Below, piece after piece: positions 1 through 64,000 of a stretch of DNA of 64,000 nucleotides. The DNA comes from Symmetrospora coprosmae (Eukaryota > Basidiomycota > Cystobasidiomycetes > Symmetrosporaceae). Location: assembly GCA_008802785.1 (NCBI GenBank), contig VUYT01000001.1:1116001-1180000 (forward strand), in the 5' to 3' direction. Numbering within the stretch: the first letter of the stretch is position 1; every line of letters begins with the position of its first letter. A program made the position numbers and the translations under genes. The notes beneath the pieces were generated by a model. It did not search any database, was not told the DNA's origin, and saw nothing but the letters and a program-made list of their open reading frames with translations.

Positions 1-1087
1 GTGACGACGGTCTTGACTGGTGAGATAGAAGGCACAGGCATGACGTGCCGGCGCTGCGACCACTCTCGAATCTGGTCGAGCGAGGGAAGCGATCCTGCCG
101 AGACTGCGCGCCGGTGTCCGTGCGGGCCGTGCATAGCGCTTGTGCGAGTCGCGGCGAGCGCAGGACGCCGGCCAATGATTCTACGCTGCTGCTCTGCCGC
201 CTCTTCTGGGCTTTGCGGCGGAGTGAGCAGGGAGCTTGTCTTCGATGCGGCAGCTTCATCCATGAATACCTCAGTAGCGTCGCCTACTTGCGGAATTGCG
301 GTGAAGGCGCTCGAGCCGGAAGACGTAGGAGATGCCGGAGAGACGGTGACCGTGATCGGGGCAGGCGATATGGCTGCTCCTGCCCCGCCACCGAGATCAG
401 CGCTAGTAGCAGTCAGTGCTGCCGTCTGGACTGCGGGAGGGGGGTAAATACAGTTAGGCAACACTCTACTTCTTCGAGCCACCACAAATGAGTCTACTCA
501 CTCGACAGGAAGCGCTTCCTGTAGTTGCCAAAAGCTGCTCGCATGCCCATGTTCAGTTTGGGATCCTCGGCTGACATGACGCCGACGAGCGACCTCGAAG
601 CTGCGCCTTGTGAGCTGGCTCGGGCGGTCCGACGCTTGCTTCCGACATGATAGTGACGTTCCTGCAACGTGGAAGGGAGCCCGAGTCCAAGTTGACTGAT
701 GCCGGAGCGGCCGGTCGGAGAGGCAGCAAAAGCAGCCACCTCGGGCTCGGTCGGGGAGTTGACAACAGACGAGACCATGCGCTCCATCTGGTCGTCAATG
801 TCATCGTCGTCGTCGTACTCGTCGGACGAGGATGCGGATGCGGACGATGAGTGTCGGGGCAGGATGCCCTCGACAGACTCGCCGCAGATTGGCGAGAGCG
901 GGGTGGAGATGGCTGGAGCGAGTGCGAGAGGCGAGGTGTGCGCTGTCAGACGGGCGGTCCGCAGCCCTGCCGCAGTCGGAGAGGACTGGAGAGTGTACGA
1001 GCCGCGGATGCTCGAGATTGTCGGCGAGCGGAGGGTCGTGATGGGCGCCGGGGAGTCGAGGGAAAAGTGTCGGCGGTGGCGGAACAT
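1..1087 (-). CDS. Unknown Ser/Pro-rich protein, 3' part beyond left edge
   Basis: Two exons are visible on the minus strand: 1087-502 and 430 to the window edge, joined by a 71-nt GTGAGT...CAG intron (431-501) that keeps the frame. About 338 residues are seen. The N-terminal part is rich in Ser, Pro and Thr with an acidic run (EYDDDDDIDD). The junction region reads AAFGNYRKRFLSS, then the frame continues through RRAVSAGSLPSLDQIREW toward the edge. I do not recognise a domain; the low-complexity composition suggests a regulatory or scaffold protein, but that is only an impression. The ATG at 1087 (MFRHRRHF) is a guess: a further open minus-strand stretch at about 1190-1330 (reading YIRIDDLFTNAVPNEPDSPG) could be an upstream exon that I could not connect in frame. 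Confidence 0.55.
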
Positions 1088-2127
1088 GATGTGCGGGTCG
1101 GGGACAGCCTGTCCAGCGAGTGCATACTGTCAGATATACTGCTGACCATCTGATCCCCCCTGCTTCGACTCGGCTGACGCGACTCACTTAGGAGAGACAC
1201 GTAGTGCAAGGGGAGGACCAGCCTGTGAGATGAGCGTTGGATGCGAGCTTGAAGGGAGCTGAAGGCCACCAGGGCTATCAGGTTCGTTCGGTACTGCGTT
1301 CGTGAAGAGGTCGTCGATGCGTATGTACTGCTGCTACTGCCACTGCTGCTTGCGGTACTGCTGTCGTGTCGGGGTGCGGTATCAAACCTTCAGCGAGATG
1401 GAGACGACACGAGAGGTGCCTGGAAACGAGAAACTGTCGACGTTGGATTGATGCAAGGTGCAGGAAGAATACAGGAAGAGGGAGGAGAGACGGAGGACGT
1501 AGGATGCGTCGTGAATGGATCACTGGTCACCTCACCCTCGCCTGCCTGCCTGCCTGCCTGCCCTTTGTGCCTGGATCAGTCGGAAGTCGACCAAGTTGGT
1601 GCCTTGCTCAAGGGGCGGGGCAATTTCAAGGTGGCGCGCGGCTTTGGAGGGTGCGCACTCCCCAAAAGCGCAAGGAGGCCAGCAAGTGAGGACGGTGGAA
1701 GGAAGGTGCGCTGATGGAGTAAAACAGCGTGTTGTAGAGTACATCCTTCCGCTGTACTGCTGGTCGACTGTAGCCGAACTGAAGCATGTGTGCCTTGGAT
1801 GAAGGAGTGCGCGCGTCATTGCGGGTCAGGCCCGACTTTAGGACCTGTACCGAGGACTAGATTGGGCAGGAGATGCCAGAAGGACTGGAGCCGGAGCAGA
1901 TTCCCATCGCGATGCGTACTGTGCTCGGCCAGATGTGACTCTCGCTGCTCTTGCTGTCGATGCAGCAGCTCTTTCGTAATGCTCTTGCCGGTGGAGATGG
2001 GCTGGGGCACGTGTTTCCTGGATTCGCGAAATGACGGCGCCATCCTTCTCGACAGACGTCCCCTCCTACTCACTGTGCCTTGCTTTCACTGGCTTCCTTC
2101 CGTTCCGCTCCAGAGACGAGCCTAATC
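1088..2127. other. Intergenic region, possible upstream exon of the unknown gene
   Basis: This 1.0-kb gap lies between the minus-strand unknown gene and the plus-strand reductase, so it should hold both promoters. It includes the CCTG microsatellite and a possible minus-strand exon at about 1190-1330. I see no other convincing gene; the open frames are short and mutually overlapping. Confidence 0.4.
1541..1562. repeat. CCTG tetranucleotide microsatellite
   Basis: Five and a half tandem copies of CCTG are visible directly. They lie in the intergenic region and no coding role is apparent. Confidence 0.9.
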
Positions 2128-3421
2128 ATGACGAAGACCATCCTCATCACCTCCATCGTGCGCTGACCGCCGTGCACTGACTCGCTCCCCGCCCCGGCGC
2201 TGACGCCTGGACCGCAAACACGCACACAGACCGGCTTTCTGGGCTCGCAGATCCTGGACGATGCCGTGAAGAAGGGCTACAAGGTCAAGGCGACAGTCCG
2301 CAGCCTGAAGAAGGGTCAGGATGTCATCTCTCGCTACCCGGACGCCTCCATCGAGCTGGTCGAGATCAAGGATCTCATCCACGGCGACCTGACGGAAGCG
2401 CTTCAGGGCGTAGATGGCATCCTGCACGTCGCGTCGCCCTACTTCTTCTCCATAACCGAGTGTGTCGGACGCTCGCTTCCCTAGAACACTCGTCGCACCT
2501 GCTGATCCGACATCACCATGGCCCCCGCAGCCCAAAGAAGGACCTCCTCGACCCCGCTATCGAAGGGACGCTCAATGTGCTCAGGCAGGCGCAGAAAGCA
2601 GGCGTCACCAAGGTCATCATCACCTCATCCTTTGCCGCCATAAACAATTTCGCAGAGGGAGGCATCAGGCGAGGCTACACGTATACCGAGGCCGACTGGA
2701 ATCCGGCTAGCTATGAGCAAGCGTCCGCCAAGGACGTCGCTGGGGCCTATGCTTACTCGGCCTCGAAGAAGTATGTTCTTGCAGGAGTAGATCCACGTTG
2801 CTCGTTTATTGGACTGACGGCAACACATTCGTAGGCTGGCGGAGAAGGCCGCCTGGGACTTTGGCAAGGAACACCCAGAAATGGAGATTACAACAATGTG
2901 CCCACCGATGATCTACGGTCCGAGCCTGCAGGGCTTTGGCGGCGATGAGAAGAACATCAACACGTCATCTGCGAACATCTGGAACTTGATAAGCGGCAAG
3001 ACCGCGACGCTGCCGGACAACAGGCTGCCCCTCTTCGCGGACTCGCGAGATGTCAGCAGGGCACACTTCCTTGCGCTCGAGACGTCAGATGCGAAGGGAC
3101 AGCGCGTGCCTCTGTGCGGAGGAGCCTTCACCTGGCAGGAGGTGAGTTGCCGTCGAGCCGTTCTACCCCATTCCGGACACTGAACTTCTGGCTTTCTACC
3201 ATGCGCGCAAGGCCGCCGAGTACATTAGGTCGACGCGACCCGAGCTGGCCGACAAGCTGCCCAAGCCAAACACGACTGACCCGCCCATTGAGACGCTCGC
3301 AAAGATTGACACGCGAGTCGCGAGGGAGGTGCTGGGGATGGACAGCTTTATCGACTGGAAGACGACCCTGTCGGACTGCATTGACGATTTGCTGGCCAAG
3401 CAGGAGAACGGGTGGAATTGA
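2128..3421 (+). CDS. NAD(P)H-dependent aldehyde/carbonyl reductase, GRE2/SSCR family
   Basis: Five exons (2128-2157, 2230-2459, 2531-2770, 2835-3141, 3212-3421) sum to 338 residues, the normal size of extended short-chain dehydrogenases of the dihydroflavonol-reductase / methylglyoxal-reductase type. The N-terminal Rossmann strand reads MTKTILITSI then TGFLGSQI; the usual first glycine of the TGxxGxxG motif is Ser here. The catalytic YxxxK is YSASKK (spliced across the 2771-2834 intron), with the expected Ser/Ser-Phe (ITSSFAAI) upstream and a substrate-side PPMIYGPSLQG loop. Such enzymes reduce aldehydes and ketones such as methylglyoxal with NADPH in the cytosol. The substrate cannot be told from sequence. 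The first exon has only ten codons and is set by the ATG plus donor GTGCGC. Confidence 0.88.
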
Positions 3422-3780
3422 TGTGATTAGGAGCAGTGCACGGATGCAAGCGCTTGCTACCTGGTCGACCTGCTGGCCGTGTCGACCTGTCTTCTTGCCT
3501 TCTCATCCACGTCTGTCCTTGCCCATGTGCTTGCCGCTCCGCCCGCTCTTTCGTCCGTTGCCTTTTCTCCCTCCCAGGGCGGCTCTCCGAATCTCGCCCG
3601 CTGCGACTCAGCTGGACCCTGAGCAAGGCAGCCACAGAGAGGTGGGTCAGCTTCAGCTTGCTCTCGAACAGATCGATCCATGGCCCTAGTCGCGCTGTGA
3701 TGATGGAGGTGTGCTGAATCCCTCTGGTGCAATGCAATGCAGTAACTACATACTTGCAAAGCCCTTGACCCTCGCCCGAA
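3422..3780. other. Intergenic gap
   Basis: Between the reductase stop and the transcription-factor start there is a pyrimidine-rich stretch and no convincing gene or RNA. It presumably contains the reductase 3' end and the promoter of the downstream factor. Confidence 0.6.
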
Positions 3781-6700
3781 ATGGACAGCGAGCAGGAGCG
3801 GCAGCACCAGCTCCAGCTGCACCAGGAGCAGCAGGCAGCCATTGCAGCGTTCCACCGTGACCAGTTCTACCAACAGCAGCAGCAGCAGCAACAACAACAA
3901 CAGTTGCACCAACAGCAGCACGCCCGTGGATCTCCGGGCGGGTACTCTGACTCGAACGGGTTCGGCGGAGACGGCGCCGGCGGCGCGGATGCTTCCACAA
4001 CAGCGAGCAACACCCCTGGCCCAACCACACTCTCGCACAGCCTACATCCCCTCCTTGCTCCCGCAGCAGGACCCTCTCGAGCTTCTTCGTCCTCTACGCG
4101 CCCGCTCAAGCAGAAGAGGGGCGCCGGAGGAGCCGGCGCAGCAGCAGCACCGAGGGCAAGCACGTCTCGAGCCGAGACGCCCGGCAGTCCTGTCGAGGGA
4201 GGAAAGCGAGGCACAAAGAGACCCAGACCGACACTATCGTGCACGGAATGCGTGCGCCGGAAGTCCAAGTGCGACAGGGTAATCCCGTGTTCGACGTCCG
4301 TGACCGGGCTTACCCGCGAGTGCGGGCCGGACGCTCAAGAGACTGACCCCTCGCCAATTTCTGCTCAACCAGTTGCATCAAGAGAGGGTCGCCTGACAAG
4401 TGTAAAGTCGACGATGAGGCAGACAGGCCGTCGTGAGTACCCGCCTGACTGGATGCGACTCTGACAGAAAGGCTTATCGTAGACGTCCACCTTCCACGTT
4501 CATAGACAACCTTTCGCCCAAGCGAGAGAGCTGGCATCCGTGAAAGACCGTCTGGCCAAAGTCGAGCAACTTCTGCTGCTCATCGCTCCTGAACAGGCCA
4601 AAGCCGTTTTTGATGCCGACCTCGAAGACCTTGGGCCCCTGCTCCAGAGCATTGGACCAGCACATCTCCCACCTCTGCCGCCCGTCAAGCAGTCGGAAAG
4701 CGACATTGAGCGCGCAGAGAACGGAAGCGACGAGGACGACGGAGACGAAGACAGCGGAGAAGCGGAGAAGGCGGCTTTCGCGCTGGAGAGCATTGCTGTA
4801 GCTGGTCGGGCGCCTATGGTGAGCAGTGTTGAGCGATATTCAGTGTCAGGCAAAGGCAAGCTCACCCGCCGCATGCTTGTGCGACGGTAGAACACGGAGA
4901 ACGGTCTGGACTCGGACAGCCCACCTCTCACGAGCCAAGCCAAGATCAGGGAGTCCCAACTTCGTCAGCAAGAGGTGGACTTCCTCATGTCGATGCTGCC
5001 GGACTGGGAGCTGTCGAGGTCGCTTGTCGATGCGTACTTCAGCAAAGTCGCATGGCAGAACCACGTGAGTAGGCGGCTGAGCGCGATCTCTTTGATCCTT
5101 CAGGCTTACACAACAGCCATTTCCCACAGATCGTCCACATACCCACCTTCGAAGCGCAATACAGCGGCCTCAAGGAGCTGGTCGAACAGCGCAGAATCGA
5201 CGAGATCGAACCGGCCTGGCTCAGTCTGTACTTCATGGTGGGTGGTGAACGATGGGCGCCGACAGGCAATACCGAACATGCGCTGAAGTTGATACGTCCC
5301 GCAGGTCCTGGCCTGCGGCCTCTTCTTCAGTCCCAACCGACCTGACATCTCGCCCGCACACCAGGCCGAGTACACGCATACATGGGTTCACGGCGCGCAG
5401 CGCGCACTCCAGCTGGCGGACTGGTCCGGGCGACCGCAACTCACCTGTATCCAGTCTGTGGTCCTGCTGCCCATGGTGCTCATGCACGCGGGAGGCATCA
5501 AGCGCCTCGCGTCGTGGATCGCCGCTGCGCTGCGCATGGCACAGCTCCTTGATCTGCACAAGCTCGACGATAAGAATCAGCATGTCAGGCGCGCAGCAGG
5601 CGCAGCTGCTAACTTTACGCCTGTCGAGAAGGAGATCGGCAAGCGGCTGTACTTCTCCTTGGCCCACGGAGAGGCAAATCTGGGCAAGCGGTGGCTAGGT
5701 CTGGGTGACACGCCGAACGCCAATCGTGAGCGATCTGGGAACTGCTGGCCAGACTGTCAGAGTACTGAACGCTCATTCCCGGCTATACCTGTTCTTGCAG
5801 CCCAAAGCATCCCAAATCTGCTGAACGTTGATGATGCCGACTTATTGGCCAGTCCGCCCATCCCCAAGAATATCGAGGTCGCCACCGCCTCCTCTTTCCA
5901 GGTCATCCGAGCGAGAGTATGTATCTGAGTTGAGCTTTGACATATGCACACTGGATAAACCTGACTTATCGGCTGCGTGCTGAATAGATCACGACGCAAG
6001 ACTTTAACGCGCGACTGACTGGAAGCGACAACAGGCATCACAAGTACGAAACTGTTCTTGCCTTTGATCAGCGAACTCGACAGCTCTTGGACACTCTGCC
6101 TGCGTACTTCAAGTACGTTCAGTCACGCTTCCTTCTGCCCGCGGCCATCCTGACGCCGATCTCGCCCGCGCCTAACAGGTACGACCGTTCTGACGATCCC
6201 GACATCAAGGAAATAGTGCAGAGCCGCCCTTACATTGCCTACCAGCGGTGCATCGTTCTCTACGGGCTTAACAACCGGCTCTTACGAGCGCATCGGCCAT
6301 TCATGTCCAAGGGGTACTTTGATCCCAAATTCGCTTACTCGACGGACAGCTGCATCAAGGTATGAGTCAGCCGCGCAGTCATCGACGCCGCTCGATGACT
6401 GATAAACGGCTCCTTCACAGGCTGCCAAGGTCATCATCGCTGCCCAGCGGGCTCTGCGGGACATATTCGATGCGGCCGACAGGGTCAGTAAAGGATGTCG
6501 CGAAGCAGAACAAACGGCAGCAGCTGACAGGGTCTGCTATACAGATGTACAACTGCCTGCTCTATTGCTTCTCAAGCGCGGTAGTATTGCTTGTTGATTG
6601 CTTCCACCGCCTGGCCTCGCCCAATTCGATCACATCCACCATCGAGCTGGATTCGCAGCGCCACGAAGCCGTCTATGTCTTATTTATGCTGCGCCGTGAG

Positions 6701-7477
6701 GCCAGTACCAGCACGATTGCGCAGGCAGGCGCCAAAGTCCTCGAAGGCCTGCTGAACGAGGAAGGGCAGCGTCGGGCCGGGCGAGGGCTGCCGCCGCCGA
6801 GCGAGGAGTTCACGCGCAACACTGTGCCAGACGCAGAAGGTCCTACGCTCCGACAAGTTGTCGAGAAGATTGCCAGTGTGTCATCTAGCAGGACTCCCGG
6901 CGCGCACTCGGGGACGTCTGGCACCTCAAACGCTGGAAGCCCGCCAACGATCGGCGGCGCCGCTTCGGCTTCGGCACTTGCGTTCGGACGCTCGCAGACA
7001 TCGCCTCTCACACAGTCTTTCGGGCCCATGGGCCCTACGAGCCAGCTCTCCCGCTCGACAACCCACCTACCCCCGCTTCCCACCTCAGCTGCGCAACCGT
7101 CCGCATTCGGTCACCAGCGCACAGCCTCGAATACTTCGACATCCGGCGCACTGTCTGCATCTGCGCCCTCAGCGAGCTCCCGACTGCCAGCTCTTGGGCT
7201 GGACATCCCTTCCTCCGGACCTGGCTTCATGAATAACGGCGGCGCGTTTGGCGACTCCCTCATGGGCGGCGACGACAGCGAGGACTTGTTGAGGAGCTTG
7301 GGCTTCTTCGAGGTCACGGGCAGCATCCTGCCTTCGCTTGGCGATGGAGCTGGAACTGGCGGCCTGGGTGATAATGGCAGCGGTGGCATTGTTGGCGGCT
7401 CGAGCTTCCAGAATGCGTTTAGCGGTCCGGGAATGGCACAGGACCTGAGCTGGCTCGACGGACTTGGCGAGTGGTAG
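3781..7477 (+). CDS. Zn2Cys6 fungal-specific transcription factor
   Basis: Eleven exons (3781-4295, 4373-4432, 4506-4818, 4891-5064, 5130-5237, 5305-5725, 5801-5916, 5988-6112, 6179-6359, 6421-6483, 6545-7477) give 1002 residues in frame. The DNA-binding domain at about residues 154-182 is a complete Zn2Cys6 cluster with spacing C-x2-C-x6-C-x5-C-x2-C-x8-C; the 4296-4372 intron falls inside it and the last two cysteines come from exon 2. Before it lies an 11-Gln run and a Ser/Thr/Ala-rich region. After it comes a short coiled coil (RLAKVEQLLLLI) and then the fungal transcription-factor regulatory domain (exons 5-11: FEAQYSGLKELV, LADWSGRPQL, VVLLPMVLMHAGGIKRLAS). The tail is Ser/Gly-rich and ends WLDGLGEW. 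It is nuclear by family; the target genes are unknown. Confidence 0.92.
3871..3903 (+). repeat. CAG/CAA tract coding for polyglutamine
   Basis: Eleven consecutive Gln codons, mixed CAG and CAA, lie near the N-terminus of the Zn2Cys6 factor. Mixed codons make slippage less likely than in a pure CAG run. Confidence 0.95.
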
Positions 7478-7752
7478 AGGAGTCATGTAAAGTCCTGTCG
7501 TCTCGCTGCACCCAGAGTAAATCCTCCAGCGAGATGAACCAAGGATTACAGCAGCCGGGCTACTGCAAGTGCACGACTATGTACAGATACGATGCACAGC
7601 GTGTTTTGAGACTCTTCCCCGGCGCAACGAAAGGTACAGACAACGACTTCCCATCGTGACACGAGCTAGGCACAAGGCTTCCGTGTATAGAGAGAGAGGG
7701 CTTGCGATTTGCGAGGGGCCAGAAGCGGCAGACTGCGGGAGCCCAGACAGCC

Positions 7753-10266
7753 TTATTGATAGCGGTTGATTTTGGCAAAGATGCGGAAGAGGGAGACGAT
7801 GAGAACGAGTGTGTATAGGCTGCGGCGGAGAGTCCGTTAATGACAGAAGCAGGGGCTCGCGAAGCGGGAGGGATGGAACGCACATGAGACCAACGAAGAC
7901 CATGCTGACCAGGGCAGTCTGGTTGTCGCAGAGCTGGTCGGCGATCGACCCGTTGACAGCTGCACTGCCGATGGGGACATTCCTGTAACTTCCGTTGGGC
8001 GTGTACGAGGTGCAGCCGGCGGGCGAGGTGAAGAGGTCGTCGAAGGAGAGCGAGAGCAGACCTGACCAGAGACAGCTGCGAGTGCAAATGCAGACGCTCA
8101 GCGAGGACTCCCCCCGACCGCTGCAGGGATTGCGTACGCACACGAAGATGAGCTCGGTGAAGGTGTAAAACATTTTTGACCGCACTTTCCAGACACCGAT
8201 AGGCGAGCCAAAATATTCGGCCTAGATGAACAGCATTGCAACCGTAAGTATTGTCGCGGCTTGATGTCAGGCACGCGCAACTCACATAGACATTAGTGAA
8301 GATGTGAACCAGAGAGAGTGGCCCGGTGACAATGGCAAAAGTGGTCGAACTGCCCATGATACCGTTAACGCCGTTGCGTTGTGATAGCTGCCGGATATGC
8401 TGCATGCCAGAAGAAGAGTGACTCCCTCGTCAAACAGGTCCAACGATGAGGCTGCTGGCAGCCGCAACGCGGAATCGGTCGACTCACGATAGCGATAGCA
8501 AGGATGCATGCGCTGAAAGCCAAATTCAGGAGACGGAACGCGAGCGGGGCGAACGCCGACCGGATCAACCAGTGCTGAAAGCGTTCGGCGCGTGTCTTGA
8601 CCTTCTTCGCTTTCCGCTTGGTAATGCTTGTCCCGTCTCCCCGCGACCCGCGGCCGTGCGTCAAGGAGGCGAAGCGGTTGACGCCGACTGGACCCGGAGA
8701 GCCCGACCGCCGCGAAGGGTGTGGGCCGACGCCGTGCCCCTGTCCCGCAGCACTGTCGTTGCTCTGAGTGCGTCTCGCCGGCGCGTGAGGCGCCCAGGGC
8801 GAATTCCAGCCTGGTGTCTGCCCCTGATTTGTCGAGATGATCTCTGGGATGCGCGCTCGCATGGTCATGGCCAGTCCTTCTTCTCCATCGTCGGCATCGC
8901 TCTGATGACCTTCCTCGCCGTCGGCTTCGTCGCTTCCCTCTTCCACGTGGTCTGGGTTGCGCTTCCCATTGCGCCGCTTCTTCCGTCCGCCATCCCGCTT
9001 CTCCGACTTGCCGTCCTTTCGCTTCTTGCGGGTGCCAGCGTTCTCTGGCGTCCGGCGCCCGCCTTCCACGTCTGCCTCGGCATCTTCGTGGTTATCGCCT
9101 GAAGGGCGCCTCGAAGGGTTCCTCGAGGCACGTCCAGCGTTGCGCTTCTTGCTCCAGCCAAAGTAGCTGTTGTGCCAGTCCTCAGCCCCAGACTCTTCGT
9201 CAGAGTCAGAATCTCCGGCGTGCCGTGAAGACGACGACGAGGACCTTTCGCCATCGTCTTGCCGCGTATCCGGGTGCGGCGCCCTTCCCGCCATGTAATC
9301 ATCCAAATGCTTGCGGTACTTGACGGGTAAGGTGAAGGCCAGCCAGCGCGACGCATCGTTCGAGACCTGTCGCGTCGGGTTGCTCGGCCTGTCTGGGCCA
9401 GCCTGATGGTGCACCTCTGGCGGAACCTGCGGGAGGCCAGTGTCCACCGTTTCTGGGGCGGCGGTAGCTGCTCCTTGCTGACCGTTCGCCTTACCCGCTC
9501 GATCAGGGTTATCTGCGTCAGCCGCGGGCGAAGGCGTGTGTTTGGCGTCCGGGCTGGTCTTGAGGTCGTTGACCACGGTGGTCGAGGACGAGGACAGCTG
9601 AGACCGCGTCTGCTGATCGCTGCCCATTCCCCCTGGCTGCGCATGTGCTGCAGGCTGTATGCCCAGGTGCCGCGAGCTGCTCCCCTGCGCGCCGCCGCCG
9701 AGGCCGCCCCTCTTGCTACCGCTGCCTTCGGACTCGACTGTGGTTCCGACAGTGTTGCTTCTTGGCCGCCGCTCAAAGTCGAGCTCGTCGCGAGCGGCGT
9801 ATGCTGTTGAGTGTGACCACAGCAGTATTCAGCCTTGCCCCTTGCTTGTCACACTGCCTCACTGCCCAGCTTTTGCCTCTGCCCGCCCTCTCTCGGGAGT
9901 GACGAAAGGGCTCAACTCACGTGGGCGGACGACGATGGTTCTGCTCATTCGACTCCCTACGCTAACGTGGTCCCGCCGCCGCCTCTCGCTCATCTCCTGC
10001 TTTGTGCTATGGCTGATGCTGCCATGGGTGCTCGTAGGGCTCTTGATTGTCGATGCCCCTCCTCTGACGGTGGCCGTCGCCGTCGCTGTTGGGCTCTGAC
10101 TCCTCGAAGGGCTCGGGCTCGCTTCCCTCCTGGCCGCTGTCAGCGAGCCTGACCGGGCGCCCCGAGTTCCCGCTTCTGGGCCATTGTATGCATCATCTGC
10201 TGCATCATCTGCTGCCCGCTGCTTTCCCTTGTCCTTGCTGCTGCCTCCCTCCTGGTCGCCGTCCAT
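7753..10266 (-). CDS. SRF1: Srf1-type regulator of phospholipase D, integral membrane protein
   Basis: Six exons (10266-9921, 9803-8488, 8387-8286, 8221-8142, 8075-7884, 7819-7753) give 700 residues in frame. The N-terminal 500 residues are hydrophilic, Ser/Gly-rich and basic (RKKRKDGKSEKRDGG). The conserved part is C-terminal: HWLIRSAFAPLAFRLLNLAF, then a membrane stretch (SACILAIAI), MGSSTTFAIVTGPLSLVHIF, AEYFGSPIGVWKVRSKMFYT, LWSGLLSLSFDDLFTSPAGC and a last segment YTLVLIVSLFRIFAKINRYQ. I recall this pattern for fungal Srf1, which in budding yeast regulates the phospholipase D Spo14. The membrane exons are each bounded by introns near the segment edges. The PLD gene itself lies at 33272-39760. 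The gene is convergent with the Zn2Cys6 factor (275 bp between stops). Confidence 0.85.
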
Positions 10267-10596
10267 TTCCGCTCCTCTCCCGAATGGACGAGGTGGTGTG
10301 TCAGAGAAAGAGGCGTGGGCAAGGGGCGCGACTTCGAAGGCTTCGGGACCCGAAAAGAGCCGGGCCAAGAGAAATCGCATGCAAGCGCCTGACCTGCTGC
10401 AGGAGAGCTTGAAAGCACACGCATGCCGCTCGAGCAGAGACGTATCCCACAAGTGCTTCCCTTCGTGGCCGCTCCTGCAATGCGAATAGCTGCTTTGTGC
10501 CGCAGGTCTGCCCTCTGACGCCTACACGCGACGACACCCCGGCCTCGAGACACACTATAAATGCGAATGCAAGAAAGACTATAACGAAGTGCGCAT
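10267..10596. other. Intergenic, Srf1 promoter region
   Basis: This 330-bp gap follows the P5C dehydrogenase stop and precedes the Srf1 ATG on the minus strand. The frame upstream of the Srf1 ATG is open on the minus strand to about 10452, so a longer N-terminus is not excluded. I see no RNA gene or repeat. Confidence 0.5.
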
Positions 10597-13085
<2,489 letters not shown>

Positions 13086-13421
13086 GACGTTTGCTGTGGT
13101 GGAAGCTCTGTGTGGCTCGCAGAAGCTTGAGTGTCCACTGTTGGCGTGGCTTGAAGGTAGGAGGACACAAGCACCGGCGCTCGGCCCTTTCAGCTTTCAG
13201 GCACAGACTGCTCCCGTTGACCGGCCGAGAGCGCCGGATCTCGCGCCCATGTGTGCAAACTGCTTGTTCGTCCGTGACTGACACTCATCGAAAAGCGTAG
13301 CATTATAGTCACTCTCACAATCTCGCTAGCTGCTATCTTGAATCTTCGCATCTCGCAGTAATCACGCAGGGCTGCATACAGTGCGCGACCAGCCGGACGT
13401 CATCGAAGGTCTTTTGGAAAG
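13086..13421. promoter_or_regulatory. Divergent promoter region between P5C dehydrogenase and Ski8
   Basis: The two genes face away from each other. If the P5C dehydrogenase begins at the upstream ATG (13303), only 118 bp separate the two start codons; otherwise 336 bp do. No factor site was recognised with confidence. Confidence 0.5.
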
Positions 13422-14787
13422 ATGGTGGGCAACGTCAAACCGCGCACTGAGAAGACATTGCTCACTCTGTCGCATACTCATGATAGGCGACGTCGAACTA
13501 CCTCGTCGAGGCGTCCTCGCTAGCTCACTCCGACGATGTGTGGGCCTTGAAGCACCTCCCTGATGGCCGAGTTCTATCAGGGTCTGCGGACGGGAGCCTT
13601 AAGCTGTGGTAGGTAGAGTCCACGCAGCTCGTCGGTTCTTCCACTGAACACCATCTTCATACATAGGGACCCATCTGATCCCGATACCGCAATACAGTCC
13701 TTCACCCCAACCGCAACAGAGGGCTCTAAAATGCAAGCCGTTGTCGGCCTCGACATTGAGCAGAACACGGCATCGCCATCGTTCTTCATCGCCTCCACCA
13801 TCGATTCGACTGTATCGCGCTTCTCATTCTCCAGCTCTTCGCCAGAAGGCAGCTGGAGCCCGCCCGACTTGACCAAAAAGCCCGGCCAGGCCTGGTCCGT
13901 TTCCATCCACCCCGACCCCTCCAAGGAGACGTTCGCGACGACAGGTCTCGGAGGACTGGTGCGCATCTTGAGCTCTAACGCGACCACGTTCGGGGAGGAG
14001 AAATCTGCGATACAGGGCAAAGGAGATTTCGTCAGTGTGCGGTACAGCCCGAACGGGACGGTGCTTGGCACAGTCAACAGCGAAGGACAGGTAGCTCTCT
14101 ACGATGCAGAAGATGGTCAGCTCGTGCAATACTGGATGGGTGAGCACTTCGGTTCACAGTCGTAGTCGGAGGCACTGCTGACATTCCGACAACATAGCAC
14201 ACACGGGCAACATCCGCTCTTTCGCCTTTGCGCGAGACTCGAGCCTGCTCATCACTGGCGGAGACGACAAGCAGATCAACGTCTACGACATCAAGGGACT
14301 ACTGTCTGTGCGCGAGGAAAAGCAGAGCAATGGGTACCGCAGTGGAAACACAGCTGCAAGCAACGGAAATCTCCGGAGCCGGTACAGCGCGGTCGGGCAG
14401 CATGTCGCGAACCTGCAGGGCCACACCGGCTGGATCCTCGACTTGTCATGCAGAGACGACGGCAAGGTCTTCGCCAGCTCATCCTCAGACGGGTACGTTG
14501 AACGAGCCCGGAGAAGGTGTGTCACGCGAGCTTTGCACGCTGACAAGCGCCTTTCCTCCCTCGCTCCGCTCGACAGGACCATTCGGCTCTGGGATCTGCA
14601 GCGGCCAGCGTCTGCGTGTCTGGCCGTACTCAGAGAGCACGAGAGCGATGTGTGGGCAGTCAGCTGGGCGCCCATGCCGCCTTCTGCACACAGCATAGAG
14701 GGGATCTCTGGAGGAGGGCTCGGCGGGGGCAAGCTAGTCAGTGGCGGGAAAGACGGACGGCTTAGATGGTGGAGAGGTACCGGATAG
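13422..14787 (+). CDS. SKI8: Ski8-like WD40 protein (superkiller complex subunit)
   Basis: Exons 13422-13424, 13487-13608, 13667-14139, 14198-14492 and 14577-14787 sum to 367 residues, right for Ski8. The first coding exon is just the ATG, followed immediately by a 62-nt GTGGGC...ATAG intron; the protein then starts MATSNYLVEASSLAHSDDVW. WD repeats are visible as SGSADGSLKLWD, TGLGGLVRILSS, GQVALYDAEDGQLVQYW, TGGDDKQINVYDI, SSSSDGTIRLWDL and SGGKDGRLRWW, ending in the RWW tail typical of Ski8. Ski8 bridges Ski2 and Ski3 and fee mRNA to the cytoplasmic exosome; in several fungi it also acts in meiotic recombination with Spo11. Assignment rests on the N-terminal HSDDVWALKHLPDG block and the C-terminus. 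Confidence 0.82.
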
Positions 14788-14948
14788 GCTATATGAGTAC
14801 CCAGCGCTCGGTGACTGCCATGCCTAGACGTGCGGGCCTTCTCCTGTCGACAGCTCCTGCACGTGGTCTTCGCGCCAGAGAGTATCATCGGCGCGGTGAG
14901 AAGCGCCACTTGCCCTTGTGCGGACCGCTTCTATCGGACTCCAACATC

Positions 14949-15712
14949 ATGACGAGCGCTGCCATGGATGAGGATGACCCTTGGCTGGACGAGGATGCAG
15001 GCGATGCCTCCATCCTGCAGCGCAATACAACGCAAGAATGGGAGAGGCTCTCCTCGAAATTCAGCGATGTACGCCAGAGAGCTTGATGATGGCAGGCACG
15101 GAGAACAGGGCAGGGTTGCTCATGCTGACTTGTCTTTTCTTGACACTGCCTCTCGCTGCTCCTGCTCGCGCGCAGGCCGGGTATCGCGAAGGTATCAGCG
15201 CCGGGCGGGCTTCGACAGTGCAAGCCGGCTTCGACGAGGGCTACTCTGTGCATGGCGCGCCGCTCGGCAGGGAGCTCGGACAGCTCCGTGGACTGGCCAA
15301 CGGTCTCCTCGTCCTCCTCACAACGGCAGCCCTCCCGCTTCCGCAACCGCCGAGCTGGGCTTCCAGCACAAGCGGCAAGGATGCCGCGGTCGAAGCGGCA
15401 CGCGACCTCGTCAGGCGCCTCGGCAAGCTGCTCGTACAGGACGTTGCGCCTCCAGATGAGGAAGCAGAGCGCCACGCCCGCGAGCACGGCGAGGATGCTC
15501 TCCTCCCGCCCGAACTTGAGGGGAAGCGCGAGATGGAAAGTCTCGAGGACGGCCTCGAGGCAATCCTCAGCTCTGGCAGTGCGCGCCAGACACCCAATGG
15601 GAGATTGGAGATGGATGCATGCCGTAATACGCTGCAGGAACTGCTGGGGCAGGTTGGTCTGCAGAGCCTCCTGCCTGCACCGGCGGCGTACAGACCGACT
15701 ACGGCCCCGTGA
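14949..15712 (+). CDS. YAE1: Yae1 domain protein
   Basis: Two exons (14949-15068, 15176-15712) give 218 residues. The diagnostic region begins exon 2: GYREGISAGRASTVQAGFD then EGYSVHGAPLGRELGQLRG, the glycine-every-fourth-residue (deca-GX3) pattern of Yae1/Lto1. The N-terminus is acidic (MDEDDPWLDED). In yeast the Yae1-Lto1 pair recruits the cytosolic iron-sulfur assembly machinery to Rli1/ABCE1, so it supports ribosome recycling and biogenesis. The central part is Glu-rich and the C-terminus variable, as in the family. An inner ATG at 14964 is an alternative start. The gene is convergent with the acyl-CoA-binding protein gene. Confidence 0.85.
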
Positions 15713-15844
15713 TACGTGTAGTGCGCCCGACTCCCTCGAACCACCCTCTCGGCTGATACCACGAAACGACTCCCGAGTGCGTCGCTATAATGCACATACA
15801 ACGATACATAGCTAGTGCGAGAATGCGATGCGGACCTAGCAAGC

Positions 15845-17942
15845 CTAGCGACCGGCCTCACCCAAGCCCAGGCCCAACAGCAGGCCGTTCTCCCTAGCGA
15901 GCCCGACACCGCTAGCCATGGCCAGAATCCTCGCCCACGCGCGGATGACGGCTCTCCAGTCGCCTCGCGTGCTCCGCAGGCTCGCGACCGCAGCCGCGAG
16001 GAAGAGGACGGCGACGGCATTGTTCGAGACATCTCGGACGCTCGCCAGGACCGAAACAAGGGCGCGCCCGAGCAACGTCATGAGCGGCGAGCGCGCTGCA
16101 CTGCCCGAAGGCGAGCGAATCCGCAGAACGACAGCTATGCGCGACAGTAGCGCGCCGATGAACTGCAGGATGGGCGACGACCCCACTAGCGCGCGAAGAG
16201 CAGAGAAGCCTCCTCCGCTGACACGCGCGCCGTTCCCGCCAGAGCGCGTAGTTTCTAGCTGGTTCAGACGCTCGTGCAGTGCCGCTAGCGAAGTCTGGAT
16301 GCTGTCGAGGGCGCGGTCGAGGTTCGCAACCTGCGAGCCGGCCCGGTTGCCTGTGCCGGGCTGTAGAGCCGACGTCGACGCCGATATAGGCTGCAAACCC
16401 GCTGTGGCATGGTTGAAGGCGCTATGTGACCCCAGCTGCGGATTGGCATAGGACGGAGGGGTGGTCGATACGCTAGGCACCGCACTCCCACGTCTGTGCA
16501 GCTGAGCGCCGAAGCCGGCCGTCTCCGCCGAGGGCAGACCAGTGAGAGGCAGTGCGGGCGGAAAATCTGGCGGCAGCTGCGCCTGCACGGGAGCAGGGTA
16601 TTGTGCCGGATGCTGGTATGGCGATGGGCCCGCAAAACGGCTTGCTTGGCCTCGCAGCTGCTGAGGAACCGACTCGTTGATACCGAGCTTCTGCTGTTGT
16701 CCCGTCCTCCGACTCTGCTGCTGCTGCAACGATGCTTGCTGCGTATCCCGCTGCTGCGTACGCTGTCGAGGCCGACCGTCTTCGGAAACAGTCTCTGACC
16801 CCGTCTCCTCGCCTTCAGAGCCCGACTCCTCCGTGTACTCGTCGTCGTCTGCGTACTCCTCCTGCTGCCCAGTCTCCTCTTGTATCCGTCGTGCCGACTG
16901 ACGGTACCTCTGCCGGTACGGTTCGTCCTGTCGCTGAAAGTCTTTTCGGCGTGGCGTACCCTCGGAATCTTCTTCGCCACGGCGGTCATCGCGGTCAGAC
17001 CCGACAGCAGCCGTATGTAGCGCGGAGTGGTACGATCGACGTGAACCGCTCGTCTCTGGCGGTGGAGATAGCGAGCGAATGGAAGAGGATGTCGAGGCAT
17101 AGTCTGGGTTGTGAACCGGAGTCACAAGAGGTTTTGAGCCTTGGCGCACAGCCAATAGAGTGGCTGCAGCTGGCACAGCTCACCTGCTTCACGCTGTCTT
17201 GTTTGCTGCGGCTGCAGCCCTTGTGCAGACTGTCCATACTCCCGCAGCTCGCGCATGAGCTCGACCGCCTGCGTGCGATCGCTGAAGCCGCGTAGGATGG
17301 CCATGAGCGTCTCGACGTAGGCTTCCTGCGCCTGCGGGCGCGTGAGCTTTTCGCGCTTCTTCCAGGCGTCCCACTTTGCGCGTCTGTCGTTGCGAGGAGG
17401 TATAGGTGTAGCGTGCGGTCGATGTCAGCGCGACAAGCGTCTCGCCGCAAAGGCGCAGCGAACAAGCACGCACCCCAGGAGATCGAGCAGACCGGGACGA
17501 GAGGTCGTCACAGGGCCCTCGGTAGCTGTGTTCGATCGCTCAGAGTTCGTCAGCTACTGTGTACAGGGATGGCACAGGTCGGGCACCTCTAGCCCGAGTT
17601 GCCGGCGCGCCACGGCCATCTGGCCACCACGGGCACGGAGCGTGTGGAGGATCACTCACCCTGCTTGTACAGGCTGTAGAGCATGAGCTTCTCCTCGTAC
17701 GTTGTCGATATTGGCCCAGACTTGGGCAGCGACTGGATGATCTCGACGCTCTTCCTGAACCTGGCCTCTGCGACGGTCGTGCCAGCTGCTAGTGCAGGTG
17801 CAGGTGGGTTGCCCGCATTGCCGCTGTTGCGCGCCTGGGTGAGACCCGGTGCGGCGGGCGCTGTGCGTCCGCGAACGTTGCCTGATGAGCCCGAGGGCCG
17901 CATCTGGGCTGGCGGACGCGACGAGTTGCTGCTGGACGCCAT
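15845..17942 (-). CDS. Acyl-CoA-binding protein with C-terminal membrane anchor (Atg37/ACBD5-like)
   Basis: Four exons (17942-17660, 17525-17474, 17383-17184, 17139-15845) give 609 residues. The acyl-CoA-binding domain occupies about residues 60-155: RFRKSVEIIQSLPKSGPIS, YEEKLMLYSLYKQATEGP, RPGLLDLLGRAKWDAWKK and QEAYVETLMAILRG, including the Lys, Tyr and Trp positions that contact CoA and the acyl chain. A long Gln/Ser-rich linker and a predicted coiled coil (DRALDSIQTSLAALHERLNQ) lead to hydrophobic C-terminal segments (SNNAVAVLFLAAAVASL and a final Gly/Leu-rich stretch). This architecture matches peroxisomal Atg37 of yeasts and human ACBD5, implicated in pexophagy and peroxisome contacts. 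Location is inferred from architecture only. Exon 2 is just 52 nt. Confidence 0.85.
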
Positions 17943-18457
17943 GCTTGCCTTGCTTTAGCCCTTCTCTAGAAGGCGGGACCCGAGCGGGGTTTGCTGCTGC
18001 CCTGAAGGCTGCTGGCTGTCTCTCCTAGGACTGCCCCTCTGCTGAACGGTAGAGGTGCTCCTTTGCTATGTGTGGGTATGCGTGCTGCTGGCTGTTGCTC
18101 CTGCTCCTGCCAGTAGTGGTGCTCCAACGGGACGGACGAGCGTGGCCGACTTGACGGACCCGAGGTGCTGTTCTCTCCCGCCGAGTCTCTGTCTGACGAG
18201 AAGCACAGTTGCAACGAGACAGCGCACCAATCTTTTCAGTACATAGACTCGGGATTTTTGGAAAGGTTGCGGTAAGGAATCAAAGGGGATCACACGGGAT
18301 GCGTGCATGCGTGGCGGACGCGCTCCAGTGTCGTGTCTTGAAGGACCTCGCATGACATGACATCGGGTCTAGCATCGCACAGTAGCTCAAGACCTGTTAC
18401 TGGGCGATGCGTGTACTTGTACGTGGACTTGAGAGACAGCACGACGAGAGACCTCCC
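17943..18457. other. Intergenic, promoter of the acyl-CoA-binding protein gene
   Basis: This 515-bp gap holds the minus-strand promoter of the acyl-CoA-binding protein gene and the 3' flank of ESF2. The open frames in it are short and lack splice-consistent extensions. I see no RNA gene. Confidence 0.6.
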
Positions 18458-19671
18458 CTAGAACAGACTGTCGAGAACGCTCCCCAGAGCCGCATCGACG
18501 CCCTTGCCGCTCTGCTGCACAGCCTGCCTCTGCTCAAAGTTCCTTCCCTTGCCACTTGGGGCTGTCTTTGCCTTTGCCGCTGCCTCTGCAGGCTCTGCTC
18601 CAGCGCCCTCGTTCCCACCGCGGCGTTCGAGACGCGCCCGCTTCTTCTCTTGCGCCTTTGTGTGGTTCTTGGCGCGCTCGACCTGCGCGAGATAGCTCGA
18701 CTGCTCCTTCTTGGAGGCCGAGATCTCGTTGCGCAGCAGTGCAGCCCTCGTTGCTGCTTCGATGGCTGTGAATCAGGACGTGGGTGCGCGTAGTCATTCT
18801 CAGTTCCGGTAAGGGGGCAGCCAAGGCGGACGAGGGGAGAGCCATGCAACGCACCGACCTGCTCGGAGAGCATGTTCCACTTGAATTTGGGCAGGTACTT
18901 CATTGTCCACACATCGTCCTTCCACTTTTTCGTGCCACCGTTCCGCTTGCTTCCCCGGGACAGGCTGACGTCGCCAATGCTGCGAGCGTTGAGCAGCTCG
19001 GCCGTGTGCCGTGCAATCTTCTTGTCGAGGAATTCGACCCATCCTTCGATAAAGCGGTGCGGACGGTGCTTTGTCGAGCTCGACGCCTTGCCTCCGCCGC
19101 CGCCGTTGCGGGAAGACCCGGAGCCCTGCGCGTCTGCCGCAACGAGGTAGATGCGGCCGATATCGCCGTACGACGAGAGAAGGTGCTTGACCTTGCTAGG
19201 TCCCATCCCTGGTGGGATGCGCGACAGGTAGATGAGACCGGTTTGGTCGACTTTCGAATTGTAGGCTGCGAGCTGGTCGAGCTGGAGAGGCTTTGGCAGG
19301 AGATTGAGCGGCCCGTCACTGTCGTTCGCGCCGTCGTCCACTTGTTCGTCGTCGCTGTTTCCTTCCTCGTCATCTCCATTCTGGGCCCCTCCCTCCGGCG
19401 CGCGTTCAGCACTTTTCGAGGTGGAGGGCAGGGGTCCATTGAGCACCTCGTCGTATAGATCCGGCTCGTCCTCCTCGGGCTCAGCCTCCTTCGGGGATCT
19501 CTTGCGCTTCTTCGTGGCTGCATCTACGCTCCTCCCCTTGCCCTTCCTGTCTGTTCTCTCTCTCTGCTGCTTGTTCCGCTTCTGCATCGCGTCGACGGCC
19601 TCGTCAAACTCGTCGTCCGGCGCCAGTGCGAAGCGCGGGTCTGGCAGGGCTGCTGCCTTGGAGGACGGCAT
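18458..19671 (-). CDS. ESF2: Esf2/ABT1-type pre-rRNA processing factor
   Basis: Two exons (19671-18855 and 18765-18458) give 374 residues. The N-terminal third is charged (KKRKRSPKEAEPEEDEPD, then a long Asp/Glu region). The RRM-like domain runs GLIYLSRIPPGMGPSKVKHL, SYGDIGRIYLVA, RFIEGWVEFLDKKIARHTA and ELLNARSIG, followed by the family block KWKDDVWTMKYLPKFKWNML, which is diagnostic for Esf2/ABT1. The C-terminus is basic and coiled (SYLAQVERAKNHTKAQEKK) and ends ALGSVLDSLF. Esf2 is a nucleolar component of the small-subunit processome needed for early 18S cleavages and works with the helicase Dbp8 in yeast. It is transcribed divergently from RRP5. Confidence 0.9.
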
Positions 19672-19821
19672 GGCGGCGATTGAGGAGCAAGCTGATTGCT
19701 GTGCTAGCTAGCGTTGACGTGGCCTGGTTTGTTCTGGATGTGTTGGGCGGACTGGGTGAAAGGAGAAGAAGTAGTGCCTCTGCCTCTGCCTCTGTCTTTC
19801 GCCCACCGTTCTCAAATAAAG
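19672..19821. promoter_or_regulatory. 150-bp divergent promoter shared by ESF2 and RRP5
   Basis: The start codons of two nucleolar pre-rRNA processing genes lie 150 bp apart and face outward. A TGACGTGG element is visible near the middle (about 19715). I did not find the yeast PAC or RRPE motifs. Confidence 0.6.
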
Positions 19822-22800
19822 ATGGCCATTGCACCCAAGAGCAAGGGCAAGGGCGCCAGCGACGCCGACAAGAAAAAGGTCAAGAGCACGTCCACAGCGA
19901 CCGCTAAGCCGGGCAAGGACACCAAGGGGAGCGCAGTGAAGGCATCTGCAGCTGCAGCAGTCGCAGCCGCAGCGTCATCCGCCACCGCCGCCGCGAAAAA
20001 AGGGGCAACCAAGAAAGAGTCTGCGCCGAAGCAGGACAGGGACAGCAGCAATGGAAGCGGCAAGAGGGAGAGCAAGAAGGATGTAGCGGCAACGCCGGCG
20101 CCCGCTGTCGAGCAGGACTTCCCGCGAGGCGCGGCGCCGCGGACAGCGAGCTCAAAGCGCGCTGCAGCTCCCTCCGGCGATGCCGTCGCGAGCATTGCAC
20201 AGGAAAAAGGACTTTTTAAGGTGGGGCAGCTTCCCATGAGGCGCGACCCGGTCTCGCTCTCAGATGGTTCGCTGACTGATGGCAATGTGCTCCTTGTTCC
20301 CTTGGACCAGACCTCGCAGGATGCTGCCGCCGCTCCTGCAGGCGGCGAGGCCGAGCGCGTCGCAAAGAAGGAAAAGCGCCGCAACTCGGCAGATGGCGGC
20401 GACGCTGGTCCAGCCGATGCGAGCTCCAAGAAGCGCAAGACGAAGCGCAACAATGCGTCCGCGTCTGCCCTAGCGCCCGCCGCAGCTGCTCCCAAATCTG
20501 CCTCGGAGGAGACTTTCCGCGTCGAGCACATGTCGTACAAGCGCCTGCTGCCTGGACCGACTGTGCTCCTCGCCCAGATTATTGCCATCCTTCCTCTCGA
20601 GCTCATCGTCAGTCTGCCAGGCCAGCTCTTAGGCCACATCCCCATCACCAATATCTCGCGGCAGTACACCAAGCGGCTTGAGGAAGACCTCGAGCGCGAG
20701 GAGGACGAGGAGGAAGAAGAATCAGAAGAGGACGCCGAATCGGACGACGACGATGAGAAGAGACAAGGCAGCAGCAAAAAGCTTCCCGCTCTGAGCGACA
20801 TGTTTCACGTGGGCCAGTTCCTCCGAGCGGGCGTGGTCAAGGTCCTGCCGCCGAAAGCGACATCGGCCATCGTGCAGTCCTTTGGCGCCCGACGCGGGAA
20901 CGAGGACTGGAAGTCTTCGCGACGGGCAGAACTGTCGCTCGAGCCCGAGCTCGTCAACGCCGGTGTCACGTTGCCGGATTTGCAGAAGAACGCCGGGCTC
21001 GTCCTGCAGGGCAGTGTGCGCAGCATCGAGGACAACGGATACATTGTCGATCTCGGCGTAAAGAGCGAGGGCGCATCGTCCAGCAAGGCAGGCGAGGGTG
21101 CCCTTACGGCTTTCGTAGGCTTCAAGCAGGAGAAGAAGGCAAAAGCCGACGCTGGTTCCAGCTGGCCGAAGCACAAATTCACACAAGGCGGTGTAATCAC
21201 TGTGAAGGTCGAAAAGATCGCAGAGAATGGCAGGATGGCCACGGTGTCCGTGTTTGCCAAGGACATCGCCCAGGGCCAGGTTCGTACCATTTTTACATGC
21301 AAACGTGCTGGCAGTCCCGCTGACGCTCCTTGCCTGGACCAGCTCATCACGCCGCCCTCTATCCAGTCCCTCCTTCCCGGCACGCTGGTGCCTTGCACCA
21401 TCAGTGCCATTGTGCCGTCTGGTCTCAACCTCCGTTTCCTGACCTTCTTCACGGGAACAGCCGACACCTTCCACCTTCCCACAAGCTCGCCCGGCACCTA
21501 CTACAAAGTCGGGCAGAAAGTCACCGCCCGAATCCTCTGGACGTGCCCGCCAGTCGGGGACTCGCCCACGCGCTTTGCCCTGTCCCTGCTTCCGCACATC
21601 CTGGCGCTATCTCCCAAGCTTGCGCCGCTGCAGCCGGGTGAGGCCGAGTCGGCCATGGCGCCGCTGAGCGAAGTGCTACCTGTTGGCACGTTCCTCGAGA
21701 ATCTCGTCGTGACCAAGGTGGAGCCCGAATGGGGCATGATCTGCGAGCTCCAGGGCGCTCCCGACGTCCGTGCCTTTGTGCACATCTCGCACGTCAATGA
21801 CGAGCACCTGACTTCGCTCGCGGGTACCCAGTACAAGCCTGGTATGGCTGGCCTCCGCGGTCGCGTTCTCGGCTACTCCGCGCTAGACGGCCTTCTGCAG
21901 GTCAGCACGCAACCGTCGGTCCTGGAGCGCAAGTTCATGAAGGTCAGCGATCTGCAGATCGGCGAGGTTCTTGAGGGCACGGTGCAGCGCCTGACCGAGT
22001 CGGCGCTGTTCGTCAACATTCACGGAAGCGTCGCTGGCATTGTATGGCCGATGCACTACTCGGACCTACGGCTCAAGCACCCGGAGCGCAAATTTAAGCC
22101 AGGGTCGCTTGTCAAGACGCGCGTTCTCGCGCTCGACAGCGAAAAGAACCGCGTGGTCTTGACGCTCAAGCGGAGTCTCGTCAATTCGGACCTCCCCGTC
22201 TTGGCGAACGGCGTCGAGTCTGCCGAAGTGGGCCAGGTCCTTCATGCGACTGTGCACACATTCCTGCCGAATGGCAAGGACATGCTCGTCGAGCTATTGG
22301 GTGGCACGCGCGTCTATGTCCCAATCAATGAGGTAGCGGAGAAATTCGTAACGGATATCAAGAAGGAGGTTCATCTTGGACAGGTGCTCAAGGTCAAGAT
22401 CATCGCCGTTGACCGCGAGCAGGGCCGACTCACTGCCAGCATCAAGCAAGCTCTCGACACATACGAGCCGGTAGCTGCGGGCGTCAACGGCAAAGGCAAG
22501 AAGGAGGGCAAGCAGGCCCAGCCTGATAAACCAGTTGGCGACGTTTCTGGCATCCAGGTGGGAGATCGCGTCACCGGCATCATCTCCGCCATCCACGAGA
22601 GCCAGGTCCTGCTACGCATCTCCGCGCCATCCAAGACCGGAAAGAAGGCCAAGACGGCTGCACCTCTCGAGAACGTCACTGCACTCCTCACCCTCTCGTC
22701 TCTGGCAAAGAATCGGGACGTCCCGGTCGACGCTCTGCGCCTCCAGCTCAGCGAGGGCGAGGAGCTCTCGGACCTCGTCGTCGTGTCAAAGAATGCCGAG

Positions 22801-25233
22801 AAGGGACTGGTCATCCTCGGCCATGCTGCGACGTCCGCTTCCGTCTTCCCGGCCGCATCCGGTCGCACGGGAGTCAGTGCTGCTGCGCAAGGCGGCAAGG
22901 GTGTCACCTTCGACACGCTGGCGGAAGGCCAGGTAATTGAGGCGACTATCGCGGACTCGAATCCGCAAGGCTACTTTGTCCAGCTTGGCAAGGGCATCCG
23001 AGGCAAGCTGCGCTGGACCGAGATTGGAGACGACTACGACGTTGTCTCTGGCCTCAAATTCGACAGAGGGACCGATGTGAAAGTGGTCGTTCTCGACTAT
23101 GACCGGGCAGCCAAGCGGATCGACCTGTCTGCTCGTCAGTCGAGGCTGCAACCAGCAGAAGGCGAGCTTGAAAACAGTGTAGTCCGTGACCCAGTCTGCG
23201 ATTCTCTCGACGATCTCGCGGAGGGCAAGGAGATTAGAGGATTCGTCAGGAGCATCTCAGACGCGGGCGTGTTTGTGGAGGTTGGCAAAGACCTCGCAGC
23301 GCGCGTGCAGATCAAGGTGAGTCGCATTGGCGTCAGGCAACATCGGTCTGCAGATTGAAAGGTGCAGATCTCTGACATCCCTAATTATCCGGCATCGCAG
23401 GAACTCTTTGACGATTTTGTCAAAGATTGGAAGCCACGTTTCGCCGTCGGACAGCTCGTCTCTGGCAAGATTCTATCGTGAGTATCGAGCGCCCGTTCGC
23501 GCACTAATCTGCCTGCTCAACGTCTGAACGGTCCTTATACCCTTTCCCGACGCCCTCAGTACGGACAAGGCAACAAAGAAGATCGAAATGACGCTCCGCA
23601 AGAATGCATCAGCTAAGCGCACGAAGAAGGACACCGGTGCCACCGTGCTGTTTGAGGGCCTCGCTGTGGGTCAAATCATCTCCGGCACAGTCAAGCGCAT
23701 CGAGGCGTACGGTGCGTTCATCCGCTTGGACGGCAGCACCCTGTCTGGCCTTTGCCACCGCTCGCAATTTGTCGAAGACGGCGAGGCCAAGCCAGAGACG
23801 CTCAACGAGCTCGTCAGCATCGGACAGAAGGTCAAGGCGGTTATCCTTGACCTCAACGTCGAGAAGAAGAAGATCGGGCTTGGCATGAAACCGTCGCAGC
23901 TGAAGGAGGCTGGAGCCGGTGATGAGGAGGACGACGAGGAGGTAGATGGAGACGAGGAGAATAGCGTCATGAAGCAGCTCAATAAGCTTGTGCGCGCTCA
24001 GGAGGCCGCCTCGGATGAGGACGACGAGGATGAAGGGAGCGATGACGACGAGCTGCAGATCTTGATGGGAGACGAGGACAACGACGATAATGACGATGAG
24101 GAGGAGGCTCAGTCGGAAGACGAGGAGCCGGCTGGCCCCTCTACGTCCGCGCCTGCCAACAACGGCAAGGCACCACTGAAGCTGTCAAATTTCAAATGGG
24201 ACGGCGAAGTCGAGGATGGCATGAACGTCGACGAAGCTGCCGAGTCTGCCTCCGATGACGACGAAGACGAAGAGGAGGCTGCTAGCAGCAAGAAGGCAAA
24301 GCCGGCATCGAGCGGCATCCTCATCAACGATCAGACTGGCAGCCTATCAAGTCAGCTACCTACTTCACCATCCGACTTTGACCGGCTCGTCCTGGCGAAC
24401 CCAAATTCGTCCGAGCTGTGGATCAGCTACATGTCGTACTACCTCGGTCTGTCGGACCTCGAGTCTGCACGGCAGATTGCGCAGCGCGCTCTCAAGACGA
24501 TCAACTACCGCGAGGAGGAAGAGAAGCTCAACATCTGGGTCGCTCTCATCAATCTCGAGAATCAGTCGAGCGACGAGGATGCTCTGGATACAACAATTAA
24601 CAAGGCCCTGCAGCACAATGACCCGAAGAAGGTCTATCAGCGCACGGTCGAGCTTCTCGAAGCGACGGAGAATTCCGAGAAAGCTACCGAGGTGTATGAG
24701 CGCTTCATCAAGAAGTTCAACATGGCCAGCAAGGCTTGGACGCTGTACGGCGGCTTCCTGCTCCGGAGAGGCAAGAGCGATGCGGCGAGGGAGCTGTTGC
24801 CGCGCAGTCTCAAGAGTCTGCCCAAGCGCAAGCGTAAGTGCAAATTCTCGCATCCTGCATGGCGGATCAGGCTGACAATGCGCCCGCTTCCGTGCTTGCA
24901 GACATCAAGACCATCTCGCAGTTCGCGCTAATGGAGTTCAAGATGGGCGACCCGGAGCGCGGACGCACCATCTTCGAAGGGATCGTCGACAGCTATGCGA
25001 AGCGGCTCGACCTCTGGTGGATCTACATTGACCAGGAGATCCGGCTGCGCAACGTCGCTGGGGTGCGCGCGCTCTTTGACCGGGTCCTTGCGACAAAGCT
25101 CTCGAGCAAGAAGACAAAATCCGTGCTGAAGAAGTGGCTTGGGTTCGAGAAGGAACACGGCGACGAGCAGGGCGCAGAGGCCGTCAAGCAGCGTGCGGTG
25201 GCATATGTGCAGCAGCTCCAGGACAGGGAGTGA
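19822..25233 (+). CDS. RRP5: Rrp5, S1-repeat and HAT-repeat rRNA biogenesis protein
   Basis: Five exons (19822-21279, 21343-23316, 23368-23477, 23560-24833, 24902-25233) give 1715 residues, the normal size. Rrp5 is a nucleolar RNA-binding protein needed for both 18S and 5.8S/25S maturation. A basic Lys/Ala-rich N-terminus is followed by many S1 RNA-binding modules (for example LGHIPITNISRQYTKRL, ALTAFVGFKQEKKA, GTVQRLTESALFVNIHGSVA, GTVKRIEAYGAFIRLDG with LCHRSQFVEDGE), then a very acidic linker, then C-terminal HAT (half-TPR) repeats (LWISYMSYYLGLSDLESARQ, AWTLYGGFLLRRGKSDAARE, RLDLWWIYIDQEIRL). I chose the ATG at 19822 (MAIAPKSKGKG); an in-frame ATG at 19714 gives an unlikely hydrophobic leader. 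The first intron (21280-21342) is in frame and stop-free, so it is easily missed. Confidence 0.93.
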
Positions 25234-25923
25234 GCTGCGACGTCTAAGCTTCTTCTCCTGTCGCTTCTTTGTTGTAAAGTAGAGGTGTATGGCCATAACA
25301 CCGTATCCGGGTCATTGTGTTCTCCTCTGAATGTGTTTGAGCGTGACTACGGTACTTTGAGGCCGGACGCGTCCTCCGCGTGTTTTCCTCCGCCAAAGTC
25401 TCGGACCTCGCCCGGCCGCGGACCGGCAAGGGTGCAGCCTCGTGATGGGAGTCGATAGAGCGCGAGAAGCTGTCGTCTCTGTCGTCTACACCATCCCCGT
25501 CCATCCAGAGGGAGGATGGCAGCGCCGAAGAAAGGACAGAAGAGGAAGAAGGCTGCTGCTGCTGCTCCAAGTAGTGCCACCGCCAGGGTCGGGCTGAGGA
25601 GTGGCGGCAACGCGCAGAGGCACGCCAGCACTGGTGAAAGTGACGAAGGTGAGGCATGGACGCAGCTCTCGGAGGCATGGAGAAGCGAGAGGGCGCTGGC
25701 GCAGGCACAGGCAGGGAAAGAGGCTGATGGTGGATGACGACAAAATCATTATTGTCCACCTTCTGCACACACACGCGCGTCTTCCTCCCCTCTGTGTGTT
25801 TATACGGTGTCCCCCTGCCTGGCGCACTTCGGCATCCACGCACCTCATGCACGCAAAACCACACTACCGTACCTGTAAACGACCACCACCGACGACGACG
25901 ACACCATCACCACTGTCGTGGGC
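25234..25923. other. Intergenic region with one possible small ORF
   Basis: This 690-bp gap separates the RRP5 stop from the zinc-finger gene start. Apart from the 73-codon frame listed separately, I see no convincing gene. The last 60 bases before 25924 are rich in CAC/GAC triplets. Confidence 0.5.
25516..25737 (+). CDS. Possible small ORF or leader ORF, unknown
   Basis: A 73-codon frame starts MAAPKKGQKRKKAAAAA and ends AQAGKEADGG. It has a basic Ala-rich beginning and a charged, possibly helical end (WTQLSEAWRSERALAQAQ). It lies 187 bp before the ATG of the zinc-finger gene and could be an upstream ORF in that gene's leader, a small gene, or chance in GC-rich DNA. No homology is recognised, and a GTGAGG donor-like site near 25647 inside it leaves a spliced version possible. 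Confidence 0.25.
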   Translation: MAAPKKGQKRKKAAAAAPSSATARVGLRSGGNAQRHASTGESDEGEAWTQLSEAWRSERALAQAQAGKEADGG

Positions 25924-28900
25924 ATGGCTACCGTGTATCCTACGCCCTCAACTTCGGCGTCCGTCATGGCTGCTTCTGCTCCTCGGCCGTCCATCCCGTT
26001 GATCTCCGGCAACTGCGGCGGTCTCGTCGGGCAACAACAACCACCGCGCCCCATCGATGCTGCTACTGCCGCTTCGACCTGGCATCCCCAATTCTCTGAT
26101 GCACAACCACATGCTGCGGCTGCTCCTCCGCACCGACCTCCACCTGCGCCGCCGGCACCGCAACCTTCTTCATCCCTTCTCCCGGCCGCTGCTCTGTACC
26201 ACCTGCCGCCCGGCTACATAGCCTACCTCGAGGAGCAGCACTACGCTGCCTTGCAGCATCATCAGCAGCTGCAGTACGGCAATGCCGCCGTACAACATGG
26301 GCAAAGCCTGGCCCATGCGCACTATCCCGTAGCATCGACTTCTGCCGGCTCCTCGAGTCTGCAGAGCCATGCACACGCACTCGCACACGCACAATACGAC
26401 CAGACGCAGCATGCCTACTATCAGAACTACTCGCAGGTGCAACCGGCAGACTCAGCTCCCGCTGGCCCACCAGATCACGCCGCAGGATCAGGGAACGACA
26501 GCGTAGCGAGCAGGTCTGCCGAGCAAGAAGCAGCAGCAGCCGAACTCGCTCAGCAGTATGCTACGGTTTCGCAGATAGAGGCGACCCCGTACACAGATCC
26601 AGAGACGGGAGATGCAGTCTATCCATGTCCCTTCTGCGACAAAAGCTACGCAGGAAAGCACGGAAGGAGCATCTGGAGGCGTCACCTCAGCAATAAGCAC
26701 GGCATTCCGCTTCACATCCAGCCACGGAGGACGCGATGGGATAACGGTGAGTGCAGCTCAGGACTGCTGTCGGCTTCTGTCCGCAACTGACTCAAAGCCT
26801 GCTATTCAGATCTGAACCGCCCAAAAGACGAAGCTGAGCGACACAAGCGGACACTCGAAAGCAAGCGCCGCTGGGCCGCCAAAAACCGCGCCGACAAGCG
26901 CGAGCGCAAGAAGAAAGGGCACGCAGGCAGCGCCACCCCCGGTTTGGAAGCTGCCGACGGCGATGAGAAGCCGTGCATTGATGAGGGAAATGGCGGTGGC
27001 AGCTTGCCGGGAAGCGTGAATGGCAAGGGGAAGGGCAAAGCGCCGTCGCGGGAGGCCTCGCTTGCGCCGAGCTTTGTGGGATCATACGACCCCAGCATCG
27101 AGGATTTCGAGGATTCGGACGCTGCCTTCATGCAGCACGCCGTGAAACAGGCGCACCTACATGCACAGGTCCGCAGTCAGGCACAGGCGGAAGCGGAGGC
27201 AGAGGCGGAGGCGGCGCGCCGGGGACTTGCAAACAGCTCAAAAGCCGACCAGGCGTCGAGCCGGGTGCAGAAGTTGCACTCTCAGCCCCGGTCGCAGTCT
27301 CAGCCACAGCCACCACCTCAGCCAGCATGGCAATTTACACCTGCTGGTATGCACCTGTACGCCGGAGCCGCACCACCCTCCACAGCTGCTAGCACAACGT
27401 CACGAGGATCACTCACTCCCAGTGCCTCAAAGACCGAGACTAAAGAAATGGCAACCTCGCAGCAATCCTTGCTGTCTCCTAGCTTTCTGCCTTACGGCCG
27501 TCCTCCGCAGGCGCGACAGCCATCAGCGCCGCCACACACAGCATATCCGCAGCAGTACGGCTATTCTGCGGAAGATGGCCATGTACCAGCCTCGCAATTC
27601 CCTCCGCATCGCCAGACCGCACCCGCGCAGGAACAGCCGGAGCTCCATGTCGTCTACCAACAGCAAGGCTTGCAACGCGCGCAGCTATCTGCATCAGTAA
27701 ACGGTCCCCCTCCACCCTCGCACTTCGCTCAAGCACAGGCGCAACAGATGTCTCTCGCGATACCCGAATACAGCCGAAGCCACTCCTCCGGTCTGGCGGG
27801 ACCTCAGCAGCAAGGCTTCCCGATGCAGAGGAGTGTGTCAGCTCCGGGATCTAGCTTATCAACCGAGCTTGCGCCACCAAACTACCTGCCGAGCCACCCA
27901 GTGCAGCACCCGCAAAGTCTGCGTCATTCCTCAGACATGCAGCTTCAGCACCCTCGACCGCAGTACACGCCGCGAAGTCACCTACTCAGGCTACCGCCAC
28001 AGATACATCTCGACGCGCAGCAGCAGCAGCAGCAGCATGGGCAGGATGAGCAATTCACCCCGTCGCAGCTGTTTTATGCGTCGCCTTCGCCCGAACCATC
28101 CTCCCTCACCTTCTCGGAAGCACAGACTTCACAGGCCGCCGCCGGATCAGTGCAGTATTATCACATCCCTTGCATGCCGGAGACCACGCTGCATGACCAA
28201 CGTCAGCCCGCGGCCTTCCTTCCAGCGCAAGCCCCGGAGCCGCTTCCTGCGGACGTTCGCCCTGATATGGCAAGAGCGTCGAGCGCTGTTACGATAGTGG
28301 CAGAGGCGCAGGGTGAGAACGAGAGCAGAGCGAGGAGGAGTTCGATGCCTGCTGCTGTTCTGCCGTCGCCTTGCCGAGCAACACATGCGGAAGCCGGTTC
28401 ATCGGTCTCAGTCGCACAAACGGAGTCTGCCGTGGTACGCGCCGCCGGCAGTGCAGCGGCTCCGGCATTTGAATCAGCGGCAGAAACAGTGGCCACGGCG
28501 GGGAGCGGTGCTGCAGCTGGACGCCAAAGAGCCGATTCTCTGGCGACAGCGCCTTTGCGCGCTGCTGCTCGATCTCGGGATGATAACGCAGCAGCAAACA
28601 GGGCTAGTGCCGTTCACATCACACCTGTCAAGCGGGCATCGAAGCGAGGTCCTATGTCCCGCTGCGACAGCAAGGCTGAGGCTGCTCTCCAGCTACTCGC
28701 GCTCAAGACAAGCAGCTCCAGCCCGCCGCCCATGCCGCCCATCGCGAAAGTATCCAAGGCTCGACAGGCCAAGAAGGCATCAGCCGCATCGAAGCGCAGG
28801 CTCACAGCTTCTGGTCCTGCGCTCCCGCCATCGGCCTCGGTGCCTGTAGAAGGTGACGTCGACGCGGAGGGCAGCAGCGATCACGACATGCAACAAGAAA

Positions 28901-30105
28901 TGGAGGGCAGCCGTGTCGAGACGAGCTTTGCAGACTCGGGTTTCGGCATGAGCGACGAAAGCCTGCGTGCTAGGGACTCGGGTTTCATGACAGGAAAGCA
29001 GGCGTTGCCCGTTCCCGATTCTGGCACTCAGGAAGTTGCGACAATGACTCGGATGGACCTTCCCAGCTCGCCTCCGCCGCTTCCTGCGCCCATCGCTACC
29101 AGCAGCAAATCAAAGGCAGCGTTCAGCCAGCGCCTGCTCTCGCTCTCGCCAGCTTCCTCCCCGCCCATGCAGCTCGCCCCGTCCGCTGCTCTTGGAAGCA
29201 CTGGTCTCTCGTCCTCGCCCTTCGCGATCCCCGCAGCGCCGATGCCAGGCTTGCTTCCGCCCGCGACGCTTTCGGCTTCGCATCCCCTCCACATCACGCC
29301 CACGAAGAAACGGCTGCGTGCGGCAGTGGACAGCTTGGAGAACGACGAGAACGAAGGGCCATACGACCTATCGCATTTCCTATCTCTACCGGCTCATCAA
29401 CGTGCCGAGCGCATCTCTGTCGAGTCGTCTCCAGAGGGTTCGAGCGAGCCGCCATTGACCCGACGCCGTCTGTTGATCAGCTCGCCTGTCTCGCACCACT
29501 CGCAAATCGGCCGAGGTAGTACAGGCTTGTACAGCAGCTCAAGCGGCGGGAGGAGATCGCCTAAAGCGGGAGGTGCCATGCCAGAACGCCATGGCGACAT
29601 CGACTCCGTGCCGGGCCTGCCTCCCTCCTCCTCCTGCGATGCATTCTCGTCCTCCCACTTGTCGACACCTCACCCTCAGACGCAACTCTACCCTTCCACT
29701 TGGAGCATGCGCGGGCAGGGTACCGGCCAGGTCCCGAGCACTCACGGGGCTGGCAAAGGCTTGTCACACGAGATCAGCGGTAACGGCACTGCCTCGCACT
29801 CACGCTCGAACTCGATCTTCAAGATTGACAACACGGGCCGCCCGTCAGCGGGACTGGGCGTCATGTCGTCGCCTGGCGGGTTCCTGCTCTCGAGCCCAGA
29901 GCATGCTGCCGTCAGCCGCAGCCTCGGCCTTGTCGCTGAGCCGTACCATCCCACGTCGTTCGAGCTTCAGTTTCTGAAAGGCTTCGCGGACACGGGCATG
30001 CACGAATACGCGCAGAATGTTTTTAGAGGAGTGCAGCGAAACAGGCAGAGTGAGAGCGGCTCTGGATCAGGATCAGGGTCAGGCGTGTGCAGCAGCGACG
30101 AGTAG
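25924..30105 (+). CDS. Large low-complexity protein with one C2H2-like zinc finger
   Basis: Two exons (25924-26746, 26810-30105) give 1372 residues. One zinc finger is visible at about residues 234-259, YPCPFCDKSYAGKHGRSIW then RRHLSNKHG, with spacing C-x2-C-x15-H-x4-H, followed by a basic stretch (DEAERHKRTLESKRRWAAKN, RADKRERKKK) that could bind nucleic acid or act as a nuclear signal. The rest is Ser, Gln, Pro and Ala-rich without recognisable domains. Short conserved-looking islands occur near the end (LHITPTKKRLRAAVDS, ENEGPYDLSHFLSLP, TSFELQFLKGFADTGMHEYA) and could be docking motifs. The likely role is a DNA-binding regulator, but only the finger supports this. ATG 25924 is the first in-frame Met. 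Confidence 0.8.
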
Positions 30106-30695
30106 CGGGCTGGGAGCCACGAGATGGGAGATGGCAGGCAAGGGGGAGGTCAGAATGACACGGATACGTTGCTGATCATACGCGGCGGGCCTTGATGCTA
30201 GCTTGACACCAGCCTGAACCTGGTCGGGCTCAGGTTCGCCACACAGACTGAGGGACCGATACGAAGCGCAGCAGTCTCTCATCGTTGTAATACAGCCTCC
30301 AAGTAGGAAGCGCACGCACGCACGCACGCACGCATGCACTTGAAAGCACTTGACTCGTCTGCATCTTTATTCCAAGCGCTCCGACTTTACCCTCTGAAAT
30401 CGTGCTTGCTCCGGTTCCTCCCCCTGGCGAGGTCAGGTCGGCACGGAGGTTGCCGGTCCAAGCGGGGCTCGCGCGGACGTCGCCGGGCCTCACGGGCCTG
30501 GTGACGAGATCGTCCAGTTTCCGAGCTGGTTGCGAGTGCTGGAGTCATCAGTGTCAACAGCTTCTCTTCGCTTCCTTCAGTCATCACACAGAGCAGGTTG
30601 CCCCTCAAGCACCGGACAGCCGCAGCTCACTCATACCCGCGACAGCTCCGCCTTCATCAGAGTAGCCCCCCTTTCGCGCTCATCAGACAGACGCC
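30106..30695. promoter_or_regulatory. Isocitrate lyase upstream region
   Basis: This 590-bp stretch holds the 3' flank of the zinc-finger gene and the ICL1 promoter. It contains the CGCA microsatellite. Isocitrate lyase genes are usually repressed by glucose and induced by acetate or fatty acids. I could not assign a specific carbon-source element from sequence. Confidence 0.5.
30311..30334. repeat. CGCA tetranucleotide microsatellite
   Basis: Six tandem copies of CGCA are visible directly, about 360 bp upstream of the isocitrate lyase start. Confidence 0.9.
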
Positions 30696-32945
30696 ATGGC
30701 ACAAGAGTTCGCTGCCCAGGAGGACAAGATCTTCAAGGAGGAGGTCGAGCAGGTCAAGCAATGGTTCAAGGTGGGTGCTGACGTGCTTGCGGTACCGCTC
30801 CCCTGCGCTCCTTCACTCGAAGGTGCTGCTTGCTCCGGAATGACAAGCACTCCGGAGCACCGAGCCGGCCGGCTGAGGCGGCGGAGAGGCCACCCGAGGG
30901 GAGGGCCCGAGCACTTCAGCGTGAAATACGAGCAGGAGCATGGTCGGAGCAACGACTGACTCCACTGACAATCCATCCTGCTCGTGTCCACAGTCACCCC
31001 GCTTCGAAGGCCTCATCCGTCCCTACACTGCTGAGCAGGTTGTCAGCAAGCGAGGGACCATCCCTCTCCACTACCCTTCAAATGTCCAGGGCAAGAAGCT
31101 CCACAAGCTCCTCAGCCAACACGCAAAGAACAAGACACCCTCGCACACCTATGGAGCGTGGGTTACCGTGTCCACGCGACCTTCAGCGTTGTGTCTGGAC
31201 TGACCATCCCTTGCCACCCCGACAGCCTCGACCCTGTCCAGATCACGCAGATGGCAAAATACCTCGAGACTGTCTACGTTTCGGGCTGGCAGTCGAGCAG
31301 CACAGCGAGCTCGACCAACGAGCCTGGACCAGATCTTGCCGACTAGTGAGTCAGGTAGCTTAGGAGAACCGCTCCCAGACCTGACGGCGGGCTCCTGTGC
31401 CCTCTCCACCAGCCCTTACAACACTGTGCGTCCGGTGACTGCTCACGTGTGTAGGGATGCCCGACTGACCATCTCGATCTGCTGCTCAGGTCCCGAACAA
31501 GGTCGAGCATCTGTTCATGGCCCAGCTCTTCCACGACCGGAAGCAGCGCGAGGCACGAAGCGGTATGAGCGTCCAAGAGAAGGCCAAGACGCCCTACATT
31601 GACTGTGCGTGCGTTTAGCACACCGTCCGGGTTGCGGTCGCTGATATTTAAAGATACCTCCCAGACATGAGGCCCATCATTGCCGACGCCGACACTGGTC
31701 ACGGAGGTCTGACCGCCACGATGAAGCTCACCAAGCTCTTCGTCGAGCGCGGAGCTGCAGGCATTCACATCGAGGATCAGGCTCCAGGCACCAAGAAATG
31801 CGGCCACATGGCCGGCAAGGTCCTCGTTCCCATCCAGGAGCACATCAACCGACTCATCGCCATTCGATTGCAGTACGACATCATGGGCGTCGAGAACCTT
31901 ATCGTCTGCCGAACCGATGCCGAAGCGGCTACCCTGCTCTCGACGAATGTTGATGAGCGCGACCACGCCTTTGTCCTCGGAACGACAAACGAGAGCCTTG
32001 ACCCGCTCGTCGAGGTCATGAACAAGGCGGAGCGGGCCGGCAAGATCGGCGACGAACTCCAGGCCATTGAGGATGACTGGATGTCGAAAGCCAACCTTAC
32101 GCTCTATGGCGATGCCATCTCGGCTGCATTGAAGAAGAAGGGTATCTCGCAAAAGAAGATCGACGACTACTTGACGAAGACGGCGCACGTCTCGCACGCA
32201 AAGGCCGTCAAGGTGGCCAAGCAGGAGTTTGGTGTCGAGATCTTCTGGGACTGGGATGCACCGCGCTCTCGAGAGGGCTACTACCGCTACCAGGGCGGTA
32301 CGCAGTCGTGCATCAACCGTGCCGTCTTCTACGCGCCGTACTGCGATGCTCTATGGATGGAGACGGCCAAGCCGATTCTGAGCCAGGCGAAAGAGTTCTC
32401 CGCAGGCGTCAAGTCAGTCCATCCGAACAAGTGGCTCTCGTACAATCTCAGCCCATCCTTCAACTGGGATGCTGCTGGACTGAGCGAGACGGCCATGCGC
32501 GACTACATCTGGGAGCTCGGCAAGCTCGGCTTCGTGTGGCAGTTCATCACGCTTGCTGGACTGCACTCCAATGCCTACATCTCGGATCAGTTCGCCAAAG
32601 CCTTTGCAAAGGACGGCATGGCGGCCTATGTCGGGCTCATCCAGCGCAAGGAGCGAGAGATCGGCTGCGATGTCCTCACGCATCAGAAGGTGGGTCTGGA
32701 TTGGCCTCCCGGGGCGGACCGCAAGATGCTGAGACTGACTTTGCTGTTCGGCCTTCACAGTGGTCGGGAGCAGAGTACGTCGATGGTCTCCTCAAGACTG
32801 TCACTGGCGGTGTCTCGTCGACGGCAGCCATGGGCAAGGTGGGTCGTTCGCCCGGCTGGAAGTTCCTCTAGACATACGCTGATGCAATTGGTGTGTGTTA
32901 CAGGGAGTCACCGAGGGGCAATTCGGCCAGGCAACCAAGCATTAG
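30696..32945 (+). CDS. ICL1: Isocitrate lyase (glyoxylate cycle)
   Basis: Eight exons (30696-30770, 30994-31157, 31226-31345, 31413-31425, 31490-31604, 31665-32689, 32761-32838, 32904-32945) give 543 residues. The enzyme cleaves isocitrate to succinate and glyoxylate, allowing growth on C2 compounds and fatty acids. The active-site signature KKCGHM is present (in [15 protein letters not shown]), as are [18 protein letters not shown] (Mg-binding region), [22 protein letters not shown] and the fungal extension region. Exon 4 is a 13-nt microexon that restores the family sequence [18 protein letters not shown]. Intron 1 is 223 nt, the longest in the gene. The protein ends GQFGQATKH, which is not a canonical SKL-type peroxisomal signal, so cytosolic placement is possible. 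Confidence 0.96.
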
Positions 32946-33271
32946 TCTTGCATGCACCACATCTCCGTACGCTGAGGAACCTGGCTGCCACCTTCACGGT
33001 GACGTCCGCGCAGCATCCAGCCGTTCGCACGTGATTGTCTGGGCGAGCACCCACGTGGCGCGGACTTCTCTCGACTTGCGTCCTACGAGTACGCACCCGT
33101 GTATCACTGTAGCTCTCATCCCTATATTGGAACAGACACCTTGCTAGCTGTGATGATTGATTGCTCTCGATACATTGAGCTCAATTTCGCGGTCCTGTCC
33201 GCCTCGGTCGGCGTCTTGCGAAGAAGCCCTGCCCCTTTACCTCTGTCCGGATCCGCACAGCCAAGTCTGCA
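32946..33271. other. Intergenic gap between ICL1 and PLD1
   Basis: A 326-bp gap in tandem orientation, presumed to hold the ICL1 3' end and the PLD1 promoter. No gene, repeat or RNA is apparent. Confidence 0.6.
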
Positions 33272-36200
33272 ATGGGTGACCTCGCAGAAGTCGTGCTGCA
33301 GGCGGCGAGGAAGGAGAAAGAGAAGGAGGACTCCCACCGCATCGCATCCAATGGAGCCGGTCGCTCTTCCCAGTCTCGCTCCGGGTCAGGCGGAGGCGGC
33401 ACCTCGCTGGCACCTCCCTTTGAGTGGTCCGGGCCAGCCAGCCGCAACTTGACGTCGTCGCCGGAGCCAATGAGCCGCAGACCGTCGACTGGCGGCGCTG
33501 CACCGAATGGAGACACCAATGGCATTGCTCACGACAGTCCAGCCGGCCCTGCCCAAGGTTCAGGTCCTGGCAGCGGCGCCCCCTCTGGAGTAGCGGCCGG
33601 GGCACCTGGGGCGTCATCGTCAGCGAAGAAACAGCGCCAGCAGGGAGTACGGGCGCAAAAGCCCTCATCGAAGCGACTGCACTCGCACTTCTTCCAGAGT
33701 AGCGGCTCGTCGGGCGACCAGGCTGCGCAGAAAGCTGCTGCAAAGAAGCTGTACACGAGCGAGTCGACGCACGACGAGGAGGATGAAGATGCCGAGGCGC
33801 GCAGGCTCGAGAACGCCGAGCACGAAAGTGAAGGGCTGGAGGCGAGCAACGGTGGCAGACACATGCAGAGCTCCCAGCCGCAGCAGCAGTCGCACGCCCA
33901 AGCCAGGAATCTCGACAACGAGCAGGATGACGCCAACGGAGACCTTGACAAGCTTCGCGAGAGCCTGGGCAGGAGCAAAGCGCGTCAGACGACACCCATG
34001 CGAGGGCCCTTCTCGCGCCTGGACAGCACAAGAGGGCAGACCTTGCTTGAGCAGGGCTCACTCGGCAAAGGCAAAGGTAAGGCAAAGGGACGGGCGAGCG
34101 TCGGCCCGACAGACAGCAAGAGCGGTCGCGACAGTGGCGAACGAGGAGCCGCTGCGGAGAATGGCGACAAGCAGGAGCAAGGCAGGAGAAAGAGCTTTGG
34201 ACATACAGATCAAAGCAGGTCTGGCAGCGGCGATAGTACCCACGCCGGCAAGGTCAGCGATGGGCGCCGATACAGCATGTCTGGCGCTGGCAGGCGTTTC
34301 GGCACGCTCACAGGGTTCTTGTCCGAGACGGAAGAAGCCTCTTCGACCGATGACGACGCTCCAGCGGTTGCGCATAGGATGAACAGCGCTCTCTCCGCTG
34401 GGGCCAACGGCCATAATTCGGACTCCGACAGCCGTCGCCAGAATCCGCTCGCGAGCTCTGGCGGATACTTCGACGGCAATCGCGGAAGAACCGGCGATGC
34501 GCTAGGCCAACAGCGATCCAGGCCAGGCTCTCTAGCGCCAGGGTCAGGGCAGCAGACTCCGCTCCAGCGCAAGTCTAGTAACCGCTCCTTTAGCTTCCCT
34601 TTTGGCCGATCTGCAAACCGGCAGGATAGCGGAGATCAACCTGGCAGTTCTCGAGAGCAAGAAGGAGGCGAGCATTCTCCGGCTGTCCACCGCGATCCTT
34701 CCCTTCAGGACGATGGCGGTGGAGCCGATCGACCGGGGTACAACAGGGCCGCGGGTACTGCCTTTGGCGGCTGGGGCGCAGATGGCAAGAACAGATGGGC
34801 CGCGCTGCGTCAGAGGTTGAAGCAGGACAAGAAGCCGGAAGATCTCGAAAAGACCCTTACCGGCCAAGAGCTCATTACAGACTTGTCGAGCGGTATGATG
34901 AGCATCATGATGCTCAAGATGGCTTTTGATCGTGACGAGCACGACAAGCATCGCGTGAGCGGGCAGAGCGTACCTCTGCACTACATGTGTAGTCTGTTCT
35001 GATCACGCAGCTCCTACCTTTATCCTGCCAGATACCTGTCCTCCTCAACTACCTCAAGCTACGCATTACAGACTCAGTATACCCTTTCCACAACACGCAT
35101 GCCATTTTCCGTATCGAGCTCGAGTACGGAGACGGCCTACTCAAATGGACCGTTTACCGCGAGCTCCGCGATTTCGTCAACCTGCATACGCATTATAGGG
35201 TCGCGAATGTCAAGCACTCACTCGACAAATTCCCTGCATTTCCCAAAGTCAGCATTCCCTACTTCAACCTTCTCAAGAAAGAGCGGACGGAAAAGGGCGG
35301 TACGGTGCCCGGCAAAGCCGAATTTGCAAAGATGCAGCGAGAGGCGTTGGAGACCTATCTCTTGAAGCTCATCCGAGCGGTGGTGCGTGGCGATGGATAC
35401 TTCGGGCACACGTCGGCTCAGCCCTAACCCATCTATGGTATCGCACAGATGTTCCGGCCAGAGGCAAATCGTCTCTGCAAGTTCTTCGAGCTGTCAGCAA
35501 TGTCTATCGCTCTCGCGAAGAGGGGAGGATCTCAGGGCAAGCAAGGCTATCTGCGTGTTCTTTCTTCGGGCGCGTCGAGACACAAGCGTCCGGGCTTCCA
35601 CCCGCTGGACCTGAAAAGGCGACACGAGCCCAAATGGTTCATCGTCAGGGAGAGCTACATTGTCTCGACGGACGAGCCGTGTGATGTGGGTTCACCGTTC
35701 CACCGCTACATTGCTCTCGACTGGACTCAATGCGTGTGTCTTCTATCTGCTCAGACCAAGGTCTGGGACTGTTTCCTCATTGACGCGGACTTCGAGATCG
35801 AGCGACCTCGTCGACTATATCGCCAGGGCATCGGTCTTTTCGCTGATCACAAGCAGAAGACTCAGGACAAGGACCCGCGGCAGGATGAGAAGGGAGACCT
35901 GCCGGATGGCGTTGATGAATTCGCCGGAGCCGAAGGTATCAGGGGTGGCGCAGTTGGCGACCCGAACGATCCTTCCACCACCAGCATGGCTGCGGACGAT
36001 CCGAAGACCCTCAAGAACGCCTCGGCCCATACCTTCTACATCAAGAATGCAGAGCGCAGAATGAAGCTTGTCGCAAAGAGCGAGCGACAAATGGATCAGT
36101 TCATCGCTAGTATTGAGAAGACGGTTGAGAAGAGTATCTGGGCAGGCAAGAATCGCTTCGGCAGCTTTGCGCCTATCCGGCTCAACGTGGCTGCTCAATG

Positions 36201-39200
36201 GCTTGTTGACGGCGTGAGTCCGCAAGTCACCTCACCTCAGCACTGGGCTGAGTAGTCCATCACATCCCAGCGCGACTACTACTGGAACCTCTCGCGTGCT
36301 ATCCTACTCGCGAAGGAGAAGATCTATATCCACGACTGGTGGCTAAGTCCCGAGCTCTATCTTCGTCGCCCGCCAGCAGAGAACGGGCGCTGGCGTCTGG
36401 ACCGGCTACTGCAGCGAAAGGCTGAGGAAGGCGTGCAGATCTTTGTCATCGTCTACAATGAGGTTTCGAACGACTTTACGCCCGTCGACTCCAACCATAC
36501 CAAGAGTACACTGGTTGGCCTTCACCCGAATATCATGGTTCAGCGATCGCCTAGCCACGCGCAGACGCGCACGCTACTGTGGTCGCATCACGAAAAGATG
36601 TGCGTTATCGACGACACAATTGGCTTCATGGGTGGCTTGGATCTCTGCTTTGGACGGTGAGTGTGCTCGAGCTGCGTCTTTGCGGTCGCCAGAGCGGCTG
36701 AAACTATCGAATGCAGATGGGACACCCCTGCGCATGCGATGGTCGATGATGGCCCAGCCTTGGCCGATGATCTCGATCTGCCCGAGAACAAGGCCAACGG
36801 GCACAGCCACGAGCGAGAATCCTCGCAGATATGGCCTGGCAAGGATTATGCGTGCGTGCCCGTACTTTCCTGCTTGGTCGCTAGCTGAGCAGGTTCTGGT
36901 TGCAGCAACTCACGGATCACGGACTTCTACGACCTGAATAAGCCGTTCGAGGACATGTTTGACCGCTCGAAGACGCCCAGAGAGCCCTGGTGAGCATGTT
37001 GTCTCCCAGCCCGCTCCTTAGCTCTCTGCTGACAGTCCTGTACATCTTGCAGGCACGACATCGGTCTACAGATCATTGGTCAGCCGGCCCGTGATCTCTG
37101 TCGTCACTTCATGCAGAGGTGGAATCTACTCTTGCGGACCAAGAACCATCGCCGCTTCATGCCTTTCCTTCTACCTCCACCGGACTTCACCGCACGCGAG
37201 CTGGCCAATTTGCAGCTTACCGGTACATGCGAGGTACAGATCTGTCGCTCTGCATCGCCCTGGTCGATTGGAACGCCAAACAAAATAGAGCACTCCATTC
37301 AGACAGCTTACATCAAGGCGTGAGTCAAATATCACATTGGATTAATGCGCGTTCCAACTGATCTGGTATCCGGTTTGCAGCATCCAATTATCAGACTACT
37401 TTGTCTACATCGAGAACCAGTTCTTCATCACAAGTACCGTGGTCGGCGGGACCTCCATCGAAAACAACATCGGGAATGCCATTGTGGCTCGCATCCAGCA
37501 AGCACATTCCGAGGGGAAGCCGTGGCGGTGAGCAGGGCCTGCTAGATCGCCGAAACACGACGGGAGAGCTGATCCACTTTGCCCCACAGCGCCATCATCC
37601 TCATCCCGCTCGAGCCGGGATATCCGATGCCGGTAGATCACCCTGATGCTGGCTCAGTCCGGCTTATCATGGAGTGTCAGTTCAACTCGATCTGTCGAGG
37701 GGAGCACTCGATCTTCGCCCGCCTGCGACGAGATGGCATCGATCCGAACGAGCACATCAGTATCTATGGCCTGAGGAGCTGGTCACGTATGCAAGATGGT
37801 ACACTGGCCACCATGGGCGTAAGTCTGTTGTCTCGGCGTATCCGTCTTACATAGGCTGACCCCCTCATCGTACTCGATAGGTCTACATCCACGCCAAGTG
37901 CATGGTCGTGGACGACCGCATTGCGATCATCGGCTCCGCCAACATCAATGAACGCTCTCAACGCGGAGATCGTGACTCTGAGCTCGCCTGTGTCATTCGA
38001 GATACGGATATGATTGACAGCACCATGGCAGGCAAGCCATACAAGGTTGGCCGCTTTGCGCACACTCTTCGCATCAGGCTCATGCGTGAACACCTCGGGG
38101 TTGACGTCGACGCGCTTGAGGAGGAGGAAGCCCATATGGACCTGATGGAACGCGAGCCCGTCATCCCAGATGAGGATGATGTTGATGTGTGGGATCCCAG
38201 CAAAGAAGAGCACGCTGGCAAAGGAGGCATTACGGGCGAGAAGGGTCACAGAACGCGTGCAAACGAGGAGGGCCACCGCCTTGGCGGACGGTTCGGCGAA
38301 GTTGCGAAGGGCGCAGGCGAGGCAGTGGGCATTGCTGCCCAAAAGGGCATGCCAAACATCGATGCTGGAGCTGCTTCGGCTGCAGATAACGCCGGCCATA
38401 AGGCCAAGAAGAGCGCGCACCACAGTACGGAGACTGAGGACGGACCCAGCACGGGTGGTGATCGCATCGTTACTGGGGGAGAGGACGGTGACGGTACCGC
38501 TTCCACCGTGGTGCCTACTCTGGAGGAAAAGACCCTGGGTGAAGGGAGACCCCAGAACGGCAAGCAGGATGGTATGCATGCGTCTGAAACTCGGAGCGAG
38601 GGTAAGAGTAGCGGCCGGTCTGGGCCTCAGCAGGGTCGCTTGGTAGACGACCTAAAGCAGGCAGGGGCAGGGTCTTCGACATCTGGTCAAGCGAGCGGAC
38701 AGCCCGACGCGAATCACAACGTATCCGATACACGTCAGCTCGCTGGCAAGGGCGATACGGGCCAGGAGCTGCGTGAGCCGGAGGACGTTGCGCATGCTCA
38801 CCGTGGCGGTGGACATCACGATAACCTCCATGATCTCGAAGAACACGAGGAGCGTGCAAAGGCGCAGCGACCCACTGATGAAAAGGAGCGCAAGAAGGAC
38901 AAGGCCGAGGAGAAGATTCGAAAGCGGCACAGTCGCTTAAATAGCAATGTCACAGTGGCTAGCTTTGGAAGCACCAGCCCGACCATGGTCAGGGAGGAAT
39001 CGGAGGCTGGAAGCAAGACCGCTGGAGGCAAGAGTAACGAACAGATCGCCAACTCCAACCGCGCGGTTGATGCTGCACGCAAGGGACTGCAGGGAAAGAT
39101 GAATGCCTATTCCCTGCCAACGCAGGCGCCCAAGGTGGACCCGAAGATGTTCGATGATCCGTTGACCGACAGCTTCTACAAGGACGTCTGGGTCGCTGGT

Positions 39201-39760
39201 GAGATTCAGACTTTGACCCTGATTGGCGAAGATCATAGACTGAGTCTGCTCTTCTCCAATATCAGCGGCCGTACGAAATACTCAGATCTTCAGAAAAGTT
39301 TTCCGATGCACGCCGGACGATCTCGTCACCACCTGGGCCATGATGAAGGAGTGGTCGGCCTGGGGTAAACGTCACGAGAAGGTGTCAAGCAAGAGCTCGT
39401 CGCCGACGCGTGCTAGCGATAGCCTTGCGGGCGGTCCAGGGGCTCAGCCGGTGCCAGAAGATGACTTTCAGCACGCAAAGAGTCCGACAGAAGCGCAACA
39501 GGAAGCCGAGGCCAAAAAGAAGGCCAAGCATCAGCAGGAAGAAGCCTTCACTGAGGACGAGGTGGAGCAGATGATGGCGCTCCTGGAAGAGGCGACTGGT
39601 ACTTTAGGTGGGTCGAATGAGGCTGAGTCTCTCATATCGAAACTGAGCCCATGCTACCTCTTTAGTCCTCTATCCTACCCGCTTCCTTGAGGGCGAATCA
39701 GCTGGTCAGAACTTCCTCTGGTCAAAGGATCGCATCCCTCCTATCGCTATTTTCAATTAG
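33272..39760 (+). CDS. PLD1: Phospholipase D with PX, PH and two HKD motifs (Spo14/PLD1 type)
   Basis: Thirteen exons (33272-34954, 35032-35382, 35449-35685, 35755-36213, 36256-36656, 36717-36851, 36906-36989, 37053-37319, 37381-37527, 37590-37818, 37881-39198, 39266-39607, 39666-39760) give 1915 residues in frame. The enzyme hydrolyses phosphatidylcholine to phosphatidic acid. After a 500-residue disordered N-terminus come a PX domain (PVLLNYLKLRITDS, ELEYGDGLLKWTVYREL), a PH domain (GYLRVLSSG, KWFIVRESYIVSTDEP, TKVWDCFLIDADFEIE) and the two catalytic halves: HKD1 HHEKMCVIDD and HKD2 HAKCMVVDDRIAIIGSANIN, both with His, Lys and Asp intact. An acidic, disordered insert follows HKD2; the C-terminus reads YPTRFLEGESAGQNFLWSKD as in the family. 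The 35686-35754 intron is in frame and stop-free. The regulator SRF1 is at 7753-10266. Confidence 0.95.
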
Positions 39761-39918
39761 CCCTTCAGAGCCCTCCGATCAGCCCTTACCATGTCCGCGA
39801 GCTATCGCTCGAGCCTTAATTATGTTGTTGCCCCGCCAGACGATCGCGACCGTATGCTCATGAGTTGTGTGCGCTATCCGACAAGAATATATACACGCGC
39901 CTATCAATGCGGAAAACA

Positions 39919-41648
39919 TCAAGGGCGGAAGCTTGCTCTTCCCTCGGTATCCGTCTCGCCGTCGTCGCCCTTGCCTGCAGCTGCATCCTGCTGCTTCTTG
40001 AGCAGCGCTGCCTCTGCGGCACTTCCTGTCGGTGGCAGCATGCCCGTGTGTGATTCCGTGTCAATTGTCGCATTCGCAAGTCCGCCAACACGAGGGGCTC
40101 TCTGCAGGTCCGATATGGGTTTTCGCGGCCTGCGCACCGGCTTCAAGCGGCGCCGCGTGACCTACAGCAACGCCCAGGGAGTCAGCCAATGCGGATCGTA
40201 AATTGTGAAGCGCGAAAAAGACGCGGCTCACCATGACGGGCGCACTGCTCTTTTGGATCAGATAGTGAGACATGCTGCCGAGGATGGTGCCTTTCAGCTT
40301 GCCGAGACCACGGGATCCGACGAGAACCAGAGTTGGCTGGAAGTAATCGATGAGGTCGATAAGCATGTGTCGGGCGTTCTTTGCGTGTATTGCCTGGCAC
40401 TGGACGCGGACGTGCAGCCGCGTGCGCTCCAGGAGGGCAGTTGCTTCGCGAGACAATTGTAGAACCCGCGTCTGACGCTCCTGCTGATTCCTTATCTTGT
40501 TGGTCTTCTCGGTTGAGCTCCCTCCATCTTCTGGATCAACTGTAGTTGATCATTTCAAGTCGGACTTCAGCTTTGGCTCACCTACGAACGTGATTTTATC
40601 CGGACTCACGCTTGGAGTCCGTCTCCATGACTGTCACAAAGAGCAACTCATCGCCATTCCGCACGACTGTGCCAATAGCCCACTCGATGGCATAGTACGA
40701 CTCTTCAGAGAGATCGCTCGCCACTACGTAGGTCTTGCTTCGTCGCCTGTCCGTCCCCGCTTCGCGCAGCGACGCCATATGTCCCTCTGGGTCACCATGA
40801 GTTAGGGTGATGGAGCAGCGATTCCTCTCGTACGAAGGCCGGGAGGCAACGAGCTGAAAGTCCTGCTTGATGGTAGATTTGCGTCGGCGAGGTGTGCGAT
40901 AGGCAGTAGAGACGGAGGAAGCTGGTGCGGCTCCGGTCGAGGCGGCTGTAGCTGGACGACGAGCAGATGTCGTAGATGAAGACAGTGCAAAAGGTGATGC
41001 AGGAGACTTCACGAGGTTGGGTCCATCTTCTAGGCCCTCTTCAACTGTTGTGGCCGGCTGAGCAAGAAGGATCTCCGCAGCCGTCTGACTGCCAGCATTG
41101 GCCTCCGTGTTCGCGATGAGTTCCTCATCGAGCTCCTCATCGAATGAATCGGAAGAGTCATCCTCGCCTCCACTCTGCTCAGAGTAGTCGAACTCCGACT
41201 GTGTCTCCTCGCCTGCGCTCGAGTCGGCTCCTACCCCTCCAGAGAAGGCCGTCCCGCTGCTGTATCTCCTAGAAGAGCCTGGCCCGACCCGCTCGGATGA
41301 TGACAGCGCTCCGCCATCACTATCACTATCGCCGTCTGCATCGCTGTAGGCGCCACTGCGCTCCGGCGAGGAGGCTCTGCTGTCGCCTGCACGTCGTCGA
41401 CCGCCCGTCTCCGATCGACCCGCATAAGGCGAAGGAGACCGGCGTCCGCTGCCGCTGTCCCGGCTGGATGACTTTGTGAGCTTGCTAAAGAGCGAGCGCG
41501 ACCTGCGGGGTGCCTCGCTGCCGTCCTCCGACGGTTCCGAGCTGAAGTGGAAGCCTGGGATCTTGCGGTGCATCTGTCGCCTTGCTACGAGAACGGGCAG
41601 AGAGATGCGCTGTCGGAGAGCTGAAGGCGGGGCGGCGGGGCTGGCCAT
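39919..41648 (-). CDS. Universal stress protein (UspA-fold) family protein
   Basis: Three exons (41648-40610, 40539-40232, 40161-39919) give 529 residues. The N-terminal 280 residues are Ser/Gly/Asp-rich and disordered. The UspA-like domain is in the C-terminal half: KTYVVASDLSEESYYAIEWA (first strand and helix), NGDELLFVTVMETDS, a helix with REATALLERTRLHVRVQCQA, and the nucleotide-binding G-x2-G-x9-G-S/T type loop in LVLVGSRGLGKLKGTILGSM followed by SHYLIQKSSAPVMV. The phosphate-binding loop suggests an ATP-binding member. Fungal members have been linked to stress responses, but the specific role is unknown. ATG 41648 (MASPAAPPSALRQR) is chosen as the first Met in frame. The gene is convergent with PLD1, with 158 bp between stops. 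Confidence 0.85.
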
Positions 41649-42323
41649 GGCGCAGACGATAGAAGAAGCGGTCAGCTCGAATTTTGGAATGAAGCGTGAG
41701 CCTGCTGTACAGAGCACTCACAGACGATATCCTGCTCCTTATCTTGGCCGTGTTTGGTCGTGCGGAAGAGGGAAGAAGGGTGCAACTCCGTCTGCCCAAA
41801 GCTGACCGCACCGGGCCCATTCCGGTGACGCGCAGCTGCAGAGAGACTCCCTTGGCGCTCCACCGACCAGAGAACGGCACGCGAGAGAGGGAATGGTTGC
41901 GAGAGCAAGCCAGTACGAGCGGGTAGCAGGGATTGTCGTTAGTCTCTACTGCTGAGCGTTGCTCTCCGATACCTGCGATGTGTCACTGCGTCCCGGTGAC
42001 GTCGGCGTTGCTGACGAGCTGCAAGTACATAGCTTGTAGAGGCCGTCTGCTCTGATCTAGCGCTTGCTCGCCATGTAGCGCCTACGCGGGCAGTGAACAA
42101 CCCCAAGACGCGCTGCCTTCGCTATTGGCTTTGCGTTTCGTTCGGCCGTCCCGTTTGACACCTCCGGTCTGTCTCGCGGATGTCCGAGCGCTAATGCCGA
42201 AGACGTCCGCAGACACAGTGGCCTCCAGGGTTGCGTCGCAAGAGGCTCCTCTTACTCCCTTTCTCACCTCTCTATCGCTACAGGATAGCCCTTATCTTCC
42301 AACCTGATACCAATCCCGTCGCC
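41649..42323. promoter_or_regulatory. Divergent promoter region, stress protein and DUF1772 genes
   Basis: This 675-bp gap separates two outward-facing start codons. An inverted CCAAT (ATTGG) is visible near 42124, about 200 bp upstream of the DUF1772 start. No gene or RNA was recognised. Confidence 0.45.
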
Positions 42324-43023
42324 ATGCTCTCCACACCACTCCTCGTCTCATACGCCACAGCCTTGACCGGGACAAGCTATGCGCTATTCGGGAACATTGG
42401 CTCGAAGCGGTGGGCGCTCAGGCAAGTACTCACGGAAGAGGTAGAGATCCTCCCGACAAAGCCAACATGGGCGGCGAGGGTCTCTATCTGGGAGCGCTTC
42501 TACGACCTGGCAAAGGTGCGGGGCGCGCTTCTGGGTAGAATAGAGACGGTTCATACCACCTGCCACTGATTTGTGATGACTTCGGCGACCGTCGTAGGCC
42601 GACATGCTGCTCAACTTCATTCCGGTCCTTCCTTCGCTCGGAACGATTGCGTATTACTCGTCTCCGCATTCGGTGCAGCGAAAACTGGCCATCACGTCCG
42701 TCGTGACCTTCGCGCTCGTCTTTCCCTGGACGCTCTATTCTATCATGCCAGTCAACCGTCAGCTGTTCAAGATCAACGCGGCCAAGGACGAGCAGCTTGC
42801 GGGAGGTGGGTGGGAGAGCTGTTGTTGGCGGCTAACGAGCTTCTTCAGCGGGTTCCTGAGACATACCAAGGGGAACGAGGCTGAATCGTGAGCATCGTAT
42901 ATGATCATAGAAAAGGCACAGGCTCTCTTCGATGCCTTCCAGGCAAGGCACGATGTCCGGATTGGATTGTTCTTCACGTCCTGGGCGGCTCTGGTGGCGG
43001 GCGTGCTCATGCGAGTGCAATAG
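42324..43023 (+). CDS. DUF1772 (anthrone-oxygenase-like) membrane protein
   Basis: Exons 42324-42515, 42598-42805 and 42911-43023 sum to exactly 171 codons (170 residues). Hydrophobic segments near the N-terminus (LLVSYATALTGTSYALFG), in the middle (LLNFIPVLPSLGTIAYY, LAITSVVTFALVFPWTLYSI) and at the end (IGLFFTSWAALVAGVLMRVQ) fit a four-helix membrane protein. The motif IMPVNRQLFKINAAKDEQLA is typical of DUF1772, a family that includes noranthrone/anthrone oxygenase-like proteins; here no polyketide genes are nearby, so the substrate is unknown. The second intron was chosen because it is the only GT-AG pair that joins the family-conserved LAGEKAQALFDAF in frame; reading straight on meets a stop at 42889. 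Confidence 0.78.
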
Positions 43024-43588
43024 GCACCAATGACTGGAGCGGCCTCCTCCGACGTGCTAATGCGGCGGCTGATATCAGTCGCTGGCCTCTGTGAACGATG
43101 TTGTATAACGCATCCCGCAATCCGCCACACGCAGAGGTTCATCCGACATGTGCTCGGCCATTGTCCGACAGGTCCCTCTGTCTTGCGACAGTCGGTCAAA
43201 TCCTGATGAGTCGAGCTTTCTACTTGGGATGCGCTCATCTGGCGTGGTGTGACGTGCAGACCGGCATTTTTCAGAGGGATTGTCTGCCTTGGCAAGCAGG
43301 TGGCGCGCCCACTGACTCCGCTTCTCCTGTTCGGACGACCGCGAAGATGATGTCGCAAACTTGATGACTGACAGCAGTGATGCCGAGCCGTGCTGTTCTT
43401 ACCGTCTGCGAGCTGATTCGGTCTACTGCAGATCTTGCATATCCTCCTCTCTCCTCTCCCTCTCGTAACGTCCCCTTTCCTTCACCTCCTTGCGGTACTC
43501 TCCCTAAGCTTTCCTTCTCTGCATCTTCTCCGTTTTCCAGCTGCTCTCAATCGTTCATTCAGCACATCTTGCCTCCGCCAGTAACGAG
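43024..43588. other. Intergenic gap
   Basis: A 565-bp stretch before the small unknown gene. It becomes strongly pyrimidine-rich (CTCCTCTCTCC type) from about 43440 to 43570, which is common in basidiomycete core promoters. No gene, RNA or repeat is evident. Confidence 0.5.
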
Positions 43589-44021
43589 ATGGGGCTCAAA
43601 TCTTTCGCAAGGAAAGTTCGCGGTGGAACATCGTCTCTACCGTCGAATCCCGAGGCAGAGCGTCAGCAAGAGCTGGCCCGTATCGACAAGGAACAGGCGC
43701 GAGCAGATAAGGCTCAGAAGAAGGCAAATGGCAACAAGGTCTTGCCTGTCAGTGCCAGTGAAGAGCAGGAGCACCGAGAGCTGTCAGCTCGCATTTATGC
43801 TGTCGAACGGGATATGCAGGAGCAGCGTAGGGAGGTCATGAAACCGCGTGAGTGCAGACTTGCACAAAGCTTGTTATATCAAACTCACAAGCTTCATCAC
43901 TGTAGGTCCTGTCGGCGATCAGCAGACCATCGAGTCGAGACATACCCTCTCGTCTTTCCAGAGGCAGCCCATCTACATACCGGATAGCCATGCCTGTGCT
44001 CGCAGCTCTCCCAACAGCTGA
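43589..44021 (+). CDS. Small charged protein, unknown
   Basis: Two exons (43589-43847, 43906-44021) give 124 residues. The N-terminus reads MGLKSFARKVRGG, then a highly charged, likely helical region (QELARIDKEQARADKAQKKA, SARIYAVERDMQEQRREV), then FQRQPIYIPDSHACARSSPN. A glycine at position 2 would allow N-myristoylation (MGLKSF), which is an inference. No family is recognised. Its stop (44019-44021) is one base from the stop of the opposing minus-strand gene, so the two transcripts must overlap. The pyrimidine-rich region before its ATG supports it being transcribed. Confidence 0.55.
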
Positions 44022-44022
44022 A

Positions 44023-46606
44023 CTATGCGCCTCCGTGAGTGCTGTTGGCAGCCAGAGTGTCGTGCAGGCGGTCGACATGCGTGTCGTGGTCGTAATGAGT
44101 CGGGACCAAAGTGCCGTCGGCGAGGCGCGCATCGGCAGCCTCCTTGATGTCTTCGAGCGTGTACTTGGCAGCTATCTTCGAGGCCGGGCGACCTTCAATA
44201 ACATCTTGTGCCTGCTCAATCTGGGACACACGGATCCGATGAGGACTGCCAGTCTTTGAGACTGCGATCCAGACGTTGTCGAGCTTGGCCGCGGCTTCTC
44301 GTGCCTCCTCGAATTCGAGAAGATGAGCCACTGACGCAACCGTCTGAAAGGTGATTCCCTTCTGAGCCCGCGGCTTTCCCGAGGCGTCGAGGAGGGTGTG
44401 ATTGCTGTAAGAGTGTGCAAGAAGCTGCGAAGGCAACTCGATGCCCCATCTGTCCACGCAGGCTTCGAACAGTCGTCCACGCTTGTCCATAATCAACTCC
44501 TTCTTGGGCGCATCAGATCGGGGATAGCGCACTCGCTTCTTCTTGACGACGGCTTTGGTCGTCCAGGCCGCACTGTCGGAGTCGAGTCGCTCGCCGGCCG
44601 TCCAGGACATCGGCTGATTGCGCGGAATGATTCGGAGGCCGAGACCTCGCTTCTTCGCGTACTCGAGTCGCTGTGCCTGCTCCTGACCGGGCTCCTCCCC
44701 GCGTGTCTCCCGATGCTCTCCCTCGTCTCCGTAATCGTCGTCGCTCTGGACGTCCTCGAGAACCTCCTCCCACGTCGGAGGCACGAAGTGCGAAAGGAAG
44801 TAGTCGCGGGCCGTGCCGCAGGTGTGAACGGATTGGTGGGTGTTTAGATGCCAGACGAGGTAGAATCGCGGGCAGTTCGGGCAGGATATGAAGCGCATGA
44901 CGTAGTTGCTCTGGAGCCCCATCTGCTGGTCCACGAGCTTACGCAGCGCCTGATCAGCAGGCTTGCGGAGCGTGTCGAGCACTCCTTTGCCCTCGCTGAT
45001 CTTCACCCCTCTGTCTGCTCTCTGCTGCTTTTCCTTGGCTGTCTGGGGCGCTCTGCCCATCTCGTAGCCCTGCGCGCTCCTCTCAACGTCCTTGCCCTCC
45101 TTCGGCACTTGAAACAGCCAGCGAGCGTGATCGTCTGACAGGTGCTCGAAGCAGCGCGGGGTTGGTATCATCTCCGTCCTTTCTCCGTCCTCTCGCCTCT
45201 GTCGCGCCTCATTGATGTTGTCTGTGACCCAGACCTTTCTCTCATCTGATCCTGGAGCGCCAGGTGGCCTCGTTGCTCTCTCCGCTCGACTATAAAAGAC
45301 ACACAATACAGTCCGGAGCATCAGCCTGATCCGGTGTTGCGACTCGAGACTGATGATTAACTTACGTTACCATATTGACCGACATAGCCGTGACATGGTC
45401 GAAGTTGCTGGTGCTTCGCAGCGCGGCATCGCGGCGGAAGCATGCCTCGTCCTGCCTCAAGCTAACCTCCGCGGCATCCATCTTCTCGAAAATCTGTAAA
45501 GCTTCGCCGTCTTTGACGATGCCTGCCAGTATCTCCCGCAAGGCCTTCAGGCGAGATGGACCGCCATGCGGGATTGCTCCAGCCACGCGGATGTTGCGTC
45601 TGGCGAGATGTGCGATAACGCGGGTCCATCTGTCCACCTCTACTGCCTTCGCGCTCAAAGTCTGCGTGTGATATGGTCGATAGGCATCCGGCTTGGGAAG
45701 GTAGATGGTTGAGAACTCGCCGGCCGGGCCGTAGCGGCGGATGCAGAGATTGCCCTTGACGACTGTCCACGCATCGCTCGCCATGTCTAAGTCATCCCAT
45801 TTGTACTGCATGTACTCAGGTGTGAGGATAGCATCGATGTCAGGCGCCTCGCCCGCCATGACCTTGTGAAAGGCTGACGAGGCCGCTGCATCGCCATTGA
45901 AGGCTTTCTCCGAATGGTGGAGAAAGATGTTGCCAACGTGACTCGACTCGCCAATGACCAATGTTGGATTGTAGGTGGCCATCTTCGCGAAGTAGAAAAC
46001 TGTGGCAAGGTCGAGCCGCTCTTTGGCCCAGGTCATCGGCCAGAAGTTGATGAAGGGGCCCAGCCATTGCGCGATGAGGTGATGATCGCCTGTCTGCCTG
46101 ATTTCCTCCATCACGTCGGCAGGTACTCCACCGTACCGCACCTGCTCGCGCTGGTCGTACTGAGGTCCAGGGCCTGCTAGTCGCCGGTGGTAGCCTGTCT
46201 CCTCTAGCCTGTGCGACTCCTTCGACAGGTCCTTCCGCGAGACGACAACGTCGACACAGCCCGTCGCATTGACGTGTAGTGAGCCAGAATAGATCATTGT
46301 CTGCGTGTGGACCCGCTCCGTGGCTAGCTGATGCACATCGCGTCTCGGCAGTGAGCCAAAGATGTCATAAGCTTTTCGCTCGATGGCAATGATGCGATTC
46401 TGAACAATGACGCTCTCTGGCGAAGCCAGCATAGGCTCAGCCTGCGATGTGGTGGGCATACTGAACTTTGTGTGATGTAGAAGTTGGTCAGAAGGGGAGA
46501 AATGGGCCTTGTCAACCGCGTCAGTTCTGTCAGCTCCGTCAGAGGGTTCGAGCGGGCGCTTGGCTCGACTTTCGCATTTGCGCGTGTCTTTCTTCCTCAT
46601 TGCCAT
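44023..46606 (-). CDS. Unknown 835-residue protein with a Cys/His cluster
   Basis: Two exons (46606-45366, 45289-44023) sum to exactly 836 codons. Exon 1 would stop at TAA 45362 if unspliced, but a canonical GTAAGT donor lies just before it and a TTATAG acceptor at 45290 restores the frame, so the two long frames are one gene. The first half contains conserved-looking blocks (VIVQNRIIAIERKAYDIFGS, QWLGPFINFWPMTWAKERLD, YMQYKWDDLDMASDAWTVVK). The second half has a possible metal site at about residue 547, CPNCPRFYLVWHLNTHQSVH then TC, an acidic linker and a helical C-terminus. I recognise no family. The start is uncertain (46624, 46606, 46600 or 46459); the first choices leave only 31-50 bp to the divergent neighbour. 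Confidence 0.65.
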
Positions 46607-46655
46607 TACTACGATTTCACACACACACGTCGTTCACATCGTTATCTGAATTGAG
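46607..46655. promoter_or_regulatory. Very short divergent intergenic region
   Basis: Only 49 bp separate the chosen start of the minus-strand unknown gene from the plus-strand GIY-YIG-like gene. It contains a CA/TG dinucleotide run (cacacacac at about 46620). Either the promoter lies within the 5' coding part of a gene, or the minus gene starts lower, at 46459. Confidence 0.4.
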
Positions 46656-48214
46656 ATGGGGGGACGACGCGGACGAGCAAGGAGGCGAGGTAGCGGACAA
46701 ACGGGAAGGGGCGGACGCCCGCGAGAAGACAGCAGACGCGCGTCGAACGTAGAAGCTGGGAATAAACGCGGCAACGTAGACAGGGAGGAGAGCGATCTTC
46801 CCAGTCCCCCGGTTACGAGAAGCGCTGCGGGAGCCTCCAATGAGAGCGGACCCGGTGAGACCGTCAGAGCTGCAAGCGAGAGTCCCGAGCGCCCTATTCG
46901 AGTGAGCGTCAGCATTATTGGGCTGGTTCTCGTCACATACTGAGGTATTGGCTGCTCTTGATCGCATAGCCTCTACCTAGCGGGCCAGCATCTCCGACAG
47001 CACAGCGAGTTCCTGCTGAGGGCGCACGCACACGCAGCAGACCCGTCGTCATTGATGACGATGACGATGACGATGACGACAGCAATTCGGATGAGGACGA
47101 AGACGAATCCGGCTTGACGCAGATGCAGCACATGCGTCTTCACGAACCCTCCGAAATCGCCTTGAAGAACATTCGCGCTCGCGGCGCCAAGGTCGAAAGC
47201 GTTGCTGCGCAGCGTGAGAGGGATCGCGTGAAGCGCGAGCTGTTCAAACAGCGAAGCGCAGAGGAGCATCGCGGAGGTATGATCGCTGAGCGGAAAGAGA
47301 AGATGAATCTGCTTGCGACACTCCGCACAGACATCGCGAGCGGCTCGACAGTCGCTGGCAATGGCAGTCAGTCCGGAACGGTGCTCCAGGTAGTCGACAA
47401 AGTCCGGCATATCGACGGCCGACCGGCCGTTTCGCCTGCCGAGAAGGCTACTTTACCTCTCCACAACAACCTCTACTCCTTTCTTCTCGATGTCTTCGTC
47501 AAGCCTGTCACATTCCAGCCTGCAGACTGGACCGCTTCCTCTACGCTTGTGAGGGAGCGAGAGACGGGAGCGGGAAGCGACTCGCAATCCGACAGCGCTG
47601 AGACCGCGGGCCCAGCGGACAAAGGCAAAGGCAAAGCAGCCTCCAAAGATACAGGCGCAGCAGACGGAGCCAATCAGGATGGCAATGACAGCGCTCTTGC
47701 CCAGTTCTATGTCCGCCGGCTGGTCTTCCCCAATCAGGAGGCACTCGATCTCTTTTTGCGGGAGCTACAGGCCGACTACCCCGACTACACCCTCTACATC
47801 GACACCATCAGAGCTTTTGCTCGCGCCCAGGACAACAAGGGAATGCGCTGCCTCCTGTATGGCGGCATGACCGTTGCAGGCACACCGTGGACGCGAGAGG
47901 AGGACGACGAGCAGGATGCCTCGGGCTCTCTCGCCAAGTACGCTCTCAAGAAGTACACCGAGAGCGGCAACGATATAGAGGTGTGGGAAGTCAGGCCGCT
48001 CCGCTTCTTCGTTCCCAGCAGACTCGAGGCCAGGGCGGACATCCGACTCAGCTTCTTTGAGAGTTTGGTCATCGATTCCTGCGGTTTCGTCAGCCTAAAC
48101 ACCGCTCCTCCCGGCATTGTCATTGACTACGAGCCTTCTGCAGACACTCTCGACGCCTTAGCTGCCATTGATGCTCAGATTGTAGACCGCAGCATGTACA
48201 ACTACTCGTTTTAG
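46656..48214 (+). CDS. Unknown protein with GIY-YIG-nuclease-like C-terminus
   Basis: Two exons (46656-46901, 46970-48214) give 496 residues. The N-terminus is very basic (MGGRRGRARRRGSGQTGRGG), followed by an acidic run (VVIDDDDDDDDDSNSDEDED). The C-terminal 170 residues resemble a GIY-YIG domain: a strand pair YTLYIDTIRAF and CLLYGGMT (about residue 373), an Arg shortly after (TPWTREED), then FFESLVIDSCGFVSLNTAPP (about residues 442-460), where the Glu and the LN...PG ending occupy the usual places of the metal-binding Glu and the last strand. The first GIY motif is degenerate, so catalysis is doubtful. GIY-YIG nucleases cut DNA in repair, recombination and mobile introns. This assignment is from motif spacing only. 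Confidence 0.6.
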
Positions 48215-48356
48215 GTGTTGCCGAGGCTGCGCGGATACGTGCAAGATATCAGATAAGACTGAAACAGGATCTGATGGACCGCGCCAAGCTCATCTGTATA
48301 TAACAATACTAAAGCTCCCCTTATGAACAAGCACAGATAGCCTAGCTGTCATTGGG

Positions 48357-48500
48357 TCCCGTTTCGTATAGGTAGGCTTCTTTACCCCTTTCTCGCAATG
48401 TCGGACGTCTTCTGATCAACAACGTCAACAGTGGTTATTATATCTCACTCGTACTTTCGCGTACATGAGAGGGTCCTGCGTTCAAATCGCAGAATGGGAA
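48357..48500 (+). tRNA. Interrupted tRNA gene, anticodon CGT (Thr), two introns
   Basis: Removing 48372-48431 (60 nt, starts GTAGGC, ends CAACAG) and 48454-48464 (11 nt) leaves a 73-nt cloverleaf. Acceptor 48357-48363 (TCCCGTT) pairs with 48493-48499 (AATGGGA), with one G-U. D loop AGTGGTTA is formed across the long interruption. Anticodon stem TCTCA/TGAGA (48443-48447, 48466-48470) is perfect, with loop CTCGTAA giving anticodon CGT. Variable region is 5 nt. T stem CTGCG/CGCAG is perfect with loop TTCAAAT (48481-48487), and the discriminator is A48500. U8, A14, G15-C48, G18, G19, A21, U33, T54-C56 and C61 are all in place; the D stem has one U-U mismatch. A TTTT terminator follows at 48505-48508. 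The 11-nt intron is at the canonical 37/38 site; the D-loop insert is not. Isotype Thr follows only from the anticodon; the U1-A72 pair is unusual for tRNA-Thr. Confidence 0.68.
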
Positions 48501-48504
48501 TTCC

Positions 48505-48508
48505 TTTT
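48505..48508 (+). terminator. Pol III TTTT terminator after the tRNA gene
   Basis: A run of four T residues on the non-template strand begins four bases after the discriminator, the usual place and form of an RNA polymerase III stop. Confidence 0.6.
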
Positions 48509-48765
48509 GCCTCGGACGTCCATATGTCTTCATAGGGCTGCGTCTTCTTTTTTGATGCCAGATGCGCCGCTCTGCATGACTTGCACGTTGTTGCTCCCTG
48601 CGGAAGCTCTGAAGCCCGCAACTACTCGTATAGGTGCGCGGACGCCTCCGAGTCAAGTGCCTGGCTTCGCTCACGTGTTTGCCGCACCTTTGCTTGATCC
48701 GACTCGCCAATACCAGCACATAGAGACGCCTATACATCATCAGGGCCACAGGACAGCGCGGCAGG

Positions 48766-53773
<5,008 letters not shown>

Positions 53774-53896
53774 CCGGCCAGCGCTCCACGATAGCTTTCG
53801 TACATGCGTTCTACAGGGTAGTCCTCTTGTTGTACCACTTCTAGCAGCTAGCAGCAACCTGTCTTTAGCGGAAGACTCGATTAGAATGAACCCCGT

Positions 53897-54534
53897 CTAT
53901 CCCTGTTGCGACCGCGTCGGCCGTGAGGTTGGCGCAGAGGGCAAGTCGAGCTGTGATCTTCGCGCTTGCGCATCTTTGTGTTGCTGTTGCTGCACTCGCA
54001 TCCGCAGACGCATATCGTAGAAGTGCTTGTGTAGCTGAAAGTGGGTTGGTTCCGGCGGAGGTACAGAGGCTGGTGGATCTGCCTTCGCCTCTCCTGCACT
54101 TTTGGCTTTCGCAGATGCCTTCACGGACTTCTCGTCCTTGGTATCTGCCTTCTCGGCATCCTTTCCCTTCTCCTCTTTCGCCTTCTTCCGTTCGTTGTAC
54201 TCCTTCACAGCTTGGTCGATTTCGGCCTGTGATGGTCCGCTCTCGGCCGGCGGAGCTACTGGTGGTGCAGCCTCCACGATGGGGGAAGCAAAGTTGCGGT
54301 CTTTGAGATGCGCGTCGCAGGTATACAGGAAGTCGCCTCCGCTGGCGTAGTTGTCCGTGACTGCGAAACGCCGAGTGCGGAAAAGGAAGCGCATGAGCAA
54401 GCGCGGCTCTTCGGAGCAACAAACGAGAGCTTAGACCCACGCAGGCAAGTGAAAGTTGTCTTTCTACATGTCCAGCAGTCCTTCTCTGTCTTGACTTGCG
54501 ACTTCTTGTACTTGTTCGGGAAGGGCGGAGGCAT
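53897..54534 (-). CDS. VFA1: Vfa1-like Vps4-associated protein
   Basis: Two exons (54534-54441, 54360-53897) give 185 residues. The N-terminal zinc-type module is CWTCRKTT followed by DFLYTCDAHLKDRNFASPIV, matching the conserved start of fungal Vfa1 (cysteine pair, then C-x2-H). A Lys/Glu-rich helical region (EIDQAVKEYNERKKAKEEKG) follows, and the C-terminus carries HFQLHKHFYDMRLRMRVQQQ. Yeast Vfa1 binds the AAA ATPase Vps4 and stimulates it in the endosomal ESCRT pathway. The start is set at MPPPFPNKYKKSQVK; the frame is open upstream to 54624. It is convergent with RPC1, 123 bp apart. Confidence 0.8.
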
Positions 54535-54849
54535 CCCAGGTGCTCTGCGCCGACTCGGTGGAAGCTGTGACGGAGATTCCGCTTTCGGTTGTGATGGCAG
54601 CGCGTGCACGAAAGCTTCTCGCAATCGACGAGAGAAACGACTACTGGGCTGTGGACGAGGTCGGAAGTACCGTATTCGAGGAGGATAGGCCTGCTGCCAG
54701 TGTCTGCCCCGCCTGCACGTGCCTCTCTGTCGCCCAACCCCCGAACCCCTTTTGTCAGGCTGGTGACGTCTCTCTCACGCTGAACGGGGTGGACTGATAC
54801 TGCATCATAGTCGCACTCATTGCTGCATCGCACTGCAGCATCCGTGAAA
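54535..54849. promoter_or_regulatory. Divergent promoter region, VFA1 and unknown gene
   Basis: This 315-bp interval lies between outward-facing start codons. Nothing else was recognised in it. Confidence 0.5.
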
Positions 54850-56618
54850 ATGTCAGCATCTACGGCCGTGTCGCCCAGCTCGAGCGGACAGGGCGGGTCC
54901 AGTGCAGCTGCCGCTCCGGGCAAGGGCGGCAAGTCCGGTGGAGGCAGCGGTGGCAGCAGGATAAAGAGTCTCCTGCTGAAGCTCGGGGGAGGGGGGCAGA
55001 GCAGCAAGCATGCCAAGGTGCGTCGATGTTGCCTGGTGGTGTCCTCAGCGGCGTATGTCCGCTCCTGCAAGCTGACCTCGCTGTCCCGGTCATCGTTGTT
55101 CTCCAGACGAGTCCCACCCGCGCGTCCCCAGCGCCAAACACGTCCCATGCGCAACCTGCAGCGCAGTCAGGCAGCGTCAGCAGCAGGAAATCCGGCAGAG
55201 GTCCCGCTGCAGTGGCCACCAATGCTGCTGGGCACAATGCGACCGGCAACGTGCCTGTCCCGGCAGCCGTAACGCGTCCTGCAGACGGATTGCCTGTGGG
55301 CGCGATGACCGAGCACGAACCACCGGCCAGGAACGGCGCGACCAAGAGCATACAAGACACGCCGAACGCTCCTGGAACGTCCGCACATATCGACGGCATG
55401 GACGAGAACGGAAGCGATGGCGAAGGGGACGACTCTGGCGAGCTGGACGGCGCCGACCGAGACGCGTCTATACGTCCCCTCACCCCGTCCACTATCGACG
55501 CCGCATCCTCCTTCACGGGCTCCCGGAGTACTTCGCTGCATTCTCTCGCGCCAACGAGCAGAACGTTCAAGTCCTTCGTGACCGGTCACTCGAAAACATC
55601 GGCCAGTACGAAACCTACGACCTTGATGACTACGCATCAAACGTCCCCTCCGGCCAGTCAACATCAACAGCAGCAGCAACAGGGCGTCGCGCCGGAAGCT
55701 AGCCACACAGCTACAGCTGCGAAGAGCGTTGCGAACGTTGCGCAGAGTGAAGAGCTGGGTCTGGCAGACATGCATGCCGCTTCGTCGAACCGCCTCGCCA
55801 CCAGCGTTCACGAAGCGGACGGTGTTGCTCAGCCCGTCAATCATCTCCCCGTGGCATCTACCAGCAATCCCACGCAATCCGACAGTCTTCCCGCTCCTGC
55901 TCGACCAGCGCAGCTTGCCAAGGCCAGTCCACTGCGGAACAGCTTCTTAGGAGCCGTGCCAACGTCATCTTCGTCATCTGCACACTCTACCCCAACCGAG
56001 GAAGCGGCGCCGCCAGCGCCTGTCCGCATGCTGTCTTCCTCAAATAGCATCACCTTCTCCTCGCTGCCGAGCCCATCCCATCGTCTGGCATCGCCAACAC
56101 AGGCAGGCGATGCCGATCAGATGGACGAGGATCCCGGCAACGTAGAGAGCAATACGCACTACCCAAGCCACCACGTCCCGGATCCGCGCAACAACCCTCG
56201 CGCATCCTCGCCGCCCCCAGACAACGCCTCCACGCTCACGCTGGCGAGTTCCACAGCGCCCAGCCTGCGAGGAACAGCGAACGGGTCCATCCGGCAGGCG
56301 GCGGGCCCTTCCATCCTCGGAGTGAGCAGAGATGGGCGGCGTCACTCGGGCGGCAACTACACTGCGAATGAGGACGCCTCAATCCGCGCAATCGCCCCTA
56401 GCAGGCGCGAGTCGACCGACTCCATCGGCTCCAAGTGGTCCGCAGCCGTCTTGAGCAACCGAGACAAAGCCGCGGACAGGGAGAACTCATTTCACACGGG
56501 CAGGGAGACGAGCGCAGGAGAGACGGGGCCGTATGCTCGCAAAACGCCCAGCATGCACACCGTCAACACGACAGCGAGTAGCTACTACTTTGCAGCTCCC
56601 GTCAGCCAGTCTGTATGA
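54850..56618 (+). CDS. Ser/Ala/Thr-rich protein, unknown
   Basis: Two exons (54850-55017, 55107-56618) give 559 residues. The N-terminus is Gly/Ser-rich with one amphipathic basic segment (GGSRIKSLLLKLGGGG). The remainder is disordered, with a short Gln run (QHQQQQQQ), a His/Ser/Pro-rich middle and an acidic patch (MDENGSDGEGDDSGELDGAD). Short islands that might be conserved are SIRPLTPSTIDAASSFTGS, EDASIRAIAPSRRESTDSIG and SKWSAAVLSNRDKAADREN, which look like phosphorylation-rich docking sites (several RRxS/SP motifs). No domain is recognised and no function can be proposed. It is convergent with the purine permease gene (170 bp between stops). Confidence 0.65.
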
Positions 56619-56788
56619 GCAGGCGAGATGCCGAATCCGTTCTCGTAGCTGTCTAGTGTGTCATTACGAGCAACTTTACGAAACTGCAGTGTCTCCGCCA
56701 AATCCTTACAATCACACATGCATACACGTCACCCGTTTAAACGAGAACGCAAGCTCTCCTCACAATCTAGCATATGCCATTCCGTACT

Positions 56789-59700
56789 CTACTTGCTGTC
56801 ATCGTCGTATGTCTTCTCGAGGCCGGTCTCTTCGTTCCTGTGCTGGGGCAGGACCTGAATGGCATCATCCTCGTCGCGCTCCTCCATGCTGGGCTCCTTT
56901 GCTGGCTCGTCCTCATCGGCAGGAAGGATGAGGTTGACCGTGATGGCTGCAATGGCGCCAACCAGGAAAGGCGTCGACAGGATGATGACAATGGCGTTCA
57001 TGAAGCCGCGCAGGCCGCTGTTTGTGCCGGAGTAGGTGAAGATGTAGGACGCCCAGTCGGAGACGATGATGTTGCCTAGACCGAGAGTGAGGCCGGATGC
57101 ACTGGAGGTAGAACACTCTTAGTAGTGACCAGAGCAAATCACAGAGGACATGACAGTCTGGACCCACAGCACGATTCGATTCCTGCGAGTGAATGGCGCG
57201 TAGCTCATGACCTTCATTCCAGAGACGACCACAGAGGCGAAAAGGAAGCTCGTTACGCCACTGCGCAATGACAAAAAGGTCAGCCATGTGCGCGGTTGCA
57301 TTCATGATCGCGTGTGCAGCTTACCCCAGCACTGCAAGGAAAGGCCAGAAGATAATGCTGTCAGAGCTAGGACAGGAGCTCGGCATGGTTTGGGCAGCTT
57401 ACCTGGGTTTGGGATCGCCAGGATTACTCCCGAGAGCTTGGCGAGAACGCCGTACAGAATCACTGGGAAAAGAGTGATCTCAGCTCGCAATACACCGAAG
57501 AGTGCCGTGCATATGACTCACTCAGGCAAGCACAGACATATCCTGCCTGCCTATTCGCGCATCGCGTGAGCGCCACCACACCTGACAGCCAGCGTTGAGG
57601 GTAAGTCAGAACAGGCCCGGACATGCAGAAGGAGGTCTCGGATCTCACCTGCGTTCTGGGCGAAGATCGAGAGCGGCGCATTGGTGCACAAGGCACTGAG
57701 GAGGCCGTTGAAACCGTCGGCGAGGATGCCGCCGGAAATCCGGCTGTCATAGAGGAGACCCTTGACAGGCTGCTTGGAAGCTTCACTGGTTGCAGTGATG
57801 TCGCCTGTAGTGACTCTTGAGCATTAGCAGACGGCTTGTGAGCGGGAGAGTTCGAGCGTGACTTCGCATACCCATGACTTCCATCGCCAGTGACACATAG
57901 ACCGCCATCATGGGCAGGATAGCAGGCGCATAGATCTTAAGAGGGAATGTCTGCACCCAGAAAAATGTTGCAATTGGCTTCATGGAGGGGAGAGAGCATG
58001 TATCAGCTTGTGCACAGTCGTCGCTGAGTCACCGCTTGGGCCGATAAGCACGAGGTCGCCACATACCGCTACAAGAAGAAAGGCAGATATCGAAAGGTGC
58101 AGGTAGGATCAGTAGAGGAGCTCATTAGCGTTGCCTCTACCGTCGTTCGCTTGTGCTACTCACCGCTCTTGATACTCGCTCCATCGACATACCCTGAAGC
58201 CCAGGAAAAGGTCAGCAATGTGCCTTTGCCGTTGTCTATCTGCGCTACTCACCGGTGGCGCCTGCGACTGTATTTCGGATGTACAGCGTTAGCCTGATTG
58301 CCTTGAGAGCGATGTGCAACCTATGCAATGCCCACCGATCATCCCTGCCGAAGTCAATATGAGTCAGCTTCGACGGGCTGTGTGGTATGATGGCTAGCAG
58401 GAAGGCCGCACCAATGATGAGACCCATCACTACGCTGCAGTTGCGCATGAAAGGACTACCGAAGATCTCGACGATCACGATGGAGATGAAGGAGAGGAAG
58501 CCAAGGCCCTAAAGAAACTAGGATGAGAGGCATGCCACGGCCGTGCTCTGGAGAGGAACAGCCCACAATGAACTCTGCCGATCCCCATGGCAAAGGCTTA
58601 GGGGCATTGATCTGGACATTCAATGCGCTCTGTCAGCTCTGAGCACCGCTGGTGCAGCGTCGCGAAAGAGAGCTTACGGTAGGGCACATGGCGAATAGGC
58701 CGGTAGCAGGACGGCTTCGACAGGCGTTCGTTCCTCCTGCCCAGTTGAGGAAGCCACTCTTGCCAATAAGAGAGGTCCCAATGAGCAAGATTACCAGACC
58801 AGTGATTTGCGGCGGAAAGACTGCGAAAAGGGGTCGGTATGACGCCTTTCAGCCGAGTATCCCCGAGGTACAAGTCAAGACCGAACGTACTCTTCTTGAG
58901 CGTCTTTGGTGGGATGAAGCTCATGGCCATCATTAGGATGGAGCACAAGGCGGCGGTTCCGAGGAAGTACCCGAAAGCCTCTGGGCTAGCAGTTCCAGCA
59001 CCGTCATCAGCTGAGCTCTCAGGCGCGTGTCATGAATCTAGCGCAGCAGGCGTACCATGGCCCGCGAACGCGGGTAACGCCGTCTGCAGACAGCGTACTT
59101 GGACACGTTCCGTCAATGTACAACCTAAAGCCGAAGTGGTAAACTTGCATCTTTCAGCTGCATCCTCAAGATGACAATTGAAATCGAACTTACGCGTTGA
59201 ACATGGCGCTAGCCGTGCTAAGCGAGGCGAAGGACGTCCCGGTGACGGTGAGCAGGCCAGTGCCGAAGTATCTAGGCACTGCGAAAATACGGTCTGTGAA
59301 AGGAATCTTGAAGCGGCTCATCTGAATCATCGAGCAGATGCCAGAAGCTGTCGGATTCATGTCAGCAGCTTCAGCTGTCTCCATCATAAGCTTGTCGCTT
59401 GAGCTTACCGATCAGGGATGTTGCAACCATGTCTGGAAGAAGTGCGGTGTTAGCTTTAAGATAAGGATACATGGCCGCGCATGCTCAGCGGCACACACAA
59501 TTAGCATAGGGTGTCCCGTTGAGGTTCAGAGTTGCAGCGAAGATGGAGGGTGGCGTGATGACTCCAGCCCTGCCCAGAAGAGCATTAGCTCCTGGCCGCC
59601 CTTTGGTCGAAATGCACGGCACGTACAACATGGCCAGCGAGTGCTGCAGCCCGATGACGAAGGCTAGCAAGATGGGCAGGTCATCATTGAGCCCGTAGAA

Positions 59701-60022
59701 CGGCGTAATTCGCTTAGCTCGTGCTTTCTCGCTTTTGCTCCAGGGGTTCAGTGATCTGCAGACATAAGCAAGCTTAGCTGGGTGTCTTGCGTTTTACAAT
59801 TGCTCCAGAAACGCACGGCGTGCATAGGTAGACAAAGTCAAAGTCACCGATCCACCCTTCCTTGGTGGTAAACTTGCGCTTGCTGCAAAGAAGGAGGAGT
59901 CAATGTTGGACACTCCGTATGCACTGCCTGGCCCACACTCACATGCTGGCCCAGCTCGGGCGCTGGAACGAGCCAGCATTGAGCTCATCAAGCTCTTCCT
60001 GGCTGTACTCGAGCTTTCCCAT
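56789..60022 (-). CDS. Uric acid-xanthine/H+ symporter, NCS2 family (UapA/UapC type)
   Basis: A many-exon gene begins at ATG 60022 (MGKLEYSQEELDELNAG) and ends at 56789. It takes up uric acid and xanthine with protons across the plasma membrane. Family blocks in order: FTTKEGWIGDFDFVYLCTP, FYGLNDDLPILLAFVIGLQ, AGVITPPSIFAATLNLN, RYFGTGLLTVTGTSFASLS, VEIFGSPFMRNCSVVMGLII, and the NCS2 signature FAQNAGVVALTRCANRQAG, spliced across the 57595-57652 region with the substrate-contacting Gln-Asn intact. The C-terminal tail is cytoplasmic and acidic (PADEDEPAKEPSMEERDEDD), like UapA. Introns are numerous and short, many falling in the loops. Four GATA sites lie upstream. Exon ends were read for the parts quoted and not for every intron. 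Confidence 0.92.
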
Positions 60023-60521
60023 CTCTGTCTGTGAGCCTGAGTGTCTATTGTGAGGCTCGGCAAGTAAACGTCGCGAAGGGAAGGAGAGACGAAGGTACTG
60101 TCAAGAGTGAAGAGAGAGAGGGAGAGAGATGAGATGCATGCAGGGGCAACCTTCCGTCTCTCCTGATTGCTCCTCCGGATCCCGCACATCCGGTTCGCGA
60201 ATCCCCACTTCTGGCTAAGCTCGCGATAAGGTCGGGAGAGACCCGATCGGCCTTATCACCCCGCTGATAGGCGCGATAGTCCAGTGGGGATGCGGTTTGC
60301 TCGAACACTCGGAGCTGGATCTGCAGGCCTAGAAGTGTGACTGATGACAATGACAGATCGTGGCGACGCATGGAGTATGCGCCAGATTGAGTGTTGGGCG
60401 CGCCTGTCCGGGGCGGGCATGGACAGATCTCAGAATGAATGACCTATGCAAGGCATCAGTATTGTAGAAGACCAAAGCGATATCAAAGTCATCAACATTC
60501 GTTCGCACTTCTGATCTAGAT
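60023..60521. other. Intergenic region between the permease and SLA2 genes
   Basis: A 499-bp gap that holds the permease promoter (minus strand) and the 3' flank of SLA2. The GATA cluster is listed separately. No RNA gene or repeat was recognised. Confidence 0.55.
60224..60279. promoter_or_regulatory. Cluster of four HGATAR sites upstream of the purine permease
   Basis: Within 56 bp there are CGATAAG (60224-60230), CTTATCA (60252-60258, a reverse TGATAAG), TGATAG (60265-60270) and CGATAG (60274-60279). They lie 200-260 bp upstream of the permease ATG. HGATAR is the binding site of AreA/Nit2-type GATA factors that activate uric acid/xanthine uptake genes under nitrogen limitation in Aspergillus. 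Binding here is inference. Confidence 0.6.
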
Positions 60522-63500
60522 CTACAAGTCAGAGTCGTGATAGGCTGATTTGCGCATCTTGCCCAGCTTGCGGCGGGCGTCAGCTGTAGAAGGGGAATGC
60601 GGTCGTAATCAGCAACAACGCCGGGATTCAGGGCTTCCCAGTCATCTGCGACTTACTCAGCTCCTTCTCCAACTTGAGGATCTCGACCTGCTGCTCCATC
60701 TCGCGCATCTTGAACTCGTGGGCGCCCATCGAGTTGTAGTCGTCCGTGTCGGCAAGCTCGAGGTTTTTGGCCGAGACAGCCTTGACCTGGCGGACGAGCG
60801 CTCTGCAAGCGTCCGTGACTGCCTTGGCTGCCTTCTCGAGATTGTCCTGCGTCTTGCTCATGAGCTCAGACTTGACTCTGCTGGCCTGAACGAGCTGCGC
60901 CGTCGCAGCCGCCACCTCGTTCGAGGCAACGATGAGCTGCTCCAAGCTCTGAGACCCGGAGATAACGCCGTCGGCCGCCTCGATGAGGACCGTCGTCGCA
61001 AATGCCACAGCCTTGGCAGCGGAGATGAGTCCGTCTGTCCAGCGGTTGTTCTTCTTGTAGAAAGCCTGCGCTGAGCTGGACCCACGGCCCTGCGCGACAA
61101 TCTCCGACTGGGAATCTGTTGCTGCCTGGATGAGGCGTGCGATAGCCTGCGTGATGGCCAGAGCAGACGCCAAGATGGTATCGTGGACTTGCAGGTCCAC
61201 TGCAGAGTACCGCGAGGTGTCCTTCTGGCGGGACATGAGCAGCTGCAGCTTCTCCGTAGCCGCTTCGATAGCTCGAGCCGCGGCATTCATCTCCTGTTCG
61301 ACCAGGTCTCCAATATCGCCGTTCGCCCGGTTCGTGGCAGAGGTCTGCTTCGGGATCAGGACCTCGATCTCGGACGATAACTTGGCGAGAGCGTCCCGTG
61401 ACTTCATGTTGTTCAGCAACAGCAGATCCTTCTTTCCCTGCAGCTTCATGCTCTCGAGTCTGTACGACTGAAGCGAGTATAGCCCGCGGAGAACGACATC
61501 CCCCGGCACCTTGCCGATGCGGACCAGAGCATCGACGGCGTCGTCGTTCTTCGCCAAGCGGGTGATGCCCTTGGTGTTGACGAGAACGTCCGAGATTGCC
61601 TGCGCCAAGCTGGTGGCTGTCTTGATGACCTCGACGTGCTCTCCTCCGCGTTCGCCGGACAGGTACAGATCAAAGACGGTTGCGAACTCCGTCGCACTTG
61701 TCATGGCCTTCTCGATCGTTGCCAAGGTGTATTCTGGGGTGGCATTCTGGTTGCCGAGCTGCATTGGCGACTCGAGCTCGTAGATCGAGTCGTCAATCTT
61801 CTGGACGCCGGCCTGCAGGATCGAGTCAATGATGGCATTGAACTTCTTCTGCTGGTCCAGGATGAGCGTGTCGATCTGCGCGTTGACCGCCGTCTCTGTG
61901 TCTCCCTGACTCATCTGCAGGTCTGCCATCTGGCGGATCGTATCGTCCATTCCTTCCTTCATGATCAAGATTTCCATGTCCTTCTCCTCGCGGACTCGAT
62001 CCGCTTCGCCGCCCGACTCGCTAAGCTTCTTGAGCAGATCGTCGATCTCGTATTGCTTGTTCCGCAGCGTGTCCTCGAGCTCGTTGAGCTGCCTGTTGTA
62101 CTTGCTGAGCATATTCGAGACCTCGCTGCCCTTTGACCGCGTGGCGTCTTGTGCTCTCTCCTCGGCGAAGCGGAGATCGCGCTTCGTCCGCTCGAGCTCG
62201 TCTTTGTGGCTCTGCGAAACGGTGATCATCGCGTCAGAACGGAATTTTCATCAAGCTTAACACCCAACCATGATTAGGAAAGCAACTCACCGACTTGAGC
62301 CTGTCCATCTCGAACCTCGCTCGGTCTCGCTCTCGGATCATATCGGCAAGCTCCAGGTTCTTCGACTTCATGTCCCGCTCCATGCGTGCCATCTTGTCGA
62401 TCGCCTCCTGCGCCGAGTTTGCCTTGAGCTGGAGGCTCTTGCTTTTGTTGAGCAGGTCGAGGTGTTCATTCCTCAGCTGCGAGTACAGCTTGGCGAGCGC
62501 CTCGTATTTAGACCGCCACAGATTGCCCTGGTCCTGCAGGCCCTTGAGCATCTCGTCCTTTGCCTGCATCTGCTGCGCAATGTTCTGGTTCACGGCCTGC
62601 ATCTCCATCTCGAGCGTCTTGACCCGTCGGTCATACTGCTCGAGCATCATCTGGTCCCGCTCGTACTGCCCGCGCATGGCGAGAATCTCACGCTCGAGCT
62701 CGGCCGTCCGGCCCGCTTGGTGCGAGGCATACTGCTGCTGGATGAGATCGTCCTGCGCCTGGCGCTCACGCTGCGCTTGCAGACGCTGCTGCTCCTCGAA
62801 TTCGCGCTGCTGACGCGCGGCCTCGTCTGCGCGGCGGCGCGCCTCAGCGTCCTGCTTGGCTTTCAGCGCTGCCTGCTGATCCTCGTAGTGCTTGAGCATG
62901 CGAATTTGCTCCGCCATGTCGTCCGGCTGGGGGCTCTCGCTCTTTGGCACTGGTGTGCGGGTCGCCTCGCGTGGCGGCTCGGTGGTCTTTGGTCTCGTTG
63001 GCAAGCTCGGCTCGTCTGCCTTTTGTAGGTCGGGCGGATCCTGCAATATAGTGCAAGACAATTCAGCGCACACCTATGTAACTTCCTCGTTAGCGATATT
63101 GCTCACCCGTGGCAACTTGGGAACCGTAATGAGCGTGGTCAAGAACTTCAGATTACTGCACTCGTAGTAGAACTTGCGCAGATTGTAGTGCTGAGCATTG
63201 TAGCGCTGACGGACAGGCTCGAGCGCCTCCACGGCTCCCGTTTCTGTCGGTGCCGAGGACGTCAGCTCAAAGACGGGCCAAGCTACAGATGGCCCAAATA
63301 GCGGTCTCACTTCGGTGGATAGCTCGCGCCATGCTGGTAATGAAGCGATAGATTCCGTAGGATTCCTTGACTAGTGGCACCAACGCCGAGATCCTCGCCT
63401 CGTTGTTGCCAGAATCCTTGAAGTGGGCAAAGACGAGCTTCTGGAACGAGTCGATTTTGTCTTGGAGGTCCATCAGATCGTTGATCGTCTCGAAGCTGGA

Positions 63501-64000
63501 TGGTTTGTAAGGTCAGACGGACACGCCGAGCCCTCCTGATAACGGCCGACTGTGCTCACCCCTCATTCGGATCGTCAATGCCCTTGAGCGAGATATACTC
63601 TTCGTACTCGAACACGCCATTGAACTCTTTGTGGTGCTTGTGGAAGCGAAGCTTTGCAAGAATGAAGTTGACGTATGCCCGGATCAGGGACGAGTAGCCT
63701 GGAGTTGCCATTGGGCGCATCAGCCCGAGGACGGCTCTGCACGGTCACACAGGCTGCCTACGTACCCCGCTGCCCTTCGCTACCCATGGTACGGGAACAC
63801 GTCTCGAGCCAGCCAATCTGGTTCTGCCCCTCCTTGATGGCACACTTGTGCCCTTCCTGTATGACCTTGTGGACGAGGATGAGCGCCTTGAAGGTCATTA
63901 TCTCGTCCGAGAGGATGGGGAGGACTCGAAGCGAGTTCCAGATGGAGAGCGAGGTGTGGTAGTCCCATGTATAGACGATGCATTCTATGCAGTGTGCGGG
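60522..64000 (-). CDS. SLA2: Sla2/HIP1R-type endocytic adaptor, N-terminus beyond right edge
   Basis: The gene runs from beyond 64000 to the stop at 60522. In order are: an ANTH-type lipid-binding domain (edge to about 63500, with VYTWDYHTSLSIWNSLRVLP, IMTFKALILVHKVIQEGHK), the rest of that domain (FQKLVFAHFKDSGNNEA, FYYECSNLKFLTTLITVPKL), a Pro-rich linker, a long coiled coil (about 62900-61950, rich in Gln/Glu/Arg) and the actin-binding I/LWEQ (THATCH) module (about 61900-60650), ending ADTDDYNSMGAHEFKMREME, QQVEILKLEKEL and a last short exon TDARRKLGKMRKSAYHD. Sla2 links clathrin-coated membranes containing PI(4,5)P2 to actin. The N-terminal few dozen residues are not in the window. Confidence 0.93.

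Follow-up and report, generated by a model that had tools for sequence, protein, structure and literature searches.

What is known of tRNA genes that carry an intron in the D arm as well as at the canonical site between positions 37 and 38? The tRNA-Ile(UAU) gene of Cyanidioschyzon merolae has introns in the D, anticodon, and T arms, and Crenarchaeota also have a D-arm intron besides the one at 37/38, like the locus described here (passages of PMC9602550 and PMC3978253). In both systems the D-arm intron probably leaves first, the order that we propose for our locus, and both are described with a bulge-helix-bulge structure and tRNA endonuclease (same passages), whereas in the D-loop interruption found here we find no full motif of that kind; it is as long as the local mRNA introns, with GT-AG ends and a branch-like site. 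The precedent for spliceosomal, mRNA-type introns in small structured RNA is the U6 snRNA and U3 snoRNA of fungi, to which our reading of the locus bears a likeness; according to the relevant section of a 2017 paper, frequent interruption by an intron is known for no small structured RNAs other than U3 and U6 (PMC5832005). Unlike U6 and U3, the host here is a tRNA gene, with an internal promoter and a 5' exon of 15 nt.

Set beside the 37/38 introns of eukaryotes, the locus contains an 11-nt piece that is such an intron by position, and a 60-nt piece that differs from them in lying in the D loop. The account of tRNAscan-SE 2.0 limits eukaryotic tRNA genes to one intron and, in its parts on introns, describes a search for noncanonical ones for archaea (PMC8450103); the one-intron rule is broken by the ectopic and multiple introns of Cyanidioschyzon (passages of PMC9602550 and PMC3978253). 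Because noncanonical introns are sought for archaeal models, as that account has it, a tRNA gene like the present one would probably be missed by tRNAscan-SE 2.0 (PMC8450103). The same anticodon is found in yeast TRT2, a tRNA-Thr(CGU), which differs in having G1-C as its first pair where our locus has U1-A72; an excerpt of PMC8092322 gives deletion of TRT2 as lethal, the isoacceptor being essential in yeast.

The window that we analyzed is a 64,000-nt stretch of Symmetrospora coprosmae DNA, and all coordinates refer to it. Direct reading of 48357-48500 on the plus strand finds all parts of a tRNA in order, making up a complete 73-nt cloverleaf with anticodon CGT (Thr CGU). Two pieces interrupt the tRNA-Thr(CGU) gene, a 60-nt one within the D loop and an 11-nt one at the canonical 37/38 site:

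48357-48371, plus strand: tRNA 5' exon, comprising acceptor strand 1-7, TCCCGTT (48357-48363), and positions 8-15, TCGTATAG (48364-48371)
48364-48376, plus strand: A-box-like internal promoter TCGTATAGGTAGG, its last five bases being the first five of the insert
48372-48431, plus strand: D-loop insert and candidate spliceosomal intron, 60 nt, GTAGGC...CTGAT...CAACAG
48412-48416, plus strand: branch-point-like CTGAT with its A at 48415, fitting CT[AG]A[CT]
48432-48453, plus strand: tRNA middle exon, positions 16-37, with G18 G19, the 3' side of the D stem, the 5' side of the anticodon stem, and the anticodon CGT
48454-48464, plus strand: canonical 37/38 intron CTTTCGCGTAC, 11 nt, assigned by position; ARAGORN gives the same 11-nt intron after joining
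48465-48500, plus strand: tRNA 3' exon, positions 38-73, with the T arm/B box and A73
48505-48508, plus strand: TTTT, probable Pol III terminator, the first TTTT after the tRNA start

The acceptor stem pairs TCCCGTT with AATGGGA (48493-48499) in 7/7 positions, including one G-U, and A73 follows at 48500. The anticodon stem TCTCA/TGAGA has 5/5 pairs, its loop reads CTCGTA/A, and with anticodon CGT and A37 the G35 and U36 of tRNA-Thr are present. The T arm, CTGCG-TTCAAAT-CGCAG, likewise has 5/5 pairs, the variable loop is GGGTC, and the D stem is weak, with 3/4 pairs (G10-U25, U11-A24, and A12-U23) and U13/U22 unpaired. An initial sequence-only reading had described an interrupted cloverleaf with seven acceptor pairs, perfect anticodon and T stems, and a TTTT, and had placed the 11-nt piece at 37/38, all of which our re-reading bears out. 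It had also held that every invariant base checked was present, which is correct for 22 of the 23 positions that we take to be invariant or semi-invariant; position 9 is the exception, a C and not a purine. Removal of the 60 nt puts G18, G19, and A21 at the standard distance from A14 and G15, and G15 can pair with C48. The 11-nt piece would be expected to be an ordinary 37/38 intron, removed by tRNA endonuclease.

Could such a cloverleaf be a chance assembly of motifs? A scan for 3' halves with 5/5 T-stem pairs, 5/5 anticodon-stem pairs, U33, R37, A21, GG, Y48, and TTCRANY, with up to 60 nt allowed at 37/38, found one in the real window, at this locus; 2000 dinucleotide-shuffled versions of the window, searched on both strands, gave 0. 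A 5' half to match it, with seven acceptor pairs, three D-stem pairs, T8, A14, and R15, appeared in 9/20000 shuffles of the 215 nt upstream of the 3' half, and on both strands of the real window it occurs at one place only, the correct one, 60 nt upstream. These criteria were fixed after the candidate had been seen (3/4 D-stem pairs were accepted, for example, and position 9 was left free), which favors chance, as does the leniency of ARAGORN; the margin is large nonetheless. At its default threshold ARAGORN makes no call on the native gene, with anticodon introns allowed or not, and Rfam has no tRNA match in the window at gathering level, nor in 48300-48560 with E as high as 10. With the 60 nt removed and the ends joined, ARAGORN calls a tRNA-Thr(CGT) with an 11-nt intron, a call to which we give little weight because 802/12370 artificial deletions at the locus also yield some tRNA call. 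The shuffles confirm the interrupted cloverleaf as genuine, well beyond chance, and largely exclude chance assembly, the likelihood of which is close to nil.

Several other candidates were set aside. The sole Rfam match in 48300-48560, a sub-threshold snoRNA on the minus strand, was disregarded. With loosened thresholds the low-quality ARAGORN calls numbered up to 131 and 205; among the matches listed is a tRNA-Arg at 48052-48500 with a 355-nt intron that shares this T arm, also disregarded. If two bases of the 18-nt loop are left ahead of the cut, the anticodon becomes GTA (Tyr) and the intron falls at 33/34; this register was dropped for its misplaced cut site and for a 1-72 pair other than C-G.

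To what extent does the 60-nt piece look like an intron of this genome? The gene downstream, RPC1, which encodes the largest subunit of RNA polymerase III, lies at 48766-53641, and our 1376-aa model has 11 short GT-AG introns and a stop at 53641; its C-terminus is probably incomplete, yeast RPC1 running on. These 11 introns, set by reading frames, formed the reference set, each being left out of its own scoring model. Alignment with yeast RPC1 is gap-free over 10/11 junctions, and the eleventh intron (51095-51155) lies outside both queries and fits the yeast sequence. The RPC1 introns are 58, 59, 61, 63, 65, 66, 68, 69, 77, 78, and 81 nt long, a range that includes the 60 nt of the D-loop piece, and all 11 have a GT start and G at +5. 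Their best branch-like site, picked with a matrix that was hand-set and not trained, is CTRA in 11/11, and 7/11 fit CT[AG]A[CT] (CTGAC or CTAAC), the rest being CTAAG, CTGAG, CTGAA, and CTGAA. The CAACAG at the end of the 60-nt piece is also the end of the intron at 51095-51155.

The splice score of the 60-nt piece is 14.4 bits, within the 14.3-21.2 bits of the RPC1 introns, of which it exceeds 1/11 only. Its 5' splice site scores 2.1 bits, below all 11 RPC1 introns (2.6-9.6), and its G at +4 is found in 0/11 of them. With the exon AG counted, its complementarity to U1 amounts to 6 Watson-Crick and 2 wobble pairs of 9, the RPC1 introns having 5-8 Watson-Crick pairs; 5% of the GT sites on the plus strand of the window have at least 6. 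When three registers are allowed, an equal or better score is reached at 42/127680 placements of a 60-nt segment (30/63840 on the plus and 12/63840 on the minus strand), and with 13 registers the counts are 130 (plus) and 52 (minus). A random 60-nt segment is thus equally intron-like at a frequency of ~2e-4 to 5e-4 for three registers and 0.8e-3 to 2e-3 for 13. The piece resembles local mRNA introns in splice sites, branch site, length, and total score, with the weakest 5' site of the set, and the intron-like GT...AG ends and CTGAT pointed out in the sequence-only reading hold up in this comparison.

The end of the tRNA gene, which as such belongs to the Pol III genes, is ~265 nt upstream of the RPC1 start codon at 48766, and the ORF on its other side ends at 48214. 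Further off, Pfam matches at 31652-33034, 23528-24931, 37881-39368, 60628-62247, 14182-14787, and 5293-5928 correspond, in the order listed, to isocitrate lyase, S1 plus HAT repeats (presumably Rrp5-like), a phospholipase D motif, an I/LWEQ domain (presumably Sla2-like), WD40, and a fungal-specific transcription factor domain. Two exact repeats flank the locus or touch it: CAACTACTCGT at 48199-48209 and 48619-48629, and the A-box stretch TCGTATAGGT at 48364-48373 and, 262 nt downstream, at 48626-48635. They were considered as traces of duplication and dropped, being by estimate near chance level for 1.3 kb. Near-exact pattern scans for a relative of the tRNA gave 0 matches in viral (two patterns) and prokaryote (one pattern) contig collections. 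With a fragment of RPC1 as query, neither the viral nor the prokaryote contig collection yielded a fungal relative of the RPC1 locus; the viral one gave no match at all. Residues 112-202 of the fragment share 32% identity with one distant stretch encoded by SKKR01000112.1, a bacterial MAG contig (GTDB, labelled Thermomicrobiaceae), which is possibly eukaryotic contamination of the MAG.

Does the insert leave the Pol III signals in place? The A-box consensus is T-N-G-Y-N-N-A-R-N(1-3)-G-G, with GG at positions 18-19. The A-box-like TCGTATAGGTAGG matches it, with C at position 9, and a B-box-like GCGTTCAAATC is present as read by eye. The A box spans tRNA positions 8-19 (a passage of PMC3978253), and it is complete in the unspliced DNA because the insert opens with GTAGG, whose last two G stand in for those of positions 18-19, so the earlier suggestion that the A box survives the insert is upheld. 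None of the 11 RPC1 introns would complete the A box with GG at +4 and +5 as the insert does, and 18% of 60000 window positions would. The unusual G at +4 could possibly be explained by A-box completion, a connection that is suggestive only. There is no TTTT inside the gene and one at 48505; 143 nt without TTTT followed by a TTTT at most 15 nt on is found at 0.95% of window positions. The 60-nt piece is itself free of TTTT, which is not distinctive because 10/11 RPC1 introns are free of it too. TATATAA occurs at 48297-48303, rather far upstream of the tRNA, and nothing is drawn from it; a scan for bacterial-type promoters and terminators gave nothing and has no bearing on Pol III.

The joined 73-mer has a minimum-energy fold with four arms at -20.2 kcal/mol, 3/200 shuffles being as good. 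The acceptor and T arms are those expected. The other two are non-canonical, a D arm of 7 pairs closing a 4-nt loop and a displaced anticodon arm, so that energy minimization by itself fails to recover the canonical cloverleaf. When the 11-nt intron is retained, the 84-mer folds at -23.3, 5/200 shuffles being as good, with four anticodon-stem pairs and a GTAC/GTAC helix predicted between the anticodon and the intron. The unspliced sequence 48357-48499, with A73 left out, keeps the acceptor and T arms, lacks the D arm, and is matched by 35/200 shuffles.

In the light of these results, the reading that we prefer is that of a Pol III tRNA gene from whose transcript the spliceosome would remove the D-loop intron before tRNA endonuclease removes the second intron, and we put its probability at about 0.5. 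The main rival is that a 60-bp insertion into the D loop recently inactivated a tRNA-Thr(CGU) gene, or a gene of another isotype with a shifted anticodon, and that no D-loop splicing takes place. The acceptor pairs U1-A72, C3-G70, and G5-U68 depart from the yeast Thr identity pattern: the eukaryotic row for Thr in an identity review gives G1-C72, U3-A70, and G5-C68 (table in PMC9976931), and yeast TRT2 has G1-C as its first pair (excerpt of PMC8092322). The difference in the 1-72 pair, U-A against G1-C72 of yeast tRNA-Thr, was absent from the sequence-only reading. The discriminator is A73; the text of the review states that replacing A73 by G73 or C73 has an impairing effect in yeast, and its table gives U73 for eukaryotes (parts of PMC9976931). 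Anticodon shifts are documented in eukaryotes (a passage of PMC3923123). Since the acceptor pairs depart from Thr identity, the gene may be dying, or may belong to another isotype whose anticodon has shifted. The D-arm letters presumably resemble those of other isotypes, a resemblance that was not used. C9 and U13/U22 are also off the usual pattern, the native gene has no default ARAGORN call and no Rfam call, and an insertion is a more common event than a new kind of intron. Against inactivation stand the 7, 5, and 5 intact pairs of the acceptor, anticodon, and T stems, the 22/23 listed invariant positions, and the TTTT in place, and a random 60-nt segment would be as intron-like only at the low frequencies given above. 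We consider a dead or off-identity gene unlikely on balance, and the foremost competitor of spliceosomal removal.

The tRNA could also be functional and have an ectopic intron removed by the tRNA splicing endonuclease, in the style of Cyanidioschyzon and archaea, with GT...AG a coincidence. A eukaryote with ectopic introns in the D arm is known (passages of PMC9602550 and PMC3978253); at our locus, the register shifted by one base has 3/4 central and 3/3 outer pairs, and the legal cut pair 48374-48432 has 2/4 central, 3/3, and 2/3. The bulge-helix-bulge test (3-nt bulge, 4-bp helix, 3-nt bulge) covered the 23 cut pairs that leave a legal D loop in the ranges tested, and a full motif (4/4 central pairs and at least 2 per flanking helix) was found at none of them, a result with which relaxed motifs remain compatible. 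The best D-loop cut pairs score 4-1-1, 3-3-0, and 2-3-2 (central of 4, outer of 3, inner of 3); the 37/38 intron, for comparison, scores 3-2-3 and is not a full bulge-helix-bulge either. Of the three 60-nt registers, the best forms 6/10 pairs, a figure equalled or surpassed by 6306/20000 random placements. In the nucleomorph of Guillardia theta, many ectopic introns are without a defined motif (a passage of PMC3978253). Cutting the D loop at 48377-48434 instead, with GTAGG retained as positions 16-19, gives neither GT-AG ends nor a bulge-helix-bulge and was rejected. Together we regard removal by the endonuclease as improbable. The nearness of RPC1, with its start ~265 nt downstream of the tRNA and its 11 similar introns, and of the upstream ORF brings up one more explanation, that the GT-AG piece is an intron of the RPC1 5'-UTR or of the upstream gene's 3'-UTR, in a Pol II transcript running through the tRNA gene. 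This leaves unexplained the exact D-loop position and the restored distance of G18, G19, and A21 from A14 and G15, and we hold it to be very improbable.

How would the two introns leave under the preferred reading of spliceosomal removal? Pol III would read through both introns, neither of which contains a TTTT, and end at the one that starts at 48505. In the nucleus, the spliceosome would then remove the 60-nt GT-AG intron between positions 15 and 16, which would allow the D arm and the L-shape to form. The tRNA endonuclease, which would need the L-shaped fold, would then cut at 37/38 and take out the 11 nt, and the mature tRNA would be charged with threonine. The D-loop intron is placed first because the endonuclease probably contacts the D arm and the acceptor stem (a passage of PMC3978253), and the introns of the D and T arms in C. 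merolae are believed to be removed ahead of the anticodon intron (passages of PMC9602550 and PMC3978253). The fuller version of this reading, a functional tRNA with a D-loop spliceosomal intron whose 5' splice site is the end of the A box, and with spliceosome and endonuclease acting in fixed order, we place a shade below even odds. Within the open-licence PMC literature we found no report of a spliceosomal or D-loop intron in a fungal tRNA gene, which sets a low prior for a spliceosomal tRNA intron, absence there being no proof. Each element, tRNA gene and spliceosomal intron, is of a known kind, and it is their apparent combination for which we found no description.

If the preferred reading is true, tRNA would join U6 and U3 as a class of small structured RNA reached by spliceosomal introns. 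The spliceosome would then act on a Pol III transcript whose 5' exon is 15 nt long and whose promoter lies inside the gene. One tRNA would need two different splicing machines. Split tRNA genes of this kind may have been overlooked in fungi since tRNA finders do not seek them there. If so, there would be a blind spot in tRNA annotation, and fungal isoacceptors that are apparently missing could be of this kind (cf. the parts of PMC8450103 on introns).
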